Origin: a virus
DNA length: 64,000 nucleotides
IMG/VR virus record: IMGVR_UViG_3300021185_003522
Span: 61,234-125,233 of that record
Direction: 5' to 3' (one strand)
A program made the position numbers and the translations under genes. The notes beneath the pieces were generated by a model that saw only the letters and a program-made list of their open reading frames with translations, was not told where the DNA came from and did no database searches. Positions 1 to 64,000 of this stretch are shown here, piece after piece (the stretch's first letter is position 1; the number at the start of each line of letters is the position of its first letter).

Positions 1-3000
1 CTTTGTTTCCATATGTTATCAACTAAAACAGTTTGATTAGCAGTTGATACTTCTTGTGTATCAATTACTGCAATTGTGCTTGGATTAGATAAAAGTTTGC
101 TTTCATCTGTTCTTAATTCAAAATAACTTCTATTTGCATTGGCACCATAGATACCACGTTGTATCGCCCAGTTTTCTCTGATTTCATATTCGGCTTCTTC
201 TTTGCCAAGATAGGCACTCTTGAATTGCTCTGCGGCACCTAATGTGCCTTTTGTGCCTAGAAACTGTGAATACAATCCTGCTTGTGAAATGTCATCTAAG
301 TTTAGATTCTGCATGTACTGTCTTGGACGGAAACCAATTAGTCCTAATCCTAGTAGTGTTGCATCGCTTTCTAAATTAGCAGTATGTATATCATAGTTCT
401 CACGTAGTGCATTTGCTTTAGTAGCAAGGTTTGGTAACAAGCCAGTTTGTATTTGTGAATAGTCGCTTTTAATCCAATCTGCAAATACAAATGTTCCGCT
501 TGGAGCTAGTAGTGTGGTAGCACTCCAATATGCATTTTTATAAAGAACTATCTGTCCTTTTGTATAAGATTGATTTGGCACCCATTCTCTAATGTTATCT
601 TGGTTAAGTATAAAACCCTGAGCGTCTAAGGTACCATTCCAGTCAAAGACAGTATTGCCATTCACTAAAAGTCTATTTTGCCTTGCTCCTGTGATTGGCT
701 GATATATTAAATCGTTGAATATACTTACATTGTCAAATACAATTATATGTTCATATGCAGTAAATCTTGCTAAAAGCAAACTGAAAGTATTATTATTCAA
801 TCCAATTAGTTTTAATTCGTTGCCCAGTCTTTCAACTGCATAATCTTTAGTTGTCATCGGAAGAAAGTTTTGATTTAGAATAATATCATTGATATTTTCA
901 TTTGTTAAACTTTCAACAACTGTATTTGGTTGTTCTAATTTTAGGATATTAGCGGCTGGATTTAAGTTTATAATACTTCCTTCAGTCCAACTCTGGTTTA
1001 CCCAGTATAGAAACTCTTGCGACATCTGTGTCCAATTTATGATATATTCATTTTCTACAGTGTCAAAAGTTAAGCCTTTCTTAGTCAGTAATGCCCCATA
1101 GCTCACTAAAAAGTCAACTACAGCACTTGCATTTGTAAACACATAACCGTATGGTACTTGTCTCACATTCTCGGTAAAACTTTCGGCTATACGAGTTGTT
1201 TGTCCAGCAACTGTTATTGTGCTAAATGTACCAGCATTGGCGCTTTGTAGTATTTCAAAATAAGGCTTTGCAGTTGAGTACCCTGCTACTGCATAACCAC
1301 CGCTGACTCTTTGAACTGTCACTGCCGAATATTGTATTTCTGCTATACTAGGATTTTTATAGAGAAATAGTTCATAACTTTCATCAGGTAATAAAAGACT
1401 GCTGTTTAGACTGTTAGGCGAAGATTTTTCTGAAAATATTTTTAAATAGTTTTGGTCGCTGAATGCCGCCATTCTGTAACATAATCTGACATCCATGTTG
1501 GACAAAGTATCACTTAACAATGTTGTACTATCTAAACCTGTTACTCTATTATAATCAATTATAAAATTTATGTAACTTTTCTTAATTGTATTGTTGCCAT
1601 AAATTTCTATAGTATCAGGATCAATACGGAATCTATTGTTATACAAATATTGACTAAAATCATTATTGTACTTGTATAAATCTCTATCAGCGAATAAACT
1701 AAAATATTGTGCAGGTTTTGTTAACGCTAATAATCTTTGTATAGCAAATGGATATGCACTACTTCTGCGCCACGCAGTTTCGGTTGGTCCCATATCGCCT
1801 GCTACCCAGGATTTAACAAAACTATTTCTGTCATAAGATCCAACTATTGAATCCATCGGCGGTAGTAAATTGCCTTGAGAGTCTGTTGGTAGTGCGTCGA
1901 GTAGTTGTGGTCTTACGTATTCTTTTCTTGTTACATTGCCTGTTGGGTATGCTACAATACCGTTGGCCATATCGCTCCATAATACTGTATTGCCTGATGT
2001 ATATGGTGCTGGACCATAAATTGTTTGCCACCAGGAAGGTTCTTCGGTCAACCCAACCATTTCCCATGGGCGAGTGTGCGGCGAATCAGTATCGTAGAGG
2101 TCAAAGTATATGCCTCTCCAAAATCCAAGCAAGGGTTTTTCAGATAATTTGTTTTCACTTTGACTGTAGTTCCATGTAAATTCGTTATCAGCAATATAGG
2201 TTTGATCTTTATATGGAACTCTATTTTCGCCAACCCACGTTAGAAAACTTGTATTGAGTATTGTCGTTACTTCGCCTAATGTATAATCTGTAGTTCGAAA
2301 CTGCCCAGGTATAACATCAACGGCTTGTAATGGTAATGCATATCGATCATCTGCACTTACCTTGATGTTGTTATAAATTCGTTTTTCAAATTCTAAGAGA
2401 ACATCGTTTCGATAATCACCTTGTTCGAAAGCAACAGTTAAACTTCCGTCGTGACCTTGAATCACGTTGGTTGGCGTCACATAGGTGTTATCTAAAAATT
2501 CGTATGGACGATATATTCCATACAGTCCCATCATACTAGGTGTAGCAGGTACATAACTTCCATAGGTAGTTGCGTACTCATTGATTGTGATAATATCACC
2601 ATCAGCTAGTGTTATTCGATTTGTGTTAATTGTAATACGTGGACCATCTGTAGCAACAGTGTACTCATATCCGTCACCGGTGAGTATTGTTTGTACTCCA
2701 GTGCTTATAGGTGTATAATAAACAAGTATACCTTTATAGTTTGCAGTTGTTAAATCGTAACTGAACAGTGTATCAAAAACTTCAGTTGTTATTGGCGAAA
2801 CTGTATAACTGGTCGTTTGGAATGTTGTTCCGTAAGGGATTGCATCTGTCCAATAGAAAGGACTAATGTCATTTTTTCCTGCATTAATAGCAAGAAGTGT
2901 TTCATCAAGTATTTGTGCAGTAGTTTTATTTTCCCAGTCGTTACTGCCAACATAATCAAGAATTTTCTGTTTTGTTTTTGAATATTCAATAGCGTTGAAC

Positions 3001-5951
3001 TCTATTGCACGAAAAAATTCGTAGTCTCTACCATTGATAAAATTTGTCATCATGGTAAATGGTGAACTGTGTTGCAGTACCAAATCACCATAAGGCACAA
3101 CGTTTCCAAGATCTCTTACATTATTATTTCCGTGTATCTTTCCACGAAAGTTTTCTAAATTCTCACAAATGCTTTCGTAATGTGTACGCAAAGTACCAAG
3201 TGTAAAACTTGGACTGTTTGCATTCATTGCGTTAGATTCAAGATTACTCGGGATAGTATAAAAAGCAACACTACTTGCGAAATCACTTAATACTTGTACT
3301 TCAACAGTAGCACCAGTCACTGGTTGTGTTGCAGGTTGGCCAACAATGTTTTCATTAAAAGTTACAACAGTCACATTATCGCTATTTGTTGCATATGTAT
3401 AGCTAGTAGGAAGTATAAACTTTCCTTCTACATACACCTTTACAGGAATTTTTGATGCATCATTGATTACTTCTATATCCAAAACCAAAGCAGTACCTTG
3501 ATAGGTAAAACTAAAACTTTGTCTTTGTACACTAGTCTCAAAAGATGTTTGCCATCCAAGAAGTTTATCAAATGTGTCTATACTATTATACTGCCTAACT
3601 GTGCCTGTGTCAATCTTTTTATTTTCACTAACAGTTCCATTGACATACACAAAGGAATCAGTGTACAGGTTATTATCAAATACAATGTCACCAACATTAT
3701 TAATTGTAAGATATTTTAATGGTTGATCAATTACAGTATCAGTTGTACCAGTACCAATTGCATAACTAAAAAGTTTTGAACCTTGGAAAGTAGTACTTGG
3801 ATATACTGTCGTGTCGCTAAAACTATAGCCACTACTATCAAATATATCAAACAGTGGTGGTTGATTCACACTATTTTTTTGCTGTGCAGATTGCCAGGTG
3901 GTTCCATTAAACCAGTAGACTTTTCCTTGTTGCGTATTTCCTGAAGTAACTACCACTGTGGTATTAGTATCTATGTCAGGTGTTGTTAGACTTGCTGGTT
4001 GCAAATCAATAACCTGTGTCGTGCTATCGCCAAAGTTAATAAAACTTACAGTATAGATTTTATTACGTACTTCACTATCTAAATCGTTAGCAAAAATTAC
4101 TCTTGACCCAGAAATAAAATTATACCCATCAACACTGTAACCAATAGTACCATTAATATTTGAAAATGCATCAGTTTCAGTAAAATCAATTATATCAATT
4201 GGTGCAGTAGCAATGGTTCCATAGTTAAAAAGTTTTAAATTTTTACGGAATTCAAGTATTGGACGTTTTGCTCTGTTATCATTGTTGATTACCAATGGAA
4301 TTTGATTATAATTTGCAGTTTGTTCCAATACACCAATATGGAACCATCTGTTTCCCCTTGTCCAAGCATTCTGATCAATACTTGCACGATTAATTGTCAT
4401 ATAATCCTGTGCAGTTGGCGCATTATTAGTAGCGTCAAAGTTTCCTTCATCAAAAGGTTTACTATCATAAGGCACAGTAGTGGACACGGTAAAAGTTTCT
4501 GGCGTAATAAAGTCTATTACTGGTAATAATTCAATTGCAGTTCCAACGCCCTCAATATAGTATTCATTGTTTTCATAACTAGAAGGAACAACAGTGCCTA
4601 TAAATTGTACTTTTAAGCCGTTTGTGAATACAACACCATTTGGTGAAGTATATGATGCTTTACCAATTACATCTTCAATGTTTAAATCTGCTGAATTTGC
4701 CTGTTCAACGAGACGTATGATGCCAAAGTTAGTTTCATCGTTTCCGTCTTGGTAATATAGAATATCAAGGTTTGCGGTTATCAATGGTTGGAGTTTAAAT
4801 TTTCCAGATGCATCCTTATACCATGTTTTTCCAGCATTGTCTGTACCGTATTCAATCAAAGTTTTGTTTAAATTAGCTATACTCTGTACTTTTGTAAGTT
4901 CCATAAAAGGACGAAGAGGATCTGCATAGTTAAAGTTTATTATCCATTGTACTAACTGATTCTCATCTCCAGTTATAGGATCAGTATCACTAAAGACACT
5001 ATCATCAAATCCTTGACTGTCAAAAGGTTCTTCGTTAGCCCAACCTGTAGATTGTCCTCCAACAAAAATTAATGTGCGATTTTGTAAATCAGTGATACCG
5101 TCAATTCCATCAGGATTATCCTCAAGAAATACATCAACGTACTGGTTATTAATTTGATTAAAGTTAAGTGTATTCTCAACTAAATCAGTAGATCCAATAT
5201 CTGCTAGTGTAAAGAAAAAGTTTTGATCAGTTTTACTTGGCACTGTAAATTGAACAGTACCTACATCGTCGCCATTATTAGTTACGCCAAGAACATCTCG
5301 GGAACTCTGATTTGGTTGTTGTGGTAGCGTACCCGATGTGCCAGGCACACTTTGTATAAAATATGGATGCCCGCTTGCGTTTACATTAAATGTATACCCT
5401 CCTTGCCTTACAAGAGTAAGAGTTGGTAATGCACCTGCTTCTCCTGAAAACGTGTATCCATTTTGCGTATAAGCAACATCAAAAATATCTGTTAAGGGAA
5501 CTGCATTAGAAAACACATCAACGCTGTTAGGTCCTTCAGGCACCCAATAATATTGGCTGAAATTTATATATTTGTCGTAATCTACAAAAGGATCAAAACT
5601 ATAATGTTCGCTATCAAATAACCTGTTATCTTTTATTGTGTTTGCACCTTGTAGGTTCAAACTATCAATAATTCCAGGATAGGTTATTGCATCTACGACT
5701 TTACCTGTATCAGGAGATACTTGAACTACACCAGGTTCTAATTGATAATTAGCACGAGTAGCAGTTGGTTCTAAGATATAATTGTCAGTGGCTGTTACGC
5801 CAGGACCAATCTTTCGACCAATATATCCTTCTGTTGGTTTCAATTTAGGATTTTGTGTAAGTTGGTCTAATGTACTACGTAACAACTGCTTGTTTGCAGG
5901 TGTTTGAAAAACTTCAGGTAAAAAATCTTCTGAGCGTATACGCTTCGCCAT
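1..5951 (-). CDS. Giant virion structural protein, C-terminus outside window
   Basis: This is the largest reading frame here. The minus frame starts at an ATG at 5951, one base after the gp6 stop, and is still open at base 1, so at least 1983 codons are present and the C-terminus is missing. I translated the start (MAKRIRSEDFLPEVFQ...), a stretch near 3000 and the last 60 bases, and all are open and protein-like. It lies directly downstream of gp6, the place of T4 gene 7, so a baseplate wedge or other large tail structural role is likely by position. I recognise no domain. It presumably shares the gp6 late transcript, since there is no room for its own promoter. Confidence 0.8.
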   Translation of the reverse strand, partial: MAKRIRSEDFLPEVFQTPANKQLLRSTLDQLTQNPKLKPTEGYIGRKIGPGVTATDNYILEPTATRANYQLEPGVVQVSPDTGKVVDAITYPGIIDSLNLQGANTIKDNRLFDSEHYSFDPFVDYDKYINFSQYYWVPEGPNSVDVFSNAVPLTDIFDVAYTQNGYTFSGEAGALPTLTLVRQGGYTFNVNASGHPYFIQSVPGTSGTLPQQPNQSSRDVLGVTNNGDDVGTVQFTVPSKTDQNFFFTLADIGSTDLVENTLNFNQINNQYVDVFLEDNPDGIDGITDLQNRTLIFVGGQSTGWANEEPFDSQGFDDSVFSDTDPITGDENQLVQWIINFNYADPLRPFMELTKVQSIANLNKTLIEYGTDNAGKTWYKDASGKFKLQPLITANLDILYYQDGNDETNFGIIRLVEQANSADLNIEDVIGKASYTSPNGVVFTNGLKVQFIGTVVPSSYENNEYYIEGVGTAIELLPVIDFITPETFTVSTTVPYDSKPFDEGNFDATNNAPTAQDYMTINRASIDQNAWTRGNRWFHIGVLEQTANYNQIPLVINNDNRAKRPILEFRKNLKLFNYGTIATAPIDIIDFTETDAFSNINGTIGYSVDGYNFISGSRVIFANDLDSEVRNKIYTVSFINFGDSTTQVIDLQPASLTTPDIDTNTTVVVTSGNTQQGKVYWFNGTTWQSAQQKNSVNQPPLFDIFDSSGYSFSDTTVYPSTTFQGSKLFSYAIGTGTTDTVIDQPLKYLTINNVGDIVFDNNLYTDSFVYVNGTVSENKKIDTGTVRQYNSIDTFDKLLGWQTSFETSVQRQSFSFTYQGTALVLDIEVINDASKIPVKVYVEGKFILPTSYTYATNSDNVTVVTFNENIVGQPATQPVTGATVEVQVLSDFASSVAFYTIPSNLESNAMNANSPSFTLGTLRTHYESICENLENFRGKIHGNNNVRDLGNVVPYGDLVLQHSSPFTMMTNFINGRDYEFFRAIEFNAIEYSKTKQKILDYVGSNDWENKTTAQILDETLLAINAGKNDISPFYWTDAIPYGTTFQTTSYTVSPITTEVFDTLFSYDLTTANYKGILVYYTPISTGVQTILTGDGYEYTVATDGPRITINTNRITLADGDIITINEYATTYGSYVPATPSMMGLYGIYRPYEFLDNTYVTPTNVIQGHDGSLTVAFEQGDYRNDVLLEFEKRIYNNIKVSADDRYALPLQAVDVIPGQFRTTDYTLGEVTTILNTSFLTWVGENRVPYKDQTYIADNEFTWNYSQSENKLSEKPLLGFWRGIYFDLYDTDSPHTRPWEMVGLTEEPSWWQTIYGPAPYTSGNTVLWSDMANGIVAYPTGNVTRKEYVRPQLLDALPTDSQGNLLPPMDSIVGSYDRNSFVKSWVAGDMGPTETAWRRSSAYPFAIQRLLALTKPAQYFSLFADRDLYKYNNDFSQYLYNNRFRIDPDTIEIYGNNTIKKSYINFIIDYNRVTGLDSTTLLSDTLSNMDVRLCYRMAAFSDQNYLKIFSEKSSPNSLNSSLLLPDESYELFLYKNPSIAEIQYSAVTVQRVSGGYAVAGYSTAKPYFEILQSANAGTFSTITVAGQTTRIAESFTENVRQVPYGYVFTNASAVVDFLVSYGALLTKKGLTFDTVENEYIINWTQMSQEFLYWVNQSWTEGSIINLNPAANILKLEQPNTVVESLTNENINDIILNQNFLPMTTKDYAVERLGNELKLIGLNNNTFSLLLARFTAYEHIIVFDNVSIFNDLIYQPITGARQNRLLVNGNTVFDWNGTLDAQGFILNQDNIREWVPNQSYTKGQIVLYKNAYWSATTLLAPSGTFVFADWIKSDYSQIQTGLLPNLATKANALRENYDIHTANLESDATLLGLGLIGFRPRQYMQNLNLDDISQAGLYSQFLGTKGTLGAAEQFKSAYLGKEEAEYEIRENWAIQRGIYGANANRSYFELRTDESKLLSNPSTIAVIDTQEVSTANQTVLVDNIWKQ

Positions 5952-5952
5952 A

Positions 5953-8900
5953 CTAGATCACTCCGCTATTTGATGCGGTACGTAGTTGACTACTTGTTAA
6001 TGCATCTATAACTTCTATATCATTAACTGTGGCCGCATTTACAAAAATTTCATTTGATTGTGAACGTATTTCGTACAGATCACCAAACGATTTAAGAGGA
6101 TCAGTTGGTACAAGTACCACTGTGCTTATAATGCTTCCTAGCTGATCATGTAAATATGCACTAAGTTCAGAGAAAAAGAAAGTATCTCCAAAATCCCAAT
6201 TTTCAATTGTAAAGTAGGAATTCATTGCAGACACGACCTGGCTTTTTATCTCGCTTATACTTGCCGTGCTCTGAGGATTCTTCACACATTTTATTGTTGC
6301 TCTTAACTCTTCAGATGCTTTTGTACCAAATAATGGTTTGAATGTCACACTATTAAGAATAATATTATCACTTATCATTTTGTACTTGTTAAGTGTACTA
6401 TATGCAGTAGTAAGTTCGTCAATTGTAGGTTGTGCAGGCTGGACTACAGTTCCGGTACTATCTCTTGCATAGTTTTGATAAGCAATATAGTAGGATTGGG
6501 TTACAAGAAAAATATCAATAATATTTGTTGTTCCTGGATCTATACGTCTGCTTAACGGTGCGTTATGTCGATACTGAAAATATAGTCCTTGTCTGCCAAC
6601 ATATGTTTGGTATCCTACAACTTCAGTAATAGTTCGTACTCCATCATATGCAACTGTTAATTGATAAAATTTCTTATCAGTGTATGCATAAAATACTTGT
6701 TTGTCTGGATATTCACTTTTTACTAATTCAATTGAGTCTTTAGTAGCAAGTGAACCAATTACTACTCCAGCCGCAAGTGGCAAATATCTTTCCAAGTTGT
6801 CAAAGTCAATTGTTTGTTGTAAGTATATTCTTTTTGTATTTGGGTTTACTGTTGGAGCAACCAATGTTTGAAAATAATCTGGATTGTCAGGTATGCCATC
6901 ATTGTCAGAATCTTTATAACTTATTCTTACTTTGAAGTCGTCAATAAAACCATCAGTTTCAACAGGTTGATCAATGATATCTAACACTTCATCGCTGTTA
7001 AGCGTAGAACTTGTATCTGGTTTATTATTAGTTTTAAGTACATTTATAAAATCGTTTATCACTGTGCCTGTTTTTGGATCATATACTTTCTGTGTGCCGT
7101 CATAAAAGAAACGTGTCTCAAGCACACTAGCCCAAAACCGTTGTAAACTACGAGAACTAACTGTGTATGTTACACCATCAGTTTCAAATGCAACCAACCA
7201 TGAATTATCTAAGCCTGTTCCTGTGGTATTCTGTGCATATGCAAGACTAAATGTAGTGGCAGAATTTAAATTAGTTGACGTAATCACATACCACGATCCT
7301 GTTAAATTATCATATCCAATTCCAAAGTTTCTGTATAGCTCAATGTTTTCACGAATTGTTGTTTCAATTGAAGTTGGCAAATTAGTAACGAAGTTTGGAA
7401 TAACCTCAGTTGGAATTGCATTTGTAGGAATAAAATTGTTTAGTGTAACTGGTCCAGTACCGTCAGCGTTGTTTCCAGTTCCAAAGTTTGTACCGTCAAG
7501 TTCTAATGCAGTTACAGTTGCCCATAGTACTGTTTTATCTCCAGGCAACGTTGGTGATCCAACTGCTAGTCTATTTGTGGCAGTAAAATATTGTCCTGCA
7601 GGCGGTGTAAATTTAACTAGTCCACCATTTGCAATATATTGTTTATTATCACTTGCTTGAGGCCCAACCGGTGCTGGCGCATTACTAGCTACAAATCTAA
7701 AAAATCCAGTTGTTTCATTGTTACTGGTTGTGCTCTGACTCCAATTCAAATTCAGTATTGCTAGGTCCGGACGAGTAAAGTTTTCATAATAAAACTCTTG
7801 CATACCTCTACTTGCAAGGACGGGCTCAACTTGATTTACAATCACGTCTGTAATATCATTTTGATCAATATAGGTAAATGTAAAACTTGGCACTGCGGTA
7901 TTTTCATAAATCATACCATCTGATGCAAAAACATTTGTACTTGAATATTTTCCAGTAATATCTACAAGATCCAAGTATCTACTAGTACCAATTGAGCTGC
8001 GATTCAGAGCCTTGGACTTGATTATAGTTGAATAAAGTGTATATGGAAAATTGTTGTAGTCTTCACCGTTGACCATTCTGTCTTGTGTGTAATATCTTGC
8101 AGGAGCACGTTGCTTTATGTCATTGATATTTTCTCTATTGGTGGCATTGCTTATTGGTGTAGTTAATGCACATGTAAGACTAAGTGTTTCGTTTCGTCCT
8201 GATCTACTTACATAACCGATACTAATGGTTACGTTTTGCATTTCGTCTGGGTTGATTATATATGCTAACCCGTTTGATGAACGAACATATGTTCTAAAAT
8301 TACCAACTGGAATAGAACTGAAAACTCCATCTCCAAAGTTTAAGTTAATTTGATCATTGGTTCGTGAACTAATACTATAATACCTACGTTGTTCTGGCGT
8401 TAATTCTTCTACTGCACCAGTATAGATGTTATCAACTTTTGACCATTCGTTTTGTATATTGCCGTCGGCATCTAGTTGATATAACCATGTATCTGTATTA
8501 TTGACTCCTTCAATATTAACATTTACTACTCTGTTAGAAATTCTCTCGCCTAAATTAAAATCTAAGTCTTGCAAACTTCCTTGCTTGAACAAGAAAAAGT
8601 ATCCAGTATTTGCACTAGCATACCCTTGATAGTCGTTACGATAAAGAATATTTAAAGGACCATTTGGTTGTGGTGACGGTTCGTATATAAAATCTTCGTT
8701 TTGAGAGGTTCCACTTACGGCTTCAAACGCCATGCTAGTACCATTTACTGTATTAGTAAACGGTATTACTGGTAAAAACCCTTGTATTAAATTAATTGTG
8801 TATTCATCTGTTTTTACACCAAGAAGTGTTTGTGTATTGCCCGGTACTCCAAACCGTTGACTATTTGTAAGTGTACTGTTGACGATAACTGTAAATTGTT

Positions 8901-9360
8901 CTAACCAGTTTGCGTTTGTTGTATCATTCCAGTTAACTGTAATATTTGAAAGGTTTGCACCAGTAAAATCTACCACACCTTCAGTTGTACTAATACTTTG
9001 TACTTTTAAAAATCCTTCTGCGGCGGTATTTCGTTTTGGTGTGTAACTTACTAGTTCCGCTAATCTGTTGACACTATCTCGTCTTTCAGCAGTGTCTATA
9101 AAATTTTCTCTAGTGTTTAAATCATTTCTGAAACTACCTGCTTGGCCCATAAATGCCATAACATCAAGCAGTGCTATGAATTCACTTGACTCTATATAGT
9201 CGTTGAAACTTTCTGGGTAGTACAAACGAATATAATCAATAAAAGTTTTACGCAGTGTTTCAAAATCGTAACTTTGAAAGTCTGCTTCACGATAGGTTTG
9301 ATAGATTCTTTTCCAATCTTCAACACCAAATATACTAGTTTGTCGTGTAGTTTTAGCCAT
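5953..9360 (-). CDS. gp6: Baseplate wedge protein gp6
   Basis: A protein of 1135 residues placed immediately after gp25, the same order as T4 25-6. T4 gp6 forms the wedge ring that links baseplate sectors and triggers sheath contraction. The N-terminal 100 residues, with the DFESYDFETLRKTFIDYIRLYYPE-type segment and the SSEFIALLDVMAFMGQ segment, are typical of gp6/gpJ-like wedge proteins. The C-terminal 150 residues (ITEV..., NYFTIENWDFGDTFFFSELSAYLHDQ-like) also fit the family. It is much longer than T4 gp6 (660 residues), with the extra length in the middle. The start has an AAGGA ribosome site and a late promoter motif 18 bases upstream. Confidence 0.88.
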   Translation of the reverse strand: MAKTTRQTSIFGVEDWKRIYQTYREADFQSYDFETLRKTFIDYIRLYYPESFNDYIESSEFIALLDVMAFMGQAGSFRNDLNTRENFIDTAERRDSVNRLAELVSYTPKRNTAAEGFLKVQSISTTEGVVDFTGANLSNITVNWNDTTNANWLEQFTVIVNSTLTNSQRFGVPGNTQTLLGVKTDEYTINLIQGFLPVIPFTNTVNGTSMAFEAVSGTSQNEDFIYEPSPQPNGPLNILYRNDYQGYASANTGYFFLFKQGSLQDLDFNLGERISNRVVNVNIEGVNNTDTWLYQLDADGNIQNEWSKVDNIYTGAVEELTPEQRRYYSISSRTNDQINLNFGDGVFSSIPVGNFRTYVRSSNGLAYIINPDEMQNVTISIGYVSRSGRNETLSLTCALTTPISNATNRENINDIKQRAPARYYTQDRMVNGEDYNNFPYTLYSTIIKSKALNRSSIGTSRYLDLVDITGKYSSTNVFASDGMIYENTAVPSFTFTYIDQNDITDVIVNQVEPVLASRGMQEFYYENFTRPDLAILNLNWSQSTTSNNETTGFFRFVASNAPAPVGPQASDNKQYIANGGLVKFTPPAGQYFTATNRLAVGSPTLPGDKTVLWATVTALELDGTNFGTGNNADGTGPVTLNNFIPTNAIPTEVIPNFVTNLPTSIETTIRENIELYRNFGIGYDNLTGSWYVITSTNLNSATTFSLAYAQNTTGTGLDNSWLVAFETDGVTYTVSSRSLQRFWASVLETRFFYDGTQKVYDPKTGTVINDFINVLKTNNKPDTSSTLNSDEVLDIIDQPVETDGFIDDFKVRISYKDSDNDGIPDNPDYFQTLVAPTVNPNTKRIYLQQTIDFDNLERYLPLAAGVVIGSLATKDSIELVKSEYPDKQVFYAYTDKKFYQLTVAYDGVRTITEVVGYQTYVGRQGLYFQYRHNAPLSRRIDPGTTNIIDIFLVTQSYYIAYQNYARDSTGTVVQPAQPTIDELTTAYSTLNKYKMISDNIILNSVTFKPLFGTKASEELRATIKCVKNPQSTASISEIKSQVVSAMNSYFTIENWDFGDTFFFSELSAYLHDQLGSIISTVVLVPTDPLKSFGDLYEIRSQSNEIFVNAATVNDIEVIDALTSSQLRTASNSGVI

Positions 9361-9378
9361 AGTATTTTCCTTACCATG

Positions 9379-9386
9379 TATTTATG
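9379..9386 (-). promoter_or_regulatory. Late promoter motif before gp6
   Basis: Minus-strand CATAAATA, one base off the T4 late consensus TATAAATA, 18 bases upstream of the gp6 ATG and followed by an AAGGA ribosome site. Confidence 0.75.
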
Positions 9387-9411
9387 AAAAGAATTAACTG
9401 GGTAGTTTATA

Positions 9412-9792
9412 CTAAACGTCTGAAAACGCTGCTCTTTGTTTTTGTTGATCAAAAAAGACCCGTAGTAGTTCAGAATCTTGTCCTTGAACAGTTTGTAATT
9501 CGAGCTCAAGAAGTATGCCATTTTCTTGTGGAAATACATTAAGTTCGACTATTTCAACTCTTGGATCTTGTGCAATAATTCTTTGAATTTCTTCTGTGAT
9601 TGCTCGAGTTGTTGTAGCACTTTGTGGTTCGTATATAAGACTCCACATGCTTGTGCCTACATTAGGACGGCCTGGCATTTCACCTTGACGTATGTTTAAC
9701 GCATTAAGAGTGTCACGTTTAATTAGATCAAAATCAGTTACTGTGTAACTTTTATATTTGTCTATGGTACTGTATCCGATAAATGTTGCCAT
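9412..9792 (-). CDS. gp25: Baseplate wedge protein gp25
   Basis: A 126-residue protein of the gp25 family, the lysozyme-like-fold wedge subunit that joins gp6 and nucleates sheath assembly in T4 and related contractile machines. The family pattern is visible: FDLIKRDTLNALNIRQGEMPGRPNVGTS-type N-terminal half, an acidic EEIQRIIAQDPRVEI helix/strand and an alternating C-terminal strand region. Length matches T4 gp25 (132). It sits between the gp5-like gene and gp6, in the expected order. No ribosome site is visible; a late promoter motif ends four bases before the ATG, so the message may be leaderless or translated by coupling from upstream. Confidence 0.92.
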   Translation of the reverse strand: MATFIGYSTIDKYKSYTVTDFDLIKRDTLNALNIRQGEMPGRPNVGTSMWSLIYEPQSATTTRAITEEIQRIIAQDPRVEIVELNVFPQENGILLELELQTVQGQDSELLRVFFDQQKQRAAFSDV

Positions 9793-9796
9793 ACTG

Positions 9797-9804
9797 TATT
9801 TATG
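9797..9804 (-). promoter_or_regulatory. Late promoter motif before gp25
   Basis: Minus-strand CATAAATA overlapping the end of the gp5-like gene. The expected transcription start, about six bases downstream, falls on the gp25 ATG. Confidence 0.65.
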
Positions 9805-12031
9805 TACTTATTCCAGTGACTTTTTGGCTGGCTATTCCAGACTGAACTGCACTATCAATTGAGTTTCTGATTGTAGTGTTTACCACACCGCCAGTGCCAG
9901 TTGAAAATCCTTGTACGGCATTGCTAAGTTTATCAGAGGCTAAATCAATTGCATATTGTCCACCTCTTACTACTGAATTCATATCTGCACTTGTAATCTT
10001 TGTGCTAAAAGATCCTGCTAGAGTCTGACCAATATCCTCTGCGCCTTGTGTCCACTTTTTCACTGCATCCACACCAAATTTACTAGCACCACTTACCAAT
10101 CCAGCCAACGAAGACTCATTCTCTAAACCAGTTACTATTCCTGCATTTTGTAATTTGCTAAGTCCTTTGTTAAAAAGATCTGTTTTTGTTATATCTTGTA
10201 TAGACTCATTGTTTAAAAAATCACTTACGCCGTTAATACCTTGTGCTCCACTCCACACACTTGAACTGCTTAGAACAGTATTCAAATCAGCAGTTGAATC
10301 CTTAAGAAAAAATTCACTGGTACCTGGCTTTAAAAATCCAGCATCTTCAAGTTCAGGCGCACTAAAACCAAATTTTCCAACGCCTAATGTATTAGATATT
10401 TCATTTGTTCCTTGTGTAACTAATTTACTTGATTGTGCTACCATACCTGTCACTTTTTCAGGTGGTATCTTGCCAACTGAAGTGGTTGAATTTGATTGTG
10501 CTTCGTAGTCACCTGAGTTAATTTTCTTAATGTCTGTAGTCTCTGCCTTTGTTACTGCTTCTTGTGTTTTTTCATCAAGTGGTACATCAGTCGAACTAGT
10601 AGTTAAATTAGTTGTTGTATTAACTCCAGTGCCGCGTTCTGCAAACGGTTCATGTGTTGGTGCCCGTGTTACAATAGTTTCGATACTTGCTGGTTCTGGA
10701 ACCCACCCTACGTTGTTTTCAAATTTTGTATCTGCTAAACGTTTCTTTGGAATTGTTTGAGCTTTTGGCACGTCACTAGCTGACCCACTGTTTAGTTTAA
10801 TACAACCTGCTTCGAGTGTAAGGTTACTGCCAGCACCCCAACTGCCAGTCGTACTTTTAAGCATTAGAGATCCGTCACTTTTGAGTCCAATCATGCTTTT
10901 ACTATATGCCAATAAACTGTTTGTGCCTATCAGTGAAAGGCTTGCACTTTCAAGGGTCATTGCCGCTTTGGAATTCATGTTAATAGTGCCGTTTTCAGCA
11001 TTCATGTTTATACTTCTATCAGCATGCATATTAATCTCTCCAGCACTCCTTATGTTCAGACTGTTTGAAGCGTAAACATCTATTGTACCTTCTTTACCAA
11101 GTTCTACCCAACTTTGTCCATTAGCATGCATTATGTGTATTGTTGATTCTGCAACAGTATCGTTCATCATAATTTGATGTCCAGAACTGGTTCTGATTCT
11201 CACTAGGTTGTCTTCGCCGGCTTGGTTACCGTCATCCATGACAACACTGTGCCCACCTTTACGCCCAATTACTGTCGTTTCGTTTGCTTGTAAAGTACTA
11301 CTAGCAAGTTTTGCCTGTAACTGTGCATCTGTAAGTCCGCCGGAGTATATAGGACGACCTGGTGTGCTGATGCCGAAGCAAGAGCTAGGTGATTCTCTTT
11401 GACTATTAGAACTTATTGGTCCTAAGAGAGGATCTGCTATTACCCCTTGCGAAAGTAGTTGTCCTGCAAGGACACTATGTACTGGTTTCGCTTCTTCAAA
11501 AAATCGAGGATTATCTGTTATAGCAGGATTAGCATTGTTAATTTCTACAACTGGTAACTTAGGTTTGCCTGTATAGTAGGGTGACCCTGAATCATCTACA
11601 TATTTTTTACTACTACCAATAGCAGGAATCATGTGATTTATTCCTGGTTCAATTGGCATACCTATATAGTAACCTTGACTAGGGTCACCATTTGCAAAGA
11701 AACAGATTACCTTAGTACCAACATCAGGTGGAGTACCCCAAAATCCATAACTTTGATTGTTACCAGTAAAGGTGCCAGGTCCAGTTTGGTTTGGTGCACT
11801 CTGTTGTGTGTAGCCGTAAAATGGAGTGATATAACTTACAGTGCGCCAAAGACTACTAACATTTTTGTCTGGACCTGCTAAATCTTCTATGAATACCTCA
11901 AGACGTCCAGCCCGTATTGGATCAATGTTATTCATTACTTCACCAATAAACGGTCCAGTTTCAGCTGGCATACCGCCTTTGTCTAATTTATAATTTCTTG
12001 GTTGTCCTGTGGTTCTTTGAATATTTTGCAT
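9800..12031 (-). CDS. gp5: gp5-like baseplate spike protein without lysozyme domain
   Basis: A 743-residue tail-spike hub protein. Residues ~25-135 read as the gp5/VgrG OB-fold (GPFIGEVMNNIDPIRAGRLEV, then GFWGTPPDVGTKVICFF and GYYIGMP). After a linker, residues ~265-415 give the repetitive needle pattern (VRIRTSSGHQIMMNDT, then alternating INMHADRSINMNAENGTINM strands) expected of the trimeric beta-helix that punctures the outer membrane. The T4 gp5 lysozyme domain is not recognisable between them; a low-complexity linker is there instead. A 300-residue C-terminal extension has no known domain. GAGGAG lies just before the ATG. Confidence 0.85.
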   Translation of the reverse strand: MQNIQRTTGQPRNYKLDKGGMPAETGPFIGEVMNNIDPIRAGRLEVFIEDLAGPDKNVSSLWRTVSYITPFYGYTQQSAPNQTGPGTFTGNNQSYGFWGTPPDVGTKVICFFANGDPSQGYYIGMPIEPGINHMIPAIGSSKKYVDDSGSPYYTGKPKLPVVEINNANPAITDNPRFFEEAKPVHSVLAGQLLSQGVIADPLLGPISSNSQRESPSSCFGISTPGRPIYSGGLTDAQLQAKLASSTLQANETTVIGRKGGHSVVMDDGNQAGEDNLVRIRTSSGHQIMMNDTVAESTIHIMHANGQSWVELGKEGTIDVYASNSLNIRSAGEINMHADRSINMNAENGTINMNSKAAMTLESASLSLIGTNSLLAYSKSMIGLKSDGSLMLKSTTGSWGAGSNLTLEAGCIKLNSGSASDVPKAQTIPKKRLADTKFENNVGWVPEPASIETIVTRAPTHEPFAERGTGVNTTTNLTTSSTDVPLDEKTQEAVTKAETTDIKKINSGDYEAQSNSTTSVGKIPPEKVTGMVAQSSKLVTQGTNEISNTLGVGKFGFSAPELEDAGFLKPGTSEFFLKDSTADLNTVLSSSSVWSGAQGINGVSDFLNNESIQDITKTDLFNKGLSKLQNAGIVTGLENESSLAGLVSGASKFGVDAVKKWTQGAEDIGQTLAGSFSTKITSADMNSVVRGGQYAIDLASDKLSNAVQGFSTGTGGVVNTTIRNSIDSAVQSGIASQKVTGIST

Positions 12032-12041
12032 CTATTCTCCT

Positions 12042-15000
12042 CTATCGAAAAGCTGATGAGTTTGTGCCGCCGCCTTGTCCACCAACTACTTTGGCTCCAT
12101 TTGCTACTGCACGTCGAGACTTTTCGGCTCTTAATCTATTCCTTTTGGCTAACAATGATTCACTAAATTTCAAATCCTTGCCTGCATCATCGCTTACTGT
12201 ATTGCTACCTGGTTTTGGTACTACAGTAGGCAAATGGTTTGCTTTGTTAATTATAGGGTCTACATAGTTAGTACTATTGTTCTGCAAGGTTGCAATTCTT
12301 TTGTTCCGCATAATCGAATCATCGTAATTTTGCGGTGGCACAATTGCACTCTTTTTCGTATTACTTGTATTTGGTTTTGCGCCACTGCTCAACGGAACTC
12401 CTCCAGTAATCACATCTGGTCCTGGTCGCCTGTTGATTCCTTTATTATCTGGTGTTCCCCGCTTGTCTAAGAACTGTCCACTTCCTCTGCTTCCTACAGG
12501 AACATTGCTTTTTCTTACTGCTGATGGAGTTGTTTTTTTAATTGGTGGACTTGCGTGTCCAAATGCTTCTAAGCCAGGGTCTGAAATTTGATTCTTTTTC
12601 TCAGCAAGCTGCTTTGGTGAATTAACAGCGGCATCAAAGGTACGCACAGTACCTTCTAGCTTTTGTGTAAACTTTCCTTCTTTAAAGTAACTTGTTACTT
12701 CTAAACATGTGAACACAATAGCTTCTTGTGCTAGGTTCTTTTCACCGGTTATTCTACTAATCTCGAGGTTATTTTCAAACACTGGAGTAAGTCCTGTGGC
12801 TAGATCGTAATCAGTGACTCTGTTAAATCTTACTTCATAAAGTGTTTCACCAGAATTAGCATTGATACTTCCATCTGGTTCAAATGCTCCAAGATTTGAT
12901 GCATTATAAAAGAGTTCACTTTGTAGTATCCAGTCTGGATCACCAACAATTTCAATTAAACTTTTGGACACATCTGCAGGATCGTACAACCGCGACGCAA
13001 GTTGTGCTGCTGGTCGTGTGCTTTGACCAGCTCCTCCTTGTGTACTAGTACCTACACCGCTTTGAAAAAACTTTTTCTCAACATATCTAGCATCTCCAGT
13101 GGTATCATTGTTCAATCCGTCATTACCAATCGAAGTAATATAATTTGAATTATTTTCAATTTCAAAATTGATAACTTCAGTATTTTGTCCTGTAAACCAA
13201 TATTCGTATAATTTGTGGGCGCCACGATACATTGCCTCTGGAAAGTATGGTGACCTTGGTGTGTTTATTTGGTATCTGCTTATTCTGTAGGTGATACGGT
13301 AAGCTATGTCTTGACGTTTCTCGTCAAACTGTATAGGCTCTGAACGTTGTGTTATGCGATACCATTGCACAGTTTTCACTGGTGGATTTTGAATCTTTGC
13401 GCCAGTGATTTCGTCAAAAGCCACTGTTTGCTGAGCAGTAATATATGTGCTATTTTTCATTACTTGATCAATCAGTTGAACAATTTGTGTACCTGCACTG
13501 ATACTAAAACTTTTTGTTTCAACATCTAGTGCTTGTTTGTCCTGATTAAGTTTCTCGTTTGGATTGGTGGATTTCTGTAGAGGCGCACGTGCTTTATTTA
13601 CTGTGCCTTGTTTTTTCATCTTGGCATCACTAAGACCTGCTACTTCTTCAACTTCAATAATATATTCATCAGGTATACTATATGCACCAGCATCAACGAG
13701 TTGTTTCTGGTGCTGATTTAGAGCCTGGGCTAAACCAGCAGTTACAGTTCTTCCTGCAAGTCCTTGTACCTTCTTACCTGCAGGCGGTGGTGTTCCGTTT
13801 GAAGCTGCAGTAGCTTCTTGCAACTGTGTATCACCGTTTAATAAAGTTTTAATATCTGGAGCATTCAGTTGAAAGTTAAAGGGTATACTGCCTCTCGCAG
13901 TTGAATAACCAATCTGTGTTTGTGGTACAACACCAGACACACTGTAAGTTACTGCTTTATCTGTAAGTTTATAAGTGATATCATTGAACTGAAACGGAAT
14001 AAACTTCTCAACTAAAGCACGCGGATCGCTTGTGGTTTCTCCGTCATTAGCAGAGGCATTGCTAACAAGATTGCCAAATTCATCATATCCATAAAAACGT
14101 ATAACCATTAGAAAGTTTTGTGCGTTAACTTGCGTTTCTTGTCCAGAATGAGCTTTTACTGCGGCAGTTAATCTTGGTAATAAAGTTATGCCTTGAGGCT
14201 CTATGATTTCAAATTTTAAGTCAACTACATTGTGCGGTCCGCCAGTGCCTTGTGAACCAATAACACTATCAAGTTCTAAGTTTTCAATGTAAAAATCAAG
14301 ATCAAAAAATTCATTGCGTTCACCAAATGGAGCTCCGCCGCTTTGCATAATTAGTTGATTGGTTGGCAAGACCTTTTGATCAGATGCTATGAGACTTTTA
14401 TATTCGTCAATATTCATTAAATAGATTGACAAACTATAGGTTTGACTTGCTAGACCGCCTAATCGATTAGGCGTAGCAATAATCGGTTTACTAAACTCGT
14501 CAGCAACAGAAACACGTCCTTCAACATCTTGGCTTGCAGTTCCTTTACTATTTGAAGCTGATATGCCGCTTTGATCGTCGTCTGCAGAAACTATAGTTGA
14601 TGCATTCGCTGCACTATTGATAGACTGATTTTTCCTAACAGGCACAGCTCCGCCGACTGTAGACTGTACACCACTGCCTTTATTATTTCCGACAGATTCA
14701 GAACTACGTAATGTTGTTGTTATAGCATTAGTTGGCTTATCACGACTAACAACTACAGGAACTACTTCGCCGTTTTCAAAAATTTCATTGCCTTGTACCG
14801 GAGATTGTGTTCGTGAAAATTCATTTGCAGATATTTGAGCAATTGCTACTTCTGAACCAGTGGAGATTTTGCCAACGTTTTCTGCGACACTTTGACTATT
14901 TAGACTAGCATAGGCTTGTGTTTGTATAGTTTTTAAATTCCCTGCCATTACAGTAGTTTCTGTAATATTCGACGTAAGTTTAACTTTTGTACTTACATAC

Positions 15001-15221
15001 CCAGGTTTGTTTTTAAAACCTTCGTTCTGCCCATTTAAATTTTGTAAAATACTTCGTGTGGAAGTTACTCTGTTGTTTAAACTATCCCAGGTGTTGTTTA
15101 TCTGATTCCAGTTAGCACCATTTGCTACTGAACTTCCAAGGTCACGAACTAATGGTTTAAGTTTGTTTATTTCAAGTTGTTGACTTAGTCTTGCTGTATT
15201 AAGTAGCTCTGGTGAAGACAT
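12042..15221 (-). CDS. Large baseplate/hub structural protein
   Basis: A 1059-residue protein in the baseplate operon between the gp53-like and gp5-like genes. I do not recognise a named T4 counterpart. Residues 1-240 are low complexity (Ser/Asn/Gln rich). A folded core covers ~250-760 (SLSIYLMNIDEYKSLI, FFDLDFYIENLELDSV, FLMVIRFYGYDEFGN). A basic, proline-rich disordered tail covers ~880-1059. The tail holds DPGLEAFG and VPVGSRGSGQFLD, both echoed in the protein encoded just upstream. Position next to gp5 suggests a hub or distal-tube part (gp27-like place), but this is inference from order only. Confidence 0.7.
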   Translation of the reverse strand: MSSPELLNTARLSQQLEINKLKPLVRDLGSSVANGANWNQINNTWDSLNNRVTSTRSILQNLNGQNEGFKNKPGYVSTKVKLTSNITETTVMAGNLKTIQTQAYASLNSQSVAENVGKISTGSEVAIAQISANEFSRTQSPVQGNEIFENGEVVPVVVSRDKPTNAITTTLRSSESVGNNKGSGVQSTVGGAVPVRKNQSINSAANASTIVSADDDQSGISASNSKGTASQDVEGRVSVADEFSKPIIATPNRLGGLASQTYSLSIYLMNIDEYKSLIASDQKVLPTNQLIMQSGGAPFGERNEFFDLDFYIENLELDSVIGSQGTGGPHNVVDLKFEIIEPQGITLLPRLTAAVKAHSGQETQVNAQNFLMVIRFYGYDEFGNLVSNASANDGETTSDPRALVEKFIPFQFNDITYKLTDKAVTYSVSGVVPQTQIGYSTARGSIPFNFQLNAPDIKTLLNGDTQLQEATAASNGTPPPAGKKVQGLAGRTVTAGLAQALNQHQKQLVDAGAYSIPDEYIIEVEEVAGLSDAKMKKQGTVNKARAPLQKSTNPNEKLNQDKQALDVETKSFSISAGTQIVQLIDQVMKNSTYITAQQTVAFDEITGAKIQNPPVKTVQWYRITQRSEPIQFDEKRQDIAYRITYRISRYQINTPRSPYFPEAMYRGAHKLYEYWFTGQNTEVINFEIENNSNYITSIGNDGLNNDTTGDARYVEKKFFQSGVGTSTQGGAGQSTRPAAQLASRLYDPADVSKSLIEIVGDPDWILQSELFYNASNLGAFEPDGSINANSGETLYEVRFNRVTDYDLATGLTPVFENNLEISRITGEKNLAQEAIVFTCLEVTSYFKEGKFTQKLEGTVRTFDAAVNSPKQLAEKKNQISDPGLEAFGHASPPIKKTTPSAVRKSNVPVGSRGSGQFLDKRGTPDNKGINRRPGPDVITGGVPLSSGAKPNTSNTKKSAIVPPQNYDDSIMRNKRIATLQNNSTNYVDPIINKANHLPTVVPKPGSNTVSDDAGKDLKFSESLLAKRNRLRAEKSRRAVANGAKVVGGQGGGTNSSAFR

Positions 15222-15222
15222 A

Positions 15223-15519
15223 TTAGATACCTAAGACTGTTTTCAATGTTGGTAGCTGCGGCAGATAGATTGTTGTTCCTGTTTGAAAATCAAACAGAGG
15301 ATCCTGAAGTTGATTTGGATTACGTTGTGCAAACACCCACCAAAGATTTGGATCTTCATATAGGTCAAATGCCAATAGGTCTGGACGTAAGTGATAAGTT
15401 TCATTAATCGTCATTGACAGATCATCAATTAGTTTAGGAATTGGCCTGTCAACCATAACACCAAGATACTGCGAATTTATAACCGGCGTATCAAATAGAA
15501 AACTTGACGGAGTATACAT
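15223..15519 (-). CDS. gp53: gp53-like baseplate wedge protein
   Basis: A small 98-residue protein. The motif LYEDPNLWWVFAQRNPN followed by DPLFDFQTGTTIYLP matches the short gp53/LysM-like baseplate family, in which a Tyr-Gly/Asp-(N/D)P-x-hydrophobic-Trp segment precedes a DP...G..I.LP turn. T4 gp53 is about twice as long, so this would be a minimal form. An ATG at 15519 shares its A with the upstream stop (TAATG), which favours this start over an in-frame GTG two codons upstream. It lies between two large baseplate proteins, consistent with a structural part. Confidence 0.6.
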   Translation of the reverse strand: MYTPSSFLFDTPVINSQYLGVMVDRPIPKLIDDLSMTINETYHLRPDLLAFDLYEDPNLWWVFAQRNPNQLQDPLFDFQTGTTIYLPQLPTLKTVLGI

Positions 15520-17735
15520 TACCACATTCCTTTCTTAATTAAGCTACCATTAGCGTAGTCTTTAAGACTAAACTGTTGACTAGCTTGTTGTCTGCTGATT
15601 ACTGGTAACATATTAATAGTCATTGCCATCTTCGTCGGCACATAGGTTGCACCTTTTGATCCTAACTTACCAGGTGTAATCTTTGTTGGTTTTGCTCCAG
15701 GAGCTAGAGTTGGCCCTGGTCCGCCACTTACCGCATTTGTTACTGCGGTTTGCAATCTATTTAATGCACTAAAGTTTCCATTGGATACTGTTGATGCTAA
15801 GGGTTTTGTAAATTGCAATTGGTCGTCTCTGTTGATATGTCTACTTCTTGCACGTATATAGTTTACATCATTGGGTAGGTTGTAGTTAAATTCTGTTACA
15901 ACACAAGGCGCCTCGTTAAATTGATATTCACCTAATCCAGTAAGATATAACAATGGTGGAGGCGACCCTCTTTCTGCATCTTGCCCATAAAACATTTTAC
16001 TTGCACTTTTTAAAAAATGTATAACTGCTAGTAGATATTCTGCTTCAATTGTGTCTTGAGCGGTGAATTCTGCTTGTAGTTGCACAGTCTGTACACTTGA
16101 ATTTTTATAAAAATAATGTTGATAGTTACTGTGTGTTGGCGAATAATTTTGGTATTCAGCTCTGTATTGTACATCAATAGTTGGCGTATATGGAAATATT
16201 ATTCCGTCAGTCACTGCCAGAGGTGCTAGTATACCCGGCTCAGGTGCTTTGTATAGATACGTAGCCTGCGGAGCTAATCGGAGCTTAACACGCCAATCAC
16301 CATCTGCATTTTTAACACCTGATGCTTCACGCATCTCACTAACAGTTTGTTGTTGTTGTGCCTTTTGTTTCAGTGCTTGTGCTTGTATAGCCGCTTGTTG
16401 TGCTTCGGTTATTGCCGCTTGTTCTACTCCGTCAATGCCATCACCTTCTGCGCCGTCGCCAATGTCGGCAACTGGATCGTCTCCAACTAGACTTTCACCA
16501 TCATTGTCTATACGATCTTCTGGTGCTAGTATTGGATCGCCAAATTCATCAAACTGAGCTGCTTCAGGATCTCCAAAGTCATCAACTCCAAAAGGGTTAA
16601 CATCTGCAGGTGCTGTAAGTGGATCTCCAAATTCATCAAATTGTGCCGCTTCTGGATCACCAAAATCATCTACGCCAAATGTGTTTACTTGATTTGGAGT
16701 TGCAAAGTCACTAAAGTCCTGTTCATCTGCAATACCAAAGTCATTGTCACTATATTCATCAAAACTATCAACTTGTGGTTGTGGTTCTACTACATCACCA
16801 AAGGCATCAAACTGTTGGTACTCTTGTACGTTAGCAGGAGGAGGTGGTGTTGGCCCTGGGCCAAATGCATCTAAGCCAGGATCTTCTGTACCAAAGTTGT
16901 TGTTACTGTATGCACTGAAATCGTCTACCTGTGCTGGTGCTGGTATATCACCAAAATCATCTACTGGTGTGACCGGAGGAGAATATTCACTAAAATTATC
17001 TACTTGTGTGATATTTCGACTAGGTCCACTAAAGTCATCTACTTGTGTAACTGGATATCCACTAAAATCGTCAACTGGTGCATCAAAACTTTCAACTGGT
17101 CTTGCTGGCGGTGCTGCCGGAAATGGATCTGGTTGCTCTGCTGGTGCTCTGCCTCTATCATCTAAAAATTCGCCACTGCCTCTACTTCCTACAGGTACGG
17201 TAGCTTGTTCAACACCAGGACGTCTTGTACTAGGTGGAATTGGTGTAACTTCTGTGTAACTGTCACCATAAGCATCAGTAAAATCTACATCATCATCTTG
17301 TGGTTGAACAACTGGTGTTGGTATTGGAGTTGCCTGTCGATAATCCTCACCATATGCGTCTGTAAAATCAACATCTGAATCTTGTGCTTGCACTGGTCTT
17401 GCTGGTGGCGGTGCTGGAAAAGGATTTGGTGCTGGTGCTGGATCACTTCCTCCATTTCCGAATGCTTGACTTGCTATAGTACCACCACCTTGAAATGCAG
17501 TTCCTGAACCAGGAGTGTTACGTGGTGTATCAGTTGATTGTGTGTTTTCTGATGCTCTACTAGTTACTGTACCAAAAGCGGCATTCTTGGCTGGAGTTGC
17601 AGTGGTGTTAATCACATAGTTTGGTACATCTTCAGCAGGTATACCTGCTAGTGCGGCCAACTTATTAAGATCAGCACCAGGAAACTGTCTCTGATATGCT
17701 GACATCAAGGCGGCATCTTTAATGTTATAACCCAT
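15519..17735 (-). CDS. Proline/acid-rich baseplate or tail-tube-associated protein
   Basis: First gene of the leftward baseplate operon, 738 residues. The frame is open to 17819, but the ATG at 17735 has an AGGAG ribosome site and a late promoter motif 18 bases upstream, so I use it (MGYNIKDAALMSAYQRQFPG). Residues ~60-440 are a long disordered acidic/proline linker with repeated VDDFSGY, DVDFTDAYG and FGVDDFGDPEAAQFDEFGDP units. The C-terminal ~270 residues are folded (YLYKAPEPGILAPLAV, FTAQDTIEAEYLLAVIHFLK, FYGQDAERGSPPP), a region I associate with conserved structural proteins of marine T4-like phages. The exact virion position is unknown. Confidence 0.75.
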   Translation of the reverse strand: MGYNIKDAALMSAYQRQFPGADLNKLAALAGIPAEDVPNYVINTTATPAKNAAFGTVTSRASENTQSTDTPRNTPGSGTAFQGGGTIASQAFGNGGSDPAPAPNPFPAPPPARPVQAQDSDVDFTDAYGEDYRQATPIPTPVVQPQDDDVDFTDAYGDSYTEVTPIPPSTRRPGVEQATVPVGSRGSGEFLDDRGRAPAEQPDPFPAAPPARPVESFDAPVDDFSGYPVTQVDDFSGPSRNITQVDNFSEYSPPVTPVDDFGDIPAPAQVDDFSAYSNNNFGTEDPGLDAFGPGPTPPPPANVQEYQQFDAFGDVVEPQPQVDSFDEYSDNDFGIADEQDFSDFATPNQVNTFGVDDFGDPEAAQFDEFGDPLTAPADVNPFGVDDFGDPEAAQFDEFGDPILAPEDRIDNDGESLVGDDPVADIGDGAEGDGIDGVEQAAITEAQQAAIQAQALKQKAQQQQTVSEMREASGVKNADGDWRVKLRLAPQATYLYKAPEPGILAPLAVTDGIIFPYTPTIDVQYRAEYQNYSPTHSNYQHYFYKNSSVQTVQLQAEFTAQDTIEAEYLLAVIHFLKSASKMFYGQDAERGSPPPLLYLTGLGEYQFNEAPCVVTEFNYNLPNDVNYIRARSRHINRDDQLQFTKPLASTVSNGNFSALNRLQTAVTNAVSGGPGPTLAPGAKPTKITPGKLGSKGATYVPTKMAMTINMLPVISRQQASQQFSLKDYANGSLIKKGMW
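16534..16688 (-). repeat. 87-bp in-frame tandem repeat in baseplate gene
   Basis: Two diverged copies start at 16534 and 16621, a period of 87 bases or 29 residues, each encoding FGVDDFGDPEAAQFDEFGDP. The DNA copies differ at many third positions while the protein is unchanged. Confidence 0.85.
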
Positions 17736-17752
17736 CTTTTCTCCTACAGTCT

Positions 17753-17760
17753 TATTTATG
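17753..17760 (-). promoter_or_regulatory. Late promoter motif for the baseplate operon
   Basis: Minus-strand CATAAATA 18 bases before the ATG at 17735. It is the head of the long leftward baseplate block. Confidence 0.75.
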
Positions 17761-17786
17761 CTTACCAAAAACTGCGTAGTTAATGA

Positions 17787-17815
17787 TTGACTTTTGATAA
17801 GTAATGTTGTATAAT
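17787..17815 (+). promoter_or_regulatory. Sigma70-like promoter before gp55
   Basis: TTGACT (17787-17792), a 17-base spacer and a perfect TATAAT (17810-17815), followed by an AAAGGAGA ribosome site and the gp55 ATG at 17846. Host RNA polymerase should read this early. It is back to back with the late promoter of the baseplate operon. Confidence 0.85.
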
Positions 17816-17845
17816 ACATAATGTATTAAGGCAAAGGAGAATCGT

Positions 17846-18736
17846 ATGCCACCGGTGAAAGCACCTAGAAAAGTAAACTATCTAAACAACAGAGATATAC
17901 TCAAGGAAATACACAAAAGCAAGAGTACTTACTGTTCTTATTTAGAAAGAGAATATGCACAGTTTGATATTATTTTGCCAAGCGTAGATAAAATTAACCA
18001 GCGTAGTGTTGCAGAAGCAAGACGAAACAAAGCAGATAGAATCAAAAGAGAAACTGGCGAGATAGTTGATCCTGTTAAACTAAACAATCAAGAACTGGTA
18101 TTCCGTATTATTTGTTGGGATCATATTCCAATGGTACCAAAGAAACTTACCAAAGCACAAGAAAAGAAAAAGTCCAAACTAGAAGAACTGCTAGAGATGG
18201 ATGATGTTGACGTTGAAGATGATGGATTGCAAGAACTGATGAGTGATGTTGAACAGGATCTCAACTATGTAAAACTTAACTTTCCTCCATTCTGGCACTA
18301 TATGATTGATGAAGATAAAGTTCCTTATGTTGTTGGTAAATCGCATTGGATTGGTGGCATGGAAAACGGATACTTTTCCAAAGAACATGGCAAGATGACT
18401 GACAAACTTGCACACATGTTTATTAAACTGTGTGAACGTTATGCTACACGTAGTAACTGGCGTGGTTATACATACAACGAAGAGATGCGTGGACAAGCAT
18501 TGCTACAACTGAGCCAAATTGGACTACAGTTTGACGAAAGCAAGAGTCAAAATCCATTTGCATACTACACTGCTGCTATCACTAATAGTTTTACAAGAGT
18601 ATTGAACATTGAGAAAAAGAATCAAAACATACGTGATGATATACTTGAACAAAACGGATTGAATCCAAGTTGGACAAGACAGTTTAATAACTCACCAGAA
18701 GCAAAAGTATTACAACCAGACGTCGCTAAAAAATAG
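17846..18736 (+). CDS. gp55: Late-transcription sigma factor gp55
   Basis: A 296-residue protein matching T4 gp55, the phage sigma factor that directs host RNA polymerase to TATAAATA late promoters. The N-terminal KVNYLNNRDILKEI aligns with the T4 gp55 start (YNYVNNKELLQAI). The C-terminal half has the sigma-2-like helices: LCERYATRSNWRGYT, then EEMRGQALLQLSQI and QNPFAYYTAAITNSFTRV, which parallel T4's ...FSGYTQSWKQEMI... and NPHAYITQACFNAF. It is longer than T4 gp55 (185) through an acidic insert near residues 105-135. It heads an operon behind a strong sigma70-like promoter. The many late motifs in this window are its presumed targets. Confidence 0.93.
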   Translation: MPPVKAPRKVNYLNNRDILKEIHKSKSTYCSYLEREYAQFDIILPSVDKINQRSVAEARRNKADRIKRETGEIVDPVKLNNQELVFRIICWDHIPMVPKKLTKAQEKKKSKLEELLEMDDVDVEDDGLQELMSDVEQDLNYVKLNFPPFWHYMIDEDKVPYVVGKSHWIGGMENGYFSKEHGKMTDKLAHMFIKLCERYATRSNWRGYTYNEEMRGQALLQLSQIGLQFDESKSQNPFAYYTAAITNSFTRVLNIEKKNQNIRDDILEQNGLNPSWTRQFNNSPEAKVLQPDVAKK

Positions 18737-18746
18737 GAATACACAC

Positions 18747-19760
18747 ATGGGTTTGTTTAAGAAAGCTCTAGTGTTCACAGACATCCACTTTGGCATGAAA
18801 AGCAATAGCATCATGCACAATCAAGACTGTGAAAACTTTGTAGAGTGGGCAGTACAACAGGGCAAGATACACAACTGTGAAACTGCTATATTCATGGGTG
18901 ACTGGCATCATCATAGAGCAAGTTTAAGTTTGCAAACTATGAGTCACAGTTTACGTGCATTAGAAAACCTTTCACGTAGTTTTGATATTACATATTTTAT
19001 AACTGGCAATCATGACTTGTACTACAGAGACAAACGTGACATATACAGTTTTGAATGGGCAAAGCATATACCAAATCTAAAGATATGCAATGACTGGTTT
19101 CAACAAGATGATGTTATACTATGCCCTTGGCTAGTAGGTGACGATCACAAGAAGATTAAAACTGCAAGTGCCCAGTACATGTTTGGCCACTTTGAACTTC
19201 CGCATTTTAAAATGAATGCAATGGTTGAGATGCCTGATCACGGTGAGATCAAATCAGAACACTTCCAACAGTATGGCACAGTGTTTAGTGGACACTTTCA
19301 TTTGCGTCAACAGAAAAACAACATCAACTACATTGGCAATGCATTTCCGCACAACTTTTCAGATGCAGGCGATGATCAACGTGGTTGTATGATACTTGAA
19401 TGGGGCAAAGAGCCAGAGTACATTGCTTGGCCAGATCAACCGTTGTACAAAGTGTTGGACCTTTCGCAGGTAATTGACTATGCAGACACAATACTTAAAC
19501 CAAACATGCATGTTAGAGTAAACTTGGACATAGAAATATCCTACGAAGAGGCAAACTACATCAAAGAACAGTTTGCAACCAAATACAAACTGCGTGAGAT
19601 GGCACTTATACCTAACAAACGCAGTGCATTAGAAGAAGAAATGCAACCAGGCGATATCAAATTTGAAAGTGTTGATCAAATTGTTACAGAACAAATCATA
19701 AACATTGATTCCGAATTCTATGACAACAAACTGTTGTTGGAAATTTACCGGAGTTTATAA
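18747..19760 (+). CDS. gp47: Recombination endonuclease subunit gp47 (Mre11-like)
   Basis: A 337-residue metallophosphoesterase, the nuclease half of the gp46/gp47 complex that resects DNA ends for recombination-dependent replication. The metal-binding motifs are all present: TDIHFG (D12, H14), GDWHHH, TGNHDLYY, and the paired GHFELPHF and GHFHL near the end of the catalytic domain. Length matches T4 gp47 (339). Its stop overlaps the ATG of the radical-SAM gene (TAATG), so the two are probably translationally coupled. In T4 genes 46 and 47 are neighbours with small genes between; here a large enzyme gene separates them. Confidence 0.94.
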   Translation: MGLFKKALVFTDIHFGMKSNSIMHNQDCENFVEWAVQQGKIHNCETAIFMGDWHHHRASLSLQTMSHSLRALENLSRSFDITYFITGNHDLYYRDKRDIYSFEWAKHIPNLKICNDWFQQDDVILCPWLVGDDHKKIKTASAQYMFGHFELPHFKMNAMVEMPDHGEIKSEHFQQYGTVFSGHFHLRQQKNNINYIGNAFPHNFSDAGDDQRGCMILEWGKEPEYIAWPDQPLYKVLDLSQVIDYADTILKPNMHVRVNLDIEISYEEANYIKEQFATKYKLREMALIPNKRSALEEEMQPGDIKFESVDQIVTEQIINIDSEFYDNKLLLEIYRSL

Positions 19761-21310
19761 TGGATCTGTTATCTCATGTTGACAAGAACATAAACGTAGT
19801 TGGTACCGTTGAATTTGATTCTGATCCACAACAACTTAAACAACAATTGCTTGCACTACGAAAAGACATGTTTGAACCTAACGAACGAATTATAATTATA
19901 CAACGTTCTGTTGATAATTATCCTTTTATTGATGCATATGGATCAAAACTAATTGAATTACAAAAAATAGTTAACCAAGTTGATATTGGAAATTGTTTTA
20001 TTCTGATACTCACACACAATCCTAATATACAAACCGAAATAGCAGAAGTGAACACAGTATACAGTTCTGATACAACATTATTTGAAAGTTGTGTTTATCC
20101 TGGAAAATATATTGTCACAGTGCCTCAGTACAAAAATACTGCGTGTAAAAAACTATGGAATCACCTATACATTGGAACTGACAGTAATGTCCTTCCATGT
20201 TGTGTAGCAGACCATAGATATCCTTTAGGAAATATCAACAATCAATCTATTGATAGCATACTTGATTCAGATCATGCTCAAAAAATACGACAATGGATGA
20301 TGGAAGGCTATCGTACAAAATCTTGTAGTTCTTGCTATAAGAATGAAGACAACAATATAAAAAGTTTAAGAACTGTGTTTACACCTACTTCGGCTAGACG
20401 CAACCAAATAACATATTTAGATGTTAGACTCAATAATATTTGCAACTTCAAGTGTAGGATGTGTAGTGAATACTTTAGTAGTAGTATTCAACAAGAAACT
20501 GTTGACATATTTGGCAAAAATGCAGTACTAGGTTATGAAAAAATAAGTCTTGATTCGGATAATCGTCAAACTAGACAAAGCAACTTGATAAAATTGCTAC
20601 CGTATGTCACTGCTGATCTTGAAAAAATATATTTTGCTGGTGGAGAACCATTGATTACAGAAGAACACTATGGTATACTTGATCGATTGATTGAGGTCAA
20701 TAACTTTGATATAAAAATGTCATACAATACTAATTTAAGTAGACTTAACTATAAAACAAATAATATATTTGACTACTGGAAACAGTTTTCTAATATATCT
20801 GTTGGCGCAAGTATTGATGCAAGCGATCAAGTAGCAGAATACATGCGTCACGGAACAGTATGGCAAGATATAATCAATAACATCAATGCTATTAAGATTA
20901 ATACTCCACATGTTAATCTGTTTATTTCTTCGACAGTAAGTTGGCCTACACTTGAAAATCTAATTGAATTACAAACAGATTGGATACGCACTGGATTGTT
21001 TACACGTGATCAGTTGACAATGCATGCTCTGGTTGAACCTGGTTATCTAAGTCTAACAACCTTACCAGATTCCTACAAACAATCTATGACCATAAAAATT
21101 AACAAGCATATTGACCACATAGGACAATGTGAACTTGCACAAAGCTGGGAAGAACTGCGAAATTTTATGAATGCAACTAACACAAAGTACGAGTTGGCTG
21201 AGTTTACAAAACGTACTCTAACACTCGATAAACATAGAAAAGAATCCTTTGCCAGTGTCTTTCCGCAGTTTACGGATTTATTTTTGGTTGCAAATAGCTC
21301 ACAAACGTAG
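19760..21310 (+). CDS. Radical SAM enzyme with N-terminal twitch-like domain
   Basis: A 516-residue radical S-adenosylmethionine enzyme. The 4Fe-4S-binding CX3CX2C motif is C228, C232, C235 (CNFKCRMC), and the SAM-contacting GGE is at 294-296 (FAGGEP). Upstream, C129, C147, C148, C189 and C192 (VLPCCVADH, CSSCYKNE) look like a SPASM/twitch auxiliary-cluster domain placed before rather than after the core, as in the N-terminal-twitch radical SAM family. Substrate unknown: twitch enzymes modify peptides, carbohydrates or small molecules. It is coupled to gp47 by a TAATG overlap, and the gp46 promoter lies inside its 3' end. Two PLP enzymes follow gp46, so a joint pathway is possible but unproven. 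Confidence 0.88.
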   Translation: MDLLSHVDKNINVVGTVEFDSDPQQLKQQLLALRKDMFEPNERIIIIQRSVDNYPFIDAYGSKLIELQKIVNQVDIGNCFILILTHNPNIQTEIAEVNTVYSSDTTLFESCVYPGKYIVTVPQYKNTACKKLWNHLYIGTDSNVLPCCVADHRYPLGNINNQSIDSILDSDHAQKIRQWMMEGYRTKSCSSCYKNEDNNIKSLRTVFTPTSARRNQITYLDVRLNNICNFKCRMCSEYFSSSIQQETVDIFGKNAVLGYEKISLDSDNRQTRQSNLIKLLPYVTADLEKIYFAGGEPLITEEHYGILDRLIEVNNFDIKMSYNTNLSRLNYKTNNIFDYWKQFSNISVGASIDASDQVAEYMRHGTVWQDIINNINAIKINTPHVNLFISSTVSWPTLENLIELQTDWIRTGLFTRDQLTMHALVEPGYLSLTTLPDSYKQSMTIKINKHIDHIGQCELAQSWEELRNFMNATNTKYELAEFTKRTLTLDKHRKESFASVFPQFTDLFLVANSSQT

Positions 21311-21316
21311 TATAAT
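21288..21316 (+). promoter_or_regulatory. Sigma70-like promoter before gp46
   Basis: TTGCAA (21288-21293), a 17-base spacer and TATAAT (21311-21316). The gp46 ATG begins five bases after the -10 box, so the predicted start site is on the ATG and the message would be leaderless. Confidence 0.72.
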
Positions 21317-21321
21317 AACAC

Positions 21322-23079
21322 ATGATTCAAATTAAAGACCTTACGGTTAAAAACTTCATGAGTGTAGGTAATGCTACACAAGCAATTAACTTTGATCGAC
21401 AAGACCTCACGCTGGTACTTGGTGAGAACATTGACTTAGGTGGTGATGGTTCGCGTAACGGAACTGGTAAGACCACAATCATTAATGCACTAAGTTATGC
21501 ACTCTATGGCGAAGCACTTACAAACATACGTCGTGACAACCTCATAAACAAAACTAATTCAAAAGGCATGATGGTTAGTTTAGATTTTTGTGTTGGTGAA
21601 CAATGCTATCGTATTGAACGTGGACGCAAGCCTAATGTGCTAAAGTTTTATATCAATGACAGTGAACAAGAAGCAGATGATTATGCACAAGGTGATAGTA
21701 GAGAAACACAAGGTGCTATACTAAAACTGTTGAGCATGAGTCATACTATGTTCAAACACTTGGTAGCATTGAACACATATACCGAACCGTTTTTGAGTCT
21801 TAAACAAAACGATCAAAGAGAGATAATCGAGCAACTGCTGGGTATCACACAACTCAGTGAACGTGCTGACAAGATCAAAGAACTTAGCAAACGCACACGT
21901 GATGATATTAAGCAAGAAGAAATGACAATCAAAGCGTTGCAAACTGCTAACGACAAAATTGGCGAACAAATACAAGCATTAAAACGTCGACAAACACTGT
22001 GGATGAACAAGAAAGCAGAAGACGTAAAAAAGTTTGAAACTGCTATTGAAGATCTTGCACATGTTGATATTGATGCGGAATTAGCCTCTCAGGATGACCT
22101 CCTAACGTGGACTGAACTTAACAATACACAAACACAATTACAAAAAGACATTGCCGCACTAACTGCACAGGTTGGTAGAGCAGAAAAAGACGTTACTAGA
22201 ACTAAAAAAGCAGTAGACAGTTTAGAATCAGGCACTTGTGGCAGTTGCGGACAGAGTGTTGATCATATGGAAACACATCAACAACATGTGGCTAAAGCAC
22301 AGGAGGAATACAATGGGGCAAGTGATTTCCTTAGCGAAATACAGGAAGGAATCTCTGCACTCAAGGCAGATAAAACGGAAGTTCCAGCGAGACCAAGAGT
22401 TTTTTATGATAGCGTGTCTGATGCACACAATCATAGATCAACTTTATCCTCACTTGAAACACAGCTACAAAGCAAGCGTGCAGAAGCCGATCCTTACGTT
22501 GATCAAATAGTAGAAATGCAGACAACTGCCGCTACTGAAATAAGTTATGACAAACTAAATGACCTAACAAGACTATACGATCATCAAGACTTCTTGTTAA
22601 AACTGTTAACAAACAAAGATAGTTTTGTGCGTAAACGTATTATCGATCAAAATCTAAGTTATTTGAATTCAAGACTCACACACTATTTAGATAGGATTGG
22701 GTTACCGCACACAGTGATATTTCAAAACGATTTGACTGTTGAAATACAGGAACTTGGCAGAGACCTAGACTTTGACAATCTAAGTAGAGGCGAGAGAAAC
22801 AGGCTTATTATCAGTATGAGCTGGGCTTTCCGTGATGTATGGGAAAGTCTGTATGGTGCTATTAACTTACTGTTTATTGATGAGATGATTGATTCGGGTA
22901 TGGACACATCAGGAGTTGAAGCCGCACTTGCACTACTTAAGAAGATGGCAAGAGAACGTAGCAAAAGCATTTGGCTTGTATCACACAAAGACGAACTTGC
23001 AGGCCGAGTAAATAACTTGCTTAAAGTTGTAAAAGAAAATGGCTTCACTAGTTATAGTACGGATATAGACATAGCATGA
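21322..23079 (+). CDS. gp46: Recombination endonuclease subunit gp46 (Rad50-like)
   Basis: A 585-residue SMC/Rad50-type ATPase, partner of gp47. Walker A is at ~43-52 (GSRNGTGKTT), preceded by LVLGEN. Coiled-coil arms run ~170-300 and ~315-430. A zinc-hook CXXC is at C306/C309 (GTCGSCGQ), used for dimerisation. Near the C-terminus are the ABC signature LSRGERNRL and Walker B with INLLFIDEMID. Length is close to T4 gp46 (560). No ribosome site is seen and the promoter -10 box is five bases before the ATG. Its stop overlaps the next ATG (ATGA). Confidence 0.95.
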   Translation: MIQIKDLTVKNFMSVGNATQAINFDRQDLTLVLGENIDLGGDGSRNGTGKTTIINALSYALYGEALTNIRRDNLINKTNSKGMMVSLDFCVGEQCYRIERGRKPNVLKFYINDSEQEADDYAQGDSRETQGAILKLLSMSHTMFKHLVALNTYTEPFLSLKQNDQREIIEQLLGITQLSERADKIKELSKRTRDDIKQEEMTIKALQTANDKIGEQIQALKRRQTLWMNKKAEDVKKFETAIEDLAHVDIDAELASQDDLLTWTELNNTQTQLQKDIAALTAQVGRAEKDVTRTKKAVDSLESGTCGSCGQSVDHMETHQQHVAKAQEEYNGASDFLSEIQEGISALKADKTEVPARPRVFYDSVSDAHNHRSTLSSLETQLQSKRAEADPYVDQIVEMQTTAATEISYDKLNDLTRLYDHQDFLLKLLTNKDSFVRKRIIDQNLSYLNSRLTHYLDRIGLPHTVIFQNDLTVEIQELGRDLDFDNLSRGERNRLIISMSWAFRDVWESLYGAINLLFIDEMIDSGMDTSGVEAALALLKKMARERSKSIWLVSHKDELAGRVNNLLKVVKENGFTSYSTDIDIA

Positions 23080-24053
23080 ATGTAGGCAAACAATTTGCAT
23101 TCCTATATGGAGCAAACGAATCGCACGATCTTATTGAGATAAGAGATATTGCATATAATCTATATCAAGGATCACGTAGTGTACGTAATCAAACAGTAAT
23201 TAAATTTTTAAACACACTTCACGATTCAAATCACAATGACAAATGGAATATGCAAAAAATTTTTGTAAACGAATTTGCATCTTGGATTGGTACAGATATG
23301 TCTGCGTATGACGTAGATTACAGTGCAGGAACTACACAAAGTTTTGATAGCTTTTACCTACGACATAGGAACAAAAAGTTTCGTTGTTACACTGGTGAAT
23401 ATTTTTATCACTTGAAAACTTGGACAAGCAATGATATATTATGGAGTTTTGTAACTGATATTGACCAACTTCAATCTGGCGACGCACTAGTACTAAGTTT
23501 TCCTTTTTGTGATACAGGAAATTTTTATGATATTGATAAAATTTTGAACATATGCGAAAGTTTAGACATACCAGTTTTGATAGACATGGCATACTATCCT
23601 CTAACTGATGCACCGACTTTTAGGTTCTTTCACACATGCATCGATACTATCGCATTCAGCCTTAGCAAGATTTTTCCAATAGCCAACTATCGCATTGGCG
23701 TAAGATACACTAAGAAAGATATATACGACGGTCAGAAACTGCATGATGATATTAATTACAATAATTTTGCAAGTTGTTACTTAGGGTATGAGCTTATAAA
23801 AAAGTACAATGTAAATTATATTGCTTCAACGTACAGGCAAAAACAATCACAGGTAAGTAAAGTTTTTGATATCATACCTAGTGATAGTGTAATTTTTGCT
23901 TTAGGCAACAAAGACTGGAATACGTACAGTAGAAGAACACTATTAGATGCTTACAAACTACAGTTTGCACCAGAAAATTTTGAAAACAGAATTTGTCTAA
24001 ACACAGTTTATGAAAATTGGAGACTGTTCAATGAACTTGAAGTTACACTTTAA
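23076..24053 (+). CDS. PLP-dependent aminotransferase-like enzyme, copy 1
   Basis: A 325-residue protein with the fold-type-I (class I/II aminotransferase) active-site order. D170 in IPVLIDMAYY is the expected pyridine-nitrogen Asp, and Y173 follows at +3. K198 in AFSLSKIFP is the Schiff-base Lys. R206, eight residues later, fits the phosphate-binding Arg. The YSAGTTQSF loop at 82-90 could hold the phosphate end. It is shorter than typical family members (~390), mainly at the C-terminus. The start overlaps the gp46 stop (ATGA). A diverged second copy lies one gene downstream, with the same domain plan. Substrate unknown; no sugar- or amino-acid-specific motif is readable. Confidence 0.75.
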   Translation: MNVGKQFAFLYGANESHDLIEIRDIAYNLYQGSRSVRNQTVIKFLNTLHDSNHNDKWNMQKIFVNEFASWIGTDMSAYDVDYSAGTTQSFDSFYLRHRNKKFRCYTGEYFYHLKTWTSNDILWSFVTDIDQLQSGDALVLSFPFCDTGNFYDIDKILNICESLDIPVLIDMAYYPLTDAPTFRFFHTCIDTIAFSLSKIFPIANYRIGVRYTKKDIYDGQKLHDDINYNNFASCYLGYELIKKYNVNYIASTYRQKQSQVSKVFDIIPSDSVIFALGNKDWNTYSRRTLLDAYKLQFAPENFENRICLNTVYENWRLFNELEVTL

Positions 24054-24495
24054 AAACATCAGGCACAATCCTTGTTGTAAGATTCTAGTAAACAACCTAG
24101 AACTTTATAGCGGACAAGTAAAACCTTATTATGACTTTGATATTGATGTTAATAATACAGTAAGTCTAGAAATAGTACACTTTAATAAAAAGCCAGAAGA
24201 TACCATAATAGATAATGATGGCAAGATTATAGATGATCGTAGTTTTGAACTAGAAAAAATCTATGCTGAGCAACATGACTTTAAGGAACTAATTTGGAAA
24301 AGTAATTTTACTGACACCGCAGGTAAGATATACAATAGCTGTTTATTTTTTGGACCAAATGGAAGTTTTACAATTAAATTTACAATACCAGTCCTAAGAT
24401 GGATATTACAAAATTCAGAGCATATAGAAGACTGGGAAGAAGATTATCCTTATTACGAAAAAGCATTTACTATACTAGAAAGCATCAATGACTAA
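24031..24495 (+). CDS. Conserved-looking unknown protein between two PLP enzymes
   Basis: 154 residues from the ATG at 24031 (MNLKLHFKNIRHNPCCKILVN); the frame also permits an ATG at 24010. I do not recognise a named family. The alternating hydrophobic N-terminal half (KILVNNLELYSG, VSLEIVHFNKKPEDT) looks like a beta-sandwich such as a binding or CBM-like fold. The rest has SCLFFGPNGSFTIKF and an aromatic acidic tail (EDWEEDYPYYEKAF). I have the impression of similar sequences in other marine T4-like phages. It overlaps both neighbours, so it is made with the flanking PLP enzymes and may be their partner. Confidence 0.75.
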   Translation: MNLKLHFKNIRHNPCCKILVNNLELYSGQVKPYYDFDIDVNNTVSLEIVHFNKKPEDTIIDNDGKIIDDRSFELEKIYAEQHDFKELIWKSNFTDTAGKIYNSCLFFGPNGSFTIKFTIPVLRWILQNSEHIEDWEEDYPYYEKAFTILESIND

Positions 24496-25528
24496 CATAG
24501 AACTTATAAAAGAAATAAGTTGGGTATTAAGCCTTGCTAGTGCAAAAAATAAACTAGACGTGCCAGGCGAGTATGTTTGGGCATACCCTAAGAATGAAAA
24601 CTTCAGTGAATTGCAAGCACGCAGCCGAAGTATTTTTAGCAGTGGAAATGCAATCAAAGATCCTACGGTAATTGAATATGTTCAAACATGCGATATCAAT
24701 AAGTATCTACTTGATCCGTGGATAGTAAATGCGTTTGAAGGAAATTTTGTTTCTTGGTTAACTGCGAATACTAAACATAACTTACAGAATATTGAGCTCT
24801 ACAAATACGTAGCCTTCAGTGCCGGTACTCAAGAAAGTTTTGCAAACTTTTATCTTAAAAATCGCAATAAGAGATTTAGAGTATTACGCGGTGAATACTG
24901 GTGGCATATGGATGTTTGGTCTGCACTTGGAATCAACTGGGCATATATTGAAGATGATGATATTAAAACAAATGATATAACTATTTGTAGTATTCCTTTT
25001 GCTCTTACTGGTAAAAAACACAAACATCTTGATAATATACTTGAACAGTCTCTTAAACACAATTGTGACGTTATGCTTGATTTTATCTATCTGCCAAATT
25101 GTAATCGCCCAATAGAAATAGACTTAGCACACGATGCAATCAGCGAAATAACTTTCAGTTTCAGTAAAACATTTCCAGTGCAGTGTGCAAAAATTGCAGT
25201 TCGCCTAACAAAACACAAACCGAATGACCCAATGCAAATAAGCAATGACGAAAATATTTGTAACAGACTAAGTGCAGGTTTAGCATATGATATTATACAA
25301 AAATTTCCTGTAGATTACATGCCAAGAAAATATCACAACAAACAAAAATTTTGGTGTAAGAAATTAGGTTTGGATACTTCACCGGTTGTACACTTTGCCA
25401 CAGGCGAAGATTATATAAAAGGACAACCAGCATGGTTTAGTAAATTTAATAACCAACAAGGAAGATATAATCTTGGAATGCTTTTTGAAAATGACAAGTT
25501 ATTAAAAAGTCTTGGATACCTATCATGA
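24488..25528 (+). CDS. PLP-dependent aminotransferase-like enzyme, copy 2
   Basis: 346 residues, a diverged paralogue of the protein at 23076-24053. Shared landmarks: FSAGTQESFANFYLKNRNK against YSAGTTQSFDSFYLRHRNK, RGEYWWHMDVW against TGEYFYHLKTW, D198 with Y201 in VMLDFIYLP, and K227 in TFSFSKTFP as the Schiff-base Lys. The position eight after the Lys, Arg in copy 1, is K235 here, and R239 matches R210 of copy 1. A changed phosphate-side contact suggests a different substrate or a heteromeric pair. Start overlaps the previous gene by eight bases; the stop overlaps the GIY-YIG gene (ATGA). Confidence 0.73.
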   Translation: MTNIELIKEISWVLSLASAKNKLDVPGEYVWAYPKNENFSELQARSRSIFSSGNAIKDPTVIEYVQTCDINKYLLDPWIVNAFEGNFVSWLTANTKHNLQNIELYKYVAFSAGTQESFANFYLKNRNKRFRVLRGEYWWHMDVWSALGINWAYIEDDDIKTNDITICSIPFALTGKKHKHLDNILEQSLKHNCDVMLDFIYLPNCNRPIEIDLAHDAISEITFSFSKTFPVQCAKIAVRLTKHKPNDPMQISNDENICNRLSAGLAYDIIQKFPVDYMPRKYHNKQKFWCKKLGLDTSPVVHFATGEDYIKGQPAWFSKFNNQQGRYNLGMLFENDKLLKSLGYLS

Positions 25529-25932
25529 CCTGGACATATAAAAACAAAACAATTACAGATATCCCCGAGGGCATTATTGGGTTTGTATACTTGATTACTA
25601 ACATTACAAACAACAGAAAGTACATTGGTAAGAAACTTACTCAGTTTAAACGCAGTAAAAAGCCACTAAAAGGCAGAACAAACAAACGTAGGTATACAGT
25701 CGAAAGCGATTGGAAAGACTATTACGGAAGCAGTGATGAACTGACTGCGGATGTGGAACTATTAGGAAAAGACAAGTTTAAACGTGAAATAATGTTTTGG
25801 TGTAGCAGTAAAAGTGAACTCAGTTACATTGAAGCAAGAGAACAATTCACACACAAAGTACTAGAATCAAAACAATGGTATAACGGGCACATACGGGTCC
25901 GTGTACACCAAAAAGGCATATTGAAAGACTAA
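25525..25932 (+). CDS. GIY-YIG-type endonuclease
   Basis: A 135-residue protein with a GIY-YIG core: GFVYLITNITNNRKYIGKK at residues 19-37 gives the (G/F)xY...YIG pair of strands. A later KSELSYIEAREQ segment supplies the candidate catalytic Glu. The motif Arg normally found in the first helix is not clear; the stretch after YIG is rich in Lys/Arg. Such nucleases are common in T4-like phages as free-standing homing enzymes or host-DNA nucleases. It ends the operon, starts inside the stop of the PLP gene, and is followed by a long region without genes. Confidence 0.72.
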   Translation: MTWTYKNKTITDIPEGIIGFVYLITNITNNRKYIGKKLTQFKRSKKPLKGRTNKRRYTVESDWKDYYGSSDELTADVELLGKDKFKREIMFWCSSKSELSYIEAREQFTHKVLESKQWYNGHIRVRVHQKGILKD

Positions 25933-25950
25933 ATTAACTACCCATATATT
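25921..25950 (+). promoter_or_regulatory. Sigma70-like promoter for the candidate RNA
   Basis: TTGAAA (25921-25926), an 18-base spacer and TATATT (25945-25950), five of six matches in each box, at the very end of the GIY-YIG gene. Expected start near 25957, at the head of the gene-free structured region. Confidence 0.5.
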
Positions 25951-25956
25951 AACGTC

Positions 25957-26435
25957 ATAAACACAATGACACAGGCACTACTAGAGCAATGCTCAGAGCA
26001 ACTTTTTAAATTTCCCAAGCTAATATGACATCGTTTGATCGAGGTTCCTCGATCCACCTTGAAGTCTGCCAACGCAAGTTGTAGCCGACAGAACTGGTGC
26101 GTCAAAGGATAAGGCTAACTTAAGGCTAGAATGACATGGGCTCTGTGAAACAGATACAACCCATACGTTTGTATACTTTGTTTGAAGGGGTATACCAAAC
26201 GCTCCGTTGTGAGACAAGGCTAGAGTAAGGGGTACAGCACAACCGCCCCTGATACAGTAATGTAAATCTCTTTATTCAAATGACTGGATAACTCAGATGA
26301 TGACATCTTTTCAGTTCACTTGCCCGTAGTAGGGCAAGTATGACTAAACTATCTAGATGATAACTGATTACTTCGTTACACTCGTAATAAAATATTGCTG
26401 AAGCAAAGCGAAGCAATAGATGTCTTTAGACATCT
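25957..26435 (+). ncRNA. Candidate structured non-coding RNA, ~400-480 nt
   Basis: The longest gene-free stretch (25933-26449, 517 bases) has no credible frame but is dense in paired segments: GATCGAG/CTCGATC (26037-26054); a nested arm CACC/GGTG, TCTG/CAGA, CAAC-GCAA-GTTG (26055-26099); ATGGG/CCCAT enclosing TCTGT-GAA-ACAGA (26136-26164); GTTTGTATAC with GTATACCAAAC (26167-26200, one bulge); GTTGTG/CACAAC crossing AGGGG/CCCCT (26206-26250, possible pseudoknot); ACTTGCCC/GGGCAAGT (26318-26339); and AGATGTC/GACATCT (26418-26435). The GCAA tetraloop favours the plus strand. No tRNA, tmRNA tag or intron-split gene is seen. Ends are estimates. Function unknown. Confidence 0.6.
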
Positions 26436-26449
26436 AATTAAATAAACAT

Positions 26450-27058
26450 ATGGGATTGATAAAGTTTAAACACAATAATAGAACTATTGCAATAGTGCGT
26501 AATCATAAATGTAGTACTACGACTATGTTGAGTTATGTAGCACAAGCATTATGGAATGCTGATCCTAAAGAAGAACAGTTCTATCAAAACTTTCAAAACG
26601 AAGCACCTGGTGTTTACAACAAGGCTAGATCATTTGAGCAGTTCGAGTCAGAGCTACTAGCCGCAGACATACGCATAGCATTGTGGCGTGATCCTGTTGA
26701 TAAGTTTGTGAGTGGTTTCTATCATACCATGACCAATCCGGCAAATAAAAATTTATGGATTAAGTCTCCTAGTCTAACCAACTTTCTCAAAGACATCGAA
26801 GTGTATAGGCAAAATCCAAACGTAGCAGATCACTGCGAAACAAACACTGCACGTCTTGGTCCTGACAGATCCATCTACACACACATCTACAACTACAAAC
26901 ACGTGCATAAGATAGCAGGAATACTCGGTGTGCCTTCATTGGACACACATCATCGCCGTGACAGTACTATGCGAGCAGGGCCTACTGAACTGCAACGACT
27001 GCGTATACGTCAGGTTATGTTAGAAGATTATGCTAATGGCTGGTGCGAGTCTGGATAG
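26450..27058 (+). CDS. Sulfotransferase-family protein
   Basis: A 202-residue protein with the two PAPS-binding signatures of the sulfotransferase fold. The 5'-phosphosulfate loop is NHKCSTTTML (residues 18-27, after a first beta-strand TIAIVR). The 3'-phosphate motif is WRDPVDKFVSGFY (R80, S88). It would transfer sulfate from PAPS to a carbohydrate, lipid or protein. The length is short for the family but both cofactor motifs are complete. No ribosome site is seen; the ATG follows a 7-bp hairpin and an AT-rich run. It stands alone between the candidate RNA and leftward genes, and its 3' end overlaps the convergent gene by 31 bases. Confidence 0.8.
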   Translation: MGLIKFKHNNRTIAIVRNHKCSTTTMLSYVAQALWNADPKEEQFYQNFQNEAPGVYNKARSFEQFESELLAADIRIALWRDPVDKFVSGFYHTMTNPANKNLWIKSPSLTNFLKDIEVYRQNPNVADHCETNTARLGPDRSIYTHIYNYKHVHKIAGILGVPSLDTHHRRDSTMRAGPTELQRLRIRQVMLEDYANGWCESG

Positions 27059-27363
27059 TCTCTGTATAGAAAGTGTTGAATAGTTTCAACATCAACCCAC
27101 TGATTGAAGCCTACGTGTTCTGTTTCAATATCATCTACGTTTGCTACAACATGACTCATAGCGTCATCTAGTGCTTGCATTGATTCAAACTCCATGTCAA
27201 TTCTAAACTCTGGCAAGTCCATTGAACGGAATCCTAGTTTCATTCTTGTGATTCTATACGCATGCATCTGTGGTAATTTATCTAGGAAAAGCTTCATGTT
27301 AGCCACAAATGTTCGTGCATCTATACCTTCTTTTACATCGGCGTAAACTGTATAAACGTTCAT
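27028..27363 (-). CDS. Small unknown protein, last gene of gp26 operon
   Basis: A 111-residue protein of unknown function. The alternation of strands and helices (NVYTVYADVKEG, a helix with FVANMKLFLDKL, then YRITRMKLGF, FRIDMEFESMQALDDAM) resembles a small ferredoxin-like or dimeric alpha/beta-barrel domain. This is a fold guess only. Its ATG overlaps the stop of the upstream GNAT-like gene (TAATG), so it is probably co-translated with it. The 3' end overlaps the convergent sulfotransferase gene. Confidence 0.7.
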   Translation of the reverse strand: MNVYTVYADVKEGIDARTFVANMKLFLDKLPQMHAYRITRMKLGFRSMDLPEFRIDMEFESMQALDDAMSHVVANVDDIETEHVGFNQWVDVETIQHFLYRDYPDSHQPLA

Positions 27364-27794
27364 TAAAATCTTCCTCCTAGTATTTCAAATCCGTCGATCT
27401 TTGTTTTGTAATCGTCTGCTTGTCCAAGATACAGATAATCAAAACCGCGTTTTTTATATATTGCACACTCGTTTTTCAAACTGCGTATGCCTAACCGCAT
27501 TCCTGGGTTTGCATAGTCCCAAGCAAATTGAACTGCTTCAACGTTCTTGTTATTATAACATCTAAGTAGACTGAATGCAACCATTTTATTTTCTTTATCA
27601 TAGTAAGCATATACATCATTCTTGTCGTCGTAGTATTCTTCAGCAAAAATTGGCATTACACTTTTAAATTTTTTATGTTTGCAGTATGCATCGTAGATTG
27701 CTTCTAGTGGTTTTTGGAACGGTGATTTCAGTTTTTTGCAGTTGTCCATCAGCGAATAGTCAGTTTCGCTTAGATTAATTCTTGCGTATATCAT
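27363..27794 (-). CDS. GNAT-like acyl/aminoacyl-transferase fold protein
   Basis: 143 residues that read like the C-terminal half of a GNAT-superfamily protein of the arginyl-transferase/FemX type. A substrate strand pair (DVYAYYDKENKMVAFSLLRCY) is followed by VQFAWDYANPGMRLGIRSLKNE and then YKKRGFDYLYLGQ, the order 'hydrophobic strand - LG..S..E - Y..G..Y.YLG' of that group. The substrate cannot be deduced. It overlaps both neighbours (ATGA upstream, TAATG downstream), so it belongs to the leftward gp26 operon. Confidence 0.62.
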   Translation of the reverse strand: MIYARINLSETDYSLMDNCKKLKSPFQKPLEAIYDAYCKHKKFKSVMPIFAEEYYDDKNDVYAYYDKENKMVAFSLLRCYNNKNVEAVQFAWDYANPGMRLGIRSLKNECAIYKKRGFDYLYLGQADDYKTKIDGFEILGGRF

Positions 27795-28300
27795 TTTCTT
27801 GGGTCTTTTCTGTGAGCAAATACTTCTTGTAGGTATTCTTCATCCCATCCATCATAGTATCCTCTGTGTGCTAACATTTTTGCATGGTCCTGAAGTTTTG
27901 TTTTATCTTGTATGAGTACAAGTGCATATTTACCCATGTTAAAGCACACACCATTTTGTTCTTCAACTGTGTCTGGGTGATCGCCTAGTGCTAGTAAGTT
28001 ACGTTTGGTAAATCCTTTTGAAGTGTTTATAACATCAACAACAAAATTAAAATATGCATCATCATATTGCTTGGGAGGATAAGCATATATGACCACATCA
28101 TTTTTGCCTAAATATTTTTTCTTAGCAAACAGAAACAAATCACGTTCAAGATCGTCACCAAGTCTAACATCATATTTGTTGCGTAGTCTTGCCTGTCGAG
28201 CAAAAGGACAAGGCGGAAAGTTGCCTAGTGCAGGGTGCGGAACCTCAACAAAGTTAACCAACCACTGTTCAATGTCTGCTTTTACTTGATCTATTACCAA
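27791..28300 (-). CDS. Unknown protein with PPCPFARQARL motif
   Basis: A 169-residue protein of unknown function. The start is inferred to be TTG at 28300: no ATG lies upstream of the conserved-looking segment, and the TTG overlaps the stop of the gp51-like gene. The N-terminal motif FVEVPHPALGNFPPCPFARQARL is striking, with a Cys inside a Pro-rich turn, and may be a metal, heme or flavin site; that is a guess. A later segment (DHAKMLAHRGYYDGWDEEYL) is polar and aromatic. It is followed by the GNAT-like gene with an ATGA overlap. Confidence 0.68.
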   Translation of the reverse strand: MVIDQVKADIEQWLVNFVEVPHPALGNFPPCPFARQARLRNKYDVRLGDDLERDLFLFAKKKYLGKNDVVIYAYPPKQYDDAYFNFVVDVINTSKGFTKRNLLALGDHPDTVEEQNGVCFNMGKYALVLIQDKTKLQDHAKMLAHRGYYDGWDEEYLQEVFAHRKDPRK

Positions 28301-28470
28301 AACGGTTGTCCAGTTTTTTTAGCAGTTTCGAGATTCTCTTTGATAAGATTGTTTACGTAATTGCGTTCAGGCCCGCTCATGTTGACAATCTCGCTATAGG
28401 TCAAACCACCTCGCATGAACCAGACCATTTTGAGCATGTCTTCTTTTAGGCCCTTAACTTCTTTGTCCAT
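28294..28470 (-). CDS. gp51: gp51-like baseplate hub assembly protein, short
   Basis: A 58-residue frame between gp26 and the TTG-started gene. The protein MDKEVKGLKEDMLKMVWFMR... ends in NLIKENLETAKKTGQPFW. This helical pattern, with an aromatic WFMRGG turn and a terminal KKTGxPF, fits the short proteins that follow gp26 in marine T4-like phages, where T4 has gene 51 (hub assembly catalyst). The identification is mainly by position. The frame stays open further upstream through gp26's end, without an ATG, so a non-ATG start giving a slightly longer protein is possible. Confidence 0.58.
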   Translation of the reverse strand: MDKEVKGLKEDMLKMVWFMRGGLTYSEIVNMSGPERNYVNNLIKENLETAKKTGQPFW

Positions 28471-28517
28471 GTCTGAGATTATTTTTTCAATTTCTTCAGG
28501 TCCGGACGTTAAGAGCC

Positions 28518-29357
28518 TTATCCGAAAAAATTTGCAACATTCATTGTAAACGGAGTTTCGTATTCATGTTTGCAATCATTACAAGTAATGTTCATTGGTT
28601 TAATTTCACTTGCTTCTTTTATAGTTTCAATTTTCTTACGAATTTTTTCAAACGTTGCAGTATCACAGTTTTGTATATATTCTTCTATGTGGTTTTTGTC
28701 AACTACAATTTGGTCGCCACTTTTAACCATGCTTATGCTATCAGCAATTGCAGTAAGAGTCAAAAAACTGATGTTTTCAAATGCTTTTTGTAAAAGTTTC
28801 AGTTTCTCATCTTCAGGCATTTCTGTTGCTGGAAGTGTTTCCATCATCTTCTGATCTTCAAACTGTGCAGTATTATTTTCGTTTTGTTCTTTGTATGAAA
28901 GTGGTTTGAAATGAATCTCTACATCGCCTAGTACTACCGGCTTAGAATAATCTGCAAATTTTATACCATCCATTACTTGCCTTAGATCAATAGCAAATTC
29001 GTTTTCTTCTTCACATTGTGGACATTTGCTTAAAAACTCCATGTCATGACCGTAACTTGCAATTCTAATAGCGATCAGTATGGTGTCAAGATCAGCAGTG
29101 CTTATTTTCCATGCATCTTTGAATGCTGGTACACAACTCTTTATTACGTTAGCTACTGCTGCCCCGTTAAACAATGCATCAGCAGTTCTATATGCAATTT
29201 CATCAAGTGCAGTCATTGGATATACTGGTAATTCTCTATTGTGTGGGAATTCTATCACTGACTCGTCGTAAAAAGCTCCGTCGCTTGGCAATTTTATATA
29301 GATACTAGGTTGTCTAAAGTGTTTAGCCAAAGGATTTGGAGTGATGTTTTCTGTCAT
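28518..29357 (-). CDS. gp26: Baseplate hub subunit gp26-like
   Basis: 279 residues from the ATG at 29357, chosen over one at 29372 because AGGA lies eight bases before it. The protein fits the T4 gp26 hub family: N-terminal proline-rich FRQPSIYIKLPSDGAFYD, then ALDEIAYRTADALFNGAAVANVIKSCVP and IASYGHDMEF. Two CXXC pairs (SKCPQCEEEN and ITCNDCKHEY) probably bind one zinc. It is longer than T4 gp26 (208). In T4 the order is 26-51-27-28-29; here 26 and a gp51-like gene are followed by three accessory genes instead. No clear leftward promoter was found upstream. Confidence 0.78.
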   Translation of the reverse strand: MTENITPNPLAKHFRQPSIYIKLPSDGAFYDESVIEFPHNRELPVYPMTALDEIAYRTADALFNGAAVANVIKSCVPAFKDAWKISTADLDTILIAIRIASYGHDMEFLSKCPQCEEENEFAIDLRQVMDGIKFADYSKPVVLGDVEIHFKPLSYKEQNENNTAQFEDQKMMETLPATEMPEDEKLKLLQKAFENISFLTLTAIADSISMVKSGDQIVVDKNHIEEYIQNCDTATFEKIRKKIETIKEASEIKPMNITCNDCKHEYETPFTMNVANFFG

Positions 29358-29369
29358 GTTTTTTCCTAC

Positions 29370-29377
29370 CATAAATA
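29370..29377 (+). promoter_or_regulatory. Late promoter motif before the tape-measure candidate
   Basis: CATAAATA on the plus strand, 46 bases before the ATG at 29424, within the divergent gap with gp26. Confidence 0.65.
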
Positions 29378-29423
29378 TAGTTGTATATTACTTATACGGC
29401 TCAAAAACAGGTGAAAATTAAGT

Positions 29424-31481
29424 ATGGCCGAAGATCAAGAACAAACCAGACTACTGCAACAGATGCTAGAAGCCTTACAAAGATCTAGCGGCAATACAAA
29501 TGCCAAGGAAGTCAAAGAAGCCAAAAAGAATCTTGCTGATTACAATCTAGCAGTAACTCGTGGTACCAGGGCAGAAGAAGATAAAACAAATGTCATGGGC
29601 AAATCTGCCGCAATGCTTAACAAGGCTACCGTGGGTACATCCAAGTTTGTTGCAGCCACTGCGGCGGCTGCAGGTGCAATACGTGAAAACAGAGAAGACT
29701 TTAACAGTCTTAATCCTGCTATCCAGTTAGTCGGCAACGGTATGCAAATGGCTAGTAAAACAGTCGGAGCACTTGGTGATGCGGCTGGTGATGCACTAAA
29801 AGGAATTCCTCTTCTTGGTGGAGTCATTGGTGGAGCAGTAAGTGCGGCCTCAAAGTTAACTGCAGCCTTAGGGCAAGCGGCTGGTGAGATTGTTAAAACA
29901 ATTGGTCCGATGCTTACTGCAGAACTGCAAAGAGCTTCAGTTGCATACAGAAATGCAGGTAGTGTTGCGGCTCTTGGCGCAGACGGGCTTACTGGCTTAG
30001 CAAATCAGGCAATTGATGCAGGGTTAAGTTTTACAACTTTTAGCAATGTTGTAAAACAAAATGCAGAAACAATGGCATTTGCTACACGTAATAGCGCCGA
30101 CTCAGCAAAAGTTTTAGCAGATACAAGTAAAGCAATGCAACCATTTAGACGTGGTATGCTGGCTTTAGGTATAAGTGTTGAACAACAAAATGAACTGACT
30201 GCTGGCTACATTGGATTACAACAAAGATTAGGCAGAGATGAGTCAAGAAATAGTCGAGCATTAGCACAAGGTTCTCGCAACTACATACAGAATTTAACAG
30301 AACTATCCAAGCTCACAGGTAAGAGTGTATCAGAACAACAAAAAGAACTTGACGCACAATCAAGACATGTTAGACAGGCAGCCACACAACGTGAAGTAGA
30401 GAGAAGACTTGGTGGAGAGGCTGGTAAAAAAGCCTCTGAAGCTATTTCAGGAGTTGCAACAGTCTTAAAGTCAGCGGCTCCGGTGTTAGCTGGCGGATTC
30501 CAAGATGCACTAGGTGGTAACTTTAAAACTGACGCGGCTAAAAACTTTTATAGAGCAACCGGTGAAGCTGGTAAGGACATTATTAACCAGTTGAAAGCAG
30601 GTACAATAACACGTGAGAAAGCTCTTGCAGGCATACAAGACGCTGCTGCAAACAGATACCAGTCATTGGGCGGTGATAAGTTTGCTATGGCTGCTGGTAA
30701 TACCGGCACTGCACTGGACGCAGTAATGATGGATTTACAGAGCTTGACTTTTGGCGCAAAGTTTGGTGATCAGATTGGCAAAATAGAAACTGCTACTAAA
30801 AAGAATATGAAAACCACAGACGCAACCACAAACGCAATGATTGATGCACAAGAATCAATGATACGTTCAGCAAAAGCTCTTGATGAACTAGCACTACAGA
30901 CGTCGTTACCATTGGCAGCCACTGCTATTCAAAAATTCACTGACTATTCTGTTACGGCATCTAAAAAAATGTTAGCATATGCAGATGCATTTGCTAAAGG
31001 CGGAGTAGGGGCAGTTACTGAAAAACTAAAAGAAGATACAATAAACAAGTCTGTTGGCGATGCAGGTAGTGCTCTAGATAAACAAGATGCAACTAACTTT
31101 AATGCTGGCGGAATGTTAATGAAAGCAGACATCACAGTTGCAAAAGGTATCGAAGGGCTAGTAGGATTTTTTAGTGAAGGTGCAAAAGATTTTCTCAAAG
31201 AAATGAGAGTAGAAAACCAAACTAACTATCTAGAAAACCAAGGTATAAAAGTAAAACGTGATGACTATGCCGCATCACTTGCCGGACCAAAGTCTAATAT
31301 GCAAAAGTCTGATATCAATCAATCTAGTGTTATAGATGCTACAACTGCTAGAAAACAAATAGACGATGAATACAATAAACTTCAAACTACTCCGATTGCT
31401 GGTAATGATAATAGTAACGTGGTTAGTGAGCAACAAATGACTAACAAGTTGCTAAAACGTTTAGTGCAACAGAATCAATAA
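29424..31481 (+). CDS. Putative tail tape-measure or internal structural protein
   Basis: A 685-residue protein, helix-rich and alanine-rich. Glycine/alanine hydrophobic stretches at ~110-165 (LLGGVIGGAVSAASKL, GEIVKTIGPML) are followed by long charged helices (residues 230-330, NSRALAQGSRNYIQNLTELSKL). This composition resembles tape-measure proteins, which set tail length and carry membrane-active segments, and T4 gp29 (590 residues) is of similar size. The N-terminus (EDQEQTRLLQQMLEALQR) looks like a short coiled coil. No sequence motif proves it. It lies just before the portal gene, behind its own late promoter, so a virion role is likely. Confidence 0.55.
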   Translation: MAEDQEQTRLLQQMLEALQRSSGNTNAKEVKEAKKNLADYNLAVTRGTRAEEDKTNVMGKSAAMLNKATVGTSKFVAATAAAAGAIRENREDFNSLNPAIQLVGNGMQMASKTVGALGDAAGDALKGIPLLGGVIGGAVSAASKLTAALGQAAGEIVKTIGPMLTAELQRASVAYRNAGSVAALGADGLTGLANQAIDAGLSFTTFSNVVKQNAETMAFATRNSADSAKVLADTSKAMQPFRRGMLALGISVEQQNELTAGYIGLQQRLGRDESRNSRALAQGSRNYIQNLTELSKLTGKSVSEQQKELDAQSRHVRQAATQREVERRLGGEAGKKASEAISGVATVLKSAAPVLAGGFQDALGGNFKTDAAKNFYRATGEAGKDIINQLKAGTITREKALAGIQDAAANRYQSLGGDKFAMAAGNTGTALDAVMMDLQSLTFGAKFGDQIGKIETATKKNMKTTDATTNAMIDAQESMIRSAKALDELALQTSLPLAATAIQKFTDYSVTASKKMLAYADAFAKGGVGAVTEKLKEDTINKSVGDAGSALDKQDATNFNAGGMLMKADITVAKGIEGLVGFFSEGAKDFLKEMRVENQTNYLENQGIKVKRDDYAASLAGPKSNMQKSDINQSSVIDATTARKQIDDEYNKLQTTPIAGNDNSNVVSEQQMTNKLLKRLVQQNQ

Positions 31482-31504
31482 TTAATACAACCCACACGGC
31501 AGGT

Positions 31505-31512
31505 GATAAATA
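31505..31512 (+). promoter_or_regulatory. Late promoter motif before portal gene
   Basis: GATAAATA 30 bases upstream of the portal ATG at 31543. Confidence 0.7.
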
Positions 31513-31542
31513 CTCCATAACAAAGAGTACACTGGAACACAT

Positions 31543-33303
31543 ATGTCTTGGAAAAAATACTTTAAAGCAGTTGACAACTATGGTGGTCAACTAAGTCCAA
31601 TAAGTGGACAAAATAGTAGAGGACCTAGTTACGGTAGCGGCGGGTCAGGCGGACAGTTTGGTTTTAAAAACTACCAAAGTCATTTACCAGAAGTATATTC
31701 TGGACATCCAAATAGAATTGAGCGATATAACCAATATGAAAATATGGACAATGACAGCGAAATTAATGCTTGTCTTGATATAATTGCTGAATTTGCAACT
31801 CAAACTAACGATAGTAATAAAACACCTTTTGAAGTTTCATATACAGATACTCCCACAAACAATGAAATAGAAATTATCCGCACACAACTTCAACAATGGA
31901 CTAAACTTAACAAACTTAGTCAACGAATGTTTCGTATTTTCCGTAATACAATAAAATACGGCGATCAGGTGTTTGTGCGTGATCCAGAAACATTTGAATT
32001 ATACTGGGTTGACATGACCAAAGTAGTGCGTGTAATTGTAAACGAAAACGAAGGCAAACGTCCTGAACAATATGTAATACGTGATATCAATCCAAACTTT
32101 CAAAATTTAAGCATAGCACCGAAGCAAACCACAGACTATGGTACTGGAACTAATTCAGGACAAATTATTGGAACTGGTGGCAGCAATATGGGCGGTTCTA
32201 ATTATACCATACCAAACGCACCTAGTGGACAGAGTAGATTTGAACACACAGTAAACGAAACTGTAATTGATGCAAAAAATGTTGTGCATTTGGCACTTAG
32301 CGAAGGTTTAGATTTCTTCTGGCCCTTTAGTCAAAGCATATTAGAAATGATATTCAAGGTATTCAAGCAGAAGGAATTGCTCGAAGATGCTATACTAATA
32401 TACAGAGTACAACGTGCTCCAGAGCGTAGAGTGTTCTACATTGATGTTGGAAACATGCCATCACATCTTGCTATGCAGTTTGTTGAGCGTGTTAAAAATG
32501 AAGTACATCAAAGGCGTATACCTAGTGCAAGTGGCGGACAACAACAAACCACAATGGATACAACATACAATCCTCTGTCAATTAACGAAGATTACTTTTT
32601 CCCTCAAACAGCAGAAGGTAGAGGATCAAAAGTTGAAACACTACCAGGCGGAGAGAACTTAGGACAGATTGACGATTTAAAATACTTTAACAACAAGATG
32701 TGTAGAGGACTTCGTGTGCCAAGTTCATACTTGCCTACTGGTCCAGATGATTCTGATCGACCAATGAACGACGGACGTGTTGGTACTGCACTTATACAAG
32801 AATATAGGTTTAATCAGTATTGTGAAAGATTACAAAAGCAGATTATTGAAAAACTTGATGATGAGTTCAAAATGTTCATGCGTTGGAGAGGCTTTAACAT
32901 TGACAGTGGATTGTTTAATATTACATTTGCACCGCCACAAAACTTTGCAAGTTATAGACAAGCAGAACTAGATACAACAAGAATACAAGCCTTTAGTGCA
33001 TTAGAGCAATTGCCTTATATGAGTAAACGTTTTATTATGAAACGTTATCTGGGTTTAACAGATGATGAATTGCAAGAAAATACAGAACAATGGGAACAAG
33101 AAACTGGACAACCAGTTGAAACAGAACCAACTGGCAGTGATTTACGTACAGTCGGTATAAGTCCTGCAGACTTCGAAGGTGATGTAAGTATGGGTGATGC
33201 AGTTGCTGGCGAAGAAGCAATGGATCCGGCACTCGGCGGTGAACAAATTGACGTTAATATTGATGCAGCAGCACCAGCTGCTCCAGAAGCGCCTCCTGTA
33301 TAA
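31543..33303 (+). CDS. gp20: Portal protein gp20
   Basis: A 586-residue portal protein; twelve copies would form the head vertex through which DNA passes. Family landmarks: NDSEINACLDIIAEFATQ, LYWVDMTKVVRVI, then DFFWPFSQSILEMIFKVFKQKELLEDAILIYRVQRAPERRVFYIDVGNMP, the most conserved portal region of T4-like phages (used as a marine diversity marker), and LGQIDDLKYFNNKMCRGLRVPSSYLP. T4 gp20 is 524; the extra residues include a Gly/Ser-rich N-terminal insert and a Pro/Ala-rich C-terminal tail. It opens the head module 20-67-68-21-22-23. Confidence 0.96.
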   Translation: MSWKKYFKAVDNYGGQLSPISGQNSRGPSYGSGGSGGQFGFKNYQSHLPEVYSGHPNRIERYNQYENMDNDSEINACLDIIAEFATQTNDSNKTPFEVSYTDTPTNNEIEIIRTQLQQWTKLNKLSQRMFRIFRNTIKYGDQVFVRDPETFELYWVDMTKVVRVIVNENEGKRPEQYVIRDINPNFQNLSIAPKQTTDYGTGTNSGQIIGTGGSNMGGSNYTIPNAPSGQSRFEHTVNETVIDAKNVVHLALSEGLDFFWPFSQSILEMIFKVFKQKELLEDAILIYRVQRAPERRVFYIDVGNMPSHLAMQFVERVKNEVHQRRIPSASGGQQQTTMDTTYNPLSINEDYFFPQTAEGRGSKVETLPGGENLGQIDDLKYFNNKMCRGLRVPSSYLPTGPDDSDRPMNDGRVGTALIQEYRFNQYCERLQKQIIEKLDDEFKMFMRWRGFNIDSGLFNITFAPPQNFASYRQAELDTTRIQAFSALEQLPYMSKRFIMKRYLGLTDDELQENTEQWEQETGQPVETEPTGSDLRTVGISPADFEGDVSMGDAVAGEEAMDPALGGEQIDVNIDAAAPAAPEAPPV

Positions 33304-33306
33304 ATA
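33299..33306 (+). promoter_or_regulatory. Late promoter motif (exact TATAAATA)
   Basis: A perfect T4 late consensus that spans the portal stop codon. Five bases separate it from the next ATG, so a start about six bases downstream would fall on the ATG itself. Confidence 0.65.
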
Positions 33307-33311
33307 CTATT

Positions 33312-33527
33312 ATGAAACTATTTGAATTTTATGACGCACCTGCTGAAGGTTATCAAGATCAAGAAGCTGACAACAGTGTTCCTGAGCTTGGAGAGCTACG
33401 CAAGACAAAACTTACACTAAAGCAAATATCCAAATTGCGTAAGATGTATGACATGCGTAACTATGAAAAAACTGAAGAACTTAAAAAGATACAAGCACAA
33501 TTTGCACCTCCACCTGCTCCGATGTAG
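33312..33527 (+). CDS. gp67: Small prohead core protein, gp67-like
   Basis: A 71-residue charged protein directly after the portal gene, where T4 has the small core gene 67. The middle is a basic helix (GELRKTKLTLKQISKLRKMYDMRNYEKTEELKKIQAQF) and the end is proline-rich. Similar short proteins with a TRKT-LTL-LRKMR-like centre follow gp20 in other marine T4-like phages. Identity with gp67 rests on position and size. No ribosome site is seen; the message may start on the ATG (see the adjacent promoter). Confidence 0.68.
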   Translation: MKLFEFYDAPAEGYQDQEADNSVPELGELRKTKLTLKQISKLRKMYDMRNYEKTEELKKIQAQFAPPPAPM

Positions 33528-33533
33528 GCTATT

Positions 33534-33556
33534 GTAGAAAATTATTCATTTTCTAC
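33534..33556. other. Stem-loop between gp67-like and gp68-like genes
   Basis: GTAGAAAAT and ATTTTCTAC pair perfectly over nine bases with a five-base loop, seven bases after the gp67-like stop. No long T run follows (CACTTTTACC), so it is a weak terminator at best; RNA processing or 3'-end protection is an alternative. Confidence 0.55.
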
Positions 33557-33636
33557 CACTTTTACCCCTATAAACTACTAGTTTTTTAATTTTCTTGTAA
33601 GTACTATACTGAGACATACTTAGAAGGAATATTTTT

Positions 33637-34554
33637 ATGAACAAATTTGAGCAATTAATTGAATTCGTTATCAATGATGACGAAAAGAATGCAAAGGCGC
33701 TTTTCCACGATATAGTGGTTGAGAAGTCAAGAGACATATATGAAGAGATTATGTCCGAAGAAGAAATTACAGAAAAGAAACAAGGATATAAGGACCGTGA
33801 AGACGAGCATTTAGGTGCTAAAGACGGTGCTGAAGATACTAAAAAACAATCCATGAAAGATCGTAGAGACGACGAAATGGGAAAGCGTGGCAAGCGTGAC
33901 GCAGAACATGACAACGATCAAAAGATTGATGAAACTGATTTAGGTGGATCACAGGTTGACGAACTCATTGACGAAGTCGAAGCTGAAGAGCAAGGCGTTA
34001 GAATGGAAGATGAAGAAGAAGAAATCGAAATGATCGACATCGACGTTGATGATGACAACGGCGAAGAAGAATTAGAAGACCGTATAGTAAACGTTGAAGA
34101 CAAATTAGACGAACTAATGGGTGAATTCGAAGAGCTAATGGGTCAAGTTGATGACAACACAGACGACATCGAAGGCGAGCAGGATGAAATTTCAGACATT
34201 GATAGCGATACTGACATGGAGCAGGACGAGATTGATGGCATGCAGGACAAAATGGACGAGCCAATTGATGTTAACGTAGAAGTTGAAGGTTTTAATGAGA
34301 ATGTAGAATTAGTTGCAGCTCCAAAGCCAGTAACAACATCACCAGCTAGCAAAAGTCCGGTAGCTGCAAACTCAGGTCAAAAAGGAATGGATGCACATCC
34401 AGTAAACTTTGATGATGGTAACAAAGGCAAAGAAGGCCGCCCAACACCAAAATATGGTGACATGGATGGAACTACAAAGCCAGACGTTAAGCCAGCTCCA
34501 AAGCCTGAATTAGCACAAGCTTCTGGTGTTAACACCAAAAGTGTTATAGACTAA
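33637..34554 (+). CDS. gp68: Acidic prohead core protein, gp68-like
   Basis: A 305-residue, very acidic protein between the small core gene and the protease. The N-terminus (MNKFEQLIEFVINDDEKNAKALFHDIVVEKSRDIYEE) has the pattern of gp68-type core proteins in marine T4-like phages: a short helix, an acidic turn, then an AKALFxxIVxEK helix. The middle (residues ~110-215) is an almost continuous Asp/Glu run with coiled-coil spacing, and the end is Pro/Lys rich. A role as internal scaffold, partly digested by gp21, is likely. AAGGA precedes the ATG. Confidence 0.72.
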   Translation: MNKFEQLIEFVINDDEKNAKALFHDIVVEKSRDIYEEIMSEEEITEKKQGYKDREDEHLGAKDGAEDTKKQSMKDRRDDEMGKRGKRDAEHDNDQKIDETDLGGSQVDELIDEVEAEEQGVRMEDEEEEIEMIDIDVDDDNGEEELEDRIVNVEDKLDELMGEFEELMGQVDDNTDDIEGEQDEISDIDSDTDMEQDEIDGMQDKMDEPIDVNVEVEGFNENVELVAAPKPVTTSPASKSPVAANSGQKGMDAHPVNFDDGNKGKEGRPTPKYGDMDGTTKPDVKPAPKPELAQASGVNTKSVID

Positions 34555-34574
34555 TCTAGCAAGGAACCAAGTAT

Positions 34575-35201
34575 ATGGGACAGCTATACCTAAGAGAAGA
34601 TCTTACTTTCGAAGCCGCAAAGATGCAAATCGTTGAGGGCAAAGATGGTAAGAACCTCTATATGGAGGGCATCTGCATACAAGGTGACGTGAAAAATGCC
34701 AATGAACGTGTTTATCCAGTAAGTCAAATTGCAGAAGCAGTTGATACACTGAACGAACAAATCAAAACAACAAGCGTTCTCGGCGAAGTAGATCATCCAG
34801 ATGACCTTAAGATTAACTTAGACCGTGTATGTCATATGATTGAAAGCATGTGGATGGACGGACCTAATGGTTATGGAAAACTAAAAATTCTCCCAACTCC
34901 AATGGGCGAGCTAGTGAAAACTATGCTTCAGTCTGGTGTGAGATTGGGCGTTTCGAGTCGTGGATCGGGTAACGTTGATCCACATAACGGACGTGTCAGT
35001 GATTTTGAAATAGTCACTGTAGACGTGGTCGCACAACCCAGTGCTCCAAATGCTTATCCAAAAGCAATTTATGAAGGACTGATGAACATGAAACATGGAC
35101 ATCACATTTTAGAAATGGCTCGTGAGTCTGGGAAAGACGGCAAAATACAAAAGTACCTGAAAGACGAAGTTTCTCGTCTTATCAGAGACCTAAAAATTTA
35201 G
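34575..35201 (+). CDS. gp21: Prohead protease gp21
   Basis: A 208-residue serine protease of the T4 gp21 / herpes assemblin type that cleaves scaffold and capsid proteins during head maturation. The catalytic His is H74 in LGEVDHPD and the catalytic Ser lies in GVSSRGSG (S127 or S128). The N-terminal domain (NLYMEGICIQGDVKNANERVYP) and AQPSAPNAYPKAI segment are typical of the family. Length equals T4 gp21 (212). It lies between core and scaffold genes, as in T4. Confidence 0.95.
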   Translation: MGQLYLREDLTFEAAKMQIVEGKDGKNLYMEGICIQGDVKNANERVYPVSQIAEAVDTLNEQIKTTSVLGEVDHPDDLKINLDRVCHMIESMWMDGPNGYGKLKILPTPMGELVKTMLQSGVRLGVSSRGSGNVDPHNGRVSDFEIVTVDVVAQPSAPNAYPKAIYEGLMNMKHGHHILEMARESGKDGKIQKYLKDEVSRLIRDLKI

Positions 35202-35210
35202 GAGAATCGC

Positions 35211-36293
35211 ATGTTAGATGCTATTAAACCACTATTAGATAGCGATCTCGTCAATGAGGACACTCGTACTGCTATTGCTGAACAATGGGAAGCAAAAATG
35301 GTAGAGGCCAAAGAGACAGTACGTAGTGAACTTCGTGAGGAGTTTGCACAACGCTATGAGCATGATAAGACTGTGATGGTAGACGCCCTAGATAAAATGG
35401 TTACAGAAGGCTTAGCAAGTGAAATCGCTGCTCTTAACGAGGAGAAGAAAGCACTTGCTGGTGATCGTGTTAAGTTTCATAACAAGATGAAAGAAAACGC
35501 TGATAAGTTTAACGGCTTTTTAGTAAAACAACTTTCAGAAGAGTTAAAAGAACTACGCACAGATCGTAAGGTATCAAAAACAGGTTTTGAGAAATTAGAA
35601 TCATTTGTTGTTGGTGCTTTGGCTGAAGAGATCAAGGAATTTGCTGCAGACAAGAAAGACTTAGTAGAAACTAAGGTTAGACTTGTATCAAATGCACGTA
35701 ATAAACTTGATAATCTAAAGAGCAAGTTTGTAAAAGAATCTGCTAAGAAGATGGCTTCAACTGTATCTACGCATCTTAAGGCTGAAATGGGTCAACTAAA
35801 AGAAGACATTCAAATTGCTCGTGAGAACAATTTTGGTCGTCGTATCTTTGAAGCATATGCAACAGAGTTTGGTGCTACACATTTAAATGAAAATGAAGAA
35901 GTACGTAAACTTAATGTTAAAATTGCTAAACAAGATAAACAGTTGGCAGAAGCCATCAAAACTCAAGACAAAGCGAAAGCACTTGTTGAGAGCAAAAATA
36001 ACGAAATCAAAGTTATAAAAGAAGCCAATGAGCGTGATGCTACATTGGATGAGCTTCTATCTCCTCTTAATGATGAGAAGAGAGAAATTATGACTAACTT
36101 ACTTGAAAACGTTCAGACATCTAGATTGAAGAACGCTTTTGAAAAATACTTGCCAGCAGTAATCAGCGAAACAAAAGGTGCTAAGAAAGCATCTCAGTTA
36201 ACTGAACAAACTGGTAACAAAACTGCAAAGGTCGCCAAGAAAGAAGATAACAATTCAAACGTTATCGACATAAAGCGCCTAGCAGGGCTTTAA
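35211..36293 (+). CDS. gp22: Prohead scaffold protein gp22
   Basis: A 360-residue, highly charged, almost entirely helical protein, the main scaffold around which the capsid assembles; it is destroyed by gp21. Heptad-like stretches run ~95-180 and ~235-300 (KLNVKIAKQDKQLAEAIKTQD). Conserved-looking elements of the family include VMVDALDKMVTEGL near residue 55 and MTNLLENVQTSRLKNAFEKYLPAVI near 300. Position between protease gp21 and major capsid gp23 matches T4 exactly. A GGAGAAT ribosome site precedes the ATG. Confidence 0.92.
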   Translation: MLDAIKPLLDSDLVNEDTRTAIAEQWEAKMVEAKETVRSELREEFAQRYEHDKTVMVDALDKMVTEGLASEIAALNEEKKALAGDRVKFHNKMKENADKFNGFLVKQLSEELKELRTDRKVSKTGFEKLESFVVGALAEEIKEFAADKKDLVETKVRLVSNARNKLDNLKSKFVKESAKKMASTVSTHLKAEMGQLKEDIQIARENNFGRRIFEAYATEFGATHLNENEEVRKLNVKIAKQDKQLAEAIKTQDKAKALVESKNNEIKVIKEANERDATLDELLSPLNDEKREIMTNLLENVQTSRLKNAFEKYLPAVISETKGAKKASQLTEQTGNKTAKVAKKEDNNSNVIDIKRLAGL

Positions 36294-36314
36294 ACTAAAA
36301 AAGGAGACATATAA

Positions 36315-37505
36315 ATGTCACAAGAACTACTAGAAAACAGATGGAGCGAGACCAAAGAAGCCCTCCTAGAAGGCTTACAAGGAACTCGTAGATCTACAAT
36401 GGGTGTGATTTTAGAAAACACACGCAAACATTTAGCTGAGAACGCAACAGCGGGTTCAACTAGTTCAGGTAACGTAGCAACACTTAATAGAGTAATACTA
36501 CCAGTTATCCGACGTGTGATGCCAACTGTTATTGCTAACGAGTTAGTTGGTGTTCAGCCAATGACTGGTCCAGTTGGACAAATACACACATTGAGAGTAC
36601 GTTATGCTAACGCAATGACAGACAACTCAATTGCCGCTACATCAACAGCCGCTGGTGATGAAGCATTATCACCATTCAAAATTGCTCAGGCATATTCCGG
36701 TTCTACTGGAGCAACTGCTGCATCATATGCAGGTGGAAACACAGCAGCCATGGAAGGTGTTGGTGGTAGACAAATTTCCGTTCAAATCTTAAAGCAAACA
36801 GTCGAAGCAAAGACTCGTAAGCTACAAGCAAGATGGACTTTTGAAGCAGCTCAAGATGCACAAGCAATGCACGGTATCGACGTAGAAGCAGAAATCATGG
36901 CAGCATTAGCTCAAGAGATTACTGCTGAAATCGATCAAGAGATTCTATTATCTCTACGTACATTAGCCGCAACTGAATTCACATACAACCAGGCTGCAGT
37001 ATCAGGTACTGCTACTTTCGTTGGTGATGAGCATGCCGCTTTAGCAGTGTTAATAAACAGAACAGCTAACCTAATTGCTCAGCGTACAAGACGTGGCGCT
37101 GGTAACTATGCAGTTGTTTCTCCAGCTTCATTAACAGTATTACAATCAGCTACAACTTCAGCATTTGCTAGAACAACAGAAGGTACTTTTGAAGCACCAA
37201 CAAACACTAAGTTTGTAGGTACACTTAACGGTACAATGAGAATCTTCTGTGATTCATATGCAACAGACGCTACAGCAGTATTAGTAGGATACAAAGGTGC
37301 ATCAGAAACTGACGCTCCAGCATTCTACTGTCCTTACGTACCGTTGATGAGTTCAGGCGTTGTATTAGATCCGTCAACATTTGAGCCAGTAGTTAGCTTT
37401 ATGACCAGATATGGTTACATTGAGTTAACAAATACTGCGTCATCATTTGGTAACGCCGGTGATTACTTAGGTGAGATTGCAGTAAGCAACTTATCATTCT
37501 CATAA
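36315..37505 (+). CDS. gp23: Major capsid protein gp23
   Basis: A 396-residue HK97-fold capsid protein of the gp23 family. Key parts: an N-terminal delta-like region (LLENRWSETKEALLEGL), LPVIRRVMPTVIANELVGVQPMTGPVGQI, the RKLQARWTFEAAQDAQAMHGID segment, and near the end VPLMSSGVVLDPSTFEPVVSFMTRYGY. It is clearly shorter than T4 gp23 (521), and the shortfall fits loss of the surface insertion domain. A gp21-type site LxE occurs in HLAE (E42), so a mature protein from about residue 43 is plausible. A strong AAGGAGA ribosome site and a UUCG terminator frame it. Confidence 0.96.
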   Translation: MSQELLENRWSETKEALLEGLQGTRRSTMGVILENTRKHLAENATAGSTSSGNVATLNRVILPVIRRVMPTVIANELVGVQPMTGPVGQIHTLRVRYANAMTDNSIAATSTAAGDEALSPFKIAQAYSGSTGATAASYAGGNTAAMEGVGGRQISVQILKQTVEAKTRKLQARWTFEAAQDAQAMHGIDVEAEIMAALAQEITAEIDQEILLSLRTLAATEFTYNQAAVSGTATFVGDEHAALAVLINRTANLIAQRTRRGAGNYAVVSPASLTVLQSATTSAFARTTEGTFEAPTNTKFVGTLNGTMRIFCDSYATDATAVLVGYKGASETDAPAFYCPYVPLMSSGVVLDPSTFEPVVSFMTRYGYIELTNTASSFGNAGDYLGEIAVSNLSFS

Positions 37506-37525
37506 TATACGCTAAACTTTATGAA

Positions 37526-37553
37526 AAATAGCACCTTCGGGTGCTATTTTTTT
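37526..37553 (+). terminator. UUCG hairpin terminator after major capsid gene
   Basis: AAATAGCACC and GGTGCTATTT form a 10-bp stem with a TTCG tetraloop, with the T run to 37553. It lies 21 bases after the gp23 stop. A near-identical copy stands at 48367. Confidence 0.92.
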
Positions 37554-37566
37554 GACCTTTATTCCA

Positions 37567-37574
37567 CATAAATA
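37567..37574 (+). promoter_or_regulatory. Late promoter motif before decoration candidate
   Basis: CATAAATA between the capsid terminator and the gene at 37649. The 5' leader it would give contains a small CCCG/CGGG hairpin (37614-37627) and an AAGGAG ribosome site. Confidence 0.72.
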
Positions 37575-37648
37575 CTGTTGCACAATAATGTGTTTATGCA
37601 GACAAAACTGCGTACCCGCTAGAACGGGACTTTATAAGGAGAAAACAA

Positions 37649-38338
37649 ATGGGAAGACCGTTAAAAATTGCAAAAAGTCTTACAAAAGACATTGCGTATA
37701 ATAATCCAGGCGATGATGTTGCAAACAGAACACCATCAGGTGAATTATATTATGGTGTAGTAGGCGGAGACGTTTCGCTTAGTAGCATAACAAATCCAAT
37801 TACATCTACTAGAGTACGACCAACAGGCGGAAGTATAACTGCTGAAGGCGAAGGTTTTATTATCAAACAAAAAGGAGCTTCAAAGTTCCTAGTATCAAGA
37901 CTAGATGCAAGTGCAATTGACCCTGCAAACGCAGTGGTTGGATCCACAGTAAGAGTTGTCGCAGTAGGCGATACTGACTGGGCTTCAATGGGTGCTGGTA
38001 AAGGTACTATTGCAGTAGGAATGATTTTTACTGTAGAAGCAGCCTCAGCCGCTGGTTCTTCAGGAACAGTTGCTGAATGTGGAATATGTACATTAGCAAA
38101 CGAAGCAGATTCTGGTTTATCAACAGGAAGTATGACAGTTACTTACACTGATGTAGGATCATCATTGGTACGTCTAAAGCGTTTTAGCAACAGACATGGA
38201 ATATCTTTTGCAGATGCTCCAGTATTGTTAAACTTTTTCAACATATTAGATGACACAGTGAAAATTGGTGGATCAGGTTCGTCTGCATCACCAGCAACAC
38301 GTGATTTAGTACAAGTTGAGAATCCTGACTTAGGTTAA
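37649..38338 (+). CDS. Structural protein, possible capsid decoration
   Basis: A 229-residue protein following the major capsid gene with its own late promoter and terminator, so expression is probably high and separate. The N-terminus (MGRPLKIAKSLTKDIAYN) is basic. The middle holds a small module, VGSTVRVVAVGDTDWASMGA followed by GMIFTVEAASAAGSSGTV, that resembles a beta-rich repeat often found in phage tail and fibre proteins. Position suggests a head decoration or fibre (Hoc-like role) but there is no sequence match I can name. Confidence 0.65.
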   Translation: MGRPLKIAKSLTKDIAYNNPGDDVANRTPSGELYYGVVGGDVSLSSITNPITSTRVRPTGGSITAEGEGFIIKQKGASKFLVSRLDASAIDPANAVVGSTVRVVAVGDTDWASMGAGKGTIAVGMIFTVEAASAAGSSGTVAECGICTLANEADSGLSTGSMTVTYTDVGSSLVRLKRFSNRHGISFADAPVLLNFFNILDDTVKIGGSGSSASPATRDLVQVENPDLG

Positions 38339-38360
38339 TAGGTAAGTTTTTAACTAACCA

Positions 38361-38396
38361 AACCCTTACTGTATTAAGTACAGTGAGGGTTTTTTT
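38361..38396 (+). terminator. Terminator abutting the next start codon
   Basis: AACCCTTACTGTA pairs with TACAGTGAGGGTT (13 bp, one T:G) around TTAAG, followed by six or more T. The ATG of the next gene is the first base after the T run, and the 3' arm includes GAGGG, which can serve as that gene's ribosome site. Confidence 0.85.
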
Positions 38397-38984
38397 ATGA
38401 GTACAGCTTTTATTTTAGGCAATGGCAAAAGTAGACTGTCGGTTGACTTAACTAAATTATCCCCATTGGGTGCAACATATGGATGCAATTGGTTGTGTAA
38501 AACTTTTACTCCAGATTGTTTGGTTGCAACAGATAGGCCAATTGCTGATTCTATTCAACAGAGTGGCTATGCACAAAAGCATAGATTTCACACACGCAAA
38601 CCTATAGTTGATTTAGGTGGTAAAGATTTAAGTAACCAATACAAAGGATTTAGTAGTGGACCTAATGCGGCTGCTCTTGCATGTATTGATGGACACAGTG
38701 ACATCTATTTGATTGGCATGGACTTAGGCACAACAAACGGAATGTTTAATAATGTTTACGTTGATACACAGTTTTATAAAAAAGAACTTGATCCGCCCAC
38801 ATATGCTGGCAACTGGATTAATCAACTTGTAAAACTCACAGAGGACTATCCAAACAGACAGTTTTATAGAGTAGAGGGCGTGGAAAGTGCTTTTGTAAAG
38901 CAGTTTAATAAAATTGCTAACATGAGAATTTTATCAATGGACAAGTTTCTTGAGATGGTAAATACTGCTAGAGGTCCATTATGA
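38397..38984 (+). CDS. Glycosyltransferase-fold (DUF115/GT42-like) protein, copy 1
   Basis: A 195-residue Rossmann-like protein. The N-terminal strand-loop AFILGNGKSRLSVD (GNGKS at 8-12) and the later SSGPNAAALACIDGHSDIYLIGMDLG resemble the CMP-binding GNG.S and the SG...A..A...G...IYL.G.D segments of GT42 sialyltransferases and DUF115 proteins. That suggests a nucleotide-sugar or CMP-sugar user, but this is by pattern only. Its start is fused to the preceding terminator, whose 3' arm carries the GAGGG ribosome site. It opens the fibre region and overlaps the next gene (ATGA). A second member lies at 50927. Confidence 0.62.
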   Translation: MSTAFILGNGKSRLSVDLTKLSPLGATYGCNWLCKTFTPDCLVATDRPIADSIQQSGYAQKHRFHTRKPIVDLGGKDLSNQYKGFSSGPNAAALACIDGHSDIYLIGMDLGTTNGMFNNVYVDTQFYKKELDPPTYAGNWINQLVKLTEDYPNRQFYRVEGVESAFVKQFNKIANMRILSMDKFLEMVNTARGPL

Positions 38985-39619
38985 ACACAAAGAAAAGAAT
39001 TGACGGCGACTATTATATTGAAACCATAAATGCGACAGATATGGTGCATATTGCTAGTAATACTGCAATAGATGGAAACTTAACAGTCAATGGTAATGTT
39101 ACATATATCAACACAGAACAACTGGATGTAAAAGATCCCTTTGTCATGGTGAACATGAGCAACACTTCAACTTATGCAAGTAATGCTGGATTGTTAACAC
39201 ATAAGACTGCAACAACATTTGCTGGCATTCGTTATAATACTAGGGACAATAAATGGGAATTAAGCACAAGCACAGGTAGCACCGGTGAAACTGGTACGTG
39301 GACAGAAATTGGAACTGCATCCGCTGGTGCAGTAGCAGGAGCAAATACACAAGTACAGTTTAACAACTCGGGTGCATTTGGTGCTAGTGCAAACATGACA
39401 TTTACAGATACTAGTCAGTTAAATCTCACTGGAAATGTAAATATCAGCACAGGATTACAACTCAAAGACAGTGCCGCTCCGGGTGCAGTAACAAACACCA
39501 CAGTGTTACATGGTGGCATAGCAGGTAGTGGCGGAACAGGCGTTTACTTTGTAGACGATACAACAACAGATGAACTAGTAAGCAAAAGCAAGGCTATTGT
39601 TTTTGGAATTATATTTTAA
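38981..39619 (+). CDS. Fibre-region structural protein with TVNGNV module
   Basis: A 212-residue virion protein candidate. The N-terminal part carries the adhesin-type module NLTVNGNVTYINTEQLDVKDPFVMVN, which recurs in the 1036-residue fibre protein (NLTVNGATTALDTVNTIIEDP). A second module, QVQFNNSGAFGASANMTF, is common in phage fibres. The C-terminus (GVYFVDDTTTDELVSKSKAIVFGIIF) is hydrophobic at the end, possibly for trimer packing. Its ATG lies inside the stop of the glycosyltransferase-like gene, so both are made together. Confidence 0.72.
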   Translation: MNTKKRIDGDYYIETINATDMVHIASNTAIDGNLTVNGNVTYINTEQLDVKDPFVMVNMSNTSTYASNAGLLTHKTATTFAGIRYNTRDNKWELSTSTGSTGETGTWTEIGTASAGAVAGANTQVQFNNSGAFGASANMTFTDTSQLNLTGNVNISTGLQLKDSAAPGAVTNTTVLHGGIAGSGGTGVYFVDDTTTDELVSKSKAIVFGIIF

Positions 39620-39628
39620 GGAAAACAA

Positions 39629-39943
39629 ATGACAATACAAACAACTGCCGTATCAAACAGTGCAACCACAGTATACTCTAGCACCAACAACACTGCGGTC
39701 ACTTATATGCAATTAACCAACTCAAGTGCTGGTGCATTAACTGTTGACATTCATGTTATACCAAACGGCGACAGCTTGGGCACAACTAACTTAGTTGCAA
39801 AAACACTCAGCATTTCTGCAACTGACAGTTATCAATTATACACCGGAGGTGAAAAACTACTGCTTGCAAACGGAGATACTGTTCAAGTAACTGCAAGTGC
39901 AGCCACAGGAATAAATGCAGTAGTATCATTTACGGCTATCTAA
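39629..39943 (+). CDS. Small beta-rich fibre-region protein
   Basis: A 104-residue protein, Thr/Ser/Ala-rich with alternating strands (TAVTYMQLTNSSAGALTVDIHVIPNG, GEKLLLANGDTVQVTASAATGINAVVSFTAI), like a single beta-sandwich. Similar small proteins are scattered in fibre regions of marine T4-like phages. AAGGA precedes the ATG, and the next gene begins one base after its stop. It is probably a virion part; nothing shows which. Confidence 0.68.
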   Translation: MTIQTTAVSNSATTVYSSTNNTAVTYMQLTNSSAGALTVDIHVIPNGDSLGTTNLVAKTLSISATDSYQLYTGGEKLLLANGDTVQVTASAATGINAVVSFTAI

Positions 39944-39944
39944 A

Positions 39945-40358
39945 ATGGCAGGTACATTTCTAAAAAATAGAATAATCACTAGTGGAGAAAGTGCAGTTGT
40001 TGTCCCTGGCGGTACTACTGCTGAACGCCCTGGAAATCCAGTGTTTGGTGTATTTAGATACAACACCAGCAACAACAATTTAGAATTTTTTAATGGTACA
40101 CAATATACTGCAATAGCAAACTCAGGTGAAGCAAACATCACAGTTGACAGTTTCACTGGAGACAATTCAACACTTACATTCACACTTAGCACTACCGCAA
40201 GTGCAGCCGATCAAGTGATTGTTTTTGTTTCAAACATCTATCAACAACCAACTGGTGTATACACTATTACAGGCAGTGGCGCAGATATTACTTTTACAGC
40301 CGCACCTTTAGCAGCGGAACCTATTAACGTGATACACGGTGTTGGCAACACGCCTTAA
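39945..40358 (+). CDS. Small fibre-region protein with FSGDNST module
   Basis: 137 residues. The N-terminal half has TTAERPGNPVFGVFRYNTSNNNLEFFNGTQYTAI, a widespread phage fibre motif (T..RP..P..G..R.N....LE.YNG). The second half FTGDNSTLTFTLSTTASAADQVIVFV is a distant copy of a module found in the 422- and 1036-residue fibre proteins. A virion adhesin accessory is likely. The sequence following the stop contains a late promoter for the next gene. Confidence 0.7.
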   Translation: MAGTFLKNRIITSGESAVVVPGGTTAERPGNPVFGVFRYNTSNNNLEFFNGTQYTAIANSGEANITVDSFTGDNSTLTFTLSTTASAADQVIVFVSNIYQQPTGVYTITGSGADITFTAAPLAAEPINVIHGVGNTP

Positions 40359-40365
40359 CAACTGC

Positions 40366-40373
40366 GATAAATA
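40366..40373 (+). promoter_or_regulatory. Late promoter motif before PKD fibre gene
   Basis: GATAAATA 25 bases before the ATG at 40399, with AAGGA between. Confidence 0.75.
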
Positions 40374-40398
40374 CTGCAAAGTTTAAGGATAGTAATTA

Positions 40399-43300
40399 AT
40401 GGCCATTGCAAGAGTCACCGGTAAAGCACTCGCAAGTAATCTTGAAAGAACAACCAACCTAGCTGTTGATACAAGCACATTGTTTATTGATGTGACTAAC
40501 AATCGAGTTGGTATCGGAACTGCTACACCTTCGCAACCTTTACATGCTCCGGGTACGGCTAAAATTGCAAATCTGACACTTGCTGGAAACGCAATCACAT
40601 CAGAAAGCACACTTAATTTAGCAGGTAGTCCGGTAAATCTTGGAGCAAACACTGCCGTAACAATCACTGGCGGAACAACAGGACAAGTCCTCACAACAAA
40701 CGGTAGCGGAGCACTAAGTTGGACAACTGGTGCAAATATAGCCAGTGTACTTGGTAATACAATTGACCTTGGTACACCAGCTGATGGCAATATATCTGGA
40801 CCAGACGTTGCATATGACGGTTGGACAACCACAACAAAGGTAACAACTGGCATCGACGATCTCAACCAAGTTGCCTTAAACATTGCAAATAACAAATATG
40901 TTGGACAAGCAAGTTTTGTAGGTACACCAACCAGCGGACCTTCGCCAACAACTGTAAACTTCACTGGTACATTTATTGGAAATGCAAATGGTTTTGAATG
41001 GAACTTTGGCGATGGTAACACTTCTACGCAACAAAATCCATCTCACACCTATAATAATGCCGCAGGTGGACAATTTACAGTAAGTTTTACTGCTAAAAAT
41101 ACAAACGGAACACATGGAGGCGTCATTGCCGACGGTGCTAAAGGAAGTGCTGATAATTTTACAAGAACAAATTACATTACATTGTTTACACCAACTCCGA
41201 TTCCGGCTTTCACACTTACTGATAGCACAATAGACACAGGTACTGCCGCAACAATTACCAACACAAGTCAATTTGTAACAACAAGTTTTGATCTAAGTTG
41301 GGGACAAGGTGCAAACGTACAACCAGCAACAGATTTTACAACAGTGCAAAACACTTACAACAACACAGGTGGAGATACACAGTACAATATTCTGCTTACC
41401 GGTACATCAGCTACTGCTGGTGCTAGTCCTGTATCAGTAACAACTGCTCCGACTGTTATAAGTGTGTTTACACCTCAAACAACAACGTTTAGTGCGAGCG
41501 CTGTGCGTGTTGTTAACGAAGAAGCAACTTCAGGCGGTGTTGTACAGTTTACCAATACTACTGCTACTGCTCCAGGAACCACGGCACTATTTGGTACTGG
41601 ACAAAAATATATCTACACTTGGGGAGATACCAGTGTTAGTAGTATAAACATACAGAATGGTGTAACCGGAAACCCAGGAAGTCCTATAAATCATGTATAT
41701 ACGTTAAGCGGCGGGCAACAAGCCGCTGGAACTACAGTAACATACCAAACAAATTTACGTACTCAAACTGGACATTCAAGTAGTCCGTTTCTTGCCGCTA
41801 ACATTGCAATAGCAGTTGAACCAGACATACGCAGTATCTTTTCAGGTACGATGGTAACAGTCAGTGATAGAACAGGCGATGATGCACAGGACGGCTATTT
41901 GTTTACAGACTATAGATCAGGAGTAGAAACTAATCGAGGATTAGTTACATTTCAAAACACAAGTCAAAACGTTACAACAACAAATTTTACGTTTGGAGAT
42001 GGCAACACAACTGGTGATATCACAACCGGAGCAGGTACTCCTGGTGCCGCAAACATAACAAACAACTATGGTAGTGTTGCAAGTTTTACAGTAGCATTGG
42101 TATCTTCAGGTACACCAGATACGATTGCACAAACTGACACAGAAACAAAAACAAATTTTATTACTATAAAGGCAAACCCAGCGGCTCCGGGTGCATTAAG
42201 CACAAAAACACTTAGCATGTCAACAGGCAGTCAAGGCACAAGTCCAAAGTTAGCAGCGAGTGCAACAGACCGCAGTGGCGGTAACATACCAGCCGCAGGT
42301 AGTAGTGTAACAAGATACACAACTGCTGATCCAATTGTTACAAGCACAGTAACTGATGCAAACACTGCAATTTCAGGAACTCTTACTGCTACATTTAACA
42401 ACAGTGCTTCTGGTGCAGTCACATTTGCTAACAATACCGATAAAGCAGGCACATACACTGACTTGGTGGTTGTAAACGACGGTGATGCACATGATGAGAT
42501 AAGTGCTAGTACCTACCCAACTGGATTTGCAAAAGTATTTGATGCACGAGTTTCAAAAGCAACCAGTGGAATAAGTGTAGGATATAACGATACCAGACTA
42601 AGTCATTCAAGTGCAGGAAATACAAACACAGTAGGCTTTGTTAAAGATGATATGACATCAGTACCTACAGTAAACCAAGGTGCCGCAGTGATTACACAAG
42701 CCACTGCTGGAGCATTTAGATACATTTCGGGTGTGCCATATTATAACACAGGTTCACCAGCAGTTAACATAACTGGATTAACAGTAACAAATTTTGTTGG
42801 ACAAACATATCGAAACACAACTGCACCTTATACCACCACAACAGGTACACTAGCAGAAAGTACTAGTGGTTCTCTCATTTCTAGTCAGAACAAAACATAT
42901 GCTCAGATCGACGGTGCACCAACTTTTCTTACAGGCGGAATACCAAATGCAACAACAGGTGTTGGCAGTGCATATACTTTGGGCACTATTAACATTCTCA
43001 TTAACGGCAGTGCAAGAGCAGTAGGATACCTTGATGCACAAATGATAAATGTAAATGGCTCAAGTAGTGTTGTTAACCTTACCGACAAATACATACAGGT
43101 TTATAGTGCAAGTTTAACTGGCTTTGACGAAGAAAACATTCCAGTTTCTGATTCATTAGGAACTACTTTTGATGATGACGGAAAGCGTGTCACAGGTTTT
43201 GGCAGCTTTGCTGACACTCCAAGTTTCGCAGGCGGAACAAATTACTATACTGCAAATGCTTTTACAGGAGCAGCCACTGTGGCAGGCACTTCAGAGGCAA

Positions 43301-43785
43301 TAGTGCGTTTTGGTACACTGAAACATTTTGTTACTAACCTAAGCAGTGGATATCTACCTGCAGGTCCAAACTTAGCTACAAGTAGAACAGGTAATCAGTA
43401 TATAACCTTTGCATTTAGAAGAGCAACGGTTGCAAACTTTGATATAGCAATAAACAGTGCTACCGGCATTAAAGGAGTGTTCATAGGAGCACCTGGTACT
43501 GCAATAGATACTGCCAGTGGATTAAATGGATGGGTCAATGGTAGTATACAATACGGAGGTGCAGGAGTACCAGGCAGTGATACCGGTAACGGTGGTAACG
43601 GTAGTAACGGATGTGCTTTAACTGGTGCTGACATTATCCCAGTTAACACAGGCATTAATGCTTCTTATACCATGACACTAGGAAGCGAAAACAGTTCAAA
43701 CTCTACAGGAAACAATGTGCTAGTGCGTATTGCACTAGGATCAGGTCAAACTCTAACCAGTGTTAGTGTAGGAGTACAGACTTAA
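40399..43785 (+). CDS. Large tail-fibre/adhesin protein with PKD-like domains
   Basis: A 1128-residue protein. The start has the fibre module TLFIDVTNNRVGIGTATPSQPLH. From ~185 to ~640 it has at least three PKD-like beta domains, recognised by FEWNFGDGNTST...SHTYNN, KYIYTWGDTSVSS...NHVYTL and TNFTFGDGNTTGD...NNYGSV. The C-terminal ~300 residues are Gly/Thr rich and end in a beta-rich domain. PKD domains bind polysaccharide or act as spacers on extracellular proteins, so a cell-surface contact is plausible. It has its own late promoter. The stop overlaps the next ATG. Confidence 0.83.
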   Translation: MAIARVTGKALASNLERTTNLAVDTSTLFIDVTNNRVGIGTATPSQPLHAPGTAKIANLTLAGNAITSESTLNLAGSPVNLGANTAVTITGGTTGQVLTTNGSGALSWTTGANIASVLGNTIDLGTPADGNISGPDVAYDGWTTTTKVTTGIDDLNQVALNIANNKYVGQASFVGTPTSGPSPTTVNFTGTFIGNANGFEWNFGDGNTSTQQNPSHTYNNAAGGQFTVSFTAKNTNGTHGGVIADGAKGSADNFTRTNYITLFTPTPIPAFTLTDSTIDTGTAATITNTSQFVTTSFDLSWGQGANVQPATDFTTVQNTYNNTGGDTQYNILLTGTSATAGASPVSVTTAPTVISVFTPQTTTFSASAVRVVNEEATSGGVVQFTNTTATAPGTTALFGTGQKYIYTWGDTSVSSINIQNGVTGNPGSPINHVYTLSGGQQAAGTTVTYQTNLRTQTGHSSSPFLAANIAIAVEPDIRSIFSGTMVTVSDRTGDDAQDGYLFTDYRSGVETNRGLVTFQNTSQNVTTTNFTFGDGNTTGDITTGAGTPGAANITNNYGSVASFTVALVSSGTPDTIAQTDTETKTNFITIKANPAAPGALSTKTLSMSTGSQGTSPKLAASATDRSGGNIPAAGSSVTRYTTADPIVTSTVTDANTAISGTLTATFNNSASGAVTFANNTDKAGTYTDLVVVNDGDAHDEISASTYPTGFAKVFDARVSKATSGISVGYNDTRLSHSSAGNTNTVGFVKDDMTSVPTVNQGAAVITQATAGAFRYISGVPYYNTGSPAVNITGLTVTNFVGQTYRNTTAPYTTTTGTLAESTSGSLISSQNKTYAQIDGAPTFLTGGIPNATTGVGSAYTLGTINILINGSARAVGYLDAQMINVNGSSSVVNLTDKYIQVYSASLTGFDEENIPVSDSLGTTFDDDGKRVTGFGSFADTPSFAGGTNYYTANAFTGAATVAGTSEAIVRFGTLKHFVTNLSSGYLPAGPNLATSRTGNQYITFAFRRATVANFDIAINSATGIKGVFIGAPGTAIDTASGLNGWVNGSIQYGGAGVPGSDTGNGGNGSNGCALTGADIIPVNTGINASYTMTLGSENSSNSTGNNVLVRIALGSGQTLTSVSVGVQT

Positions 43786-45053
43786 TGGCATTAGCTGATA
43801 GCACCAAAGTAGATTTTTTATGGAAGAAGCTGGGATTTGGAGTAACTAAAACTGCTCCAAATGCAAACAAGCAGGCTTTCAACGAAAGTATTCCATCACC
43901 TCTGTTGATGCGAGGCGATAAAGTATGGCAAAGTTCTGGCAGTATTCCAGGAGTAAAGCCAGCGGCTGCCAGTGCAATTGTAAACATTTACCAGGATGCG
44001 GCTGGTGGAAGTGATACAGTTGAAACCACAGAAGATCTAAGTGCTCCTGACAACAGGACATGGAAAACAAATCTTACTGATTGGATACCAACTGAATTTG
44101 GTTCAACTTATCTTGTAAAAGTTTATGTTGACAACGCTGGTGCAGCCAATCCACAAAGCACAGGCACACAACTGTTCCAAGCAGGTTCAGGAAACAATGA
44201 CGAATGGTTTTTTGATTACTCTTCTGGTGTGCTTAACTTTAACGGTACAAATATTCCAACAGTAATTGGCACAGGTGTTACTGGCAAATCTGTTTATATT
44301 GTTGGTGCAAGATATATCGGACCTTTTGGTGTTGGCGGCGGAACTGGAATTGGAAACCTTACTGTTACTGACACAACTTTCAGTACTAATAATGCCGGAA
44401 GTGATATAGGATTTACCACAACAGGTCAAGGAACAGTTGAAATTAATAATACAACTGCACTTAATATTTCAGTAGGCACCACTGCACAAAGACCAACAAC
44501 TCCAACTGCTGGAGATTTAAGATTCAATACCACAACCACTGGTGTAGAAGTGTATAATGGTTCTGCATGGTCAACAGTTGGTTCAAATGACAGTATCACA
44601 AGTCAAAGTTTCTCAGGTGATAATTCAACAGTTGCATTTACGCTTACCGCCGCGGCTACTACTGCAAGTGTTATTGTTAGTATCAATGGTACAGTGCAAA
44701 CCCCAACAACTGCCTATGCAGTATCAAGCACAACATTAACTTTTACAGAAGCACCATCTGCTGGAGATGCCATTGAAGTACGTAGTATAAGCACATTAAC
44801 TACTATAACAAGCATCACAAACGGCACGGGTGACTTTATTGCAGTTGATAACAATGGAGTTGCACAATTTGCAACAGTACACAGTTTACAATTACCAACA
44901 TATACTGTAACACAAGCAAACGCCCTGTCAAATAAAGCCGCAGGGCAGTTAATATATGTGAGCAACGGCAACGGAGGGGCACCTTGTTTAGCCGTATATA
45001 ATGGTTCAAACTGGCAACAAGTTCGCTTCGATGGAACAATCTCCGCGGCCTAA
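43785..45053 (+). CDS. Fibre protein with shared FSGDNSTVAFTL module
   Basis: 422 residues. Residues 1-90 (LADSTKVDFLWKKLGFGVTKTAPNANKQAFNESI) form a conserved-looking head that probably attaches to the particle. The middle has TTAQRPTTPTAGDLRFNTTTTGVEVYNG, then FSGDNSTVAFTLTAAATTAS and PTTAYAVSSTTLTFTEAP, which return almost word for word in the 1036-residue protein (FSGDNSTVAFTLSNAQTTAS). The end (AGQLIYVSNGNGGAPCLAVYNGSNWQQV) is a typical fibre tip. TAATG overlap links it with the preceding PKD protein. Confidence 0.78.
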   Translation: MALADSTKVDFLWKKLGFGVTKTAPNANKQAFNESIPSPLLMRGDKVWQSSGSIPGVKPAAASAIVNIYQDAAGGSDTVETTEDLSAPDNRTWKTNLTDWIPTEFGSTYLVKVYVDNAGAANPQSTGTQLFQAGSGNNDEWFFDYSSGVLNFNGTNIPTVIGTGVTGKSVYIVGARYIGPFGVGGGTGIGNLTVTDTTFSTNNAGSDIGFTTTGQGTVEINNTTALNISVGTTAQRPTTPTAGDLRFNTTTTGVEVYNGSAWSTVGSNDSITSQSFSGDNSTVAFTLTAAATTASVIVSINGTVQTPTTAYAVSSTTLTFTEAPSAGDAIEVRSISTLTTITSITNGTGDFIAVDNNGVAQFATVHSLQLPTYTVTQANALSNKAAGQLIYVSNGNGGAPCLAVYNGSNWQQVRFDGTISAA

Positions 45054-45238
45054 GATCTAGTCTATTATACCATTAAACCTTCATTTTCACCATAGATTAA
45101 AAATCTCACCCACTGGTAAATATTATCATAAGAGTAGCAGCCAGAAGAAGCCTACGGAGATACTCACCGGGTGATGTTTCAAGACGCATATCTTTTATAA
45201 AAAATCTTTTTTATATAAGCTAAACGGAGACATATTAA
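45054..45238. other. 185-bp gap with AT-rich inverted repeat
   Basis: No frame of note. TATAAAAAA and TTTTTTATA (45196-45215) are perfect inverted repeats with a two-base gap, followed by an ACGGAGA ribosome site for the next gene. A late-promoter-like TAAATA at 45116 lacks the preceding NA and is uncertain. Confidence 0.4.
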
Positions 45239-48200
45239 ATGCCTATAACAAGAATTAAGAATAACCAGATTACCAATGCGACAATTGACGCTGGCACAAA
45301 GCTAGTTGACGCATCGATTACCGCAGGTAAACTGGCAGCAAACTTGACGTACGGTTCAAACCTTACTGTCACAGGAAACTTAACAGTTAACGGAGCAACC
45401 ACTGCGTTGGATACTGTTAACACAATTATTGAAGATCCGGTAATTCTTCTTGCTAAAAACGAAACTGGTGCACCATCAAAGGACATTGGTTTTATTGGAG
45501 AGCGTGGAGATTCAAACAACGTTGCATGGATTTTTGACGAAACAGACGACACATTTAAAGCAGGTCTAACAACAGACGATGGCACAGGTACTGCAATTAC
45601 ATTAGCAAGTAAAGTCAACGGAGACTTCAAAGACTTGTCAATGGTTAACCTTGCTCCAACAGGTAACGTAACAACTGCATTAAATGCTTCAAGCACAATT
45701 GCAGCTGGAAGTTCTATTACGGCAGTAACAACAATTACAGCAACTGGAAACGTTGCAGGTGGTAACTTAACCACTGGTGCAAAAGTAACTGCAACTGGTG
45801 AAGTAAAAGGTGGATCATTAACAGATGGTACTGCTACAATTACTTCAGGTGCAGCTTCAGGATTAACAACTGTAAATGCAAGTGGTGCAATTACTGGTGG
45901 TACACTTACAGATGGAACTGCAAGTATTACTTCAGGTGCTGGTACAGGATTTACAAACATAACTGCTTCTGGTACAGTTACAGGAACTACAAAAGTTAGT
46001 ACACCAGATGTAGAAGGTGCAGCAATAACAATTACTGCAACAGGAACAAACGATACAGTAACACTTGTTCCAACAGGAACAGGAACTGTTGCAATGTCAA
46101 GTAAAAGAGTTAGTGGAGTTGCTACTCCAACTGCTACTACTGATGCAGCCAACAAAGCATATGTTGACTCAGTTGCAGAAGGCTTAGACATTAAAGAATC
46201 AGTTGTTGCCGCAACTACTGCCGCCTTAGCCGCAGTGACATACAACAACGGTACAGCTGGTGTTGGTGCTACATTAACAGCCAACGCAAACGGTGTATTA
46301 GCCGCAATTGACGGTGTTACCATGGTAGCCGGTGAAAGAGTTCTTATTCAAGATCAGGCAGCCGCTTTACAAAACGGTATCTACGTTTGTACATCAATTG
46401 GTGCAGTAGGTGCTCCTTTCGTACTAACAAGAGCAGGCGACATGGATGGTTCACCAGCTAGTGAAATTCCAGGTGCGTTCGTATTTGTTGAAGAAGGTAC
46501 TACTAACGCTGATAACGGTTTTGTTTGTACAACAAACGCTCCGGTAACAATGGGTACAACTGCAATTAACTTTACACAGTTCTCAGGTGCTGGACAAATT
46601 ACTGCAGGTGCTGGTTTAAGTAAAACAGGTGATACACTAAACGTTGAAGTTGACGATGTAACTACTGCTATCGTAGGCGATGAAGTTGTTGTTAAAACAA
46701 GTGCTAACCTAACAACTCCAAATATTGGTGTTGCTAACGGTACAAGTTTTGTTGCTAGTGGTTCAGTACAAGGTGCTACAATCACAGATGGTACAGCAAC
46801 TATCACTTCAGGTGCTATTGCAAGTGTTACAACAATCGTTACAAGTGGTAACATTACAACTGGTGCTGGAAACGTAATAGCAGGTAACGTAACTGGTGCT
46901 ATTGGTGACTTCTCTGGTGCAGTTAGTGGTGCTACATTAACATCAGACAGTGGTATCACTATTAGTGCTAACGACATTGACTCATCAGGTGCAGCAATTA
47001 CTGTTAACCAAGCATCAGCAGATTTAGACTTTGTTGTTGAAGGTAACGGCGATGCTAACTTGTTTAGAACAGACGCTGGTTCAGACACTGTATTGATTGG
47101 AACTGCAACTGCAACAACAGGTGCAACACTTAAAGTTGATAGTACAGATTCAATATTGATACCTGTAGGAACAACTGCACAAAGACCAAGTGCCGCAACT
47201 GGTATGATACGTTTTAACACATCTATTGATGCTTTTGAATTCTATGATTCATCAGCTTGGACAACAGCTGGTAGTGACTTTACAGTTATTGCTACACAAA
47301 ATTTTAGTGGTGATAATTCAACTGTTGCATTTACGCTTAGTAATGCACAAACAACTGCAAGTTGTATAGTATCCATAAACGGTGTGGTACAGTTACCAAC
47401 CACTGCTTATGCTGTATCCGGTACAACATTAACATTTACTGAAGCTCCGCTATCAGGCGATGTGATTGAAGTTAGAAAAATTACTACTACAACAACAATA
47501 ACATCTCTTGCAAACGGCGATAGTACTGCTATTGTAGAATGTGTGGATAGTTCGGCAGTAGTAAGAATAACTGGTGATCTACTTCCAGCAGCTGACGGTA
47601 CGCAGGACTTAGGTAGTGCCGCACTGCATTGGTTAGATGCACACTTAGGAAAAGCTATTTTTTATGATGCTGATGATTCAAACACAATATCTTTAGCAGC
47701 TCCATCGACTGTAGCTTCAAACTTAGCATTTACACTTCCAGGAGCAGATGGATCAAGTGGACAAGCACTTATTACTGACGGTTCAGGCGCACTTAGTTTT
47801 GGTGCAGCTGGTGCAACAGTATCACAAGATAACAGTTCTAATACTGCATTTAACTTATACTTTGCATCAACCACTTCAGGTGCGTTGACAGGTGTTAAGT
47901 ATGATGGTGGTACATTAACTTTTAATCCTAGTTCAGAAACATTAGCAGTGACTAACACAACTACTCTTGCTTCTACAGCAAAATACGCTGACTTGGCTGA
48001 GATGTATGCTTCAGATGCAGAAATTGAAGCAGGTACAGTAGTACATTTTGCAGGTGATGGAAAAGTTGCAGTTTGTGACGAAGCAAATCATCATGCAGTA
48101 GCAGGTATTGTTTCTACAAATCCTGGTTACTTGATGAACGGTGATCAAGAAGGTACTGCATTAGCAATAGCAGGACGTGTACCAACTAAAGTAACAGGCG

Positions 48201-48349
48201 CAGTAAACGCAGGTGACTTAATGGTTAGTGCAGGTAATGGTATGGCAATGGCTAATAACAGTCCAGCAATTGGTACAGTAATTGGTAAAGCAATCGAATC
48301 CAACGAAGGTGGAGATGCTGTTATTGAGGTACTAGCATTAATGATGTAA
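45239..48349 (+). CDS. Long tail-fibre protein with repeated modules
   Basis: A 1036-residue fibre protein. The N-terminus (PITRIKNNQITNATIDAGTK) and NLTVNGATTALDTVN module are typical of phage fibres. Residues ~130-300 are repeated GGTLTDGTASITSGA strands. Then come KAYVDSVAEGLDIKESV and ALQNGIYVCTS segments, the FSGDNSTVAFTL module, and a C-terminal domain from about residue 900 (KYADLAEMYASDAEIEAGTVV...VIEVLALMM) shared with the 300-residue protein at 50025. That end domain has the feel of a fibre-tip or self-cleaving chaperone domain but I cannot assign it. A UUCG terminator follows. Confidence 0.82.
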   Translation: MPITRIKNNQITNATIDAGTKLVDASITAGKLAANLTYGSNLTVTGNLTVNGATTALDTVNTIIEDPVILLAKNETGAPSKDIGFIGERGDSNNVAWIFDETDDTFKAGLTTDDGTGTAITLASKVNGDFKDLSMVNLAPTGNVTTALNASSTIAAGSSITAVTTITATGNVAGGNLTTGAKVTATGEVKGGSLTDGTATITSGAASGLTTVNASGAITGGTLTDGTASITSGAGTGFTNITASGTVTGTTKVSTPDVEGAAITITATGTNDTVTLVPTGTGTVAMSSKRVSGVATPTATTDAANKAYVDSVAEGLDIKESVVAATTAALAAVTYNNGTAGVGATLTANANGVLAAIDGVTMVAGERVLIQDQAAALQNGIYVCTSIGAVGAPFVLTRAGDMDGSPASEIPGAFVFVEEGTTNADNGFVCTTNAPVTMGTTAINFTQFSGAGQITAGAGLSKTGDTLNVEVDDVTTAIVGDEVVVKTSANLTTPNIGVANGTSFVASGSVQGATITDGTATITSGAIASVTTIVTSGNITTGAGNVIAGNVTGAIGDFSGAVSGATLTSDSGITISANDIDSSGAAITVNQASADLDFVVEGNGDANLFRTDAGSDTVLIGTATATTGATLKVDSTDSILIPVGTTAQRPSAATGMIRFNTSIDAFEFYDSSAWTTAGSDFTVIATQNFSGDNSTVAFTLSNAQTTASCIVSINGVVQLPTTAYAVSGTTLTFTEAPLSGDVIEVRKITTTTTITSLANGDSTAIVECVDSSAVVRITGDLLPAADGTQDLGSAALHWLDAHLGKAIFYDADDSNTISLAAPSTVASNLAFTLPGADGSSGQALITDGSGALSFGAAGATVSQDNSSNTAFNLYFASTTSGALTGVKYDGGTLTFNPSSETLAVTNTTTLASTAKYADLAEMYASDAEIEAGTVVHFAGDGKVAVCDEANHHAVAGIVSTNPGYLMNGDQEGTALAIAGRVPTKVTGAVNAGDLMVSAGNGMAMANNSPAIGTVIGKAIESNEGGDAVIEVLALMM

Positions 48350-48366
48350 ATCATAACAAATTTAAG

Positions 48367-48393
48367 AATAGCACCTTCGGGTGCTATTTTTTT
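48367..48393 (+). terminator. UUCG hairpin terminator after long fibre gene
   Basis: AATAGCACC and GGTGCTATT around TTCG, with the T run to 48393. The core of 24 bases equals that of the terminator at 37526. Confidence 0.92.
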
Positions 48394-48406
48394 GACTGTA
48401 TTTTCT

Positions 48407-48414
48407 GATAAATA
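48407..48414 (+). promoter_or_regulatory. Late promoter motif after the UUCG terminator
   Basis: GATAAATA 20 bases before the ATG at 48435, with AAGGA between. Terminator and promoter are 13 bases apart, which insulates the two fibre units. Confidence 0.75.
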
Positions 48415-48434
48415 CGTTTATATAAGGATACACA

Positions 48435-50000
48435 ATGGGATTAACTAGGCCTCGTGCCCACCAACTACAAGATATAGATTACAAGCAAACTGCCAGAGCA
48501 GTTACAGTTGCTAACGTTACGCTAAGTGGTGGTGCTCCTGCAGTTGTTGATGGAGTAAGCCTTGCACTAAGAGATAGAGTGCTAGTAACTGCACAAACCA
48601 CAGGCAGTGAAAACGGAATATATTATGTAACCACAGTAGGTGCAGGTTCAAACGGAACTTGGGCAAGAAGTTTAGATGCAGATGCAACTGGCGAGATAAA
48701 AGCCGGTACAATAATAATGATCACCGAAGGTACAACCTACGCTGATACACAGTGGAAGTTAACCACAGACGATCCGATTACAGTTGGTTCAACCACAATG
48801 ACATTTGTTCGAGCTGGCAATGCCGCATATGGTACGTTTGCAGTCTCAGGTCAAAACAGTATTGTAGCAGATCAAATTGGTGATACACTCACAATGGTTG
48901 CTGGTACTAATATTGCACTGACAACCAATGATAGCACTGATACACTAACAATTACACCAAGTTTAACTCCGGCACTTACAAGTTTGACTACTACAGGCAA
49001 TATAAGTGCTGGCAATATTTTATTATCTGATAGTAGTGAAATACAACTTGGATCAGACACTGATGCAAACATTAAACATACCGGAAGTGATCTAGTTATA
49101 AACGAAACAACTGGTGATATTGTTATTAGAACCTACGCAGACAACAAAGATGTATCAATTATGTCTGATGATGGTAGTGGAGGTGTTACAAATTATGTTG
49201 TTGCAGATGGTTCAACTGGTGCAGTGAAACTAAAGCATTACGGTACAAACGTTTTTGAGACAACAAGTACTGGTGCTTTAATTGAAAACACATCAACAAG
49301 CGATGCTCTACTGCTAACAACCACAGAAGATTCAAGCAGTGCTGGTCCAGTTATTACAATGAAACGTAATAGTGCATCACCTGCCGATGCAGATTACTTA
49401 GGACAATTAAAGTTTCAAGGTGAAAACGACGCTGACCAAGAAGTTGTGTATGCAAAAATTACAGGAAAAATACAAGACGCAAGTGATGGCTCAGAAGACG
49501 GACTAATAGAATTTGCTAACAGGAAAGCAGGTTCAAACAACATCAACATGCGACTAAGGTCTGATAGTTTACAACTGCTGAATGGTACTAACCTACAAAT
49601 AAGAGAACAACAAGACGCAAGATTTTATGATAGTGACAGTAGTAATTATATTGGATTCAAGGCTCCGTCAACAGTTACTAGTGATGTAGACTTTATTTTA
49701 CCAGTTGATGGATCAAGTGGACAGGTATTACAAACAAACGGAAGTGGAACATTATCATTTGTTGATCAATCTGGAGGTGGCGAAGGAGGATCATCATTTC
49801 CAAATTGTACTGTCACACCATTACCAAGTAGTGAAGGTAACTTTGATTTAGCAAAACAATTTGATCAAACAGGAAGTGCTGAAACACCGTTTGAATCTGG
49901 TGCAACGGATGCATTTGGAGTAAGCCTTGGACAAATATATACTATGATGGATCCTGTGGGATCAACATTATCGCCAACAGATTTAGGTGTATTAAGTTAA
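48435..50000 (+). CDS. Fibre protein, receptor-contact candidate
   Basis: A 521-residue protein. The N-terminal 125 residues (LTRPRAHQLQDIDYKQTARAV, then LRDRVLVTAQTTGSENGIYYVTT) match a domain also present in the 1036-residue protein (LIQDQAAALQNGIYVCTS). The middle is repeat-rich with DSSEIQLGSDTDANIKHTGSDL, a common fibre repeat. The last 100 residues, Gly/Ser-rich then SEGNFDLAKQFDQTGSAETPFESGATDAF, appear unique here. It has its own late promoter. Confidence 0.78.
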   Translation: MGLTRPRAHQLQDIDYKQTARAVTVANVTLSGGAPAVVDGVSLALRDRVLVTAQTTGSENGIYYVTTVGAGSNGTWARSLDADATGEIKAGTIIMITEGTTYADTQWKLTTDDPITVGSTTMTFVRAGNAAYGTFAVSGQNSIVADQIGDTLTMVAGTNIALTTNDSTDTLTITPSLTPALTSLTTTGNISAGNILLSDSSEIQLGSDTDANIKHTGSDLVINETTGDIVIRTYADNKDVSIMSDDGSGGVTNYVVADGSTGAVKLKHYGTNVFETTSTGALIENTSTSDALLLTTTEDSSSAGPVITMKRNSASPADADYLGQLKFQGENDADQEVVYAKITGKIQDASDGSEDGLIEFANRKAGSNNINMRLRSDSLQLLNGTNLQIREQQDARFYDSDSSNYIGFKAPSTVTSDVDFILPVDGSSGQVLQTNGSGTLSFVDQSGGGEGGSSFPNCTVTPLPSSEGNFDLAKQFDQTGSAETPFESGATDAFGVSLGQIYTMMDPVGSTLSPTDLGVLS

Positions 50001-50006
50001 TAAATA
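49999..50006 (+). promoter_or_regulatory. Late promoter motif before 300-residue fibre gene
   Basis: AATAAATA overlapping the previous stop codon, 18 bases before the ATG at 50025, with AGGAG between. First base differs from the T/C/G at the other sites. Confidence 0.58.
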
Positions 50007-50024
50007 CACTGCTAGGAGAATAAG

Positions 50025-50927
50025 ATGCCAACCGTACTACAATTTAGACGTGGAACAACCACACAGAACAACAGCTTCACTGGTACTGCTGGTGAGCTTA
50101 GTGTTGACACCACACTAGACACACTCAGAATACATGATGGTAGTACTGCTGGCGGCTTTGCATTGCTTAAAGAAACTGGTATAAGCAACCTTACACTTAA
50201 CGCACAAGCAGAAATAAGACTTGGAGACTCAGATAGTTCTAACTATGTAGGATTCAAGTCTCCAGGTACAGTTGCTTCAAATTTAATTTTTACATTGCCT
50301 AGTGCTGACGGTTCAAGCGGGCAGGCATTAGTAACAGACGCAAGTGGTAACTTGTCGTTTGCGGCAGCAGGTGCAACTGTGTCACAAGATAACAGTTCTA
50401 ATACTGCTTTCAATTTGTATTATGCCGCTACAACAAGTGGTGCTTTGACTGCTGTAAAATATGATGGTGGTACCCTTACCTTTAATCCAAGTAGTGAAAC
50501 CTTAGCATGTACAAATATTACAGGTTTGTCAAGCAGTGCAAAATATGCTGACTTGGCTGAACGTTACACTGCCGATGCAGATTATGAAGCAGGTACAGTA
50601 GTTGAGCTTGGCGGAACTGAAGAAGTTACACAAACCAAAAGACATCGAAGTGTAGCAATTGCTGGCGTAGTATCAACTGATCCGGCCTATTTAATGAACA
50701 GTGGTCTGGAAAATGGTGTAAGTATTGCACTACTAGGAAGAGTACCTTGTAAAGTTGTAGGAATTATCAACAAAGGCGATATATTAGTAAGCAGTTCAAC
50801 ACCAGGACATGCAGAAGCACATAGAGATCTACACAATCCACCTTCTGGAAGTGCAATCGGCAAAGCAATAGAAAACAAAACTGACCAAGGTCCGGGAATT
50901 ATAGAAATACTTGTAGGACGTATGTAA
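50025..50927 (+). CDS. Short fibre protein with shared C-terminal domain
   Basis: 300 residues. It begins with the widespread fibre start VLQFRRGTTTQNNSFTGTAGEL. From about residue 120 it is a close relative of the C-terminal end of the 1036-residue protein: GATVSQDNSSNTAFNLYYAA against GATVSQDNSSNTAFNLYFAS, then SSAKYADLAERYTADADYEAGTVVEL, SVAIAGVVSTDPAYLMN and the closing VGRM. The DNA is also near-identical over parts of this stretch, pointing to recent duplication or recombination. Its stop overlaps the next ATG (TAATG). Confidence 0.8.
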   Translation: MPTVLQFRRGTTTQNNSFTGTAGELSVDTTLDTLRIHDGSTAGGFALLKETGISNLTLNAQAEIRLGDSDSSNYVGFKSPGTVASNLIFTLPSADGSSGQALVTDASGNLSFAAAGATVSQDNSSNTAFNLYYAATTSGALTAVKYDGGTLTFNPSSETLACTNITGLSSSAKYADLAERYTADADYEAGTVVELGGTEEVTQTKRHRSVAIAGVVSTDPAYLMNSGLENGVSIALLGRVPCKVVGIINKGDILVSSSTPGHAEAHRDLHNPPSGSAIGKAIENKTDQGPGIIEILVGRM

Positions 50928-51616
50928 TGTCCGAAAGATATCGTACAGAATACGATGGCGAATTTGTAATTGTTTCAAATATTGTTAAAGAGGGTAAGAA
51001 ACTACAAGAGCGTGAATGGATAGAAAATCCAATTAAAAACCAACATATCAGTGGTCGAGCAGCAGTGATTGGCCACGGGCAAAGTAGATACAATACAAAA
51101 TTTAATGGAAAACTAGATTTAGAAACAAAAATTGAACAACATTCTGGATGGCATCTTGGACGCAAACGATTACAGAGTTATGGTGCCGAAGGATGTTGGA
51201 GAGAGATGCAGTGTGATTTCTACGTAGAGTTTGATCCAGAAAAATTATTAGAAATTAAAGAAGCCGACTACAGTCGTAAATCATCAGTCTATACAAATGC
51301 AAGAAATTGTATTGATACTCCTGGCGAATTTTATTTGGTTCCTTATGGACAACGTGGAGCAAGTATAGAGATAGCGGCCTGGCTAGCATGTTTTGATGGC
51401 CATAGGGAAGTATTTTTACTCGGAGTAGACGCAACAAACCAAGACCAGTCAATAAACGAAAAACGCATCAAAGGACTAAATGCAATAATAACAATGTACA
51501 AAAATGTACAATTTATTCATGTAACTGATAATTCATCACCACCTGATGTTTGGCAAGATAATCCAAATTTTGTAACTTGGAAATATGCTCAGTTTATTTC
51601 GTATTGTGATATCTGA
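50927..51616 (+). CDS. Glycosyltransferase-fold (DUF115/GT42-like) protein, copy 2
   Basis: A 229-residue protein with the same two landmarks as the 195-residue protein at 38397: [13 protein letters not shown] (G49-S53) in place of FILGNGKSRLS, and [26 protein letters not shown] in place of SGPNAAALACIDGHSDIYLIGMDL. An N-terminal ~40 residues are extra. I infer a shared Rossmann-type, nucleotide-sugar-binding fold; activity is unproven. It is coupled to the preceding fibre gene by TAATG, and its 3' end overlaps the convergent Nudix gene by 28 bases. Confidence 0.6.
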
Positions 51617-52026
51617 AACTTTTTTATTGTTTCTATTTTTTTCAAAATTTCTTGAAAGTTGATTGTTGTCCATAAGCCCGGGTGTAACGGCTTTGGCCAC
51701 ACGCCAGATTTTATCCAGCTATAACCATAGTGTTCGTTGTTGAGAATTGGTACAAATTCATTATTAACTAAACAAAAAAAAGTATGATAACTAAAATGAT
51801 TATCAATGCTTGTAAATTTTTCAATAGGCACTAATTTAATTACTTCTGGCCATAGTCCAATTTCTTCATGACATTCTCTTTGCAGAGCTTCATTTAAATT
51901 TTCCCCAAAGTCGACCTTACCACCCGGTAAGCCCCAACATCCTGGATTTTTTGAATCATTTCTCAGTAGATACAAATAACGATCTGTGGTGATACTGTAG
52001 AACCAAACTCCAACTGCAGATATCAA
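51589..52026 (-). CDS. Nudix hydrolase
   Basis: A 145-residue Nudix pyrophosphohydrolase. The Nudix box is complete: G36, E42, R50-E51, E54-E55, G57 in [18 protein letters not shown] plus HEEIGL. It would hydrolyse a nucleoside diphosphate linked to another moiety; T4 encodes NudE, which acts on ADP-ribose, Ap3A and FADH, but this one's substrate is unknown. The start is TTG, because no ATG lies upstream of the first strand and the TTG shares bases with the stop of gp15 (TTGA), implying coupled translation. Confidence 0.88.
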
Positions 52027-53426
52027 AGTACTAGACTCCAGTTACCTTCTGTGTATAAACCTTCATAGCTCTTTAACCATTCACCTGCTGCCCATCTGTA
52101 TTGAACACTAGTAGTAAGATTGCTAACATATTGTACATTGCTTTCATTGCTAGAATCAAATGCAATGTTCCACCTTGTACCATCATATTCTACTATATCG
52201 TTTGTATTTGCTACAAGTGCTGAACCGTCAGTGCCTCTCCATGCTTGTGCAAATCCTGGATCTTCTGTACTAGCACTACCTGTATCGTTAATAAACAAAT
52301 ATCTTTGTCCAGCGGCAGAGGCGGGTAAGCCGTTTATAGTGCCAGGGCCTTTTGCTTGTGGATCAACAATCGCATTGACTGCATCAAGTGTGTTAGCAGG
52401 AATAGTATCAGCATCCACTGTAAAAAGTAGAAATCTATCATCAGTTGGATCATATGAGACTGTTCCAACTATTATGCTTGTATCATATGGATTGTCTAGT
52501 CTAATTTGACTGATACCGTTGCGTAGGGCTCCGTATAAATCTACTACAGTGTGCCATAATAAGTTACTAGGAGGTGCAGTTGGAACCTGTACACCTGAAT
52601 TGTTTGTAACCACAGCTTTGGTTTCTAAAACTTGTAGTTTGTTGCCAATTAGTAAGGTTTGATAATTGAAAGGAGTAAACAATTGCCTAGTGCCTAATAG
52701 TAAATCACTATCAAAAATAGCTTCTGCCATATCACCGTTTCCGTCAAATACACTTGCAACTATTTTTTCTACCACACCAAGTTTTTTAACCTTTGCTGGC
52801 GGCGAAATATATATTGGCATTACAAATCTTAGTGTAGCAATGTCAATAGGATCGTCTGTTCCCTGAGGTATAGAACGTGAACTCCATGTAACCTGTTCTA
52901 AGTACATAACACTTAAACTGGTCCAGTCTATAAAGTTTTCTGTGCTTTGTATTTCTAAACTTGGGTTGAACAATGTTAATAGTTGCTCAAGTAATTGTAA
53001 TTTTTGATTGGTATTTGATGTCCATATGTCTAAGTTAACTTCTAAATCAAATGGAACAGGCATCATTTTTTCAATTGTAAATGCATTGCCTTGTGTGGTT
53101 TCGTAGGATTCGCTTTCGGTATCCCAATAACGTTGTCTAACATTTTGCTTTTGTACAAAATAAGGTTCTTGTATTCTATCACGTGCATAATTTAAATTTG
53201 TTACATGAAATGTCATCAGTGGTGTTGCTGGCAAACTGTTTGCACTGTTTTGTTGTATAATTGTTTGTGCTTGTCTTGTGGCGTCACCATAACGTACTGG
53301 CACTCTATACAATGCTTTTTGTGAATTGTCTTCTGTTCTGCCGTATTCTACTTGAAAATTTGAGAATACTCTAGTAAACTGCAACAAGAATCTGCGTATC
53401 TGTTCATCATAAAAAAATTGTTGCAT
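52023..53426 (-). CDS. gp15: Tail sheath stabiliser gp15-like
   Basis: A 467-residue protein. The first 230 residues match the gp15 (tail terminator, sheath stabiliser) pattern of T4-like phages: [93 protein letters not shown], and [22 protein letters not shown]4 gp15 has 272 residues, so the C-terminal half here (from ~245) is an extra domain of unknown role. It directly follows gp14, and its ATG overlaps the gp14 stop. Confidence 0.84.
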
Positions 53427-54784
53427 TAATTATCAGCCTGCGGTTTAAGTATCTTACTAAGCGGCTGTCTCTCATCGATCTGGCCACGATCTTCTGTGTT
53501 GGTTTTATTAGTATTGTTTACAAAACTACTACGTTGTGTCTGTGAATCAACGTTACCATAATTTGCAACTGCTTTTTCTTTATCACCTGGTGTCAAATTA
53601 GTCCTCACATCGTCTTCGTACTTAACCCATCGCGAGCCGCTGTAGCGAAAAAGTCTATTTGGGTAATAGTCTAATCTCAGTGCAAAGTCACCTTCTTGTG
53701 CGCCTTGTGGGAAACTTGTGCCTGGTGTAACCGGCAAACCGTTTGGGGCGATGCCATCGCCAGTTAGATATCCTAGTGTGTAACCATTTGCTCTTGGACT
53801 TTGTGGTTGCCCATCAACATCAACGTTAGTTGTGTCGACTGTTATTCCTGTGTTGTCAACGGTATAACTGTTTGGATCTGCCGGTTTTCCATCTTCGTTG
53901 GTTGGTACAATGTAAAATTTTACACTATCATAACCACTATAAGGTACTTCATATTCTGCTTGTGTAAGAATAGCATCGTTTATTTCTCTATCCTTAACCA
54001 CAGTAGCAAAGGTTTCTTGTTCCGTTAGAGGTGTAAATTCTTCCCACTTGGTGGTATCAGTAATTTCAACACCAGGGTCTACATCATCTATAGCCTTGTA
54101 GTATGTGTCTCCACTTAATACTATACTGCCTTTTGGATAGTAGTTTCCATTGTCCCAAATGTTTTTCTCTTCAAACGGCTTTTTAAGTATGTCATAATAC
54201 TCTTGAGCACTTACAAGTGGTGTTGCTTTTACACGCCACAAGTGCGGTAACCAAGTTTGTGAAAATCCTTCACTGGCAAAAGCCGCATCTTGTATTACGT
54301 AGTATTTTGGTATAGCACGTGCAATGCCACTGTCCAATGGATTGTAATCTTTTAGGTTTGGAAGCTCTAATACATCACCACTCATAAGTTTACGACCAAG
54401 TGTGTCAATCATAAAGTTATAGTGAAACGTAATAAAAAGTGTATCGTTGTTTAGGAACAAACCAAATTGGCTTAGGTCAAAATCTATGTCTTGTGCATTG
54501 TATACACCACGCATTTGGTATACATCATCGTCATACTTGCGATCTCTGTTTTCTAATAGAAATAAATCTTCAATAAACAGTGGAGACTCGCTGGAATAAG
54601 CAGGCTGTGTGGCATCTTGTGTACCGCCGCTTACACTTGAGCTATCATCACCATGTGGTGTTGGTCCGAGATATTTGTGAATAAACATATCAACACCGCC
54701 AACCTGGTACATTTCCATAACAGTGCGGTCAATAAATTTGTAATCGTTTTGTCGATTAGGGCGATATAAACTAAGTCTAGGCAT
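53426..54784 (-). CDS. gp14: Neck protein gp14-like
   Basis: A 452-residue neck protein candidate. The segment IEDLFLLENRDRKYDDDVYQMRGVY, then IDFDLSQFGLFLNNDTLFITFHYN and IDTLGRKLMSGDVLELPNLKDY, is the signature of the gp14 family in marine T4-like phages, and the N-terminal GGVDMFIHKYLGP fits too. T4 gp14 has 256 residues, so the C-terminal region (from ~240, with GDGIAPNGLPVTPG) is additional. It sits before gp15 but apart from gp13, which is on the other strand 2.4 kb away. A late promoter and AAGGA ribosome site precede it. Confidence 0.8.
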   Translation of the reverse strand: MPRLSLYRPNRQNDYKFIDRTVMEMYQVGGVDMFIHKYLGPTPHGDDSSSVSGGTQDATQPAYSSESPLFIEDLFLLENRDRKYDDDVYQMRGVYNAQDIDFDLSQFGLFLNNDTLFITFHYNFMIDTLGRKLMSGDVLELPNLKDYNPLDSGIARAIPKYYVIQDAAFASEGFSQTWLPHLWRVKATPLVSAQEYYDILKKPFEEKNIWDNGNYYPKGSIVLSGDTYYKAIDDVDPGVEITDTTKWEEFTPLTEQETFATVVKDREINDAILTQAEYEVPYSGYDSVKFYIVPTNEDGKPADPNSYTVDNTGITVDTTNVDVDGQPQSPRANGYTLGYLTGDGIAPNGLPVTPGTSFPQGAQEGDFALRLDYYPNRLFRYSGSRWVKYEDDVRTNLTPGDKEKAVANYGNVDSQTQRSSFVNNTNKTNTEDRGQIDERQPLSKILKPQADN

Positions 54785-54803
54785 ACAGTATTCCTTCTTA
54801 CTG

Positions 54804-54811
54804 TATTTATG
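54804..54811 (-). promoter_or_regulatory. Late promoter motif before gp14
   Basis: Minus-strand CATAAATA 19 bases upstream of the gp14 ATG, just after the stop of the preceding small gene. Confidence 0.75.
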
Positions 54812-54814
54812 GAC

Positions 54815-55114
54815 TTAGATAGCGACCTTAACTGGATCGTTGCCAGTGATAACTGTCATCTTCTTACAAATACCACTTACATCTTCTAGTGTTAAAAAGC
54901 CTTTTACAGTATCGCCCTGTGCGGTTATTCCTGGAAGTTCGACACCGTGACCACTATTATCACTTACCATGATTTCAAACAAGCCTTGCTTACCACCATA
55001 ACTTCCTTCGTGCTTTACAATGCTCAGATTGTACTTTTTATAATCAAGTACAAGTTGGATGCCTTTATGGTATTTGCTTACATCAAACTGCAAACCTAAT
55101 AATGATTCATTCAT
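54815..55114 (-). CDS. Small unknown protein (99 aa)
   Basis: Unknown function, 99 residues, acidic and basic patches alternate. It reads as a small beta-rich domain (LVLDYKKYNLSIVKHEGSYGGKQGLFEIMV, VELPGITAQGDTVKGFL, MTVITGNDPVKVAI). No metal site, membrane segment or signal is visible. Its start overlaps the stop of the small gene upstream (ATGA), making it the last of a four-gene leftward cluster that begins at 55698 behind a sigma70-like promoter. Early expression is inferred from that promoter. Confidence 0.68.
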   Translation of the reverse strand: MNESLLGLQFDVSKYHKGIQLVLDYKKYNLSIVKHEGSYGGKQGLFEIMVSDNSGHGVELPGITAQGDTVKGFLTLEDVSGICKKMTVITGNDPVKVAI

Positions 55115-55323
55115 TGTTTTGCCTTCATGGTTTCTAATTTGGTAATAAATTGCATCATGTTTGCAATCATTTTATCACTTGCAGTTTGTTGTTCGATGCC
55201 AGCAGGTATACACACTGCTTCTATATCGACACTTTTAAGTGCATCTACTGCGGTAAGACATGTTGTCTTATCTGCATAAGTCATTGGATTGGCCAACACC
55301 ATTGTGACTAACATAAATTTCAT
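55111..55323 (-). CDS. Small secreted-type protein (70 aa)
   Basis: 70 residues. The first ~17 residues (MKFMLVTMVLANPMTYA) look like a short signal peptide, with a possible cleavage after AxA-like TYA, leaving a ~53-residue protein. Two Cys (CLTAV... and ...AVCIP) could form a disulfide in the periplasm. Its ATG overlaps the stop of the 54-residue gene upstream (ATGA). Role unknown; export of a small phage protein could concern the envelope or lysis, but nothing here shows it. Confidence 0.65.
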   Translation of the reverse strand: MKFMLVTMVLANPMTYADKTTCLTAVDALKSVDIEAVCIPAGIEQQTASDKMIANMMQFITKLETMKAKQ

Positions 55324-55484
55324 TTTTCAGTTCCTCCGTTTAAAAAACAGTTCATTCTACGTAGCAGATACATTGCATTCTGAGTCCAATATTCTCTACC
55401 CCATGTGCCATCAGCACAAAATTCTGCGGCTTGCCAGCAGTTGTCTATACGACGTTCGTATAGTTCTATTTTTTTATGATCCAT
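55320..55484 (-). CDS. 54-aa protein, overlapping both neighbours
   Basis: A 54-residue gene starting at an ATG with GGAG eight bases upstream: MDHKKIELYERRIDNCWQAA, then EFCADGTWGREYWTQNAMYLLRR, ending NGGTEK. It overlaps the gene upstream by 11 bases and the next one by four (ATGA), which supports real translation. The amphipathic helix with two Cys and aromatic WGREYW has no named match. Function unknown. Confidence 0.72.
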   Translation of the reverse strand: MDHKKIELYERRIDNCWQAAEFCADGTWGREYWTQNAMYLLRRMNCFLNGGTEK

Positions 55485-55698
55485 ATTTTAACTCCATTTC
55501 ATCCTTGTAACACTCAACAAAGTTGTAGATAGTTTTTACTAGTTTGATATTATTAACTGAAGCACTTGCTTGAGTATAGTCCATCATAGTAAGTAACTCT
55601 GCTTCTGCACTACTAACACTATCGTGCTTGCCAGTTTCATATTCTACATTAACACTATCTTCTTTTACTATTCCAGTAATTTGTATTTTCTTCTTCAT
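55474..55698 (-). CDS. Small unknown protein (74 aa), head of leftward cluster
   Basis: 74 residues from the ATG at 55698 (MKKKIQITGIVKEDSVNVEY); the frame is open to 55866 but this ATG has AAGGA and a sigma70-like promoter upstream, so it is preferred. It is a mixed alpha/beta protein with an acidic helix (SVSSAEAELLTMMDYTQAS) and C-terminal YNFVECYKDEMELKYGS. No family recognised. It leads a four-gene overlapping set expected to be transcribed early. Confidence 0.75.
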   Translation of the reverse strand: MKKKIQITGIVKEDSVNVEYETGKHDSVSSAEAELLTMMDYTQASASVNNIKLVKTIYNFVECYKDEMELKYGS

Positions 55699-55729
55699 AT
55701 ACTGTTCCTTTTTTTCTAACTGTATATAC

Positions 55730-55757
55730 ATAATAACACAGTTAGAGTATAAGTCAA
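55730..55757 (-). promoter_or_regulatory. Sigma70-like promoter for the small leftward cluster
   Basis: On the minus strand TTGACT (55752-55757), a 16-base spacer and TATTAT (55730-55735), 32 bases before the ATG at 55698. Confidence 0.75.
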
Positions 55758-55801
55758 CCTTTTTATTTGAAAAGAATAACAAAAGTCTTGCAACTTTTTG
55801 G

Positions 55802-55829
55802 TTGACACACACTATATACATGTTATACT
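55802..55829 (+). promoter_or_regulatory. Sigma70-like promoter before the 420-aa gene
   Basis: A perfect TTGACA (55802-55807), a 16-base spacer and TATACT (55824-55829), 30 bases before the ATG at 55860. It lies back to back with the leftward early promoter, 44 bases apart. Confidence 0.82.
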
Positions 55830-55859
55830 CTTTGTAACAGTTAGATATAGGAGCGGAAT

Positions 55860-57122
55860 ATGGCAAAAGGCAAAAACTTATTAAAGCCAGGCACTCGTAA
55901 GAAAAAGCCAGTAATTAGAAAGCAACGCAGTAAAGCACAAGACCCTGATTGGTCAACGGCATTGCAAATGAGCGGACAAGCCTATCATAAACACAAGATG
56001 GTTTCAGTTGATTGGTATTACCAAGAACGTAAACCTATAGAACTGTTTCCTGATTTACTTGCATGGATGAAAGAAAATCAGTATAGCAAAGACGATATTG
56101 CTACTATGAAACGTCATGGACACAACGGAATGGTGTATGCAAGTATCTATGCAAGGTGTTTGAGACAAGGAATGCCGGATATACATCCTGAACACAATGC
56201 ACACTGGCAAACACTAGCAGGCACTGTTGGCGATGTACAACCAACCACAGATTATGTGAAGAAGAGTGTCAAAGAAGCAATGGCAAGAACTATGCCAGCA
56301 CCAAAGTTAGTAGTGGATAACACAAAGCCAGCAGTTGCACGTAAGACTATACAGGAAAACATGCGTGATAAGACCATGGATATCGAAGGTGCAGTGCATG
56401 AACTAGTTGATCAGTTTATGGCAAACGACTGTAAGGACCCTGACAAGTACAGTCTTATGAAATTGCTACGTGATGAAGGATGTCCTCCACAAACAATAGA
56501 TATTATTGCTGATCCACTTAAGGCACAACTAAGTGAGATAAATGAGTTGATGAATCCGCCTAGTAAAAAAGAACAGGCTAAAATGTCAGAACAAGAACTT
56601 GATATGATAGCACAACTTGAAGAAGGATATAGCTACTTAGGCAAACTACAGATACGTGCAATGCAAAAGTTTCTTGAACGTGCAGTTGCTGAGTGTGCAA
56701 GTTATGTCCAGGTTAAGAAAGCAGACAGGGCGCCACGTGTAGCAAAACAAAAGACACCTGCACAGTTAGTTCGTAAGTTTAAGTATCTAAAGAAGTTTGA
56801 AGAACTGGGACTTGTGAGTGTTAGTGCAGAGAAGATGGTGCATGGTACAGAAGCCTGGCTTTATAATACAAAAACACGTAAGTTGATCTATATAGTTGCT
56901 GATGAAACTATAAAAACATACAGCATAAAGAGTAACAGTGTAATTGGTTTTGATCCAAACAAAAGTGTACAAAAAACACTGCGTAAACCTGTAGAACAAA
57001 TTAAAGAACTAATGAAAGGCGGCAAGCCTAACAATAGAAAACAGTTCGCCGGGATTAAAGCAACTGAAATAAAGTATAACGGTCGCGGCAATGAACACGT
57101 AGTAATACTCAAGGCTTGGTAA
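55860..57122 (+). CDS. Unknown early protein (420 aa), basic N-terminus
   Basis: 420 residues, no named family recognised. The first 30 residues are strongly basic (KGKNLLKPGTRKKKPVIRKQRSK), which suggests nucleic-acid contact. The rest is helical and charged, with YIRGH-free but orderly segments: RKPIELFPDLLAWMKENQYSKDDIATMKRHG, LVDQFMANDCKDPDKYSLMKLLRDEG, and a C-terminal lobe GTEAWLYNTKTRKLIYIVADETIKTYSIK. It has a strong sigma70-like promoter and an AGGAG ribosome site, so it is probably made early, and it stands apart from any structural operon. A role in replication or takeover is possible. Confidence 0.78.
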   Translation: MAKGKNLLKPGTRKKKPVIRKQRSKAQDPDWSTALQMSGQAYHKHKMVSVDWYYQERKPIELFPDLLAWMKENQYSKDDIATMKRHGHNGMVYASIYARCLRQGMPDIHPEHNAHWQTLAGTVGDVQPTTDYVKKSVKEAMARTMPAPKLVVDNTKPAVARKTIQENMRDKTMDIEGAVHELVDQFMANDCKDPDKYSLMKLLRDEGCPPQTIDIIADPLKAQLSEINELMNPPSKKEQAKMSEQELDMIAQLEEGYSYLGKLQIRAMQKFLERAVAECASYVQVKKADRAPRVAKQKTPAQLVRKFKYLKKFEELGLVSVSAEKMVHGTEAWLYNTKTRKLIYIVADETIKTYSIKSNSVIGFDPNKSVQKTLRKPVEQIKELMKGGKPNNRKQFAGIKATEIKYNGRGNEHVVILKAW

Positions 57123-57126
57123 TTTA

Positions 57127-57134
57127 CATAAATA
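57127..57134 (+). promoter_or_regulatory. Late promoter motif before gp13
   Basis: CATAAATA 18 bases before the gp13 ATG at 57153. Confidence 0.72.
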
Positions 57135-57152
57135 CTGTCATAGGATGGTATT

Positions 57153-57932
57153 ATGGCAGAAGCACAACAAACACTTGATCAAACATTAGAAACTAAGAAG
57201 CAAGAAACATTTGACTACGTTAAGTTGCAGTTAGGCGAAGGCATAATTGACACTGAACTTGATGCTAGTCATTATGAGGCAGCTTACCAAAGAACAATTG
57301 GTACTTATAGACAACGTGCAGAAAATGCTTTTGAAGAAAGCTATAACTTTCTAACTCTTGGCGATGGCAATAACATCTATACCTTGCCCAGAGAGATTAA
57401 AACTGTAAGACAAGTTTTTCGACGTACAATTGGCTTTAGCAACGGCGGAGAAGGACAAGCATTTGAACCTTTTAGTGCTGCCGCCTTAAACACATATCTT
57501 CTAAACGGAAATCAAATGGGCGGACTTGCGACATACGATTTCTATTCACAGTATGTAGAACTTACTGCTAAGATGTTTGGCGGATTTTTAAATTATAATT
57601 ACAATAGTGCAACCAATCAATTGACATTGATGCGTGATATTAAAGGCGAAGGGGAGACTGTCCTACTTTGGTGCTACAACTTACGTCCAGAAGTACAACT
57701 ACTCACAGACTTTTCTACAATGCAATGGATAAGAGATTATATGGTTGGTAACTGTAAACTGATTATTGGAGAAGCTAGAGAAAAGTTCGCAACAATTGCT
57801 GGACCACAAGGCGGAACTGCACTTAACGGTGCACAGATGAAAGCAGAAGGTAATGCTATCATGGATGCCAAAATTGAAGAACTTAAACTCTATGTTGACG
57901 GATCTCAACCATTAATGTGGGTAATTGGCTAA
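57153..57932 (+). CDS. gp13: Neck protein gp13
   Basis: A 259-residue neck protein of the gp13 family, which forms the ring that closes the filled head with gp14. Visible family elements: FDYVKLQLGEGIIDTELDASHYEAAYQRTIGTYRQRAENAFEES, then NNIYTLPREIKTVRQVFRR, and the closing DYMVGNCKLIIGEAREKF...LKLYVDGSQPLMWVIG. T4 gp13 has 309 residues. It is on the plus strand with a late promoter, away from gp14 and gp15. Its stop overlaps the ATG of the basic protein that follows. Confidence 0.87.
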   Translation: MAEAQQTLDQTLETKKQETFDYVKLQLGEGIIDTELDASHYEAAYQRTIGTYRQRAENAFEESYNFLTLGDGNNIYTLPREIKTVRQVFRRTIGFSNGGEGQAFEPFSAAALNTYLLNGNQMGGLATYDFYSQYVELTAKMFGGFLNYNYNSATNQLTLMRDIKGEGETVLLWCYNLRPEVQLLTDFSTMQWIRDYMVGNCKLIIGEAREKFATIAGPQGGTALNGAQMKAEGNAIMDAKIEELKLYVDGSQPLMWVIG

Positions 57933-58327
57933 TGCGTGTCGAAGAGTTTGTTACTAAACCTGAGATTGTCAACGAGCACGAAATGGTGTTCAGTAGATCG
58001 GGAAATAAATTAAAAACAAAATGGCGTTGTACTAGCGGTACAAGAAGAGGTCGTGTTGTTGGTAATGCCAAAGACTGTGATGCACCTATCGATCAACGTA
58101 AGCGAGCACAAATGAAAGTGACTCGCAAAACAAAAAGCAAAGTTGCCGCAAGAAAAGCAAAGAAGACCAAAAGAGTCAATCCAGCAAGTAGATTGCTTGG
58201 CATGCTGAACAAACTGCGTAAAGGCAGTGTTAGTTCAGGAGGCAAAGTTCAAAAAGCATACAAGCCACCAAAGACAAGCCTTAAAGGCACAGTTGGCACA
58301 AAGAAAACAGTCAAGACAAGAAAATAG
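57932..58327 (+). CDS. Small highly basic protein (131 aa)
   Basis: 131 residues with about 30% Lys/Arg. I use the ATG at 57932, which overlaps the gp13 stop (TAATG), rather than an in-frame GTG 15 bases earlier. The N-terminus (MRVEEFVTKPEIVNEHEMV) is acidic. The core WRCTSGTRRGRVVGNAKDC carries two Cys and a basic turn, followed by ARKAKKTKRVNPASRLLGMLNKL and a Lys-rich tail. It resembles conserved basic proteins next to gp13 in marine T4-like phages. DNA binding or packing inside the head is plausible; function is unproven. Confidence 0.72.
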   Translation: MRVEEFVTKPEIVNEHEMVFSRSGNKLKTKWRCTSGTRRGRVVGNAKDCDAPIDQRKRAQMKVTRKTKSKVAARKAKKTKRVNPASRLLGMLNKLRKGSVSSGGKVQKAYKPPKTSLKGTVGTKKTVKTRK

Positions 58328-58328
58328 G

Positions 58329-58356
58329 TTGACATAGTTTCATTTAGTGCTATAAT
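58329..58356 (+). promoter_or_regulatory. Sigma70-like promoter before DexA-like gene
   Basis: Perfect TTGACA (58329-58334), a 16-base spacer and perfect TATAAT (58351-58356). The ATG at 58363 is six bases after the -10 box, so the message is probably leaderless. Confidence 0.85.
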
Positions 58357-58362
58357 GATACT

Positions 58363-58884
58363 ATGGATATTATGATAGATATAGAAACTGTAGGTACTGG
58401 CCCTGACGCTTGTATTCTTACAATAGCGGCCCAAACCTTTGATCCACTTAGTATTGGTTACCAAAAACAAGATTACTATGCAAGAGTTGATGTAGACAGT
58501 CAACCTGACAGAGAAGTAGATGACTCAACTGTAGAATGGTGGGCAACACAACCACAAGAAGCACAGGATGAAGCATTTGGTGAAGAAGGTAGAATACCAC
58601 TAAAGCAAGCACTTGAGGAACTGAGCAAGTTGTGTTTCCATTGCAAACTAACTTGGGCTAATGGTACAACATTTGACATGGTTATACTTGAGAATGCATT
58701 CAAACAACTTGGATTACCTATACCGTGGCAATTTTGGAATGTAAGAGATGCACGTACGGTATATAGTTTGTATCCAGACTTGCCTAAGCCACGTGCAAGT
58801 CACCATGCACTAGAAGATTGTAGAAGACAAATTGATTTACTACAACAAACACTTAAACACCTAAGGGTAGCAGGACTTAAATGA
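58363..58884 (+). CDS. dexA: DEDD-family 3'-5' exonuclease, DexA-like
   Basis: 173 residues with all exonuclease motifs of the DEDDh type: D6/E8 in IDIETVG, a central ANGTTFDMVILE holding the second Asp, and C-terminal HHALEDCRRQ with the catalytic His and Asp. Enzymes of this kind, such as T4 DexA (exonuclease A, 227 residues) and RNase T, trim nucleic acid 3' ends. It is shorter than DexA. A perfect sigma70-like promoter with no leader drives it together with the dNMP kinase gene, whose ATG overlaps its stop. Confidence 0.88.
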   Translation: MDIMIDIETVGTGPDACILTIAAQTFDPLSIGYQKQDYYARVDVDSQPDREVDDSTVEWWATQPQEAQDEAFGEEGRIPLKQALEELSKLCFHCKLTWANGTTFDMVILENAFKQLGLPIPWQFWNVRDARTVYSLYPDLPKPRASHHALEDCRRQIDLLQQTLKHLRVAGLK

Positions 58885-59504
58885 TAGTTGGTATTTGCGG
58901 ACTTATAGGCAGCGGCAAAGGAACTGTTGCTGACATATTAGTAGAACAAGGGTTTACTAAAGTGAGTTTTGCTGACAAACTCAAAGATGGTGTTGCAACT
59001 ATTTTTGGTTGGGATAGATCATTGCTAGAAGGTGATACCGACGAAAGCAGATCATGGCGTGAACAATCAGATGATTTTTGGACACAAGAGACTGGTAGGA
59101 CTATAACACCAAGAATAGTATTGCAAGAATTTGGCACAGAGTGTATGCGTGATGGGTTTGACAACGGTGTATGGGTAAGTCTTCTAAAGAAACAAATGAT
59201 AGACAATCCTGGAAACTACGTTGTACCTGATGTGCGTTTTCGCAACGAACAAAACATGATACGTGACCTTGGCGGGAAAGTTTGGCAAGTAAAAAGAGGT
59301 AAGGACCCTGAATGGTTTCAGCGAGCAATATTAGATAATGCAAACTCAGATACAAGTAACTTAATGAGTGGCTTTGATGTTCACGAAAGCGAATACAAGT
59401 GGATAGATGTAAACAGTCGATTTGATTGTATTCTTTATAATAACAGTAGCCTCAATGATTTACAATCATTGGTCCTCAACAAGATCGCCGACCTTCCAAG
59501 GTAA
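58881..59504 (+). CDS. gp1: Deoxynucleoside monophosphate kinase
   Basis: A 207-residue P-loop kinase matching T4 gene 1, which phosphorylates dNMPs for phage DNA synthesis. The Walker A loop GLIGSGKGTVAD is at 7-18. Also present: KVSFADKLKDGVATIFGWDR, then TPRIVLQEFGTECMRDGFDNGVWV and VPDVRFRNEQ, the substrate and lid regions of this family. T4 gp1 has 241 residues. ATGA links it with the exonuclease, and its end overlaps the convergent HNH-type gene by 39 bases. Confidence 0.9.
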   Translation: MIVGICGLIGSGKGTVADILVEQGFTKVSFADKLKDGVATIFGWDRSLLEGDTDESRSWREQSDDFWTQETGRTITPRIVLQEFGTECMRDGFDNGVWVSLLKKQMIDNPGNYVVPDVRFRNEQNMIRDLGGKVWQVKRGKDPEWFQRAILDNANSDTSNLMSGFDVHESEYKWIDVNSRFDCILYNNSSLNDLQSLVLNKIADLPR

Positions 59505-59813
59505 GTCAAGCCTTACTATTTCCACACTGCAATTTAAACAGATACTTCTAAGATTCGCAAGATTGCTATTCTTTAAATTTCCATCAACATGATATACTAA
59601 TATTTGTGCTCCGCTTTTAGCAACAAATCCACAACGATCGCATAGTTTCTTTTTTTGATAACCTTCTAGTTGCCAACGCGGAACTGGAGCTTTGATTTGT
59701 CTATTTTTGCGTGTACAACTGTCACATCTACTTCGATAGTGTAATTTATCATTTTTAATATAATTTATTGCTACCAGACGGCGGTTACAAGCACTGCAAA
59801 TAGGTCTATCCAT
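59466..59813 (-). CDS. HNH-type zinc-ribbon endonuclease-like protein
   Basis: A 115-residue protein with two CXXC pairs (CSAC...CDSC near the N-terminus and CDRC...CLNC in the second half). The HNH-like core is YHVDGNLKNSNLANLRSICLNC, with the His and Asn positions of an HNH nuclease. Intervening WQLEGYQKKKLCDRC is typical of phage zinc proteins of this kind. A free-standing homing-type nuclease or a structural zinc protein are both possible. It sits between dNMP kinase and sheath genes, on the opposite strand, with its own late motif close before the ATG. Confidence 0.68.
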   Translation of the reverse strand: MDRPICSACNRRLVAINYIKNDKLHYRSRCDSCTRKNRQIKAPVPRWQLEGYQKKKLCDRCGFVAKSGAQILVYHVDGNLKNSNLANLRSICLNCSVEIVRLDLPWKVGDLVEDQ

Positions 59814-59818
59814 ACGGA

Positions 59819-59826
59819 TATTTATC
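59819..59826 (-). promoter_or_regulatory. Late promoter motif before HNH-type gene
   Basis: Minus-strand GATAAATA five bases before the ATG at 59813. The expected start falls on the ATG, implying a leaderless message. Confidence 0.6.
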
Positions 59827-59877
59827 TACACAAACCTTTGCAAAGGGCAGTCTACATCGCAATATTTGGAAGATTCT

Positions 59878-59885
59878 TATAAATA
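59878..59885 (+). promoter_or_regulatory. Late promoter motif (TATAAATA) before sheath gene
   Basis: Exact T4 consensus 35 bases before the gp18 ATG at 59921, with AAGGA between. Confidence 0.8.
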
Positions 59886-59920
59886 TCATTAAGAGATTAT
59901 ATTTTAAAGGAAGTGAAAAA

Positions 59921-62900
59921 ATGGCACTAACATCACCAGGCGTAGAAGTTACAATAATAGACGAAAGTAATTATCTTCCGGCCGCAACAAATTCAGTACC
60001 TTACATTTTGATAGCAACTGCTCAAAATAAAGTAAGCGGTACAGGAGTCGGAGTAGCCGCAGGAACAACGGCAGCAAATGCAAATAAATGTTACTTAATA
60101 ACATCACAAAGAGATTTAGCAAACACATTTGGAACACCGTTCTTCTATAGTACATCTGCAGGAACAAGCATTAACGGATACGAACTTAATGAATATGGAT
60201 TACTTGCAGCCTACAGTACATTGGGCGTAAGCAACAGAGCATACGTACAAAGAGCAGATGTTGATCTAAGCCAACTTACTGCAACACTAGTAAGACCAAC
60301 AGGTGATCCTGCAGATGGTGTATACTGGTTCGACACAGGTGTATCAGCATTTGGTGCATTTGAATGGAGTGCAACTACAGAAACATTTACTAACAAAGTG
60401 CCTACAGTTATTACAAATGTGTCTGACTTAGTTGGTGGCGTTTCAAGTGGAATACCACTAGCAAGTATAGGTAGTATTGGCGACTATGCAGTGAATACAA
60501 CAAATACAAACAATCCTGTGTATTATAAGTCACCAGGTAATGTTTCGAGTGATCCAGCAGTGACAGCAAATAGTTGGGTGCTTGTTGGAAGCGATGCATG
60601 GAAGAACTCATGGCCAACAATTATTGGAACTGCTACTAATCCAACTCTTACTGTTGGAAATACAATGATATTAAACGATGTCACTGTTGCAATGACTGGT
60701 ACAACAATTACAACTGCCGCTTCAGATATCAATAGTGCATCAATATCTGGTATAAGTGCAACAGTAGCAAATGGAAAACTGCAGATATTTGTTGATTCAA
60801 ATGGAACTAATGACGGATCAACTGATAGTGGTAATGGTATATTAATGGTAGACGCAGGAACTGGAACAGTACTTGCTGATTTAGGTATTACTGTAAGCGG
60901 CGACAAGCCTTACTATGCACCTGTTATACACTTTGGATTTAACTATAATAATCCAAGTTGGGCCGCTACTGGAACAGAGCCTCATCCAACAGGAAGTGTT
61001 TGGTATAAATTAAACAATGTGAACACAGGTGTAAATCTTGTTGTGAAGCAGTATTCAGCCGCAACTGATACTTTTACGACATTAAGTACACCAGTTCATT
61101 TTAGCGATCAAGCTGCGAATAAAACATATGACCCTGCAGGTGGTGGAACAAACATTCCGGTTGGATCATTGTATGTTGAATACAATTGTTTGCGTGCTGA
61201 TACATATGTCTCTAAATTTTATCAAAGATATGTAACTGGTGCAACTTTAGTAACTGGTACCTTAACAACACCAACTTTTGTCGCTGAAGAAACTTTTACA
61301 ATACAGGCTAGTGCAAAAAATACTACTACACTTACTGCCGCAGTAACTGCAACTGTAAAAGGAACAACAGCAACTGATTTTGTTACTGCATTTACTGCGG
61401 CCAACGTAGCAAATACAACTGCAAGAGTTTTATCAACTGGTGCAGTACAAATTGAACATACAGAGGGTGGCGTAATTTTACTAGTAGATACAAGTGGAAC
61501 GCCAGTTGCTGATGCAGGAATAACAATAGGAGTTACTACAGGACAAGTGAGAACTAACCCAGCTGGTGGAATCATCCTTAGTAACTGGATACCATTAGGT
61601 TTTGGTAACACACCTGCATATACTGCTAGTTCAACTGCTCCAAGTATTGATCCAGCAGATGGAACAAATTGGTATTATAGTGCAACAGACGAATGTGATA
61701 TTATGATTCAAAGTGGTGGCACATGGAAAGGCTATCAAAATGTTACCTCAGACATAAGAGGATTTGATCTTTCTACTACTAGTCCAAATGGACCAATAGT
61801 AGCCGCGAGTGCTCCAACAAAGCAAAGCGACGACAGTGCATTAGTATATGGTGATATATGGATTTCAACCTCAAACTTAGACGAATATCCTGACATATAT
61901 AGATGGGAAAGTGTAAGTTCGGTTGATCAATGGGTAGAAATAGATAACTCAGATCAAACAACACAGAATGGAATACTATTTGCTGATATGCGTTGGGCAG
62001 GTAACGGAACAACAGATCCTATTACTGGTGATATTCCTACTATAAAAAGTTTATTAACAAGCGACTATGTTGATTTAGACAAAGCAGATCCTTCACTTTA
62101 TCCTGAAGGAATGCTAGTGTGGAATATGAGACGTAGTGGATTTAACGTAAAGAGTTTCCAAGCTGATTACTTTAATGCAGCTGACTTTCCGTTTGCAACA
62201 TATGGAGCCTTACCTACTGTAAAAGATGCATGGGTTACTTCAAGTGGATTACAATCAAATGGAGCAATGTTTGCTGGAAGAAAAGCAGTAAGAAATATAG
62301 TAGTAAAAGCGTTAAAAGCAGCAGTAGATGGTTCACAAGAATTGCGTGAAGAGCAAAAAATATTTAACTTGCTTTCTTGTCCTAACTATGAAGAATTAGC
62401 AAGTAACTTAGTTGCACTTAACAATGAGCGTAACAATACAGGATTCATTTTAAGTGATGCTCCAATGCGTTTAGCAGACACAGGTACAGACATTACAAAT
62501 TGGGCAACCAATGCTAATGGCGATGGCTTAACAACTGCTGATCCATACTTTGGTGTGTTTTATCCAAGTTGTCAAACAACTGACTTATCAGGAACAACAG
62601 TAGTTGCACCATCAACACACATGATGCTTAGAACAGTTGTGCGTTCAGATGATGTAGCGTTTCCTTGGTTAGCACCAGCAGGTACTAGACGTGGTACTGT
62701 TGACAATGCAAGTCAATTAGGCTATGTAAATGCACAAACAGGAGAGTTTACGCAAACTGCTGTGAGACAAGGTTTAAGAGATACACTTTATTCTAATAGC
62801 ATAAACCCAATTACGTTTATTCCTGGGTCAGGTATCTTAAACTATGGAAACAAAACTACATTTAGTGGAACATCTTTAGATAGAATAAACGTTTCAAGAC

Positions 62901-63232
62901 TTGTAGCATTTATTAGAGGAAGACTAGAAACGATTGGTAAGAACTTTGTATTTGAGCCAAATGATACTACAACACGCGATGAGATTAAGAATGCTATCGA
63001 GAGCTTGATGATTGATCTAGTAGCAAAGCGTGGTATATATGACTACCTGGTGGTATGTGACGAATCAAACAACACACCAACAAGAATTGATGCCAACGAA
63101 CTATATGTTGATGTTGCAATTGAGCCGGTAAAAGCAATTGAATTCATCTACATACCGGTTAGAATTAAAAACACAGGTGAAATAAGTGCTGGTAACGTAG
63201 CAAGTTCAGGAACCATTTCATACGGTAGTTAA
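59921..63232 (+). CDS. gp18: Tail sheath protein gp18
   Basis: 1103-residue contractile sheath protein. The start (LTSPGVEVTIIDESNY) and the C-terminal third carry the family pattern: GAMFAGRKAVRNIVVKALKAAV, then RGTVDNASQLGYVNAQTGEFTQTAVRQGL, NPITFIPGSGILNYGNKTT, LDRINVSRLVAFIRGRLETI, VDVAIEPVKAIEFIYIPVRI. T4 gp18 has 659 residues; the extra ~440 lie mainly between ~230 and ~640, rich in Thr/Gly and beta-like repeats. A bigger outer domain on the sheath is likely. Late promoter and AAGGA precede it; a strong terminator follows. Confidence 0.94.
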   Translation: MALTSPGVEVTIIDESNYLPAATNSVPYILIATAQNKVSGTGVGVAAGTTAANANKCYLITSQRDLANTFGTPFFYSTSAGTSINGYELNEYGLLAAYSTLGVSNRAYVQRADVDLSQLTATLVRPTGDPADGVYWFDTGVSAFGAFEWSATTETFTNKVPTVITNVSDLVGGVSSGIPLASIGSIGDYAVNTTNTNNPVYYKSPGNVSSDPAVTANSWVLVGSDAWKNSWPTIIGTATNPTLTVGNTMILNDVTVAMTGTTITTAASDINSASISGISATVANGKLQIFVDSNGTNDGSTDSGNGILMVDAGTGTVLADLGITVSGDKPYYAPVIHFGFNYNNPSWAATGTEPHPTGSVWYKLNNVNTGVNLVVKQYSAATDTFTTLSTPVHFSDQAANKTYDPAGGGTNIPVGSLYVEYNCLRADTYVSKFYQRYVTGATLVTGTLTTPTFVAEETFTIQASAKNTTTLTAAVTATVKGTTATDFVTAFTAANVANTTARVLSTGAVQIEHTEGGVILLVDTSGTPVADAGITIGVTTGQVRTNPAGGIILSNWIPLGFGNTPAYTASSTAPSIDPADGTNWYYSATDECDIMIQSGGTWKGYQNVTSDIRGFDLSTTSPNGPIVAASAPTKQSDDSALVYGDIWISTSNLDEYPDIYRWESVSSVDQWVEIDNSDQTTQNGILFADMRWAGNGTTDPITGDIPTIKSLLTSDYVDLDKADPSLYPEGMLVWNMRRSGFNVKSFQADYFNAADFPFATYGALPTVKDAWVTSSGLQSNGAMFAGRKAVRNIVVKALKAAVDGSQELREEQKIFNLLSCPNYEELASNLVALNNERNNTGFILSDAPMRLADTGTDITNWATNANGDGLTTADPYFGVFYPSCQTTDLSGTTVVAPSTHMMLRTVVRSDDVAFPWLAPAGTRRGTVDNASQLGYVNAQTGEFTQTAVRQGLRDTLYSNSINPITFIPGSGILNYGNKTTFSGTSLDRINVSRLVAFIRGRLETIGKNFVFEPNDTTTRDEIKNAIESLMIDLVAKRGIYDYLVVCDESNNTPTRIDANELYVDVAIEPVKAIEFIYIPVRIKNTGEISAGNVASSGTISYGS

Positions 63233-63250
63233 AACCTACAAAACAAATTT

Positions 63251-63277
63251 AAAATGAGGTTTAGGCCTCATTTTTTT
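63251..63277 (+). terminator. Terminator after sheath gene
   Basis: AAAATGAGG and CCTCATTTT form a 9-bp stem around TTTAGG, with a run of seven T (63271-63277). Confidence 0.88.
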
Positions 63278-63290
63278 GTGGCGAAATTTA

Positions 63291-63298
63291 GATAAATA
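63291..63298 (+). promoter_or_regulatory. Late promoter motif before tube gene
   Basis: GATAAATA 26 bases before the gp19 ATG at 63325, with AAGGAGA between. Confidence 0.75.
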
Positions 63299-63324
63299 AT
63301 ATTTGTAATAAGGAGAATTAGAAA

Positions 63325-63942
63325 ATGGCCGTATCATCGCTAACAAGAATGACAGTTCCTTTGGCATCAGACCAATCAAGTCCAACTCAAGGACTGTTAA
63401 TGCCAAAACTAAAATATCGCTACCGGGTGGTATTTGAAAATCTTGGCGTGTCTACACCTAGAACAGAACTTACCAAACAGGTAATGACTTTTACTAGACC
63501 TACTATAAACTTTGAAGAAATTGAAGTACCAATCTACAACAGTAGAATTTATCTTGCTGGACGTCAAACATGGGACGCTGTATCAGCAACATTTAGAGAT
63601 GACGCTGGCGGAAACGTAAGTAGACTAATTGGTGAGCAAATACAAAAGCAAATGGATACACTAGAACAAGCAAGTGCAAGTTCAGGTATTGATTACAAAT
63701 TTACTACACGTTGTGAAGTATTAGATGGTGGTAACGGAACAAGCACACCAAACGTACTTGAAACTTGGGAATTATATGGTTGCTTTTTAGTAAATGCTAA
63801 CTATGGTGATTTAGATTACGGTTCAAACGATCCTGTAACTATTGAAACATCAATACGTTATGACAACGCAGTACAGACACCACTTGGAACAGGAATCGGA
63901 GCAACAGTAGGAAGAACACTGGGTGACGTCGTAACTGGCTAA
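63325..63942 (+). CDS. gp19: Tail tube protein gp19
   Basis: A 205-residue tube subunit. The core (YRVVFENLGVSTPRTELTKQVMTFTRPTINFEEIEVPIYNSRIYLAGRQTWDAVSATFRDDAGG...) follows the gp19 plan in which a receptor-like beta barrel with 'FTRP...E.PI.N...YLAGR.TWD..S.TFRDD' forms the hexameric ring. T4 gp19 has 163 residues. Its position directly after the sheath matches T4 18-19, though it has its own late promoter and terminator upstream. Confidence 0.9.
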   Translation: MAVSSLTRMTVPLASDQSSPTQGLLMPKLKYRYRVVFENLGVSTPRTELTKQVMTFTRPTINFEEIEVPIYNSRIYLAGRQTWDAVSATFRDDAGGNVSRLIGEQIQKQMDTLEQASASSGIDYKFTTRCEVLDGGNGTSTPNVLETWELYGCFLVNANYGDLDYGSNDPVTIETSIRYDNAVQTPLGTGIGATVGRTLGDVVTG

Positions 63943-63962
63943 TTAAGTTTAAGGAGTAACTT

Positions 63963-64000
63963 ATGGCTTTCGGTGAAGACTTTCTCAAAGGATTCTTTGG
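63963..64000 (+). CDS. Start of another structural gene (partial)
   Basis: ATG at 63963 after an AAGGAGT ribosome site, giving MAFGEDFLKGFFG before the window ends. It follows the tube gene in the same transcript. The opening resembles tail-tube-like or neck-associated proteins of marine T4-like phages, but thirteen residues do not allow an assignment. Confidence 0.6.
   Translation, partial: MAFGEDFLKGFF

Follow-up and report, generated by a model that had tools for sequence, protein, structure and literature searches.

The central tail hub of contractile phages may carry a docking tag, a short linear motif of the form PGL[D/E]AFGGxGxx[V/I], whose core (PGL[DE]AFG, motif 2) lies in the disordered parts of two neighbouring baseplate proteins of an uncultured T4-like giant phage, the gp27-like hub and the gp48/gp54-like tube initiator. 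A second motif shared by the same proteins (VPVGSRGSGxFLDxRG, motif 1) would be a module of the hub tail that was transferred to the initiator. This explanation as a whole is the one towards which we lean, with some reserve. The presence and conservation of the motifs, the predicted disorder around them, the identity of the hub (from fold and family matches) and the recurrence of motif 2 in unrelated proteins were computed directly, as described below.

The window, that is, the whole stretch of DNA that was analysed, comprises 64 kb of the 125-kb virus record IMGVR_UViG_3300021185_003522 (record positions 61,234-125,233) and holds a T4-like tail module on its minus strand (Table 1). The initiator starts at M29 (MGYNIKD...) of a 766-aa open frame; since its relatives begin at this residue, the length of 738 aa given by an earlier sequence-only reading is correct. 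A minus-strand open frame of 4522 residues (record positions 53616-67184, to window position 5951) adjoins the gp6-like gene and crosses the start of the window. Farther along, a radical-SAM-like gene (phrog_14086) at window positions 19760-21310 on the plus strand lies between SbcD-like and SbcC-like genes.

Table 1. Tail-module genes, protein regions and motifs, in window positions
Feature	Position	Strand	Basis or remark
gp6-like gene	5953..9360	-	
gp5-like hub/spike protein, without motif	9800..12031	-	phrog_13211; no hub motif on scan
gp27-like baseplate hub protein, 1059 aa, with disordered C-terminal tail	12042..15221	-	Translation, Foldseek, phrog_11190
Disordered C-terminal hub tail (residues 877-1059), net positive in window clade	12045..12593	-	pLDDT, charge table
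Basic helix near hub C-terminus (residues 1023-1040)	12102..12155	-	AlphaFold2 model
Near-invariant hub-tail element PKPGSNTVSDDAG	12180..12218	-	Clade hub tails; related (S/D)DDAG endings in far relatives
Motif 1 in hub tail, VPVGSRGSGQFLDKRG (residues 907-922)	12456..12503	-	
Motif 2 in hub tail, DPGLEAFG (residues 881-888)	12558..12581	-	To I at +12: 12540-12581, DPGLEAFGHASPPI
gp53-like wedge protein, separating the two motif genes	15223..15525	-	phrog_7145
gp48/gp54-like tube-initiator protein, 738 aa	15519..17735	-	phrog_12050, Asteriusvirus gp48 homologue, Foldseek
Folded tube-initiator domain (residues 507-766 of 766-aa frame)	15522..16301	-	AlphaFold2 model, Foldseek
Acidic disordered segment (residues 71-470 of 766-aa frame)	16410..17609	-	pLDDT, charge
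Array of 13 [FVLI][DNE]xF[GSA] repeats in initiator	16539..17075	-	Shuffle mean 0.33, maximum 3
Motif 2 in initiator, DPGLDAFG	16860..16883	-	
Degenerate motif-2 copy VDDFSGPSRNI in initiator	17010..17042	-	Pattern scan of clade proteins
Motif 1 in initiator, VPVGSRGSGEFLDDRG, lineage-restricted	17151..17198	-	
Small N-terminal helical domain (residues 33-68 of 766-aa frame)	17616..17723	-	AlphaFold2 model

Predicted fold and family matches identify the 1059-aa protein as a gp27-like central hub. Foldseek matched its single-chain AlphaFold2 model to T4 gp27, Mu gp44 and hubs of contractile injection systems (E about 1e-6 to 1e-5, probability 1.00), the TM score over the whole model being low owing to disorder, and a gp5-type spike gene lies directly downstream in the window and in most relatives. 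Within residues 877-1021 the pLDDT mostly stays under 50, and the added disordered region was taken to include the C-terminal end as well. For the 738-aa protein, assignment as a gp48/gp54-like tube initiator is modestly supported by the predicted fold: its best Foldseek matches are the T4 baseplate-tail tube chain 5iv5_BE and baseplate chains of injection systems (best E 1.6e-3, a weak match from a model of low quality outside its domains, mean pLDDT 51), and its homologue in fEgEco12 is annotated as gp48. Most of residues 71-470 (766-aa numbering) have pLDDT below 50. This segment is net negative in 96 of 96 distinct relatives, despite varying in sequence and in length (about 50 to 970 residues). 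Pairing of such an acidic segment with a basic hub tail was ruled out as a family-wide rule by the hub charges, with no correlation: 44 hub tails are positive and 60 negative overall, and only the window clade has hub tails of consistently positive charge.

The sequence-only reading had located both motifs in disordered segments of the two proteins, whose folded parts it described as unlike. Both pairs were found, the coordinates of motif 2 being exact and those of motif 1 within three bases (12456-12503 and 17151-17198, where 12459-12505 and 17152-17198 had been given). All sites have low pLDDT (about 30-50), disorder having been predicted for the hub and initiator of the window phage. The folded parts are indeed unlike in sequence (hhalign probability 0.04%, E 0.9), and BLASTP links the proteins through the motifs alone, returning motif 1 (E 1e-6) and a non-significant 7-residue piece of motif 2; full-length homology was thus ruled out at the sequence level. 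Both gp27 hubs and gp48/54 initiators use tail-tube-like folds, and a remote structural kinship between them is possible; it is the added disordered parts, not these folds, that hold the motifs.

The sharing of motifs between hub and initiator is well beyond chance. When the two disordered parts were shuffled 2000 times under a first-order Markov model, no shuffle gave an 8-of-8 match and 7 gave a 7-of-8 match; in 500 Markov shuffles no 15-mer had more than 9 matches, compared with 13 observed. Recent copying of DNA was rejected as the whole explanation, since the codon identities are not simply those of a fresh copy. For motif 1, 6 of 13 codons are identical between the copies (5.0 expected). 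For motif 2 the figures are 5 of 6 in the window and 3 of 7 in L003 and L004 (about 3 expected). In most clade genomes the codons of the paired motifs are roughly as dissimilar as synonymous codons picked at random, those of motif 2 being somewhat more alike in the window phage, L079 and L085.

The proposed search of related phages was made on IMG/VR, which supplied about 20 contigs from the clade of the window and many more distant ones; the contigs are fragments, and absence from one carries little weight. Motif 2 is widespread in the clade, in hub and initiator alike. Both proteins carry it in 7 of the 12 clade phages with both genes complete (the window phage, L003, L004, L014, L022, L079 and L085), the strict form being confined to the hub in L006, confined to the initiator in L017 and present in neither in L021, L080 and L109, a co-occurrence that is non-significant alone and not independent of phylogeny. 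In a 328-kb relative the only two exact matches to motif 2 fall in the hub and initiator genes. Far relatives of the two protein families have no motif 2 at all and, since several clade members also do without the strict form, the motif appears to be dispensable. Nor did far relatives show any stretch common to hub tail and initiator segment above shuffles, and a general rule that the two share a stretch was not seen there. Motif 1 is general in clade hub tails, with drift. The initiators with motif 1 are limited to those of the window phage, the near-identical L005, L003 and L282; a database scan for the exact form of the motif returned no proteins beyond the hub and initiator families.

The initiator segment also holds degenerate copies of motif 2, described by patterns that were picked after inspecting the sequences: the repeat array of Table 1 and a copy of the form VDDF[GS]G....[IV], present in 12 of 14 clade proteins scanned (two of which are fragments) and in none of the out-group proteins. 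In the hub tail of L016, EEEDFSDLDG, which is close to another initiator repeat, stands at the place of EEPGLDAFGG in others. Further elements were noted in hub tails. An (S/D)DDAG element near the hub C-terminus (window positions 12180-12218, and L089, L090, L116, L119, L145 and others) extends across much of the family, wider than either motif. In L021, L080, L100, L104 and L109 the motif region is replaced by YDDA(V/I)QRRARG, a second copy-like stretch that resembles the downstream element NYDDAIMRNKRI, and another clade of the hub family (L058, L075, L057, L073, L068 and L065) has a conserved tail element, PTSGGQxVG or close to it.

A scan of viral contigs for an acidic-type residue followed by PGLDAFG returned the clade and, in addition, proteins unrelated to hub or initiator, and revealed motif 2 as part of the longer motif PGLDAFGGxGxx[VI] (contained, for example, in the 20-residue peptide PGLDAFGGAGPDV). 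Of this longer form, the window hub copy no longer has the GGxG part (FGHASPPI), whose place is taken by PGP in initiator copies. PGLDAFGGxG occurs in 51 viral stretches compared with 3 for a single permuted control pattern of equal degeneracy, all three from one protein type. At position +12, the third residue after GxG and outside the search pattern, 27 of the 30 distinct viral 13-mers have V or I, but only 3 of the 18 found in bacterial genomes (p = 5e-7, for sequences that are not all independent, several coming from one clade). This V/I is kept while the flanks vary between carrier classes; within one clade, hub flanks are also partly conserved.

Family searches place most carriers among the tail-hub proteins, in several classes unrelated to one another. 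They comprise gp48-type tail-tube caps (L276, the L285 group and the L290 group), a phrog_12050 initiator (L259), gp5-type spikes (the L225 group, L261 with four copies, L293, and L256 with Phage_lysozyme2) and gp27-type hubs (L298, and L294 fused to a transglycosylase-like domain), together with an SLT/tape-like protein of transglycosylase/tape-measure type (L286), a tail-lysin-like protein (L220), two proteins with the peptidoglycan-binding PG_binding_1 domain (L235 and L264) and a DUF4815 protein (L287); a portal-protein carrier (L284) is probably due to chance. Where other hub genes are visible (L259, L249, L272, L298 and L294), one hub protein has the motif and the others are without it, and most other carrier contigs outside the window clade have one match each. 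No match to the motif was found in Pfam or the PDB, nor by tblastn against cultured phages, where the BLAST low-complexity filter is a possible cause. Clustering of the motif-bearing loci for a common partner gene gave no family present in all, some loci sharing general tail genes. A literature search on the motif returned nothing relevant, which does not by itself prove novelty.

That shared linear motifs dock the same partner was the central proposal of the sequence-only reading, to be abandoned if the motifs were absent from related phages or made trivial by homology of the full proteins. Neither applies to motif 2, whose two copies are carried by relatives in proteins without sequence homology over their full length; for motif 1 the case is weaker. 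We infer docking for motif 2 because a conserved core in disorder is accompanied by degenerate repeats and recurs in unrelated proteins of one structural neighbourhood, and the presence of the longer form in unrelated tail-hub proteins is what a common-partner hypothesis predicts. The tag would sit on the flexible tail of any hub component that has one, be it the gp48/54 initiator, the gp27 hub, the gp5 spike or a tail-borne cell-wall enzyme, and would most likely bind a shared partner on the axis of tube and hub while the tail assembles or punctures. That partner could be the tape measure, a further protein of the hub, an assembly factor or a component of the host envelope. In the window phage, the tag on two stacked neighbours, together with the many degenerate DxFG repeats on the initiator, could make the contact multivalent. 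The narrower claim that PGLDAFGGxGxx[V/I] is an undescribed hub motif placed on non-homologous tail-tip proteins of distant T4-like phages and answering to one conserved tail partner strikes us as evenly balanced between right and wrong. Motif 1 would be an old hub-tail module, copied or moved into the initiator in few lineages, and may be only a local module, docking or not.

Alternatively, the shared stretches could be disordered, repeat-rich linkers whose modules spread between neighbouring genes and phages by small duplications and recombination, with no specific partner. The initiator segment is swapped wholesale among close relatives, motif 1 is placed differently in the initiators of L282 and the window phage, Asteriusvirus lacks both hub tail and initiator segment, and the lack of a common tail segment in far relatives points the same way; some carriers could have gained the segment by recombination rather than selection. 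As a full account we nevertheless think linker shuffling unlikely, given that an ungapped 13-residue pattern, with a V/I that was not searched for, persists with different codons in several unrelated classes, and that nearly all carriers are tail-hub or wall-active proteins.

Two further possibilities keep a function for the motif and differ in what it meets. It could bind a periplasmic, wall or membrane component once the hub reaches the envelope, which would agree with the peptidoglycan-binding or -cleaving domains of several carriers (PG_binding_1, Phage_lysozyme2, SLT-like) and with the SLT domain that substitutes for the initiator segment in L156 and L160; since most carriers are without a wall domain and the motif also occurs close to the N-terminal end of gp48-type caps, whose place in T4 is above the hub, we hold such host contact to be rather improbable. 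The other possibility is a maturation site, cut in the hub by a phage or host protease. T4 gp5 is cut between domains, and in L256 the motif lies in the linker from the OB domain to the lysozyme domain. With four repeats in L261, a position near the very N-terminus in L276 and a conserved pattern whose length and spaced V/I would be unusual for a cut site, cleavage appears the most doubtful proposal of all.

As an observation in its own right, the domain that replaces the disordered segment in these two initiator relatives (L156:1625-3217 and L160:6019-7611) is an SLT lytic transglycosylase domain (PF01464, E 3e-18), which suggests that the cell wall or the tube lumen lies within reach of the initiator segment. 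Should the docking reading of motif 2 be true, the tag could move from gp48 to gp27 and on to gp5 or a wall enzyme with its function kept, and interaction modules may pass from one hub protein to another. Maps and annotation of phage structural proteins usually omit their disordered tails, and a motif kept in unrelated hub proteins would point to a contact that structures have missed. It may also mark fold-less tail-tip proteins, including injected or wall-cutting ones.

The window proteins resemble the T4 baseplate hub in that they match gp48/54-, gp53-, gp27- and gp5-type components by family and predicted fold, and differ from it by their long disordered tails, in which motifs are shared. 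Among cultured phages, the closest relatives of the initiator are in Asteriusvirus-type jumbo phages (121Q and fEgEco12, 28-30% identity), and the annotated order in the E. coli jumbo phage fEgEco12, gp48 - gp53 - structural protein - gp5, is that of the window; however, the two Asteriusvirus homologues read, of initiator and hub (243 and 751 aa), have neither disordered tails nor motif. Docking by short linear motifs is exemplified by the DxF/DPF motifs of eukaryotic endocytosis and by the acidic-Phe tail of bacterial SSB. Although the sequence resemblance of the phage motif to these is limited to D and F, it has in common with them a short conserved core in disorder, repeated degenerate copies and unrelated carriers.
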